The notes below the pieces were generated by a model. The model was given only the letters and a program-made list of their open reading frames with translations, had not been told where the DNA came from and did no database searches. From an uncultured Bacilli bacterium (GTDB lineage: Bacteria; Bacillota_I; Bacilli_A; RF39; UBA660), in NCBI GenBank assembly GCA_944358235.1, contig CALVQL010000006.1:1-33827 (forward strand): DNA of 33,827 bases, given 5' to 3'. The stretch's first letter is position 1. Each line of letters opens with the position of its first letter. Shown here piece by piece: positions 1 through 33,827 of the stretch. Position numbers and translations under genes: made by a program.

Positions 1-3000
1 CCATTGACATCACCTAAGACTATTATCGTATATGTTTTGCCACCAGTTATTAGTTTCATATTGGTTCCGATATATGTGGTCGTATTAGTGACATCTGTTC
101 CATTTGTATTTTGGATTTGATAGTCATCATCTAATCCGAAGACGTGTTCTAAGAAATAAGTTCTAGTCAACGATTTTTCACTCATGCTATTTACAAAGAC
201 ATATTCTTCATCATGATTTACTTCAAAGATATCTGAATATAAAGTTCTCTTAGTAGTTACTGTGAATACTTTCTCGATATCTTTATTCTTTATCGTTAGA
301 GTTGTCTCACCTTCACTTAAAGCTTGAATACGTCCATTAGAAATTGAAATAATACCTTCATCCTTTATGATATATTCAATATCTGGGTTTGTAGCATTTG
401 ATGGTTGATATTCGACTCTTATTGTTTTATTTTCACCAGTATTAATGTTGATAACATCGTTCATTTCAACATTATCGATATAGACATCGATATTAGTAAT
501 CGGAATATATTCTTTGACGATCATATCTCTCGAAACATATGGGAGTCCATTAATACAAATTGCTACGGTATATTCACCAGCAGGTACTCCAGTTATTTCA
601 AAATTAGTAGTCAAATAATTAATTCCATCTTCTTCTAATTTAGCGATATCCAAGTCCGTAATCTCTTTTACAACTTTGCTACCATCCATGACTTTTATCG
701 TAAACACAGATAAATCATCTTGACTGTAAGTAGTCGTAAACTTATAGAAGGCATCCGCTCCGTCGACATCATATATACTTTCCGTATCACCTTGATAACT
801 TACCTTTTGCGTTATATAAGAATCATTACTCATAGTTACACGATAGTAACGAGTATCAATTGCAAAATTTAAAGCATTCGAATAGTTATATTCACCATTT
901 TCATCCATCAAGTATAGACGAATTTCATATGATCCAACTTGAGCTTTAAATGCGAGGATGTCTATACGATAATTATTATCGCTTTCCTTTAGATTATTTG
1001 TAACTTGGAATTGATTTGTCACATTATCCTCAGCAATATCACTATATACTAAGTCACCATTCTCATCATAGATACGCGCTTTTAATGCAGCAATATCGTC
1101 ATCACTTAGCGTACTTGTTTGAACATCAAATGTATAGAATTGATCTTCACGATCGGCATAGATGATGTCAGAATCTGTAACCATATTCGAAATATTGATT
1201 TCCTTATAGATTCCAGCCATATCTAATGAAACTGTAGTAGTGAATGGTACATGGTCCGGATCTTCTTGATAACTTATTTCAAGAGTATAGGTACCACTTT
1301 CAAGATATGGATCTTGTGGATTGTAAGTTACATCGATATAAGTATCATTTAAACTATATTCGAATACATTCTCTGGAAGATATATACCACTTGGTGATTT
1401 TACTTTAAAGGTCATGTAACTCGAGAATAATTCGAAATCACTTTGATAACTTATACGATATGTTCCACCGATATTACGGTGTATTCTACCGTCATTAGTT
1501 GCCGTGATCATTTCGACATCACCAACAGTGAAATTCTTGACATAATCGCCGATTACAAATGATTGTGTTTTAGTTAGACGATCAGTACCTTGAATGTACG
1601 TTACTGTTACGTCATAAATACCTGGCTCAATAGCATTTTTAGCAAAAGCTAAGTTCAAGTTAAATGCTGTAGCAGAACCAGCTATATTTGTCGCTGTTAT
1701 ATCGAAATATTCCGTTACATCGTTATTATTCAAATCCTTTATCGTCGTGTTATTTACAAAGACATATTTATTAGCAGTCGATTCACTACCATTACTTCCC
1801 GTAAGAAGATTACTAATATCTTCCGTATCAACACGATAAGTTATCGTTCCACCATTTTCTGCATTTGGATAAATTGGATCTGGTGTATATGTTGGTTCAC
1901 TCAAAGTGAAGTTAAAGTATGTTGGATTCATCGTTATCGTAATTGTATCAGATACTATACCCGATGGTCTTTCATAATATACAGTTAACAAGTAATCCTG
2001 TGGTGTCAACGCTGTGTTACTCGAGTATTCCATAACGAGTTCATGATTTTGTACAAAATCATCATAATTATATGGGAATGCTGTGCTGTAATCAGTATTA
2101 CCGTTAACGTCAGTGATCGAAATCGTGACATCGTCATAATCGATTCCACGAACCGATATTGGTACGATTATGTGTCCATTCTTATTCGTATATAACCCAT
2201 CGACTGTTCTGTCTGCTGAAATATCTGAATAAGCTGTATATTCGATAATTTGAATATCGACATAATCATCTAATACTTCGAGTTCATAAACCTGATAGTC
2301 AGTTGATGAATAATATAGTGTTAAGGCATAAGTTCCAGCATCTATTTCGGCATCATCATTTAATTCGAGAATGAGTTTATTATCAGTTCCCGTCGTATTA
2401 GTTGCTGTAAAACGATTATTATAATTTGTTCCCGATGTCGGATCACAAGAGTCAGCAAGACAATCTTTATTTATCGTCCAACTAATATTATTCGAATGAA
2501 CTGACAAAATATCGATTTCGATCTTAGTATCTTTAATATTGCGATAGAACTGATCTAACTCAATTTTATTGACAACTTCTTCTCCTTCATCATCATAAGT
2601 TATTTCTTCATATGTTCCACTTATCGTTACTCTATCGATATTCCAAGCAAATAATCGTTTTAGTTGCGTAATATTATATTCGACAACTTCGTCACGATAT
2701 GTTGCTTCGATGTAATAATCGCCATCCATATCGACAGTATCGTTTAACGTAAGAATTAAACGTCCCGTCTGTTCAGTAGTTCCCGAGTCATCATCCCAGC
2801 TATCAGCAACAGTAAACATACGGTTTGTTGCTGATGTTGAAGACACATCGACATATGACCTACTTGCAGTATCGTAATAATATACGATATATGAGAAGTT
2901 ATCTAAATCATCATATCCAATATAGTCAGTATTTATATCATAAGTAATCGCCATAGAATCTTCATCAGCACGGGCACGTTCGTTACTTAAATCAAAGATA

Positions 3001-6000
3001 TATTCATCCTCACCGACATTGAAATCCAAAGTAGTTTCTGAGACTTCTCCGCTTCCTTCTTGATAAGAGAAAGTAATCGTATACGTACTGATTGGAGTCA
3101 CATCACCGACATTCGAAAGTTCAAAGTGATAATACATCGTATCTTCTTCATCCGGATAGTAGTCTTCATCATATTGATAATCATATCGGAATACGACTTG
3201 GCCACGCGAATTAGTAAATGTCTTATCGTCGGCATCCAACGTTAGTGTTTCATCATTTCCACCATCGACATGACGTACTATCGACGGAACGATATCATCA
3301 GGATTATCGATGAAATATCCCTTGGCGAAGATATTGGCAGTACTAGTATAGTTATGAACGAAGCGAACACTTACGCCGTCTTCGATAACTAGGCCGTAAT
3401 ATTTTCCTGAGACGGTAAATTCAACAGTATCAGAACAACTCTCGCCTTTATTTTCATAATTCATGATGACTCGATATTGTCCGCTTGTAACCTTGCCGAC
3501 AACGGTATTAAGTAGCAAGTATGGATCGTCCAAATTGTAATATTCTCCTGAACGCGCATCTAGAGAATTAATAGCCGTAAAACGATCACTGGCATCAATC
3601 CATTCTCCATTATTATTATATTGAATCTGATAAGATAATCCGGACAAATCATAAATATATCCTAATCCAATATCGATTCTTGCTGATCCTTCGATATTGT
3701 TATATATCTTAGCCGAATCATTTCCGACATTCGAAAGAATTGGCGTTCCCAAATCAAGAGAATAGTCAGGTTCAGAATAGGTTATCATCGTCATGTGTGT
3801 GTTCTGATTCCACATTTCCGGATACAAATCCTTTGTTATTACCGGTTCATCAGAATTATTGACATAACCCACACCTTTCAAGATATCATAATCGACATAA
3901 ACATAGTATGTTCCAGCATCAACTTCAGTCTTTGGTAATATCGTTACAGCTTTTTCGATTTCTGACGACGAATAATCGACTGTTATATCAAACTGATCGG
4001 TAACTTCTTTTCCTGAAACAGCTACACCATCATATTCGTAAATCTTATAAGCTCCATTTATCGCTCCAGGAATGATGTTACCATCACCATCGAAGACGAA
4101 GCGGGTAACGATATATCCATACATATCCGGATATTGAACACGGAAAGTATTTAGTCCCATAGTCGTCTTATTATTAGGATCTGTAGTATAGAATTCAACG
4201 GCCATTTCCGATAATTCTTCACTATTATAAAAACGTGTAATATGAAGTTCATATTTATCATTAGTAGTTATATTTCCACTCGCATCATAATTATATTTAT
4301 CGATTAGTTCTGCGGCATCAGCGTATTGTTCTTTAAAGTCTTCTAACGACATACTCTTAGTTGTTGAATCGCCACCATTTTCCGATACTTGGAAAGTTAC
4401 GGTATTATTGATAAATTTTTGAAGTCTAACTTCATAGTCGACTTGATCATAGAAGATGATATTTCCACCTTCATCGAGGTCGGCATAATGATCAAAAATT
4501 CTAACATTTATCAAGTTGACGTTTTTATAATCCATTATCTTTCCACTTTTTAACAAGTAGAAACCTAAGTACCATTCATAACGTTTATTTCCTGGTGGAT
4601 ATTCACCTACCATCGTATCAGTTTGATCTTCGAGATGGCGGTCGACTTGACTTTGAAGGTAGAAGTCAACCTCGCCATCATATAGTGTAAATGGTACTTC
4701 TATTGGAACAGCATCAGTAAATGTTATCTCAGCATAGTAGTTACCCATGAAATCTTCATCTGTATTGTCATACTTAACGATAATATACGCACGTGAATCG
4801 TCATGAGTCCATTCGAAGAAGAAGCCGTCATCCTCGGTAACTCGTGTACCGTTTTCACGATATATAACGATTTCAGCCGTTTCAAAATCTTCATCATTTA
4901 ATAAATCATAATCATATGTAAAGTGAAACTCTCCTCCAACCGTCGAGAAGACGATCTTGTTTTCAACACCTAATTGCTTATCTTGAACCACTTTACGTCC
5001 ACTACGATTATATAGCAATGATCCATCTGTTTCAAAAGAATAAGTTCCACCAGTCAATACAGCATAAGCATCGGCAAAACTTTCAGCAAATGCGTCTTCA
5101 GTTACGGTGTGTGATACTCCATCAGCATCTAAATATGTAACCTGACCATTACGATAGTTCGTTACTATACATGATTCGTTATAACGATATACGATATCTC
5201 CATTAGAAGCATAATTTAAAATACTCATATCGAAATCAGAATAAATAGTCTTAAATTCGTCTTCACTTAAGCTGTTAGTTTCACCATCTTCGATGAACGT
5301 TATAGTCGAACCAGTCTTATTGACGATTTGAATCGAATAATTCTGGGTAATATTTGTTCTTATATAACGATGCGATTCCATCGCCGATTGATCAAACACA
5401 ATATAACGTACACCAAGAGTTATGTTAAATTCACGAGTTATAGTTCCACGAGAAGTAGAATATTCAGCATCATAATATGTGATACGTATTGTATAAGTTC
5501 CTGGACGTGGTCGATTCCAGAAGAAACCAGTTTTATTTCGAACTGTATAAGTATTTCCAGACAAATTATAATCAAAACGTGATGTATAATCCGTTCCGTC
5601 TTTCCAGATACTTAGTTCAAATCCACTATTATCTGGAATATCGGTCTTGTTTAAAGTGATCGTCCATGTATTACGACGGTTCGTCGGGACGCCATCATAG
5701 TATGGAGGTTGCAAAGCCAACGTTCCGGTAAAATCATAGTAATTTTCGACAATAGTGAATGATGTCGTTCTAGTTACACCACCAGCACTTACTGTAACTG
5801 TGTAACTACCCGCAGTATATCCAGCGCCATTCATACTCAATGTAATCGTCATACGACCACCACTAATAGACGTTTTAGATATATCGAACTTGCTAGTGAC
5901 GTCAGAACCACCAAAACTTACACGAACAGAGAATTTCTCGTTATCATCAGATGCCATATTAGCAATACTTTGAACTGGAATAGTAATTTTACCATCCTTA

Positions 6001-6455
6001 TTAGCATACATCTGATCATATCCAGCAGCCGGTGTCGTCGAAACGCCACCTAATGAGAATGAAATACGCTCAGTCGTCGTCGTAACGTTAGATGAGCATC
6101 CTGATGGGCGACCTCGTGATAAATAATCCATAGATACCCATTTTTCACTGACTTTACTAATCTTAGCCCATGATCCAGAAGTACAATATACTCGAACTTG
6201 AGTACATCTCGATAAGTTTCCGATATCAGCATATCCAACTCCTGGACCACTACGAATATTTAGTGCCGACCATGAAGCTACTGATACATAATAAAGCGTT
6301 CCATCCCCAGAATAACAACTTCCCGCAAGTTTTTCTTCCGGTTGAACACTACGCATAAAAGAATCCAAATTGCGTGGTACATCGATAAAAGATGCCACAG
6401 CAAAAACGATAACAACAGCAATAGCTGGTACAATTTTTTTCAAATACCTTCTCAT
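1..6455 (-). CDS. Giant secreted surface protein with SH3-like and repeated Ig-like domains (3' end off window)
   Basis: One minus-strand frame is open from an ATG at 6453-6455 to the left edge, over 2,150 codons; I followed it line by line and saw no stop. Residues 1-24 form a basic then hydrophobic signal peptide (RRYLKK followed by a run of V, I and A). Residues 56-115 look like a bacterial SH3 domain (LNIRSGPGVGY, then VRVYCTSGSWAKIS). The rest is acidic, Tyr/Thr-rich beta modules, each closing with a G-x-Y-x-[IV]-x-[IV]-x-Y strand (AGTYALTLYY, PGIYDVTVTY, PISTYTITFSY, ESGTYTLEISY); I count at least eleven. A Big_2-like module lies near 250-515 (ending GRIQALSEGETTLTI). The last visible residues, TYTIIVLGDVNG, are the opening of a dockerin-type calcium loop. 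RBS is weak (AGGATGTGG); an in-frame TTG seven codons in, behind AGAAGG, is an alternative start. Role inferred: extracellular adhesin or scaffold. Confidence 0.9.
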   Translation of the reverse strand, partial: MRRYLKKIVPAIAVVIVFAVASFIDVPRNLDSFMRSVQPEEKLAGSCYSGDGTLYYVSVASWSALNIRSGPGVGYADIGNLSRCTQVRVYCTSGSWAKISKVSEKWVSMDYLSRGRPSGCSSNVTTTTERISFSLGGVSTTPAAGYDQMYANKDGKITIPVQSIANMASDDNEKFSVRVSFGGSDVTSKFDISKTSISGGRMTITLSMNGAGYTAGSYTVTVSAGGVTRTTSFTIVENYYDFTGTLALQPPYYDGVPTNRRNTWTITLNKTDIPDNSGFELSIWKDGTDYTSRFDYNLSGNTYTVRNKTGFFWNRPRPGTYTIRITYYDAEYSTSRGTITREFNITLGVRYIVFDQSAMESHRYIRTNITQNYSIQIVNKTGSTITFIEDGETNSLSEDEFKTIYSDFDMSILNYASNGDIVYRYNESCIVTNYRNGQVTYLDADGVSHTVTEDAFAESFADAYAVLTGGTYSFETDGSLLYNRSGRKVVQDKQLGVENKIVFSTVGGEFHFTYDYDLLNDEDFETAEIVIYRENGTRVTEDDGFFFEWTHDDSRAYIIVKYDNTDEDFMGNYYAEITFTDAVPIEVPFTLYDGEVDFYLQSQVDRHLEDQTDTMVGEYPPGNKRYEWYLGFYLLKSGKIMDYKNVNLINVRIFDHYADLDEGGNIIFYDQVDYEVRLQKFINNTVTFQVSENGGDSTTKSMSLEDFKEQYADAAELIDKYNYDASGNITTNDKYELHITRFYNSEELSEMAVEFYTTDPNNKTTMGLNTFRVQYPDMYGYIVTRFVFDGDGNIIPGAINGAYKIYEYDGVAVSGKEVTDQFDITVDYSSSEIEKAVTILPKTEVDAGTYYVYVDYDILKGVGYVNNSDEPVITKDLYPEMWNQNTHMTMITYSEPDYSLDLGTPILSNVGNDSAKIYNNIEGSARIDIGLGYIYDLSGLSYQIQYNNNGEWIDASDRFTAINSLDARSGEYYNLDDPYLLLNTVVGKVTSGQYRVIMNYENKGESCSDTVEFTVSGKYYGLVIEDGVSVRFVHNYTSTANIFAKGYFIDNPDDIVPSIVRHVDGGNDETLTLDADDKTFTNSRGQVVFRYDYQYDEDYYPDEEDTMYYHFELSNVGDVTPISTYTITFSYQEGSGEVSETTLDFNVGEDEYIFDLSNERARADEDSMAITYDINTDYIGYDDLDNFSYIVYYYDTASRSYVDVSSTSATNRMFTVADSWDDDSGTTEQTGRLILTLNDTVDMDGDYYIEATYRDEVVEYNITQLKRLFAWNIDRVTISGTYEEITYDDEGEEVVNKIELDQFYRNIKDTKIEIDILSVHSNNISWTINKDCLADSCDPTSGTNYNNRFTATNTTGTDNKLILELNDDAEIDAGTYALTLYYSSTDYQVYELEVLDDYVDIQIIEYTAYSDISADRTVDGLYTNKNGHIIVPISVRGIDYDDVTISITDVNGNTDYSTAFPYNYDDFVQNHELVMEYSSNTALTPQDYLLTVYYERPSGIVSDTITITMNPTYFNFTLSEPTYTPDPIYPNAENGGTITYRVDTEDISNLLTGSNGSESTANKYVFVNNTTIKDLNNNDVTEYFDITATNIAGSATAFNLNLAFAKNAIEPGIYDVTVTYIQGTDRLTKTQSFVIGDYVKNFTVGDVEMITATNDGRIHRNIGGTYRISYQSDFELFSSYMTFKVKSPSGIYLPENVFEYSLNDTYIDVTYNPQDPYLESGTYTLEISYQEDPDHVPFTTTVSLDMAGIYKEINISNMVTDSDIIYADREDQFYTFDVQTSTLSDDDIAALKARIYDENGDLVYSDIAEDNVTNQFQVTNNLKESDNNYRIDILAFKAQVGSYEIRLYLMDENGEYNYSNALNFAIDTRYYRVTMSNDSYITQKVSYQGDTESIYDVDGADAFYKFTTTYSQDDLSVFTIKVMDGSKVVKEITDLDIAKLEEDGINYLTTNFEITGVPAGEYTVAICINGLPYVSRDMIVKEYIPITNIDVYIDNVEMNDVININTGENKTIRVEYQPSNATNPDIEYIIKDEGIISISNGRIQALSEGETTLTIKNKDIEKVFTVTTKRTLYSDIFEVNHDEEYVFVNSMSEKSLTRTYFLEHVFGLDDDYQIQNTNGTDVTNTTTYIGTNMKLITGGKTYTIIVLGDVN

Positions 6456-6477
6456 ATCATCCACATCCTATGTTAAA

Positions 6478-6507
6478 ATTATATCATTTACATGATTTTA
6501 TGTAAAT
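6478..6507 (-). promoter_or_regulatory. Promoter of the giant surface protein with embedded inverted repeat
   Basis: On the minus strand TTTACA (6501-6506) and TATAAT (6478-6483) are separated by exactly 17 bases, 22 bases upstream of the ATG. A perfect 8-bp inverted repeat, ATTTACAT-gatttt-ATGTAAAT (6486-6507), covers the -35 box and most of the spacer, where a dimeric repressor or regulator would sit. Confidence 0.7.
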
Positions 6508-6606
6508 ATCAAACAAGACAAATATTCTACAAATTTCGCTTATATTTTATCTTTCCCCAAACGCAAAAAAATATATATTTTATTAAAAAACGTCTTGTTT
6601 TCGCAT

Positions 6607-6632
6607 AAAAAAAGCAAACTATTGCTTTTTTT
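6607..6632 (-). terminator. Intrinsic terminator after the DUF4097 gene
   Basis: An 11-bp perfect stem, AAAAAAAGCAA / TTGCTTTTTTT, with a 4-base loop overlaps the last codons and stop of the DUF4097 gene and ends in a U-run on the minus strand. Confidence 0.8.
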
Positions 6633-7470
6633 GATTGACATATATATTTCCACTTTTTGTCGTAACTGTTAATTCCCTTTCCGTATCAAAACTCGTATCA
6701 CTTATTTTTACCTGACCGCTTTCGGTATCATAAGAAACTTTAGCATCGGAGATTTCGTCTAGAATAACATCGCCAGTGCTCGTCGCAATCTTAGAAAGAG
6801 TTAAGATATTAGCATATTCGAACTCGACATCACCGGTTTCCGTAACAATATCTTTAACTATTCCGTTATGTACAGTTAAGTCGCCACTCTTAGAAGAAAA
6901 AGTAATTTCTTTAGCGGAAGAGATTTCGACATCCCCACTTTCAGTAATAACATTAATATCACCTACTCGATTAATTTCGATATCACCACTCGTTACTTCC
7001 AAATTCAAATTCATATCTTCGATATCGGCGATATTTATATCTCCAGAAGTGTTTTTCAGAGTTGTACTTCCCTCATAATCAACAGGAACATATATATCGA
7101 TGTGTGAGTCATTTCCTGTGCAAAAAATACAGACGCGTTGATTACCAGTTTCCGTAATCCTTAAAATACCATCTTCAAAAGATATCGTAATATTGCTGAG
7201 ATTTATGTCGTATGCTTCGATATATATCTTATCATCAGTACTCTTATAGACATTCAAATCGATAGATGTTAAATCGAGATTAATTTCTTTAGAATCATCA
7301 ACGACATATTCTTTGTTAAGGACAGCATCATTGTTACCACCAAAATCAAAGAAGACAAAATCATAATCCTTACTCCAAACGTTTTGATAAAATATGTTGC
7401 CAGCAAGGATTAGTGAAAGAGCAAATATCACAATACTTATAGTTAATTTTTTTCGATGGCTTTTTTTCAT
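6619..7470 (-). CDS. DUF4097-family membrane-anchored protein
   Basis: A 283-residue protein with a basic start and one membrane segment (about residues 9-29), followed by an extracytoplasmic region of short beta repeats built on [TE]-[ST]-G-D-[IV] (TSGDINI, TSGDIEI, ESGDVEI, KSGDLTV, TGDVEF, STGDVIL, ESGQVKI, KSGNIYV). This is the signature of DUF4097/adhesin-like beta-helix proteins, which in Firmicutes often sit beside envelope-stress two-component systems. RBS AGAGGTG lies just before the ATG. It follows the histidine kinase gene by 75 bases and ends in a terminator, so it is probably the last gene of the regulator-kinase transcript. Two Cys (CIFC, about residue 115) could bind metal or form a disulfide. 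Function unknown; an envelope sensor or effector is inferred. Confidence 0.85.
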   Translation of the reverse strand: MKKSHRKKLTISIVIFALSLILAGNIFYQNVWSKDYDFVFFDFGGNNDAVLNKEYVVDDSKEINLDLTSIDLNVYKSTDDKIYIEAYDINLSNITISFEDGILRITETGNQRVCIFCTGNDSHIDIYVPVDYEGSTTLKNTSGDINIADIEDMNLNLEVTSGDIEINRVGDINVITESGDVEISSAKEITFSSKSGDLTVHNGIVKDIVTETGDVEFEYANILTLSKIATSTGDVILDEISDAKVSYDTESGQVKISDTSFDTERELTVTTKSGNIYVNQKKQ

Positions 7471-7545
7471 TTAACACCTCTATCTCATACATTAAGGATA
7501 GCACAAAACACCTTTAAATGGTATAAAATGGTCAATCAATGACGA

Positions 7546-8781
7546 CTACTTTACTTTATTTTTAATATACTTTATCGTAAACGTCGTTCCGGCGCCAATT
7601 GTGGATGATACGCTGATGAAGCCCGAATCTTGCTCGATAATCGTCCGTGCTAATGAAAGCCCGATTCCAAAACTAGATGAACCACTATTTTCTCCTTTAT
7701 AAAAGCGGTCAAAGATATGACGCTGATCTTTTAAGGACATACCACAGCCATGATCGGTAATTTGCAATTTAACAAAGAATTGATTTTCGGTACCAACTAT
7801 TTCGATACCACCACCCACTTCAGAATAATCGATACAATTTTTTAAGACATTTCCAATTGCTTCGACTTCCCACGAAACATCTCCTAATATATGTAAAGAA
7901 GAATCGATATCTATCCTCAGTTTTATATCCTTTAAGTCGAGATTAATGGCCATATTGGCAACGACTTGATTAATCAGATTCTTTAAATTAATCTCTTGTC
8001 TTTGAAAAGTTACGACACCGGCATCGATTCGCGAGAGTTTTAATAGAGTTATCAACAAATTATTGACGTTATCGATTTGAAAGCGAATATCCTTTAAAAA
8101 TTTTTTGCGCACCTCTGGAGCCATAGCATCATCTTCGATAATATTATCGAGGAGAATAGAAATCGAAGTAAGAGGTGTCTTTAGTTGATGGGAAATATCA
8201 GCAACGCTATCTTTTAAGGATAGACGTTTTTGATCACTATCTAAAGCAGCACGTTTTAGCATAAGTGTCGTCTTGTATAATTCATTACGAATATTACTTA
8301 AATCATCTTCGGAGTTTTCCGTAATGTCTAAATCATAGATATTATTATTAATATTATGAATTATCTTGTTTAGTGCTGAGATACGACGTTCTCGCTTGTG
8401 AGTAATATAGACATAAATAAATATGACAACAATACCGAAAATGATGACGATTAAAATATTTAAAAGAAGGGAATTAGTATATTTCGTATTTAATCCCGCA
8501 ACTAAAAAATCATTTTCCGGATCAATTCCATAACGTTTTAAAAGATTTGTATCATAATCATGAGAAGGAGAATTTAAAATAGCAATTATCTCCTCCTCTT
8601 TTATATCAGGATACTTTTCTTGAAGAGAAGCAATTATTTGTGAAAGAGTGCCATTGAATTCATCATAAATCGTATTTTTATTATGATTATTTATAAGAAG
8701 TAATGTCATTACCATAATAATAAGACAGATAATAACAAGAATTATAAAATGACGATTGTCTTTATCAGAGAATATTTTCAT
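7546..8781 (-). CDS. Sensor histidine kinase
   Basis: A 411-residue membrane histidine kinase. Membrane segments lie at about 13-31 and 106-126, enclosing a roughly 75-residue extracytoplasmic sensor. HisKA contains the H-box ISHQLKTPLTS with phospho-acceptor His198. The ATPase domain follows: N-box around NVLKNCIDYS (N311/N315), G1 DHGCGM (D343), F-box IFDRFYKG and G2 GIGLSL. It autophosphorylates and passes phosphate to the response regulator encoded immediately upstream, with one base between the genes and an RBS (AAGGTGG) inside the end of the regulator gene. Unlike the short-sensor BceS type it has a sizeable outer loop, so it may sense a ligand directly. The signal is unknown; context suggests envelope stress or antimicrobial peptides. 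Confidence 0.95.
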   Translation of the reverse strand: MKIFSDKDNRHFIILVIICLIIMVMTLLLINNHNKNTIYDEFNGTLSQIIASLQEKYPDIKEEEIIAILNSPSHDYDTNLLKRYGIDPENDFLVAGLNTKYTNSLLLNILIVIIFGIVVIFIYVYITHKRERRISALNKIIHNINNNIYDLDITENSEDDLSNIRNELYKTTLMLKRAALDSDQKRLSLKDSVADISHQLKTPLTSISILLDNIIEDDAMAPEVRKKFLKDIRFQIDNVNNLLITLLKLSRIDAGVVTFQRQEINLKNLINQVVANMAINLDLKDIKLRIDIDSSLHILGDVSWEVEAIGNVLKNCIDYSEVGGGIEIVGTENQFFVKLQITDHGCGMSLKDQRHIFDRFYKGENSGSSSFGIGLSLARTIIEQDSGFISVSSTIGAGTTFTIKYIKNKVK

Positions 8782-8782
8782 A

Positions 8783-9430
8783 CTATTCCACCTTATACCC
8801 TAATCCTTTAACCGTAACGATAATATCAGGATCTCCTAACTTTTCGCGTATACGTTTAATATAGACTCTTAAAGTATTATCGTTGACATAATTTCCTGTT
8901 CGCTCATAGATAAAATCGAGTAAGAATTCTTGAGAGACGATATTTCCCCGATGTTCTAAGAGAATATCAAAGATTTTATACTCTAATGCCGTCAAATTAA
9001 TCGCTTCATCACCACGAAGTAATGTCTTAGTAGAGCGATTAATCGAAATTCCCTTAATATTAATTTCGCCATCCTTAGTGTTATTCCGCAAAACTTTATT
9101 GACGCGAGCAAGTAACTCCCGATTGCGAAAAGGTTTAGTAAGGTAATCCTCGGCCAAATCCAAACCATGTACGATATCACTTTCTTCATCTTTAGCAGTC
9201 AGAAAGATGATTGGAATATGATAAAGTTCTTTTAATCTCATAGCTAGTGAAAATCCATCACCATCAGGTAAAGAGATATCTAGTATTACTAAATCCACTA
9301 AATTATCGTCAAAAAACGCATAAGTATCATGAACACTATTCGTAATAAAAACCTCGAATTTTTCGGTTTCAAAAAAATACTTCAATCCAGAAGCTATAAT
9401 AGCATTATCTTCGACAATTAAAAGTTTCAT
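8783..9430 (-). CDS. OmpR-family response regulator
   Basis: A 215-residue two-domain regulator. The receiver domain shows the acidic pocket E7/D8, phospho-acceptor D51 (VILDISLP), T78 and K99 (YLTKPF). The C-terminal winged helix has LTALEYKIFDILLEHRG and ends VKGLGYKVE, typical of the OmpR/PhoB class. The start at 9430 is chosen over a longer frame to 9448 because AGGTGA lies six bases before this ATG. In place of the common GADDYL the receiver reads LAEDYL. It is cotranscribed with the kinase and probably the DUF4097 gene. Likely targets are its own operon and the upstream ABC operon, whose promoter carries a direct repeat of the expected spacing; that link is inferred. Confidence 0.95.
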   Translation of the reverse strand: MKLLIVEDNAIIASGLKYFFETEKFEVFITNSVHDTYAFFDDNLVDLVILDISLPDGDGFSLAMRLKELYHIPIIFLTAKDEESDIVHGLDLAEDYLTKPFRNRELLARVNKVLRNNTKDGEINIKGISINRSTKTLLRGDEAINLTALEYKIFDILLEHRGNIVSQEFLLDFIYERTGNYVNDNTLRVYIKRIREKLGDPDIIVTVKGLGYKVE

Positions 9431-9446
9431 ATAATCACCTGATTTC

Positions 9447-9455
9447 ATTATATCA
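9447..9455 (-). promoter_or_regulatory. Extended -10 promoter for the response regulator-kinase operon
   Basis: TGATATAAT on the minus strand, an extended -10 (TG-N-TATAAT), lies 17 bases before the regulator's ATG and just after the ABC operon terminator. No good -35 is visible, which is common for extended -10 promoters. Confidence 0.45.
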
Positions 9456-9462
9456 TATAAAA

Positions 9463-9483
9463 GAGGCTAGTTTTGCTAACCTC
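9463..9483 (-). terminator. Terminator after the ABC permease gene
   Basis: GAGGTTAG / CTAGCCTC pairs over 8 bp (one G-T) around a CAAAA loop and runs into TTTTAT on the minus strand, overlapping the permease stop codon. It separates the ABC operon from the two-component operon. Confidence 0.65.
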
Positions 9484-12031
9484 AAATATTATCTTTGCGA
9501 ATTGTCTCGATAATATTCTGACGATTAATACGTTTAAGTGAGTAACGCATCGTCATACCGACGACGAGGATGATAAATACAATCGAAATGACAATTGCTT
9601 TAGTTGGATAGATAAATTCGAAATACATTCCCTGACCATAAATACGATATATTACATAAGATAAAGCCGTTCCGATTATTATTCCGAAGAATAACGATTT
9701 AGCTCCATAGAAGATGCTTTCGAGGCGAATCATTCGATTAAATTCACGGGATGTCATACCTACTGACTTAAGCATAGCAAATTCCTTACTACGAAGACTC
9801 ATATTGGTCGTTATCGTATTGAATATATTAGTTACTCCAATAAGTGTTATAACAATTATAAAACCGTATAAGAAGACCGAAATCCAAATAATAACGCGTC
9901 TGTTTTCCTGATATATCTCATCGATATTAGAGATACTCAATGTATTTATATCTAATGCTTCGATATCAGCAGTTAACGTTTTAGCATCATCACTTTTGAT
10001 ATACAACCAATTATAATATTGGTCACTAAATTTATCCATGAATTCATCACTTACAAGGAATATACCTTGATCAGAGAAATAATTTTGAAGCCCAAATGGT
10101 CGTTCATCAGTAACGGCAATTATTTCAAGATTCGTATCAAAATCTTCTGATTTCATAGCAAGTATATCCCCATCTTTAAAAGTATAAGCTTTAAAATACT
10201 CATTATTATCTTCAATATTGGTCGGAATATATATGATATTATCATGACACTCTTCGTAAGTTAACCCCAATTCATTTAAAAATGATATATAAGACTTATC
10301 GCCAATACTAGAAAGAGTTATTCCTTCAGAGAATAAAGACTCTTCATCTAATGAGTAATTATCCATCATTTCCGTAAGATACTCCTTATATTCATCACTC
10401 ATATAAGATACAAGCCCATCAATCGTTACAAAACTCGAGCGAAGATATGTGTACTTGCTTATATTGTTTAAAGAAAGAATACGTTCTCTATTATTTTTTA
10501 GGACTTCAAAATCGCTTTCATTATCGTATACTTCGACATTATGTTCACCACCATAATATACTGTTGAAAGATCAAATGCATATGTGATAAATGTCGATAA
10601 AGAGATGAAAATCGTAATACTTACAACCAAAGATATTACTGTCGTTCGATATTTTTTGCGACTACGTTTGAGATTCTTGTAAGCAATGTCACCACCGATA
10701 CCAAAGATACTCTTAATCAATTTATTAGAGCGAACATTTTTAGAGCGAATTTTAACGTCGGCACTATTACGAATAGCTTCGATTGGTGAAACACGACCAG
10801 CTTTTATGGCTGAAGAAATTGCCGAAAGGTAAATCGTTATAAAGGCACCAATGATCGTTATCAAATAGACAGCAATTGGAATGTAAAAGGCAAAACTTAC
10901 CCCAGATTCCATTAAATCCCCTATCATCACTTCCGAAAATATTACTAAAATATATGTCGCTAGACATCCACAGAGCATTCCAATTAACACACCAATAGTT
11001 CCCAGTATAAAAGCTTCGAATAGAACCATCTTTCTAATCTGTTTTTTGGTGGCACCGATACTTGAAAGCATACCATATTGATTCATCTTTTCGGTCGTCG
11101 ATATTGCAAAACTATTACGAATGACAAAAATAGAAGCGACGATTATAATTCCAATGACGATTGCCAAAAGGCCATTTAACATCTTAGTAGTATTATCGTC
11201 TCTCGTTACACCGGACCAACGAAGATATTCCGTATTATAAGTAACATTATATTTGTCTTGAAGCCCCATATCGGCAATATTTTCATAAGTCTTACGAACA
11301 TCTTTAAAGACAATGCCTGCAGTTATAGTATCCGTAAATTGCGTATTTAAAGTTATCACAGTATATCCGGGAGCAGAGATAGATTCGATATTGTAATTTG
11401 GACGCTCGATAATACCAACGATAGTATACGTCTTCGTAAATTTTTTGCTAAATGTCTCCGTTTCTGTTGGTTCTTCCAGTTCCTTATCATCATACATCGT
11501 ATTTAAATATGGATTCATCTGCATAAGACGCGAATTATCGCTAGCTAGACGATCTCCGATATCCAAAGTTATAGTATCTCCCACTTTATAGTCTAGATCA
11601 TTATCACTATTTATTCGTTCGTTAATAACGATTTCTGAATCATTTTCTGGAAAACGACCATCAACCAATTTTAAACCGGAATTTTCGATCATGTCAGAAG
11701 ACATTCCCATCAAGTATAAGAATGGTTTGTCAATATTATGAGAATTTTCAATATTTGCATATCCAATATACTGACTTAAATATACATCCTTAACTTGACG
11801 ATTATTTTCAATATATTTTAAATCATCATACGCGATATTTTCGATCGTTGCTTGGTAATTGCCATAATCCGATATAGCTCTATTAAGCATCGTTCGTTCC
11901 AAGCTAAAAAACATACCTGCAACAGCAAAGATTAAAGCCGTAGATAAAACAATCCCGAGTATTGTTACGATACTCCTCTTTTTATTTAAACGCAAATCTT
12001 TTAAAACAAAATTCTTAAGTGTCTTCATCAT
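9482..12031 (-). CDS. FtsX/MacB-type ABC transporter permease
   Basis: An 849-residue permease with an internally repeated layout. The first half has a membrane segment at about 20-45, a large extracytoplasmic domain (about 45-280), then three segments ending near 410. The second half repeats this: a segment near 465-485, another large outer domain, and three C-terminal segments. FtsX signatures occur in both halves (MNQYGMLSSIGATKKQIRKM and KEFAMLKSVGMTSREF). Eight segments and two periplasmic-like domains put it with MacB/FtsX-type exporters and not with the ten-segment BceB type, though both associate with peptide-stress kinases. It overlaps the ATPase gene by four bases (ATGA), so the two are translationally coupled. 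Function inferred: ATP-driven extrusion or mechanotransmission for peptides, lipids or lipoproteins. Confidence 0.9.
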   Translation of the reverse strand: MMKTLKNFVLKDLRLNKKRSIVTILGIVLSTALIFAVAGMFFSLERTMLNRAISDYGNYQATIENIAYDDLKYIENNRQVKDVYLSQYIGYANIENSHNIDKPFLYLMGMSSDMIENSGLKLVDGRFPENDSEIVINERINSDNDLDYKVGDTITLDIGDRLASDNSRLMQMNPYLNTMYDDKELEEPTETETFSKKFTKTYTIVGIIERPNYNIESISAPGYTVITLNTQFTDTITAGIVFKDVRKTYENIADMGLQDKYNVTYNTEYLRWSGVTRDDNTTKMLNGLLAIVIGIIIVASIFVIRNSFAISTTEKMNQYGMLSSIGATKKQIRKMVLFEAFILGTIGVLIGMLCGCLATYILVIFSEVMIGDLMESGVSFAFYIPIAVYLITIIGAFITIYLSAISSAIKAGRVSPIEAIRNSADVKIRSKNVRSNKLIKSIFGIGGDIAYKNLKRSRKKYRTTVISLVVSITIFISLSTFITYAFDLSTVYYGGEHNVEVYDNESDFEVLKNNRERILSLNNISKYTYLRSSFVTIDGLVSYMSDEYKEYLTEMMDNYSLDEESLFSEGITLSSIGDKSYISFLNELGLTYEECHDNIIYIPTNIEDNNEYFKAYTFKDGDILAMKSEDFDTNLEIIAVTDERPFGLQNYFSDQGIFLVSDEFMDKFSDQYYNWLYIKSDDAKTLTADIEALDINTLSISNIDEIYQENRRVIIWISVFLYGFIIVITLIGVTNIFNTITTNMSLRSKEFAMLKSVGMTSREFNRMIRLESIFYGAKSLFFGIIIGTALSYVIYRIYGQGMYFEFIYPTKAIVISIVFIILVVGMTMRYSLKRINRQNIIETIRKDNI

Positions 12032-12708
12032 TCATTCCTCTCATCGCTGATGATCTTTCCATCCTCAATTTTAATTATTCGATCAGCTGAGGCAGCTATA
12101 TTTAAATCGTGTGTAATGACGATTATCGTCTGATGATATTTTTTGTTGGACAATTTTAAAAGTGCCATTATTTCTTCACTAGCTTCGCTATCGAGGTTAC
12201 CAGTTGGTTCATCAGCTAAGACAATTGCCGGATTGTTGATTAAAGCGCGTCCAATAGAAACACGTTGTTGTTGCCCTCCAGAAAGTTGATTTGGTAGATG
12301 ATTTTTTCGATTTATAAGACCTAATGTGTTTAACAGTTCATCAAGTGTTTGTAAATCCACCTTGTTTCCATCCAAATCACATGGCAATGTGATATTTTCG
12401 ACGACATTTAAAATAGGAATTAAATTATAGAATTGATAAATAAGTCCTACCTGACGACGACGAAATATTGCTAAATTATCATCGGTTAAACTATAGATAT
12501 CTTTCCCTTCGATGAAGACTTTACCACTTGTCGGTTTATCGACGCCACCTAAGAGATGTAAAAGAGTCGACTTACCCGAACCACTTGCTCCGACGATAGC
12601 GACAAATTCACCTTTTTCAACGGAAAAACTGACACCATCTAAAGCATGAATAGCTGTCTCACCTTTTCCATATATTTTCTTTAAATTTTCCACTCTTAAT
12701 ATTTCCAT
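12028..12708 (-). CDS. ABC transporter ATP-binding protein (MacB/LolD class)
   Basis: A 226-residue ATPase with Walker [11 protein letters not shown]-loop [11 protein letters not shown], signature LSGGQQQR, Walker [13 protein letters not shown] and the H-loop VITHD. The [13 protein letters not shown] and [14 protein letters not shown] stretches are typical of the LolD/MacB/BceA subclass that partners FtsX-fold permeases. It is the first gene of its operon, with RBS GGAGGAAAAT before the ATG, and overlaps the permease. It powers that permease from the cytoplasmic face. Substrate not readable from sequence. Confidence 0.97.
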
Positions 12709-12733
12709 ATTTTCCTCCTTGCAATATCAATAT

Positions 12734-12762
12734 ATGATATCAACGTGACATTAAAGTGACAA
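12734..12762 (-). promoter_or_regulatory. ABC operon promoter with TGTCAC direct repeat
   Basis: On the minus strand TTGTCA (12757-12762) and TATCAT (12734-12739) are spaced by 17 bases. Two copies of TGTCAC (12756-12761 and 12745-12750) lie 11 bases apart, one on the -35 and one in the spacer. Direct repeats at about one helical turn are the usual site form for OmpR-family regulators, one of which is encoded next to this operon. Confidence 0.55.
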
Positions 12763-12785
12763 AAACAGGTTTATTTACCTGTTTT
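12762..12785 (-). terminator. Terminator after the DUF4186 gene
   Basis: A 9-bp stem, AAAACAGGT / ACCTGTTTT, with a 6-base loop runs into TTTT on the minus strand. It abuts the -35 box of the next operon, so little space separates the transcripts. Confidence 0.75.
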
Positions 12786-13133
12786 CGTTTCTTTTTGTAA
12801 CCAAGACATTATTACCGATACGATATAATCTATCTCTCGTTCGGTTAAATCTCTATTTTGCGGAATATGATGCCACTTAAAAAGACAAGAACGGCAACAA
12901 GTAGCAGTAGCATGTTGAGCGATGAATACCGGATGTCCATGCATAGGAGTTTGTTTACCATCATTAGCTATCTTTGCTGGAGCAAGACGAGCGGATATAA
13001 AATCACGGGCATGTCGTTCGATAGTAGCGTCGCCTTTTTCAAAATAGTATTTTCGCTCCTTATCTCCTAGATGGAAATGCGAGCGAAAACGCGATTTATC
13101 TAAACGTGAAAAAAGATATGAAAAATCTTGCAT
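12771..13133 (-). CDS. DUF4186-family protein
   Basis: A 120-residue soluble protein. The stretch HPVFIAQHATATCCRSCLFKWHHIP followed by a short helical tail is what I recognise as DUF4186, a small family of unknown function; the two-Cys/one-Cys cluster and neighbouring His residues suggest a metal site, not proven. RBS GGTGATTAT precedes the ATG. It is downstream of the Rieske oxidoreductase by 43 bases and ends in its own terminator, so the two may share a transcript. Confidence 0.75.
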   Translation of the reverse strand: MQDFSYLFSRLDKSRFRSHFHLGDKERKYYFEKGDATIERHARDFISARLAPAKIANDGKQTPMHGHPVFIAQHATATCCRSCLFKWHHIPQNRDLTEREIDYIVSVIMSWLQKETKTGK

Positions 13134-13176
13134 ATAATCACCAGCTAAATTTTACCACATTATCGCTTTAAAGTAA

Positions 13177-14499
13177 CTATTCACAATCTTTAGTAGCTGG
13201 TCCTTTTAAAAGTTTTCCGTCTTTTGAGAATCGTGAACTATGACAAGGACATTCGTAGATATCTTCAATAGGATTATAAATGAGTTTACACCCCATATGT
13301 GGGCATGTTTTAGGACTTAATTTAGATATATGAAAATAACTTTTTAATTGTGAAAAAATATTACGAGGTAAACACTTTAACAAGTTAATATTTAGACGTT
13401 TCGGATCGAAAAGACGGCGATAGGTATTTTCCCGATCGAGAAGCATATCACTAATAATTTTAGCAGCTAGTACGCTATTCGTCATTCCCCACGTATTATA
13501 TCCAGTAGCAATAAACATGTTTGGTTTTATCTTGCCAATAAAGGGCAGATAATCAAACGTTATAAGATCGACATTACTATAGCAATCGATAATACTAGAT
13601 TCTTCTAAATCAAAAGTGTCAGTTACTTTAGAACTGTTTTTCTTATCATCAAAAGAAAATGCGAGATTATGCGATTTTCCTAAAGAAATTTTAAAATTCT
13701 TATAATACCGCGAAGACATAATGGGCATTCCAGCACTGATATAATTAATTTTAGAAATATTATCACTTTCGCTAACTATGATGTGTGATTTTTCAAGATA
13801 TGAACGGATTGGCAATATATACCCGAGCACAAAGAATGGATAATGACATGCTAAAACTATCTTATTAGAAGTTATTTTATATCCATTTACATGGGCTATG
13901 TAATGATCGTTATCCCGTTCGATTTTAGTAATCGGAGAATTTTCATAAATTGGAATATTCTTCATCTTTAAAATATCATATAATTCATTTAAGTATTTTA
14001 TAGGATTAAAAACGAATGATTCTTCGAGGCCGTAACAAACTCCTATCTCAGTTCTTATATTTTGAATATCACATCCTAATTGCTTTAAAAGTTTCACTTC
14101 TCTATTTAACTTAAAAATATCATTATTTTTAGTAGCAAATACATAGGCTGTACTTCTTTCAAAATCACAAGATATTTTTTCGCTTTCGATAATTTTTCGT
14201 AAAAATGTTATTGCTTCTTTTTGGGAATGAAAATAATTAGTTGCAACTAAAGAATTATATTTATCCATTATTTTACTATAAATAATGTCTTGAAAAACTG
14301 TAACTTTAGCAGTCGTATTGCGAGTGATGCCCATACCATATTGACGTGCTTCTACAAGGCAAATGTCGGCTTTATCGGAAAGAAAATAAGCAGTATTCAT
14401 TCCCGTCATACCAGCTCCAATAATGAGGACATCACAAGTAATATTTTTACTAACCTTAATCACTTCATGTTCTCGATATGATTTATCCCAAATGCTCAT
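13177..14499 (-). CDS. FAD-dependent oxidoreductase with C-terminal Rieske [2Fe-2S] domain
   Basis: About 440 residues. The N-terminal Rossmann dinucleotide motif is DVLIIGAGMTGMNTAYFL, and FAD is completed by the late motif GYNTWGMTNSVLAAKIISD, as in DadA/glycine-oxidase-like (DAO) enzymes. The C-terminus is a Rieske domain with CPHMGC and CPCH, the four 2Fe-2S ligands, but it stops soon after (ends ATKDCE). The start at 14499 is preferred over 14547 because GGTGATTTT precedes it. DAO-Rieske fusions are known in Firmicutes and cyanobacteria but their substrates are mostly unknown. It follows the metal operon after a terminator, so it need not be coregulated with it. Confidence 0.9.
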   Translation of the reverse strand: MSIWDKSYREHEVIKVSKNITCDVLIIGAGMTGMNTAYFLSDKADICLVEARQYGMGITRNTTAKVTVFQDIIYSKIMDKYNSLVATNYFHSQKEAITFLRKIIESEKISCDFERSTAYVFATKNNDIFKLNREVKLLKQLGCDIQNIRTEIGVCYGLEESFVFNPIKYLNELYDILKMKNIPIYENSPITKIERDNDHYIAHVNGYKITSNKIVLACHYPFFVLGYILPIRSYLEKSHIIVSESDNISKINYISAGMPIMSSRYYKNFKISLGKSHNLAFSFDDKKNSSKVTDTFDLEESSIIDCYSNVDLITFDYLPFIGKIKPNMFIATGYNTWGMTNSVLAAKIISDMLLDRENTYRRLFDPKRLNINLLKCLPRNIFSQLKSYFHISKLSPKTCPHMGCKLIYNPIEDIYECPCHSSRFSKDGKLLKGPATKDCE

Positions 14500-14547
14500 A
14501 AAATCACCAATATTAGTATGTGACAAATAACAAATCTTAAACTTCAC

Positions 14548-14569
14548 AAAAAAAAGAGCCGAAGCTCTT
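14548..14569 (-). terminator. Strong terminator after the nitroreductase gene
   Basis: AAGAGC-TTCG-GCTCTT on the minus strand, a stem closed by a stable UUCG-type tetraloop and followed by eight U residues. It marks the end of the metal-efflux operon. Confidence 0.9.
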
Positions 14570-15098
14570 AGATAAATTTGACGATCTCTTCCATAGGTAG
14601 CCGTCTAGGCATTTCGGGGATAGTTTCTGGCACCCCTAGAGCAACGATGACGACGATTTTTTCATCATCAGGAATTTTTAAAGAAACTCGTATTTTTTCT
14701 TCATCAAACAAACCCATAATTAAAGTTCCTAACCCCATGTCAGAAGCCCGTAAACAGAGATTTTCGACTTGAAGACCGTTATCAAAATATTGATATCCAT
14801 CTTTCAAAAACGTAGCGTAATTGCCATCATGATCGAAGCCACTTATTCCGTTTTTTACAGTTGATACGATATAAGCTTGCGCATTAAGCGTGTTCTTCTG
14901 ATTAAAATCCGGCAAATTATCATATACCAGATGTAATTGCTCGCCTCGTACCACATAATATCGGGAAACTTGAGTATTTTTCCAAGATGGAGCTTTTCTT
15001 GCAGCATCAATCAATTCTTTAATTGCTTCAATAGAGATCGTATCGTTACGATATTTACGAATACTGCGACGTGATTCAATACATTCTTTAACTTCCAT
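14568..15098 (-). CDS. Nitroreductase-family protein
   Basis: A 176-residue FMN-dependent reductase of the nitroreductase superfamily: ESRRSIRKY at the N-terminus (FMN phosphate binding), APSWKNTQ, then the FMN-side GLQVENLCLRASDMGLGTLIMG and a final IVALGVPE. Members are usually homodimers reducing nitroaromatics, quinones or similar with NAD(P)H. The start at 15098 is chosen because GAGGAATGAT precedes it; a longer frame would run inside the copper ATPase gene. It lies 23 bases after that ATPase and before a strong terminator, so it is probably the last gene of the metal operon. Nitroreductases next to CopA are seen in other Firmicutes (for example copper-induced CinD in Lactococcus), which fits a role in metal-induced oxidative stress. 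Confidence 0.9.
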   Translation of the reverse strand: MEVKECIESRRSIRKYRNDTISIEAIKELIDAARKAPSWKNTQVSRYYVVRGEQLHLVYDNLPDFNQKNTLNAQAYIVSTVKNGISGFDHDGNYATFLKDGYQYFDNGLQVENLCLRASDMGLGTLIMGLFDEEKIRVSLKIPDDEKIVVIVALGVPETIPEMPRRLPMEEIVKFI

Positions 15099-15121
15099 AT
15101 CATTCCTCGATTCTATAATTA

Positions 15122-17311
15122 TTATACCATTTTTTTTAAACGAAGAGAATTTAGGACAACCGTTAGACTGGAAAAAGTCATGGCAAGACTGCCAATCATC
15201 GGGGACATCGTAAGGCCCCACTTACTGAATAAGCCCATAGCGATGGGAATCATGATGATATTATAAAAGAATGCCCAAAAGAGATTTTCTTTAATTATCC
15301 GATTATATTTACGACTGATATGAATGAGTTTTCCAATGTTGTTTATGTCATTATTCATGAGGATGACATCGGCGGAGTCAATAGCAATATCAGTTCCGTC
15401 ACTGATGCTTATTCCAATATCTGCTTGGACTAATGCTAAAGCATCATTGATACCATCACCAACCATAATAACCTCTTTCCCTTTATTATGAAGCTCCCTT
15501 ATATAATCTTGTTTTTTCTCAGGAGTAACAGAAGCTATAACGGTATCAATTCCCAAGGATGAAGCAATAATTTTGGCAGTTATTTCATTATCTCCTGTCA
15601 ACATAATTAATGTAATTCCTTGTTCTTTCATCGATGAAATAAACGCTTGCGCTTCATGGCGAATTATATCTTTTACGCCGATTAGACCGATAAGTTGATT
15701 TTCTTCGACGATGAAAATAATACTACATCCTTCTTTTTGAAGATATTGATAATCTTCAATATTATATTTATCGATTTTTAATGATTCCAATATTTTAATA
15801 TTTCCTAAATAATATGTCTTATCTTGAATTTGTCCAGAAATACCAGCTCCAACGATGTTTTTAAAATTTTCAACCCTCATAGTATAATCAATCCTAAAGG
15901 CTGAACTGATCGGATGATTCGACAGAGCTTCGATGTTAGCAACAATATTAATCAATTCTTTATCACTATATGTTCCATAATTGTATACTTTAAAAATATT
16001 AGGTTTTCCATAAGTAACAGTTCCAGTCTTGTCGAAGACAATTGTGTCGATATTTCGTGCTTCTTCTAAGACGATACTATCACGAATAAATAAGCCATGA
16101 TTAGCACAAATACCAGTTCCGACGACTGATACTAATGGTACTGCAAGTCCAAGTGCACAAGGACAAGCGACAACTAAAACGGTTATAGCATGAATCAAAG
16201 CTGTCTCAAGCGTCGAACTTAGGATAAACCATATGATGAAAGTAATAGCGGATATTAAAATTATAATTGGAACAAATATTCCGCTGATGCGATCGGCTAG
16301 ACGTTCAATATTCGTCTTCGAATTAGTAGCTTCGACGATTAATTTAACAATATTAGATATAGTCGAGTCCTTACCTATTTTTGTCGCACGATACTCGATG
16401 TATCCATCATAACAATAAGCACCAGCAATTACTTTAGCACCAGTTTCTTTCAAGATCGGCTTACTTTCACCAGTAATAAAACTTTCATCGATATAACTTT
16501 TTCCACTGACGACTTCTCCATCAACGGCGATTTTCATTCCCGTACGACATAAAAGAATATCACCGACATTTACCTCATCAATTGTCACTATCTTTTCACC
16601 TTCACTCGTCTTTACCGAGGCTTTTTGCGGAGTTATTTCAACCAACTTTTTCAAAGCTTCTTTCGTCTTATCTTTACTGACATTTTCAAGCGTTCTTCCA
16701 AGTTTTATAAAGTAAATAATCATACATGTCGATTCAAAATAGAGATTCATCATATGCGAAGGATTATTCATAATAATATTAATATATCCAAATAAACTAT
16801 AACCAAAACTAACTAAGACACTAAGCATTACCAACGTATCCATATTAGGTATACGATGAATTAAATTTTTTATACCATTTTTTATGATATCAAATCCATA
16901 GATAATAAAAGCAATTGCTGATATTAATAATACTGTAGCTAAGATGATGGGATTGTTATGATTAATCATAGGTATATCAGGTAGACCTACCATATGATTC
17001 ATCATTATATACATGATAAACAAGACCCATATACCCAAAATAATTAGCAAGTTTCTATCTTTTTTATATTGCTTTTTAGTATCAATTTCCTTAAATTCTC
17101 CTAAGCTTACAAATCCAGCTTCAGATATATATCGCTCAATAGCATCACAGCTAATGCCATCGTAGGTAACGGTTGCAATCGATAAGACGAGATTGACATT
17201 AGCAGCAATTATACCTGGTTGACGTTGCAAATATTTTTCAAGTCCTGAGGAACAAGCACTACAAGTCATACCATCTATCTTTAGAATTATTTTTTTCAAG
17301 CAATTATTCAC
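15122..17311 (-). CDS. copA: Copper-exporting P1B-1 type ATPase
   Basis: A 729-residue heavy-metal P-type ATPase. One N-terminal HMA domain carries MTCSAC, eight membrane segments follow, and the ion channel motif is CPCALGLAVPL. The phosphorylation site is DKTGTVTYGK, the nucleotide domain has the HP dipeptide (LSNHPISS), and the hinge is GDGINDALAL. MTCSAC plus CPC and a conserved N-Y-less C-terminal M(S)S pattern (GSLAMTFSSLTVVLNSLRL) are characteristic of Cu+ exporters. The start is GTG at 17311, overlapping the preceding gene by four bases; a TTG four codons later, better placed behind AGAGGTG, is an alternative. It pumps Cu+ (or Ag+) out of the cytoplasm. It is encoded in the same operon as a Zn/Cd ATPase under a CadC-like repressor. 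Confidence 0.93.
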   Translation of the reverse strand: MNNCLKKIILKIDGMTCSACSSGLEKYLQRQPGIIAANVNLVLSIATVTYDGISCDAIERYISEAGFVSLGEFKEIDTKKQYKKDRNLLIILGIWVLFIMYIMMNHMVGLPDIPMINHNNPIILATVLLISAIAFIIYGFDIIKNGIKNLIHRIPNMDTLVMLSVLVSFGYSLFGYINIIMNNPSHMMNLYFESTCMIIYFIKLGRTLENVSKDKTKEALKKLVEITPQKASVKTSEGEKIVTIDEVNVGDILLCRTGMKIAVDGEVVSGKSYIDESFITGESKPILKETGAKVIAGAYCYDGYIEYRATKIGKDSTISNIVKLIVEATNSKTNIERLADRISGIFVPIIILISAITFIIWFILSSTLETALIHAITVLVVACPCALGLAVPLVSVVGTGICANHGLFIRDSIVLEEARNIDTIVFDKTGTVTYGKPNIFKVYNYGTYSDKELINIVANIEALSNHPISSAFRIDYTMRVENFKNIVGAGISGQIQDKTYYLGNIKILESLKIDKYNIEDYQYLQKEGCSIIFIVEENQLIGLIGVKDIIRHEAQAFISSMKEQGITLIMLTGDNEITAKIIASSLGIDTVIASVTPEKKQDYIRELHNKGKEVIMVGDGINDALALVQADIGISISDGTDIAIDSADVILMNNDINNIGKLIHISRKYNRIIKENLFWAFFYNIIMIPIAMGLFSKWGLTMSPMIGSLAMTFSSLTVVLNSLRLKKMV

Positions 17312-19170
17312 CTCTTTTCACTTTTAAAACGCAATATTCGCAAGGCGTTTAAAACCGCTAAAACGGTTACTCCGACATCGGCAAATACAGCACTCCACAT
17401 ATTGGCAATTCCAATAGCACTGAGAATTAAAATACCTACCTTGACAGTTATAGCAAAGGTGATATTTTCTTTGACTATACGCATCGTCTTTTTGGCAATA
17501 GTAATTGCCGTTGCAATTTTAGAAAGTTCATCTGTCATTATTACGATATCAGCAGCTTCGATAGCGGCATCACTACCTATACCACCCATCGCAATACCAA
17601 CATCAGCTAACGCTAGAACTGGAGCATCATTTATTCCGTCACCTACAAACAATAATTTTCTCGGGGACGATTTTTTCTTTAAAATACTTTCGACAATATT
17701 AACTTTATCTTGTGGTAACAATTCAGAATAGCATTCGTCAATAGATAATTTTGAAGCAATAGATTCACTGATATTTTGGCGATCACCAGTCAACATGATA
17801 ATTTTTTGGATACCCTTTTTTCGCAATAATGTTAAGGTTTTATAAGTATCTTCTTTGACTTTATCAGCAATAACAATGGAACCAGAGTATTTCTTGTCAA
17901 TAGCAATGTATATAATTGTTCCGACATTATTATTTGGAGTAAATTTTATCTTAAAACCGTTCATCAATTTTTCGTTACCGACCAAGACGTCATGACCATC
18001 GATGATTGCTTCGATACCTTTACCGGCTATTTCATACGTCTTCGTTATCAATGATTCATCTATTTCCTGATTATAAGCTTCTTTTAAAGATAACGATATT
18101 GGATGTAAAGAGTAATATTCAGCATAGACGGCATATTTAAGTAGCTCGTTATCAGGAATTGCTACAGGCTCGATTTTTTGTACTTTAAATACTCCTTCTG
18201 TAAGCGTTCCTGTCTTATCACAAGCGAGTATTTCTGAGGAAGACAATGCTTCGAGATAGTTACTCCCTTTAATAAGTATTCCAGCTCGAGATGAAGCACC
18301 TATTCCCCCAAAGAAAGATAACGGTACAGATATCACGAGAGCACATGGACAGGACACAACTAAAAATGATAAAGCACGATAGACCCATTCTCCATGAGTT
18401 GCATTAGGAATTATCAGTGGCGGAAAAATCGCTAGCAGTAACGCAACTATAACGACAATAGGAGTATAATAACGTGCAAATTTAGTGATAAATTGCTCGG
18501 ATTTAGATTTTTTATCACTAGCATTTTCGACTAGTTCGAGTATTTTACTGACAGTAGATTCTTCAAAGCGTTTATTTACTTCGATTTTTAATATACCATC
18601 AATTGCTATCGTCCCACTTAAAACTGCATCACCAATATTTGCTTGTTGGGGTATAGCTTCTCCCGTTAATGCTAAGGCGTTGATAGAAGATGTCCCTTCG
18701 ATAATGATTCCATCTAAAGGAATTTTTTCCCCTGGTTTTACGAGAATAATTTCACCAATTTTCACTTCTTCTGGCGATACTTTATCGATGTTACCATTGC
18801 GATAAACATTAGCAAAATCCGGACGAATATCCATTAAGTTAGCGATAGATTTTCGTGACTCTTCGACAGCATAACTTTGAAATAATTCACCAACCTGATA
18901 GAAAAGCATAACCGCTACAGCTTCCGGTATTTCATCAATCAGAAATGCTCCAATAGTTGCAACACTCATTAAGAAGTTTTCATCTAATATTTTACCTCTA
19001 ATAATATTGCGAAAAGCTTTGATTATAACATCGTAGCCGATAATTATATAAGATATGCTAAAGATGATATCGTTATATATTGTCCTATCGAGTTTTAATA
19101 AAAAGCCTAACAATAGTAAAATACTTGCCATTATTATTCGAAATAGAATGTATTTGTGTTTAGATTTCAT
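17308..19170 (-). CDS. Zn/Cd/Pb-type P1B-2 heavy-metal ATPase lacking its own HMA domain
   Basis: A 620-residue P1B ATPase with CPCALVISVPLSFFGG in the transport helix, DKTGTLTEG, the nucleotide-site HP (YSLHPIS), MLTGDR and GDGINDAPVLALADVGIAMG. The CPCALVIS-P-L form and the ending DVGVTVLAVLNALR are those of CadA/ZntA. Membrane pairs lie at about residues 9-48 and 69-95, then near 230-290 and the C-terminus. It has no N-terminal metal-binding domain; the next upstream gene is a stand-alone HMA protein, so CadA appears split in two. The start follows GGAGGTG, an excellent RBS lying over the HMA gene's stop. Exports divalent Zn, Cd or Pb. Confidence 0.92.
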   Translation of the reverse strand: MKSKHKYILFRIIMASILLLLGFLLKLDRTIYNDIIFSISYIIIGYDVIIKAFRNIIRGKILDENFLMSVATIGAFLIDEIPEAVAVMLFYQVGELFQSYAVEESRKSIANLMDIRPDFANVYRNGNIDKVSPEEVKIGEIILVKPGEKIPLDGIIIEGTSSINALALTGEAIPQQANIGDAVLSGTIAIDGILKIEVNKRFEESTVSKILELVENASDKKSKSEQFITKFARYYTPIVVIVALLLAIFPPLIIPNATHGEWVYRALSFLVVSCPCALVISVPLSFFGGIGASSRAGILIKGSNYLEALSSSEILACDKTGTLTEGVFKVQKIEPVAIPDNELLKYAVYAEYYSLHPISLSLKEAYNQEIDESLITKTYEIAGKGIEAIIDGHDVLVGNEKLMNGFKIKFTPNNNVGTIIYIAIDKKYSGSIVIADKVKEDTYKTLTLLRKKGIQKIIMLTGDRQNISESIASKLSIDECYSELLPQDKVNIVESILKKKSSPRKLLFVGDGINDAPVLALADVGIAMGGIGSDAAIEAADIVIMTDELSKIATAITIAKKTMRIVKENITFAITVKVGILILSAIGIANMWSAVFADVGVTVLAVLNALRILRFKSEKR

Positions 19171-19176
19171 AAGATG

Positions 19177-19398
19177 TTACACCTCCATCTTCACATCGGG
19201 TTCGACACGATTAATAACTTTTTTTATCTGTTTTAAAACATTTTCTTTATCATCTTCTAAACAAGAAAAAGTTAATCTTTGCATCATGAAATTTACCTTA
19301 ACTTCATTAATTCCTGGCACTTTCTTTAAGGAAGACTCTAACTCGTTGGCACAATTCGGACAATCCAGACCTTTCAATTTAAATTTATATTCTTTCAT
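19177..19398 (-). CDS. Stand-alone heavy-metal-associated (HMA) protein
   Basis: A 73-residue single ferredoxin-like HMA domain with metal motif GLDCPNCANELE and the usual second half (KVNFMMQRLTFSC). The L-D-C-x-x-C form matches the N-terminal domain of CadA/ZntA more than the M-T-C-x-x-C form of copper chaperones. The gene ends six bases before the ATPase gene and carries its own RBS (GGAAGGAA region before the ATG). It probably delivers or senses metal for the adjacent ATPase. Confidence 0.9.
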   Translation of the reverse strand: MKEYKFKLKGLDCPNCANELESSLKKVPGINEVKVNFMMQRLTFSCLEDDKENVLKQIKKVINRVEPDVKMEV

Positions 19399-19412
19399 AT
19401 TATTTCCTTCCT

Positions 19413-19775
19413 TCAGTTTTTATGATTGATATGTTCAAGCCCTATTTCAAACAACTTGACGATATGATCATCATCTAATGTATAGTAAACTTCTTTCCCA
19501 CTTTTGCGACATTTGACGACACCACTGCGTCTTAATGTTGCAAGTTGATGTGACACAGATGACTTTGTCATATTCAAAACATTAGCTAGATCACAGACAC
19601 ACATTTCCTTCTGATCGAGAGCAAAAAGAATCTTACAGCGAGTCGTATCTCCTATTAACTTAAACAAATCAGCCAAGTGATAAAATATATCCTCTTGAGG
19701 GAGGCTCTTTCTAACATGTTCGACAACATCTTTATGTATAATATTACAATCACAAGAAAATTCATTTCGTGACAT
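19413..19775 (-). CDS. cadC: ArsR/SmtB-family metal repressor, CadC type
   Basis: A 120-residue winged-helix repressor. Helix-turn-helix lies around ADLANVLNMTKSSVSHQLATLR. The alpha3N metal site is complete: N-terminal C8/C10 (SCDCN) and C59/C61 in MCVCDLA, as in CadC, which binds Cd, Pb or Zn. The alpha5 site residues are also present (D102, H104, H115, H118), so it could respond to Zn as well. First gene of the operon with RBS AAGGAGG. Metal binding releases it from DNA; the promoter upstream carries two suitable inverted repeats, so autoregulation is likely. Confidence 0.93.
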   Translation of the reverse strand: MSRNEFSCDCNIIHKDVVEHVRKSLPQEDIFYHLADLFKLIGDTTRCKILFALDQKEMCVCDLANVLNMTKSSVSHQLATLRRSGVVKCRKSGKEVYYTLDDDHIVKLFEIGLEHINHKN

Positions 19776-19807
19776 ATACTATCCTCCTTATATTATATGC
19801 AAAATAG

Positions 19808-19861
19808 TTGAATATCCATTCAATCATATTAATTATAATTGAGCAGTTATTCAATTGTCAA
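19808..19861 (-). promoter_or_regulatory. Metal operon promoter and two ArsR-type operators
   Basis: Consensus promoter TTGACA (19856-19861), 18-bp spacer, TATAAT (19832-19837) on the minus strand. The spacer itself (19838-19855) is an imperfect repeat ATTGA-N8-TCAAT. A second, better one, TTGAATATCCATTCAA (19808-19823), lies just downstream of the -10. Both match the TTGAA/TTCAA half-sites of ArsR-family operators, so a bound repressor would block both binding and escape of polymerase. Confidence 0.8.
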
Positions 19862-19883
19862 CCCGAAATAATTATTTAGACAA

Positions 19884-19910
19884 AAAAAGACGACAATTTG
19901 TCATCTTTTT
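19884..19910 (-). terminator. Terminator after the 265-residue unknown gene
   Basis: Stem of AAAAAGA/TCTTTTT and GACAA/TTGTC with one mismatch between them, ending in a U-run on the minus strand; it separates this gene from the metal operon promoter. Confidence 0.7.
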
Positions 19911-19944
19911 AATTTCTATAGCTATTCCCTCCAAAATTATCTTC

Positions 19945-20742
19945 TTATAAGATAATCTTTGGAATAGGGTTTATGGAATTATTTACGTCATGGTCGAAGA
20001 AATAACCTACCGGTAAATTAGCATGGGCAAATGTTTTAACTTCTTCCATCTTACTAGTTCTCAACTCTCCCACTTTCTTCATATAAATATCTTTGAGTTT
20101 AGCATCAGTTATTTCTGCTAAAACCTCACGCATAAGCTGGCATTTAAGTTCGATCAAAGCACAGAGAAAATCGCCAATGGTAATTCCTAAATCTTGCATC
20201 ATCCTTAAAACTTCGTCCGAATTATCACGACATAGTTTTCGCCATTCTTCGGGGAATTGAAAATCATTACAATATAACAAATACAATACCGATGACATAT
20301 CAAAACCGGCTTCAATTATTTCGTCAATTGCTCGCATATTTTCTTTACATTTAGGATTTAAAGAGCTTATTGATAAATCGTTAAACTGATTACTTATGGT
20401 TTGTTTTATTCCATCAAAAACTAAGCTTACAGGTACCGTAGTAAAACAATCAGCAGCTAGCTTATGCTTGAACATCGTATCATGTCCTTCGGAAAACAAA
20501 AAGTATTCAGTAAGCCAAACATAGACATTCTTTAAAGTCTGTGAATCACCATTTTTAGCAGCATTTTTCAGATAATAAAAACAATCGGCAAAACTCTCCC
20601 CTTCGATAGTATCTCCTAAAGGGATTCGCTTACTATTTTCTAAAAAGTACTCTCTTTCTAATTCAATGTTGCGTTCTTTAATATAAGCAACATATCCGTT
20701 GTACTTATTACTAATCATCTCGTCTAATCTTTCGTTTGCCAT
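19945..20742 (-). CDS. Unrecognised soluble protein (265 aa)
   Basis: Acidic, mostly helical, no membrane segment or signal. I do not recognise a family. Visible features: an N-terminal helix (KYNGYVAYIKERNIELEREYF), a central Asn/Cys-containing region, six scattered Cys without a metal-binding spacing, and a helical stretch IELKCQLMREVLAEITDAKLKDIY. The RBS GAGGTGAAAAT fits the ATG. It has its own promoter and terminator, so it is a single-gene unit. Two further unrecognised proteins of similar character lie upstream. Confidence 0.75.
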   Translation of the reverse strand: MANERLDEMISNKYNGYVAYIKERNIELEREYFLENSKRIPLGDTIEGESFADCFYYLKNAAKNGDSQTLKNVYVWLTEYFLFSEGHDTMFKHKLAADCFTTVPVSLVFDGIKQTISNQFNDLSISSLNPKCKENMRAIDEIIEAGFDMSSVLYLLYCNDFQFPEEWRKLCRDNSDEVLRMMQDLGITIGDFLCALIELKCQLMREVLAEITDAKLKDIYMKKVGELRTSKMEEVKTFAHANLPVGYFFDHDVNNSINPIPKIIL

Positions 20743-20769
20743 ATTTTCACCTCAACTCATATGTCAATT

Positions 20770-20797
20770 ATTATAACATACAACTTTACAAACTCAA
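20770..20797 (-). promoter_or_regulatory. Promoter of the 265-residue unknown gene
   Basis: TTGAGT (20792-20797), 16 bases, TATAAT (20770-20775) on the minus strand, 27 bases before the ATG. Confidence 0.55.
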
Positions 20798-20845
20798 CAG
20801 ATAAAAAATCATAACCATCATAAACTTTAAAGAAGGAGGTATCTA

Positions 20846-21160
20846 ATGTCTAGTAGTATACTTCCCAATTATTCTTTTCCACCAAATATAGATCCTCAGA
20901 CTTATTCTTTAATAGCCGTTTTTATAGGTAGTGTATTAGTTGGTGATCTAAATGCCAACGAACAAAATTCTTTAGGGAAATCCAAGCAAGAATAGAAAAT
21001 AATAATATTAATAGCAAAAAAGACAAAAGTGGCGGTGGCGCTTTTACGACGGATTCTAACAAATCAAACCCAACGTGAGGAAGTTGATTTTATATTGCAA
21101 GAACTCCAAATAATCGAACAGAAACTGCAAAATATGAAAAAAATTCTAATCTTTAGTTAA
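20846..21160 (+). pseudogene. Decayed small gene with two frameshifts and a probable internal deletion
   Basis: A strong RBS (AAGGAGGTATCTA) precedes ATG at 20846; the frame runs 49 codons (hydrophobic SLIAVFIGSVLVGDLNANEQ) and stops at 20993. Coherent coding continues in other frames: from 20977, in the next frame, EIQARIENNNINSKKDKSGG up to a TGA at 21076; then from 21071 back in the first frame, QREEVDFILQELQIIEQKLQ to a TAA at 21158. Joined, these give one plausible small protein: membrane-like helix, Asn-rich and Gly-rich linker, C-terminal coiled coil. From memory it resembles a small conserved protein of uncultured gut Bacilli in which about twenty more residues lie between NEQNSLG and QAR; that recollection is unverified. 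Plus strand, opposite to its neighbours. Confidence 0.6.
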
Positions 21161-21177
21161 TAAAGATTAGAATTTTT
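21139..21177. terminator. Bidirectional terminator
   Basis: A perfect 17-bp stem, AAAAATTCTAATCTTTA and its complement, around the loop GTTAA, with A and T runs at its ends. It serves both the plus-strand decayed gene and the minus-strand gene ending at 21176. Confidence 0.85.
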
Positions 21178-22069
21178 AATTACTTGTCTTTTTATATTCG
21201 CGATAAGCTTTGTTAAGATTTTTTAAAAGTAGACGCCTTTTTTGACCGATTATTTCATCGACGAATTCAACACCAAATGGCGAATATATAAGCATTCCTT
21301 GGCCCAAATCAGATATCGTAGCACCGGAATGACCTTGTTCTTTTATAAATGAACGAATATCATCCCAAGAATATCCCCCTGCTATTTTTTCCATTATATC
21401 AGCAACTGATTCATAATTATATAGCTCATCGGTAATATATTCATCAGCAACTTCCCCAGACATTGTGATAAGTTTATCTAAAGAAGAAATCCATCTTTCA
21501 GTTACTTCCTCTTTACAGTATTTAGAATATTCATGCATACGCTCAAGATATTTGCGTGCTATTGGGCAATCTATTTTTCCCGCATTAGTAATATGAAACA
21601 ATTTGGCGATGCGCATTGCTCTTACAGCATTTCTGGCATTGGGTTGCATCAGTTCGTCAACAAAGCGCTCGCTTTCCGTTTTTAATTCATTGGTACAAAA
21701 AACTTCTCCGTAAATCTCTTCAGGAGTTTTATCAGGATGGTATAAAACACCCCAGTGAAGAGTACCAATTCCCTCATAGAACACCGTCCAAATTTTAGCT
21801 TCTTCGATTCCATCAAAGAAAATCCCTTTATTTTCACAACAACGAATTATATCATCGTCGTTAAGTGAAAAATCCTCCATAACCTTAGCAATTGCCGCAT
21901 CAATTTTATCTTTATAAGTTGCGTAAAATTCACTTTCACACACCTTTAAAGGTGCAAACGAGTCCTTTTCAGGTAGTAATTGCATTGCTAACAGTTTATC
22001 TAAATCTTCAAGGTTTCCAGTAGTTCGATATTCCAAAAGCTTTTTGTTGTAAAGTTCATTTAATTTCAT
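21176..22069 (-). CDS. Unrecognised soluble protein (297 aa)
   Basis: No family recognised. The start at 22069 is chosen because GGAGGATTAT precedes it; a longer frame to 22114 overlaps the upstream gene without an RBS. The protein is acidic, without membrane segments. Visible features: an N-terminal helix (MKLNELYNKKLLEY), an aromatic patch AKIWTVFYEGIGTLHWGVLY, a helical part ARNAVRAMRIAKLF, and a basic C-terminal helix. It follows a 216-residue unknown gene by 19 bases, so the two are likely cotranscribed from the promoter at 22781-22810. Nothing in it points to a specific reaction. Confidence 0.75.
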   Translation of the reverse strand: MKLNELYNKKLLEYRTTGNLEDLDKLLAMQLLPEKDSFAPLKVCESEFYATYKDKIDAAIAKVMEDFSLNDDDIIRCCENKGIFFDGIEEAKIWTVFYEGIGTLHWGVLYHPDKTPEEIYGEVFCTNELKTESERFVDELMQPNARNAVRAMRIAKLFHITNAGKIDCPIARKYLERMHEYSKYCKEEVTERWISSLDKLITMSGEVADEYITDELYNYESVADIMEKIAGGYSWDDIRSFIKEQGHSGATISDLGQGMLIYSPFGVEFVDEIIGQKRRLLLKNLNKAYREYKKTSN

Positions 22070-22088
22070 ATAATCCTCCAATATATTT

Positions 22089-22739
22089 TCAAACAGATAG
22101 ATTGTCACCATCATACTCTAGTATTTTTTGTTTAATTCGTTCACTTCCATAGTCATCCGATAACTTATCAGTAACGCCAAAGATAAGTTGATGTATTATA
22201 TATTTGAAATATTCTTTATAACGACGATTTTCTTCCAGTTCTAAAGTTTTTTCAATATAATTAATATCCGAGTAAGCTAAATAGTGAAATGGAAATTCCT
22301 CAGGACAAGAAGTGTCTATCGTGCATTCGTGACTTTCTTCTTCAAAGTAACCCCTTTGCAACATTTTTTTATACATTTGATAAGAACTGTCATGACGCAT
22401 TCCAGCAATAAACATCTTGTCTTTATTTTGAATAAGAATCTGCCTTATGATATTCATCATCTCAATACTCTGGCGTATTTTATTATTGGATTCATTAGAT
22501 ACCCACTCTAGAAAAGAAATAAAATTCTCTTCATCAGTATATAATAAAAACCATTCGTCTCCTAAAACTAATACCTCGTCTGCGACTTCGACATCTTGCA
22601 TATATGCCAAATCGTCGACTTCATAAATATCATTAAAATATTCACTATAAATATCTGCGGGATATCCACTATATGCAATATTCTTAATCGTCTCAATTAT
22701 ACTGGGAGTTATTTCCACTCCCTTATAAAATTTAACCAT
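22089..22739 (-). CDS. Unrecognised soluble protein (216 aa)
   Basis: No family recognised. A small acidic protein with mixed helix and strand; it holds the beta-strand-like VLVLGDEWFLLYTDEENF and a helical segment around NIIRQILIQNKDKMFIAG, a pattern faintly like an acetyltransferase fold, but no acetyl-CoA-binding motif is visible. The RBS (AAAGGTAATTT) is moderate. First gene of a two-gene unit with the 297-residue protein. Confidence 0.7.
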   Translation of the reverse strand: MVKFYKGVEITPSIIETIKNIAYSGYPADIYSEYFNDIYEVDDLAYMQDVEVADEVLVLGDEWFLLYTDEENFISFLEWVSNESNNKIRQSIEMMNIIRQILIQNKDKMFIAGMRHDSSYQMYKKMLQRGYFEEESHECTIDTSCPEEFPFHYLAYSDINYIEKTLELEENRRYKEYFKYIIHQLIFGVTDKLSDDYGSERIKQKILEYDGDNLSV

Positions 22740-22780
22740 AATAAATTACCTTTCCAACAGCAAATTGTTCATGTAAACTC

Positions 22781-22810
22781 ATAATAACAAACAAAAAAAG
22801 AACTTTGCAA
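22781..22810 (-). promoter_or_regulatory. Promoter of the two-gene unknown unit
   Basis: TTGCAA (22805-22810), 18 bases, TATTAT (22781-22786) on the minus strand, about 40 bases before the ATG at 22739. Confidence 0.5.
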
Positions 22811-23171
22811 GCTTTTGAACTAAAAAAATAAAAGTAAACAAAAAAGATATGCTTACATTTAGGGGTATTGTATATTCTTATCACTATTCTTTTCTTTTTA
22901 GCAATTATGCATTATGCCTCCATAAATATACTTAAGAACATGCCATATCGTACTGATATAGCATGTTCCATTTATAAGAAGATTGTCAGACTTTTGATTC
23001 TGCCATAATGTAAATCATCAGTTACAGATAATACCATATTCAAATTATCAGACATATGAACTCCATATCAATTCTCTTCTATATAATGTCAATAGTTTGC
23101 TTTTGCCTTGACATCATTTTCAATCGACCATAACAAACCTAGTCTTGTTGACAAAGAGAGGTTCACCTTTA
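22811..23171. other. Gene-poor stretch with no supported gene
   Basis: No frame with a credible start and length. The right half (about 22970-23165) is less AT-rich than normal spacers here and its minus strand gives short coding-like runs broken by stops (for example TRLGLLWSIENDVKAKANY, and MSDNLNMVLSVTDDLHYGR behind a GGAG), which could be a decayed gene; I cannot name it. A hairpin lies at 22936-22968. Confidence 0.5.
22936..22968. repeat. Long inverted repeat (hairpin) without U-run
   Basis: GAACATGC / GCATGTTC pair perfectly, then one mismatch, then ATATC / GATAT, around a 5-base loop GTACT. No U-run follows on either strand, so it is not a typical terminator; it could be a repeat-element end or an RNA hairpin. 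Confidence 0.6.
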
Positions 23172-23618
23172 TCAATTTTTTACAAGATTGCTATCGAATT
23201 CATCTTGCATCATTTGAAATATTTTCTGTCTTTCTTCTTTTGTAAAAATATCTTTCTGTCTTTTAAACTTTGATAAAGACCATTTCCAGAAATTATACCC
23301 AAAATGACGATCCTTATAAACTTTATCAAATAACATTAACTCGTTTTTATATCTAGGAAAAAAATGAAAATGTACATGAGGTTTTTCATTATCTCTATAA
23401 GCATTGTTCATTAAGCAAGCAAAATTAAACATGGTAGCGTTGAACACCTTTTTAGCAACTCTTTCGAGTTCCTTTTCAATTTTTCCTAACTCGACCCATT
23501 CTTCACTAGCCAGATCACTTAAAGATTCTTTGGTCGATGATATTATACAATCCCCAACAAATTCCTGACACCAATCGACAAATACAACTTCCCAATATTT
23601 TCCTTTATATAATTGCAT
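23172..23618 (-). CDS. HIT-like superfamily protein
   Basis: 148 residues. The motif KPHVHFHFFPRY contains the H-x-H-x-H of histidine-triad nucleotide hydrolases or transferases, placed at about residue 80-90 after an alpha/beta half (VVFVDWCQEFVGDCIISS, then a helix rich in E and K), as expected for the HIT fold. The last 50 residues form a basic helical extension. RBS GGGAGTGAAT precedes the ATG. HIT proteins hydrolyse or transfer nucleotidyl groups; the substrate cannot be told. It follows the histidine phosphatase gene by 80 bases but has a possible promoter of its own. Confidence 0.8.
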   Translation of the reverse strand: MQLYKGKYWEVVFVDWCQEFVGDCIISSTKESLSDLASEEWVELGKIEKELERVAKKVFNATMFNFACLMNNAYRDNEKPHVHFHFFPRYKNELMLFDKVYKDRHFGYNFWKWSLSKFKRQKDIFTKEERQKIFQMMQDEFDSNLVKN

Positions 23619-23657
23619 ATATTCACTCCCAACTATATTTTGCTTTTATGTTTTTTT

Positions 23658-23666
23658 ATTATAACA
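23658..23666 (-). promoter_or_regulatory. Possible extended -10 promoter for the HIT-like gene
   Basis: TGTTATAAT on the minus strand (TG-N-TATAAT), about 40 bases before the ATG; no convincing -35. Confidence 0.4.
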
Positions 23667-23698
23667 CATGTGATAAAAACATCTGCTTCATTATTTCA

Positions 23699-24304
23699 TC
23701 AATCTATTAACTTTACAATATCTATTAACTCATTATTTTTATCAAAATTTAATTTAAAAGTTTCACAATAACTCCATTTACCATCAAAAAATGTTTTGCC
23801 ATTAAATTTATAAGGACCAGTATAACCAATTTCACACCATTTACTAAATAAACTTGCTAATGCTGTTGAATGACCAACAATTAATATCTTTTTGTCGTGG
23901 TAATTATTTAAAATCTTTATTAACGAATTATATTCTCTTTCAATCACTTCATTTATCGATTCTCCATTTGGCAATTTATAGTCAAAATCATCAAATTGTT
24001 TCTTACCAAAATCTTTTGGTAATTCATCCCAATTATTTATACCGAATTTTCTTTCTCCAAAATTTTCATCGACAAATAATTCGCCATTTGTAAAATATTT
24101 GGCAGTAGATATTGCTCTTACATAGTTAGAAGAAATTACCATGTCAAAATTAGTAAGCTCATTTAATTGACTCTTTTTTTCAGCTAACTTTTCACCATTA
24201 ATTGTTAATCCCCATTTTTCATTTTGAATTTGTAAAGAATCCTTATTGTTTATACTGATAGTTTTTAATGGTTCAGAATGTCGCATAAAATATATTGTTT
24301 TCAT
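23699..24304 (-). CDS. Histidine phosphatase superfamily protein
   Basis: 201 residues. The N-terminal RHG-type motif reads MRHSEP (His9 the likely phospho-acceptor), followed by a substrate-side SSNYVRAISTAKYF, and the second catalytic His in VGHSTALASL. These are the marks of branch-1 histidine phosphatases (phosphoglycerate-mutase-like). The RHG third position is Ser instead of Gly, as in several bacterial members. It dephosphorylates small phosphoesters; substrate unknown. RBS AAAGGAGATG is good. The ATG overlaps the stop of a short upstream open frame (ATGA), which suggests it was the second gene of a coupled pair. Arginine here is mostly AGA, unlike the CGT/CGA of many genes in the left half. 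Confidence 0.9.
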   Translation of the reverse strand: MKTIYFMRHSEPLKTISINNKDSLQIQNEKWGLTINGEKLAEKKSQLNELTNFDMVISSNYVRAISTAKYFTNGELFVDENFGERKFGINNWDELPKDFGKKQFDDFDYKLPNGESINEVIEREYNSLIKILNNYHDKKILIVGHSTALASLFSKWCEIGYTGPYKFNGKTFFDGKWSYCETFKLNFDKNNELIDIVKLID

Positions 24305-24450
24305 TTTTTTACATCTCCTTTATTTTCATAACTCTTTTTATAGTTTTCTTCTAACTTTTCTAATCTTAATTTATACTTTTCGTTAATCTCTTGTGTATTA
24401 GCTAAAATATAATAATTTAAAGTTTTAGATGTTTTATTATAGCTATTGTT
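24301..24450 (-). pseudogene. Orphan 3' end of a gene coupled to the histidine phosphatase
   Basis: An open minus-strand frame of 49 codons ends TGA within the ATGA that starts the phosphatase. It reads like a natural charged helical C-terminus (NTQEINEKYKLRLEKLEENY), but has no ATG, GTG or TTG start and meets a TAG at 24451-24453. It is best explained as the remnant of a longer, deleted upstream gene; chance cannot be excluded. Confidence 0.4.
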
Positions 24451-24546
24451 CTATAATTATAATTCTATCATATTTTTGTAAAGTTAACTCATTTTAAAAT
24501 GATTGTAGGCGCTAATTGTAGTACTATCAGATTTTTCAAACATAAA

Positions 24547-24570
24547 AAAGGTTAACCAAAATTAACCTTT
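24547..24570 (-). terminator. Terminator downstream of the tRNA gene
   Basis: A 9-bp perfect stem AAAGGTTAA / TTAACCTTT with a 6-base loop, followed by a U-run on the minus strand, 38 bases after the tRNA end. Confidence 0.8.
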
Positions 24571-24608
24571 CATATATTACAAGTCGATTAGTTCGACTAA
24601 TTTTCCTA

Positions 24609-24683
24609 TGGTGCCGACACCGTGAATCGAACACGGATTAAAGCCTTACCATGGCCTCGTAATAACCGTTATACTATGTCGGC
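24609..24683 (-). tRNA. tRNA-Thr (GGT anticodon)
   Basis: The minus strand folds as a full cloverleaf: acceptor GCCGACA/TGTCGGC, D stem GTA/TAC, anticodon stem AGGCC/GGCTT with loop ATGGTAA (anticodon GGT, Thr), variable loop TAAT, T arm CCGTG-TTCGATT-CACGG, discriminator A and encoded CCA. 75 bases with CCA. It follows the 234-residue membrane protein gene by 19 bases and may share its transcript. Confidence 0.95.
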
Positions 24684-24702
24684 AAGAAAATGCATAAGCA
24701 TT

Positions 24703-25407
24703 TTATATTTCTGATATTAAAGCTTCGTACTGAGCATATAATTCATCGGTAGAAAAATAAATGTATTCGCCAACCATCGTCCAATCGGATTTGTTAGCAA
24801 TCAAGAAGTCAATTACTTTATCAATGCTATTAAATAGGTCGATAAACTCATCGATAGAATTGCTAATATCGGAGATGTCTTTTTTAACCGATGCATCTAA
24901 ATACATCAAATCGTTATATATATCACGATAGTAGGAATCGATATTCTCATTTAAATATGAATCGATTGTCGCTTGTTCAAAATAGGACTCCAACTCTCCT
25001 TTTAAAGATAATAAATCTTCTCTGTTGTTTTTTATATAACTTTTAGTCAGAATAAAGTCTGGTCCATCACTTATATAGTTATCAGCAGATAACAATAGTG
25101 ATGTGGTATCATCATACATAATATATACTATATCATAAATACAGTCGAATACATCACTAAGGTATGTCTTTATAGCTCTTTCTACTTCGTAATAGTCGCC
25201 AGTTGTTACATAGTTAGTTAATTTGTCTTCTAATTCATCATAATCTAGATTTTCAAAATCATCAAGCATCGCGGTTATCGAATCGATTTCGGTTTTAAGT
25301 TGCCCTTCTATCTTTAAATCTCTATAGACAGATATGCCAATATAACTACCCAATGCTAGTAACAGTACTCCAACTATGCAAATAACAATTATTCCGACTC
25401 TTTTCAT
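24703..25407 (-). CDS. Membrane-anchored protein of unknown function (234 aa)
   Basis: One N-terminal membrane segment (about residues 4-28, after MKRVG) anchors a strongly acidic, helical extracytoplasmic domain rich in D, Y, L and I (for example DFENLDYDELEDKL), with only one Cys outside the anchor. No family recognised. The length and long helices suggest a bundle or coiled coil. RBS GGTGAGTTTGA precedes the ATG. It lies downstream of the thioredoxin-fold gene but beyond its terminator. Confidence 0.75.
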   Translation of the reverse strand: MKRVGIIVICIVGVLLLALGSYIGISVYRDLKIEGQLKTEIDSITAMLDDFENLDYDELEDKLTNYVTTGDYYEVERAIKTYLSDVFDCIYDIVYIMYDDTTSLLLSADNYISDGPDFILTKSYIKNNREDLLSLKGELESYFEQATIDSYLNENIDSYYRDIYNDLMYLDASVKKDISDISNSIDEFIDLFNSIDKVIDFLIANKSDWTMVGEYIYFSTDELYAQYEALISEI

Positions 25408-25457
25408 TCAAACTCACCACTACTTATAGTATATCAGATAAACTTTATTTTTGATAC

Positions 25458-25485
25458 AAAAAAGGAGCGCTTTTACTCCTTTTTT
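25458..25485 (-). terminator. Terminator after the thioredoxin-fold gene
   Basis: A 10-bp stem AAAAAAGGAG / CTCCTTTTTT with an 8-base loop, U-run on the minus strand, overlapping the stop codon of the gene. Confidence 0.85.
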
Positions 25486-25970
25486 AGATTTGCTATTATT
25501 TCAGAAAAATCTTTGATATTATCCCTATTCTCATATTTATTAATAATCGTCTCTTTGATTTCGCTATTCTTAGACGAATTATAGCCACTGAAAGATTTAT
25601 CACCTATTATATAGTACGGAACAGTTCTTCCAATATTATCTCCTAATTCGTCAGCTAAAGCATCCATTATTTCGCCATTTTCTTTGTTATACCACACTTC
25701 ATAAGCATAGATATTGGCATACTTAGATATTTCTTCATAATTATCTTCGAAATAAGCAAATAATTCTTTACAGTGTTCACAGCCATTACCCCAAAAGAAA
25801 TATATATTTATCTTGTCATCATTAAATGTTATATCAGCTAAATTAGCATTACGATTTATTTCGGAAGTATCACTTTTTTCGCGATTATTTTGGATAACAA
25901 CGTACACTATAGCTGATATGATAAGGGCGATTAGTACGATAACACTTATTATCACGGTATTCTTTTTCAT
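25473..25970 (-). CDS. Membrane-anchored thioredoxin-fold protein with CEHC active site
   Basis: 165 residues from the ATG at 25970. One membrane segment (about 5-27) exports a thioredoxin-like domain with the redox motif C64-E-H-C67 after a strand (IYFFWGNG), and a cis-Pro region GRTVPYYIIGD. CxHC resembles the DsbA-type CPHC motif more than thioredoxin CGPC, which hints at an oxidase or disulfide exchanger outside the membrane; this is inference. The start is preferred over a longer frame (26021) because that would overlap the sulfotransferase. One base separates the sulfotransferase stop from this ATG and no strong RBS is seen, so translation probably depends on the upstream gene. Confidence 0.88.
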   Translation of the reverse strand: MKKNTVIISVIVLIALIISAIVYVVIQNNREKSDTSEINRNANLADITFNDDKINIYFFWGNGCEHCKELFAYFEDNYEEISKYANIYAYEVWYNKENGEIMDALADELGDNIGRTVPYYIIGDKSFSGYNSSKNSEIKETIINKYENRDNIKDFSEIIANLKKE

Positions 25971-25971
25971 A

Positions 25972-27921
25972 TCAAAACTCAACGTACCTTTCTGTATCGT
26001 ACAAAACTCCGTCAATTTCAATATAGATAGAATAACGTCCTTTTAATCCTTCATCATTAATGTATTTAGTTACTACAATACCGTTTTCATTCTCCTCTTC
26101 GGTAAAGATATCGACACATAAAGCTGTATATGGTTTTTTACTGATTTTAACATTGTAATAACGAGATATCATATTTTGATATAAGACGATATTAACCGTG
26201 TTTTCACGTTTGAATTGTCCTTTGACGACTAGACGATCAATTTCTTTAGTTATTTCAATATTATGGCTTTCATATACCTCATCAATAGCGTGTTTAGATA
26301 GTATTGGCAAAAATTTATAGTTATCAACTCGCGTATTTCCTAAAGAACCCAATCTTTTAGCATCAGTTATAACAAACTCTTGATCATCTATATAAAGATC
26401 CATTTTTTCGACGCGATAATTATTGGTTGGTAATTTTATTTCAAAGATTATCTCATCATCTAATAGTTCGACAGTATCGGATAATAACTCTGCTCCTTCA
26501 CTAAACCCAGCTGGCTGATTAGAATTTTCGCCATCGACAAATACTATTCCTCCAGAATGAACAATATAATGATCTATAGCAAGATAATCGACATCGGAAA
26601 TATATGGTGAATAAAATTCACTTCCACGTTCTTTACCATATTCCCAGACTTGTTCGATTGTCATCTTTTCAGTATCAATTTTGTACATGACACCGCGAGT
26701 GTAACTTTCATTTGCCGGGACATATTCATCTTTAATCTTAGATTTATTATTTCCATTGTCTAGAATAAAGACATATCCTTCAGGGGTAATCATTGCAGCA
26801 TGTTGACTCCATTGCCATTCAAAATCATCACCAATTGGCGTAAAGAAATACTCTTGATATTCCTCACTCCAATTCGTGGGATCCCCTATTATCCAATTTA
26901 ACTTTCCAGTTTCATAATCGATATTGATTACAGCATCTTGATGACGTCCTGATAAAGTAATCGATTTTGTTTTTTCATCATACCAGACAGAATTATTATG
27001 AAACCAGTCATAAGCAGTCCAATTTTCACTCTTTCCGTCTTCCATATTTAAAATTTCTTTTAAATCAAAGGCTTTGACAATTTCGCCAGTATTACGATCG
27101 AGTTCGACGATATAATCCTCAACTGTTCCGGCCTCACTGTCAAAATCATCACTTGCTACTAATAAATTACCATCTTCCATCTCGTAATAGTCGTGATGAT
27201 ATCCGCCTTCAAGACTGAATTCAGTATAAATCTTACCCAATAAATCCATTTCATATAATCCAGTCATATAGTAAGGCGAATTTATTAGACGTTCTGTACT
27301 TACTAGAAGATGGCCATTTTTTAAACGATCTATTTTCCATAAGGCATAATTAGTAAAATACCAACGAATATCACCATTGACATCATATGCACAAGTATAA
27401 CCCGAACTAGATGGTGTAAAGAAATATAGTTCATTATCGAGTTCTGTTTTGTCGGCATAAACAGATTCCGGGATAGCAATATCATCTGGTAATTCTTCTG
27501 TTTCTATTTCAATAGTTTTAGTTTCATCGTCAATTTCTACGATGACTTCATTTGTCGTTCCGGCATATAGTCCATATACTGGTAAATAATGTTCTTTAGA
27601 TTCAGCAAACGTATTCGTAAATGTTGTATGCTCATCTTTTCCTTCAATGGTAATTTTAACAGAAACGTTATCTTCTGTTTCAAACATTATTAGTGCTGTT
27701 AATGGGGAATTACCATAGGGATTAACGATGACGTTAGGTTCATCGATAGTATAACCTTCAGCTATAAACTCAGCTTCCAATTCTTTTTGCGATTCAATCA
27801 TACTTTCGGTTATTGCAACACTTTCGTCATTAGTCGCTCTAATGTTTAAAAAAATGAACACAATTGCTATTGTGACGATGAGTATTGCTATTATTATCAA
27901 AATCAAATTTTTCTTTTTCAT
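25972..27921 (-). CDS. Aryl-sulfate sulfotransferase (ASST family)
   Basis: 649 residues with an N-terminal membrane anchor or signal (6-26), an N-terminal beta domain (about 60-145) and a six-bladed-propeller-like catalytic region. ASST enzymes move sulfate from a phenolic sulfate ester to another phenol without PAPS, via a sulfo-histidine. Candidate catalytic residues: H242/H243 (GGYHHDYYEM), H308 (WFHNNS), R326 (SGRHQDAV) and H374 (WSQHAAM); H308 to R326 is 18 residues, the same spacing as H356-R374 in the E. coli enzyme as I remember it. Only two Cys are outside the anchor (C177, C602). RBS AAGGAGTG precedes the ATG. Downstream thioredoxin-fold gene starts one base after the stop. Confidence 0.9.
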   Translation of the reverse strand: MKKKNLILIIIAILIVTIAIVFIFLNIRATNDESVAITESMIESQKELEAEFIAEGYTIDEPNVIVNPYGNSPLTALIMFETEDNVSVKITIEGKDEHTTFTNTFAESKEHYLPVYGLYAGTTNEVIVEIDDETKTIEIETEELPDDIAIPESVYADKTELDNELYFFTPSSSGYTCAYDVNGDIRWYFTNYALWKIDRLKNGHLLVSTERLINSPYYMTGLYEMDLLGKIYTEFSLEGGYHHDYYEMEDGNLLVASDDFDSEAGTVEDYIVELDRNTGEIVKAFDLKEILNMEDGKSENWTAYDWFHNNSVWYDEKTKSITLSGRHQDAVINIDYETGKLNWIIGDPTNWSEEYQEYFFTPIGDDFEWQWSQHAAMITPEGYVFILDNGNNKSKIKDEYVPANESYTRGVMYKIDTEKMTIEQVWEYGKERGSEFYSPYISDVDYLAIDHYIVHSGGIVFVDGENSNQPAGFSEGAELLSDTVELLDDEIIFEIKLPTNNYRVEKMDLYIDDQEFVITDAKRLGSLGNTRVDNYKFLPILSKHAIDEVYESHNIEITKEIDRLVVKGQFKRENTVNIVLYQNMISRYYNVKISKKPYTALCVDIFTEEENENGIVVTKYINDEGLKGRYSIYIEIDGVLYDTERYVEF

Positions 27922-27985
27922 CTTTTCACTCCTTAAAGAAATTTTCGCAAAGAAAAAGAATTAATGCAATAAAATAGCGGTTGAA

Positions 27986-28010
27986 AAAACTCAACTTAAA
28001 GTTGAGTTTT
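27986..28010 (-). terminator. Terminator after the XRE regulator gene
   Basis: AAAACTCAACTT / AAGTTGAGTTTT, an almost perfect 12-bp palindrome, followed by a U-run on the minus strand. It lies between regulator and sulfotransferase, so read-through or a separate promoter is needed for the latter; I see no strong one. Confidence 0.75.
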
Positions 28011-28719
28011 AATTTATAGCAGTTACACAATTATCATCGAGATTTAAAGGCACTTTATATGAAGTCATATTTCCATCGACATCCGTTGCATCGATCTCAA
28101 GATGTAAAGAATCTTCGGTATATTTTTCACAAGTTGTTGCATAATCTTGGATATTAAAAGTCATATTGGCAAGAAATTCTTCTAATGTAATTGCTTCGTC
28201 GCCAGTATAATTATGATCTCCTAATTTTGTTTCAGTATCATCATAGGTTTCATATAAAGTACAATTTATCTTCGTGTATTTTTTTGTATCATCTCCTCCA
28301 CAATAATCAATATGAGATATATAGATAGATGATCGTTCTCTATTATATGCAAGGCTTCCGGAAATAGTAAAATTACTGCAATTTGAAGAAAGAGTTTTAA
28401 ATTCAAAATTATCATCATGACTGTGAAAATAAATAATGGCAATTACGATAGCAATTATCGCTAGCGAAATCAATAGAACCAATATGAATAAGTGTTTCGA
28501 TTTTGTCTTTTTCGGATGAGTCCCTAAAATTGGAGCAATATCAATTTCGAAATCATTACATATCCGTGTCAGTAGAGCTATATCAGGAATGTTTTTTCCG
28601 GTCTCCCATTTTGATACAGCTTGATATGTTACGTTGTATTTTTTAGCGAATTCAGCTTGCGTCAAATTATGTTTTTTACGAATTTCTTTGATGGTTTGAC
28701 CTATCTTTTCTTGATCCAT
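28009..28719 (-). CDS. Membrane-spanning XRE-family regulator
   Basis: 236 residues: an N-terminal XRE helix-turn-helix (residues 6-62, with LTQAEFAKKYNVTYQAVSKW), one membrane segment (76-98) and an extracytoplasmic domain (99-236) with five Cys (114, 140, 153, 197, 231). A transmembrane one-component regulator, which can sense an outside signal directly. The Cys-rich outer part could depend on disulfides, and the nearby thioredoxin-fold protein is a natural partner (inference). The RBS is loosely placed (GAGGAAGTGAG). It may control the sulfotransferase pair downstream. Confidence 0.9.
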   Translation of the reverse strand: MDQEKIGQTIKEIRKKHNLTQAEFAKKYNVTYQAVSKWETGKNIPDIALLTRICNDFEIDIAPILGTHPKKTKSKHLFILVLLISLAIIAIVIAIIYFHSHDDNFEFKTLSSNCSNFTISGSLAYNRERSSIYISHIDYCGGDDTKKYTKINCTLYETYDDTETKLGDHNYTGDEAITLEEFLANMTFNIQDYATTCEKYTEDSLHLEIDATDVDGNMTSYKVPLNLDDNCVTAIN

Positions 28720-28756
28720 AATGTTTGCTCACTTCCTCGCTACTACTTCTTAATAA

Positions 28757-28785
28757 AGTTTAACATATAAAGAATAAAGATTCAA
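28757..28785 (-). promoter_or_regulatory. Promoter of the XRE regulator gene
   Basis: TTGAAT (28780-28785), 17 bases, TAAACT (28757-28762) on the minus strand, with a TG one base before the -10 (TGTTAAACT). Confidence 0.5.
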
Positions 28786-28796
28786 ATAATTAACTA

Positions 28797-29759
28797 TTAT
28801 TCATTTATCAATCGTTTTCCTTTGTTTTTACTTAATTCATGATATTTTTTTATGCGCGTTTCATGAAAAATTTCTCCAATAGTCTCCGTGTTATTAGCTA
28901 TCTTGCATAAATCAGAAGGTTTATTACGAGTAAATCCCATGAGATGTAATCTATCTAAGAACTCGATTAACTTTTCATACATACCCTCACAATTATATAA
29001 GATAATTTCACCGGAATATTCTTTATTCCCTTTCTTTTCTAGTGCACTAAAAAACTCGTTAATCGTTCCAATTCCACCAGGTAAAATTAGCACGACATCT
29101 GATGATTCAACCATATAATCAGTTCTTTCGCTGATGCGATCGACAGTTATTTCTCTATCACAATCTAATTCGGAAAAGTCGTCTTTGTAAATCTCGGGAA
29201 CAACACCGGTAATATAGCATCCTTTTTCCGTCGCAATATCGTAACTAATTTTCATAATACCATGATTCATTGCTCCAAATATCAAATTATCATTATCATT
29301 AAGAATTTGTGATAATAGATTATGGCATTCAATATATAAATTGGATTCTAATTCATCGGATGAAGATGATGCAACAAAAGTATCTAAACCGACAGATGGA
29401 TTTTGACGATCTAAAAGTTCTCCAACGACGTCATCACACATCATCGATTGCAAAATGGGAAGAGGTAAATATCCCCTAAGTTTTTTTATCAAATCATTTA
29501 AAGTTATATCACTTGCCTTATAAAAGTATATCGTTCCATCAACTTCGTATTTATGAAAATAATTTTTATAATTTACCAAAAACGATTGTAAATGTCCGCG
29601 TGATAAAATTAGATGCGCATCAAAATTCTTCTTACGTAAATCCGCGATGACGTCTCGACCATATTCTTCGGCCTGATGAAGCGAAATAAAGTCGTTCCCA
29701 CCATGAGACATCTGCTCAATTATAGCGTTGCTAACAAGATCTTCAATGTAAATATTCAA
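28797..29759 (-). CDS. LOG-family protein with an extra N-terminal domain
   Basis: 320 residues. The second half is a LOG (lysine decarboxylase-like) Rossmann fold: a first turn TFVASSSSDELESN (about 127-140), NLIFGAMNHGIM, GVVPEIY and the diagnostic LPGGIGTINEFFSAL (226-240). LOG enzymes cleave nucleoside 5'-monophosphate glycosidic bonds (cytokinin or related). The usual R-K before the motif is R-T here, and the G-G-G loop is degenerate. About 120 residues precede the LOG part, where family members have almost none; no match recognised. The start is TTG at 29759 behind GAGGTG. It follows the MerR gene by 38 bases. Confidence 0.85.
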   Translation of the reverse strand: MNIYIEDLVSNAIIEQMSHGGNDFISLHQAEEYGRDVIADLRKKNFDAHLILSRGHLQSFLVNYKNYFHKYEVDGTIYFYKASDITLNDLIKKLRGYLPLPILQSMMCDDVVGELLDRQNPSVGLDTFVASSSSDELESNLYIECHNLLSQILNDNDNLIFGAMNHGIMKISYDIATEKGCYITGVVPEIYKDDFSELDCDREITVDRISERTDYMVESSDVVLILPGGIGTINEFFSALEKKGNKEYSGEIILYNCEGMYEKLIEFLDRLHLMGFTRNKPSDLCKIANNTETIGEIFHETRIKKYHELSKNKGKRLINE

Positions 29760-29797
29760 AATAACACCTCATTTCAATGACTCTATTCTATCAAATA

Positions 29798-30235
29798 TCA
29801 ACTATTAAAGCCACAGTATTTTGCTCGTATATCTTCGGGAATTTCATCTAGTTTCATATTTTTAACGCGTGATTCATTACCATCTCTTAATGCTTCATCA
29901 TAATACCAACATTTATATTCTATTAAAGAAAGAGCTCTTTTTAACTCAGAAATTTTAGCTTCAATATTACTTTTCTGCTTTATAAACATCTCTTTACGTA
30001 GATTCAGTGTCGAATCTCCCATAGCACACCAATTCATAAATTCTTTGATTTCCTTTAATTGCATACCTGATTGCTTTAGACATTCAATCAAGCGAAGAGA
30101 TGCGATGTTAGCCTCATCAAAATGCCGAATACCGGCTTCATCTCTCTTGACATTTAATAATAATCCTTCACTATCATAGAAACGCAAAGTTGCAATTGGT
30201 ATATTTAATTTTTTTGAAACTTCTCCTATTGTCAT
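29798..30235 (-). CDS. MerR-family transcriptional regulator
   Basis: 145 residues: winged helix at the N-terminus (MTIGEVSKKLNIPIATLRFY, then the RHFDEANIASLRLIECLKQ of wing and helix), a coiled-coil dimer helix (KQKSNIEAKISELKRALSLI), and a short C-terminus with Cys (WCAMG, KCWYY, KYCGF). It is closest to NmlR/AdhR-like members that answer to aldehydes or redox stress, but the effector cannot be fixed. RBS AGGAGAATT. Divergent from the DUF362 gene; the intervening palindrome is its probable site. Confidence 0.92.
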   Translation of the reverse strand: MTIGEVSKKLNIPIATLRFYDSEGLLLNVKRDEAGIRHFDEANIASLRLIECLKQSGMQLKEIKEFMNWCAMGDSTLNLRKEMFIKQKSNIEAKISELKRALSLIEYKCWYYDEALRDGNESRVKNMKLDEIPEDIRAKYCGFNS

Positions 30236-30253
30236 AATTCTCCTACTTTCCTC

Positions 30254-30284
30254 TTGACCTAAAGTTAACTTTAGGTATTAAAAT
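30254..30284 (+). promoter_or_regulatory. MerR-type promoter with 18-bp palindromic operator
   Basis: Plus strand TTGACC (30254-30259) and TAAAAT (30279-30284) are 19 bases apart, the overlong spacing that MerR regulators correct by twisting DNA. A perfect palindrome CCTAAAGTTAACTTTAGG (30258-30275) sits in the spacer. It points towards the DUF362 gene. Confidence 0.75.
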
Positions 30285-30459
30285 AAACTTATCAGAGTTA
30301 ATGTTATAAGTCAACAGTTAAAATTTGATATTTAGAAGATAAAAAAAGTCTCGATATAACAAGCGTTATAAACAAGCGATATTTATTATAGCTAATTATA
30401 ATAATATAGTTATAATCACATTAACAATGAAAATAATAATATAGAAAAGGAGATATTTT
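30285..30459 (+). other. Leader between MerR-type promoter and DUF362 gene
   Basis: 175 AT-rich bases with no ORF of note. AACAAGCG occurs twice, at 30358-30365 and 30371-30378, each next to CGATAT. Several TATAAT-like boxes (for example 30397 and 30411) lack a -35. Confidence 0.4.
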
Positions 30460-31332
30460 ATGGAAAAAGCAAAAGTTTATTTTACGAAAGATGTTTCTGA
30501 AGATAGCTTAGTAAAAATGTATGAGGTTTTAGGTGTTGAATTACCAGGAAAAGTTGCTGTAAAATTACATTCAGGAGAACAAGGAAATAAGAATTTTCTT
30601 CGTCCAGAATTTGTCAAAAAATTAGTAGATAGAGTTAATGGTACTGTTGTCGAATGCAATACAGCTTATCCGGGAGCCAGAGATACTACAGAAAAGCATA
30701 AAAAATTGATGGAAGAGCATGGCTGGAGTAAATATTTCGATGTCGATATTATGGATGCTGAAGGTCCTGATATGAAACTAGAAATTCTTGACGGATTGCA
30801 AATTAAAGAAAACTATGTTGGTAAAGATATAGCCAATTACGATTCGATGCTCGTCTTATCACATTTTAAAGGACATGCTATGGGCGGATTTGGTGGTGCT
30901 TTAAAGCAATTATCAATCGGATGTGCATCATCTTACGGAAAATCATATATTCATGGTGCTGGAGATGTTAAGGAAACAATATTTGGAACTGATCAATTAC
31001 AGTTTGTAACTTCAATGGGAGATGCAGCTAGTAGTGTTCATAAATATTTTGCAAATAATATCGTCTATATCAATGCAATGATTAATATTTCTATCGATTG
31101 TGATTGCGATGGTAATGCCTCTGCTCCTTGTATGGAAAATATTGGAATTCTTGCTAGTACTGATCCGGTTGCTATCGATCAAGCTTGCTTAGATCTTGTA
31201 TATAATAGTGAAGATCCTGGAAAAGATAAATTGATTGCAAGAATTGAAGAAAAAATGGGTGCTCATATCGTCGAAGTCGCGGAAAAACATGGAATCGGTA
31301 CTCGTGAATATGAACTTATAAATGTCGATTAA
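30460..31332 (+). CDS. DUF362-family protein
   Basis: 290 residues. The DUF362 core is visible: KVAVKLHSGEQG near the N-terminus, VLSHFKGHAMGGFGGALKQL in the middle, and GILASTDPVAIDQACLDLV near the end. Most family members carry a 4Fe-4S ferredoxin domain; here that part is missing or reduced (CDCDGNASAPCMEN is the only Cys cluster). The role of DUF362 proteins is poorly defined, with redox links proposed. RBS AAGGAGATATT. It is the only intact plus-strand gene in the window and probably the MerR target. Confidence 0.9.
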   Translation: MEKAKVYFTKDVSEDSLVKMYEVLGVELPGKVAVKLHSGEQGNKNFLRPEFVKKLVDRVNGTVVECNTAYPGARDTTEKHKKLMEEHGWSKYFDVDIMDAEGPDMKLEILDGLQIKENYVGKDIANYDSMLVLSHFKGHAMGGFGGALKQLSIGCASSYGKSYIHGAGDVKETIFGTDQLQFVTSMGDAASSVHKYFANNIVYINAMINISIDCDCDGNASAPCMENIGILASTDPVAIDQACLDLVYNSEDPGKDKLIARIEEKMGAHIVEVAEKHGIGTREYELINVD

Positions 31333-31357
31333 AAAAAGAGTCTACAGACTCTTTTTT
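31332..31357. terminator. Bidirectional terminator
   Basis: AAAAAAGAGTC / GACTCTTTTTT around TACA, a perfect 11-bp stem between convergent genes, with A and T runs on both sides. Confidence 0.9.
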
Positions 31358-32846
31358 ATAACTTCTTTTTCTTCACCGTTTCAAACACTTCTGGTATATC
31401 CAAAAATTCAACTATACTTGATAGATTAAAAGAGCCTAAACGCTCACAAAGATTAACTAGACGTTCATCATATAATATTTCACTATCACGTTTTAAAAGG
31501 GCATTTGCCAGATAGCTACCTACTTGATATTGAAAACCATCGATAAGCTCAATCCCCTCTTCTAAAAACAATTCAGTATTAGCATCGATAGATTCATCAA
31601 AAGCGCTTTCGTAATCGATATCATTTATAAGAATTTCTAATTCATCAGTTGGTATATTGTTATCTTTAAACAATTTAAGCAATTCCAAATGCACTTTATG
31701 CGTCAATTGATAATATTTTATCCAAGGTGCAATCTTTTCTTCACGAGTAATTTCCCCGTTATTTTTATATGTTATTAAGTCTTTTAAAATCTCGACATTT
31801 GCTCGAAATATATCAAAATTATTTTGTTCACGACGATTAACAATATAGTTGATGATGTCTTCACCGAATCCTTGACGAACAAGATATTTAGCAGCCACTC
31901 TTTCAAAATAAATCGGCAAAAACTCTAATAAGGACCACGAAATATCCGAACTATAGTAATCAGCAATAAAATGGAAAAATTCATGGACAAAATTGAGAAA
32001 AATACGAACTGATCCATCGTGCGTTACTTTAATAATCCCTAATCCGTTTTCTTCACGAATATATCGATTATCTGCCGTCCTTTCACTGTAGTTTTCTACT
32101 TTGACGAATACTAATCTATTCTCTCTTTTCATTCGATAGTATAAATTTTTCCATTCTTTTGGAGCATCGATTACACTTAGGAAGTCAAAAAACTTATCTT
32201 CAAATTCATCGATACTACATTTCGCCAACTTAACTTCATTTATAACATCATTGATATAATATAAATTACTTTGCGATGATATTTCCTCTTTTAACATCTT
32301 TGAAAAAAACAAATCAATATTATCAAAAAATGATGAATCATACTCACTCAACATATATAGCATCGTATCTAATAACCAATTATATGTAGGGTATCGTTCT
32401 TTATCTCGAAGCCATGAGAAAACTTTTTCTTTTTCCTCGTCATTAAAGTTGAATATAAAATCTTTGATTTTGTCAATATCACCGGCAAAATATGAACACG
32501 ATACAATAAACCAGATAGTTTCAGCAAGAAACTGTGGATTATCCATCGGGAAAAACGGTTTTATTTCCTTTAAACAAACAATCAAATCAATATATTCTGC
32601 CATCAAAGTATTTGTTTCTCCTAACAAGGAATTAAAATCATCATTATTCAATATGGCTTTAATTATATTGATTAGAAACGAATCAAAGTCATCTATATTT
32701 ATCACGTATTCTTGTTGCGATTCTGAATCTATATAATCGAGGAATAAAAACCGAAATGAGTCAAGGACATTTTCAACTTTTGTAATCTCATCTTTTGAAG
32801 AATTTTCATGAGTTATCTTTAAATTACCACGTACTATCATTTCCAT
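31356..32846 (-). CDS. Large protein with HEFFH zinc-metallopeptidase motif
   Basis: 496 residues, acidic, no signal or membrane anchor. FLNFVHEFFHFIADYY (H288, E289, H292) fits the HExxH zinc site of gluzincin-like peptidases; downstream E308 or E315 (LLEFLPIYFE) could be the third ligand. The N-terminal 230 residues are helical and unrecognised, and the C-terminal 150 also helical. No known peptidase family recognised; whether it cuts protein is inferred from the motif only. RBS AAAGGAG overlaps the end of the kinase gene, one base upstream, so the two are coupled. Confidence 0.8.
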   Translation of the reverse strand: MEMIVRGNLKITHENSSKDEITKVENVLDSFRFLFLDYIDSESQQEYVINIDDFDSFLINIIKAILNNDDFNSLLGETNTLMAEYIDLIVCLKEIKPFFPMDNPQFLAETIWFIVSCSYFAGDIDKIKDFIFNFNDEEKEKVFSWLRDKERYPTYNWLLDTMLYMLSEYDSSFFDNIDLFFSKMLKEEISSQSNLYYINDVINEVKLAKCSIDEFEDKFFDFLSVIDAPKEWKNLYYRMKRENRLVFVKVENYSERTADNRYIREENGLGIIKVTHDGSVRIFLNFVHEFFHFIADYYSSDISWSLLEFLPIYFERVAAKYLVRQGFGEDIINYIVNRREQNNFDIFRANVEILKDLITYKNNGEITREEKIAPWIKYYQLTHKVHLELLKLFKDNNIPTDELEILINDIDYESAFDESIDANTELFLEEGIELIDGFQYQVGSYLANALLKRDSEILYDERLVNLCERLGSFNLSSIVEFLDIPEVFETVKKKKL

Positions 32847-32847
32847 A

Positions 32848-33723
32848 TTAAACTCCTTTAATACTCTTCAACTCATCAATAGCTTTTTTAGATAATATTT
32901 TTTTATCACAATCGAGATCCTTTATTACTTCACTTAAATATGGTTTTTCGGAAGCATCGGAGAAGATATATGAAAAACCTTCTCTAACAGATTTACTAGT
33001 ATCCATAAGCTCGACCATTCTTCTTAAAAATTTGCTAGATAAATTGATTTTGAACAAACGTTCTTTAGATGCTAAAATTTCTACTGCTAACATTGCATAA
33101 AGAAAAATATCATTATCTTTTGGATCAACAGTATCATCATCATATATACTCTCCAAATAATGAGCACGATGAGGATCGGCATCAAATCCGAAATTTCCAA
33201 ACATATAGTTATCAGTATCACAGAATTTTACTTGATTATCATTATCTATTAAAATATTTTCACCCTTTAAATCACCTATTATAGCTCCTGCTTGATGAAT
33301 TCGTTTGATAGCAGCATCTCCTTGTAAGATAAAATTTAACATAAATGAATTTTCATAAAATTGACTCATAAAATAAAGTTTTTCAAAATCTTTAAAATAA
33401 CGATTTCTTTCGACTTTTTCCATATAATAGGCTTTAGGAATTGAATCACTATCCTCTTCACCTGGAGAAGAAAAATCAACTAAACCTAACGGGAAACAAA
33501 AAGATTCGTCATGAAACTTCATTAGTTCTTTTATTTTAGCTAATTTCTGTTCAACACGCTCTAAATTGGCATACGTAAATACTTTTATGGCATAATCAGA
33601 ATCATATTCGTAGACATCGCCCTCATGTCCACCACCTAAACATTGATGTACATAACTATGACATAAGAGTATTTCATCGACGTGTAGTGTCGGTATTTCC
33701 GAAAACTCTTTTTTCTTTTCCAT
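32848..33723 (-). CDS. Atypical protein kinase
   Basis: 291 residues from the ATG at 33723 (a GTG one codon earlier is less likely; GAGGGG is 8 bases before the ATG). Kinase motifs: glycine-rich GGGHEGDVYEY (30-40), K47 in YAIKVF, catalytic loop GAIIGDLKGENILI with D151, K153 and N156, and metal site D169 in CDTDNY replacing DFG. HRD is changed to I-G-D. A helical C-lobe follows (DNDIFLYAMLAVEIL), but the C-terminal part is short. It has no membrane segment. It is cotranscribed with the HEFFH-motif protein. Confidence 0.85.
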   Translation of the reverse strand: MEKKKEFSEIPTLHVDEILLCHSYVHQCLGGGHEGDVYEYDSDYAIKVFTYANLERVEQKLAKIKELMKFHDESFCFPLGLVDFSSPGEEDSDSIPKAYYMEKVERNRYFKDFEKLYFMSQFYENSFMLNFILQGDAAIKRIHQAGAIIGDLKGENILIDNDNQVKFCDTDNYMFGNFGFDADPHRAHYLESIYDDDTVDPKDNDIFLYAMLAVEILASKERLFKINLSSKFLRRMVELMDTSKSVREGFSYIFSDASEKPYLSEVIKDLDCDKKILSKKAIDELKSIKGV

Positions 33724-33749
33724 CACACATTCCCCTCAATCGATTGGTT

Positions 33750-33778
33750 ATTATAGCATAAATAGCAAAAAACACCAA
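33750..33778 (-). promoter_or_regulatory. Promoter of the kinase-metallopeptidase pair
   Basis: TTGGTG (33773-33778), 17 bases, TATAAT (33750-33755) on the minus strand, 26 bases before the ATG. Confidence 0.6.
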
Positions 33779-33789
33779 ATATTCCATAT

Positions 33790-33816
33790 AAAAAGCAGAT
33801 TATCGTAATACTGCTT
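33790..33816 (-). terminator. Terminator of a gene beyond the right edge
   Basis: AAAGCAG / CTGCTTT closes a 12-base loop region that can pair further (ATTA/TAAT); a T-run follows on the minus strand. It implies another minus-strand gene just off the right end. Confidence 0.55.
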
Positions 33817-33827
33817 TATCTATTTTA

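Follow-up and report, generated by a model that had tools for sequence, protein, structure and literature searches.

A probable stand-alone kinase and a probable divergent PepF-like zinc peptidase, most likely neighbours by chance in an uncultured gut-type Bacilli bacterium

The described proteins that come closest to the gene pair reported here are two kinds of kinase and one kind of peptidase. Eukaryotic-like Ser/Thr kinases (Pfam Pkinase, PF00069) carry a Gly-rich loop, a conserved lysine, catalytic Asp and Asn residues, a Mg-binding Asp and the motifs HRD and DFG. PD-T4-6 proteins, as represented in PADLOC, are small stand-alone kinases that act as single-gene defence systems. Oligoendopeptidase F (PepF, about 600 aa) and Pz peptidase are M3B enzymes (MEROPS M3, clan MA(E)); PepF trims or clears short cytosolic peptides, and that of Bacillus subtilis degrades a lasso-peptide precursor (PMC11218540).

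We analysed a window of 33,827 nucleotides (i.e., the whole stretch of DNA under study, which is one entire contig) from an uncultured gut-type Bacilli bacterium. Two neighbouring genes in this window, here called K and M, had been described in an earlier note as a possible two-gene system consisting of an atypical kinase and a protein with an HExxH zinc site. The explanation that we hold with reasonable confidence is that K is a small, cytosolic, stand-alone kinase and M a divergent, likewise cytosolic zinc oligopeptidase of the M3B/PepF type, and that the two are co-transcribed, with coupled translation, in this genome and do not form a conserved system.

Both open reading frames were found where the earlier note had placed them. 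K spans positions 32848 to 33723 of the minus strand and encodes 291 amino acids from its ATG (a GTG lies one codon 5' of it, at 33726), and M spans positions 31356 to 32846 of the same strand and encodes 496 amino acids. The minus-strand junction reads ...ATTAAAGGAGTTTAA-T-ATG, meaning that a single base separates the K stop codon (TAA) from the M start, and the Shine-Dalgarno sequence of M (AAAGGAG; 32853–32859, minus strand) lies inside the 3' end of K. A Shine-Dalgarno sequence within the last codons of the preceding gene is a typical arrangement for translational coupling, and together with the TAA-T-ATG junction it suggests that translation of M is coupled to that of K.

Upstream of K we read a putative extended −10 element, TGCTATAAT, in which TATAAT (33750–33755, minus strand) is preceded by TGC, and, with a spacer of 17, a weak −35 element (TTGGTG; 33773–33778, minus strand). 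Further upstream lies a terminator-like hairpin (AAAGCAG...CTGCTTTTT; 33790–33817, minus strand; predicted fold of −8.7 kcal/mol), which we assigned to an unseen gene upstream of K; about 100 bp lie between the start of K and the end of the contig. A second, bidirectional terminator-like hairpin (31333–31356; −11.6 and −12.0 kcal/mol) is located between M and a convergent DUF362 gene. The boundaries that the earlier note gives for the two genes are thus confirmed as a reading of the sequence: the hairpins are supported by their predicted folds and the extended −10 can be read in the letters, but a consensus promoter and terminator scan of the window reported neither the K promoter nor any of the terminators. 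The promoters that the scanner did report occurred at the chance rate only, and it probably missed the hairpin at 31333–31356 because the T-run was counted as stem. We therefore treat all of these elements as candidates, read from the sequence and its predicted folds.

A junction as tight as this one is what would be expected of proteins that work together, and it counts against our preferred explanation. If K and M are co-transcribed and translationally coupled, their expression would be matched, so that direct control of M by K would be possible. Specifically, K might phosphorylate M or the substrate of M and thereby turn the peptidase on or off, the two genes being a recently assembled regulatory unit. 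Such a switch would fit the one-base junction, the Shine-Dalgarno sequence within K, the common promoter-like and terminator-like boundaries and the catalytic residues that both proteins keep; the comparative evidence set out further below nonetheless makes it unlikely in our view.

K matched Pkinase with an E-value of 5.2e-7, its score of 29.8 bits falling slightly short of the gathering cut-off (31.7 bits). Matches to the same model at E <= 0.1 were found in nine of ten K-family members (best 4.1e-8), and the K family profile, when searched against PDB, found kinases with a best E-value of 1.2e-5. An AlphaFold model of K computed without an alignment was uninformative (pLDDT 35), so the fold assignment rests on sequence profiles, which indicate that K is probably a kinase-fold protein, namely a protein kinase. 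Like eukaryotic-like Ser/Thr kinases, K has a Gly-rich loop, a VAIK-type lysine (K47), a catalytic loop (149-IGDLKGENI-157) with catalytic D151 and N156, and a Mg-binding D169 (in DTD-N, 169–172). Unlike them, it has the His of HRD replaced (I/L/V-GD across the family), D-x-D-N (D-T/V/L-D-N) in place of DFG, and a distinctive C-terminal IFSDAxxKPY (KPY at 260–262); its 291 residues contain little besides the kinase domain.

These replacements were present in all ten K homologues, with canonical HRD and DFG absent throughout, and are therefore family traits rather than signs of decay. Moreover, none of the ten homologues deviates at D151, N156, D169, D171, N172 or the C-terminal KPY, and the nine whose sequence extends to K47 all have this lysine. 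The altered motifs pointed out in the earlier note (IGD within IGDLKGEN, 149–156, and DTD, 169–171) are thus real, but since the catalytic Lys, Asp and Asn (K47, D151 and N156) are kept along with D169, "altered" does not mean inactive, and K is probably an active enzyme. The K family is a lineage-restricted group of stand-alone kinases with I-G-D and D-x-D-N motifs.

Another way to read K is as an anti-phage kinase that works alone in the manner of PD-T4-6, M being either a passenger or an effector. K resembles these proteins in being a small stand-alone kinase with weak profile similarity to them: eight of ten K-family members matched a PD-T4-6 model (best 2.4e-9), the mad6 and MkoA kinase models also gave matches, and the distribution of K is patchy. 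However, for K of the window Pkinase outscored PD-T4-6, and the best-model match covered residues 124–169 only, i.e., the catalytic-loop region that is common to all kinases. The neighbouring genes look ordinary both here and in relatives, where no defence context was found, M-family members gave no consistent defence match, and no relatives were detected in the phages, plasmids or viral contigs scanned. Considering this, we regard a PD-T4-6-like role as very unlikely.

For M, direct identification with Pfam, NCBIfam and PADLOC was tried and returned chance-level matches only. Single-protein scans found no relatives of M in genome contigs, viral contigs, plasmids or phages, and a single-protein scan of 98 genomes found three weak ones. 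Within the same bacterial family, a seed profile detected the M family in 67 of 386 genomes, spread over 45 of 150 genera, and some genomes carried several paralogues. In an alignment of 29 members, H288, H292, E308, E315, R339 and Y440 are invariant, D421 is nearly so, and E289 is present in 28; the exception (locus L063), in which HG replaces the HE of the zinc motif, is N-terminally truncated and probably a decaying copy. The HExxH site (HEFFH, residues 288–292; codons at 31971–31985, minus strand) is thus not the only recognisable feature of M, as had been claimed, given that E308, E315, D421 and Y440 are also conserved.

Several loci of the M family were also noted. Tandem M-family genes, three in a row at one locus (L080) and two at another (L088), represent a lineage expansion. 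A truncated homologue at L129 (4928–5662), with HG for HE (VHGFIHY), is probably a decaying copy. Another contig of the window genome (C10) carries two HExxH-containing ORFs (L125, 3747–4811 and 5449–6555) of 355 and 369 aa, with the motifs HEFAH and HEYAH and an HExxH...E..P....E-like layout as in M; the second has a weak M-profile score, and the two appear to be divergent M paralogues.

The spacing of the conserved residues in M recalls the M3 signature, and we therefore tested for a relationship with M3 peptidases. In PDB, the M family profile matched oligoendopeptidase F best (2qr4; E 0.06), with the HExxH...E zinc sites aligned. When the M family was compared with 14 PepF proteins of the same class using hhalign, the match reached a probability of 94% with an E-value of 1.4e-7 over M residues 209–490; E308 and E315 aligned with the PepF segment AEVAST..NE, and Y440 with the segment YQYATG. 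M32 and M48 were rejected as identities (3.3% and 0.2%, respectively), with the kinase-alignment control at 0.15%. An AlphaFold2 model of M (pLDDT 83.5) gave eight Foldseek matches in PDB at a probability of 1.00, all of the M3/PepF type (oligoendopeptidase F, Pz peptidase A and a putative Chlamydophila peptidase). TM-scores to PepF structures were 0.30–0.43 and the rmsd was about 20 A, so that the domain orientation or the N-terminal half of M may differ from PepF.

M thus shares with M3B oligoendopeptidase F and Pz peptidase the HExxH followed by E-x6-E (E308, E315), a C-terminal Y-x-Y motif, an alignable catalytic half and a common Foldseek fold family. It differs from PepF in having only about 13% identity to it, in length (mostly 403–517 aa in the M family, compared with about 600 aa in PepF), in its zinc motif (HE(F/L)xH versus HExGH) and in having no conserved His before Y440 (residues 421–440) in the 29 members. 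Some PepF proteins have such a residue in PHFYY, so that the activity of M could be altered, although a simple pattern found this His in 6 of the 14 PepF proteins and it may not be universal. Given also that Pfam M3 (PF01432) was not among the families listed for the 29 members at E 1, and given the modest TM-scores, we refer to M as M3-like rather than as an M3 member. By homology from hhalign and by the fold of its model, M is a probable divergent M3B/PepF-like zinc peptidase. The profile and Foldseek searches proposed in the earlier note recovered a Pkinase profile for K and PepF-type profile and fold matches for M, and the statement that neither protein belongs to a named family was too strong in the case of M. 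A canonical M3 peptidase (612-aa frame, on contig C35) is also encoded in the window genome, meaning that M is an addition and not a replacement.

The lack of a Pfam or NCBIfam peptidase match, the lack of a conserved His near Y440 and the HG of L063 could also mean that M is a zincin-like scaffold that is catalytically dead or no peptidase at all. We consider this highly improbable, as H288, H292, E308, E315 and Y440 are kept in 29 of 29 members and E289 is missing only from the truncated, probably decaying one. Under our preferred explanation, M would be a helical clamshell in which zinc is held by H288, H292 and E308 and water is activated by E289, with Y440 at the position of the conserved C-terminal tyrosine of PepF; its role, like that of PepF, would be to trim or remove short peptides in the cytosol, and K, as a small cytosolic kinase, would phosphorylate some protein.

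To determine whether K and M form a conserved pair, we compared their distributions among 386 genomes of the bacterial family, using E < 1e-60 as the threshold for K-orthologues and a sample of 386 drawn in the same way for M. K-orthologues were present in 12 genomes and the M family in 67, and the two sets overlapped in the window genome only. Outside it, 1.9 co-occurrences were expected by chance and none was seen (p 0.22), meaning that there is no association between K and M in either direction. No M adjoined any of the 11 other K-orthologues and no K adjoined any of about 40 M homologues (some loci stop at contig ends), and the neighbours differed among the loci examined. These loci included eight named MAG loci from uncultured Bacilli, one of them labelled Erysipelotrichaceae. 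A broad M profile run directly on the 11 other K-orthologue genomes found no M orthologue; three of them contained distant M paralogues, mostly of 220–380 aa, all on contigs other than that of K. Two genomes (G290 and G366) contain distant members of both superfamilies, which lie over 50 kb from each other or on separate contigs. In a class-wide sample, drawn evenly and with the home-family share unstated, both families were found only in home-family genomes.

No fusion of K and M was found among longer ORFs: kinase ORFs of 463–475 aa (L119, L120) and M-like ORFs of 566–578 aa (L121, L122) had no partner domain, and a frame of 823 aa with a kinase hit (L118) had no profile match at the threshold used. 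In the former (L119, 2218–3642; L120, 2256–3644), from two genomes of one genus, the kinase domain occupies the C-terminal part of the protein, and a homologous ORF of about 115 aa adjoins each. Elsewhere, six K-superfamily kinase matches form a single array of about 7 kb (genome G234, contig C1, 8202–15547).

Outside the window genome, homologues of K and M were thus found only apart, the outcome that the earlier note had itself named as refuting its two-gene system: the pair occurs in one of 12 K-orthologue genomes and one of 67 M-family genomes. What stands of that proposal is a probable kinase and a probable zinc peptidase in what would be one operon here. With no second genome carrying the pair among the 386 or at the eight named MAG loci, and with the two superfamilies lying tens of kb from each other or on separate contigs where they share a genome, regulation of M by K has no comparative support and is, by our estimate, doubtful. 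The boldest reading would be that the operon arose recently and that the atypical stand-alone kinase exerts direct control over the PepF-like peptidase, the two forming a kinase-gated cytosolic peptidase module. This is a long shot at the very bottom of our estimates; we met no precedent for it, and literature searches on kinase and HExxH defence operons returned nothing that combined all terms. The neighbouring of K and M is most likely a chance pairing of two patchy, lineage-restricted solo families, which would be co-transcribed in one genome, and there is probably nothing unusual about the pair itself.

The novelty lies in the M family, which is a divergent form of an enzyme kind already known, and not in the pairing, which is no new system. 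Two findings are worth keeping: a large, divergent M3-like peptidase family that is unseen by Pfam and NCBIfam in one family of small-genome, uncultured Bacilli, and the K family, a group of stand-alone kinases restricted to this lineage whose motifs read I-G-D and D-x-D-N. Through them, "hypothetical proteins" of these Bacilli would become testable enzymes.

Other genes of the window were noted in passing. Two P-type ATPases stand side by side (13177–19170), the larger (729 aa) bearing a heavy-metal-associated domain and the other being 620 aa long; they adjoin an FAD oxidoreductase whose C-terminal part is a Rieske domain. An arylsulfotransferase (ASST, Pfam 2.4e-99; 25972–27921) is present in this small-genome member of the Bacilli, and a LOG/"lysine decarboxylase" protein of the SLOG family (28797–29759) has a first stretch of about 140 residues with no Pfam match.
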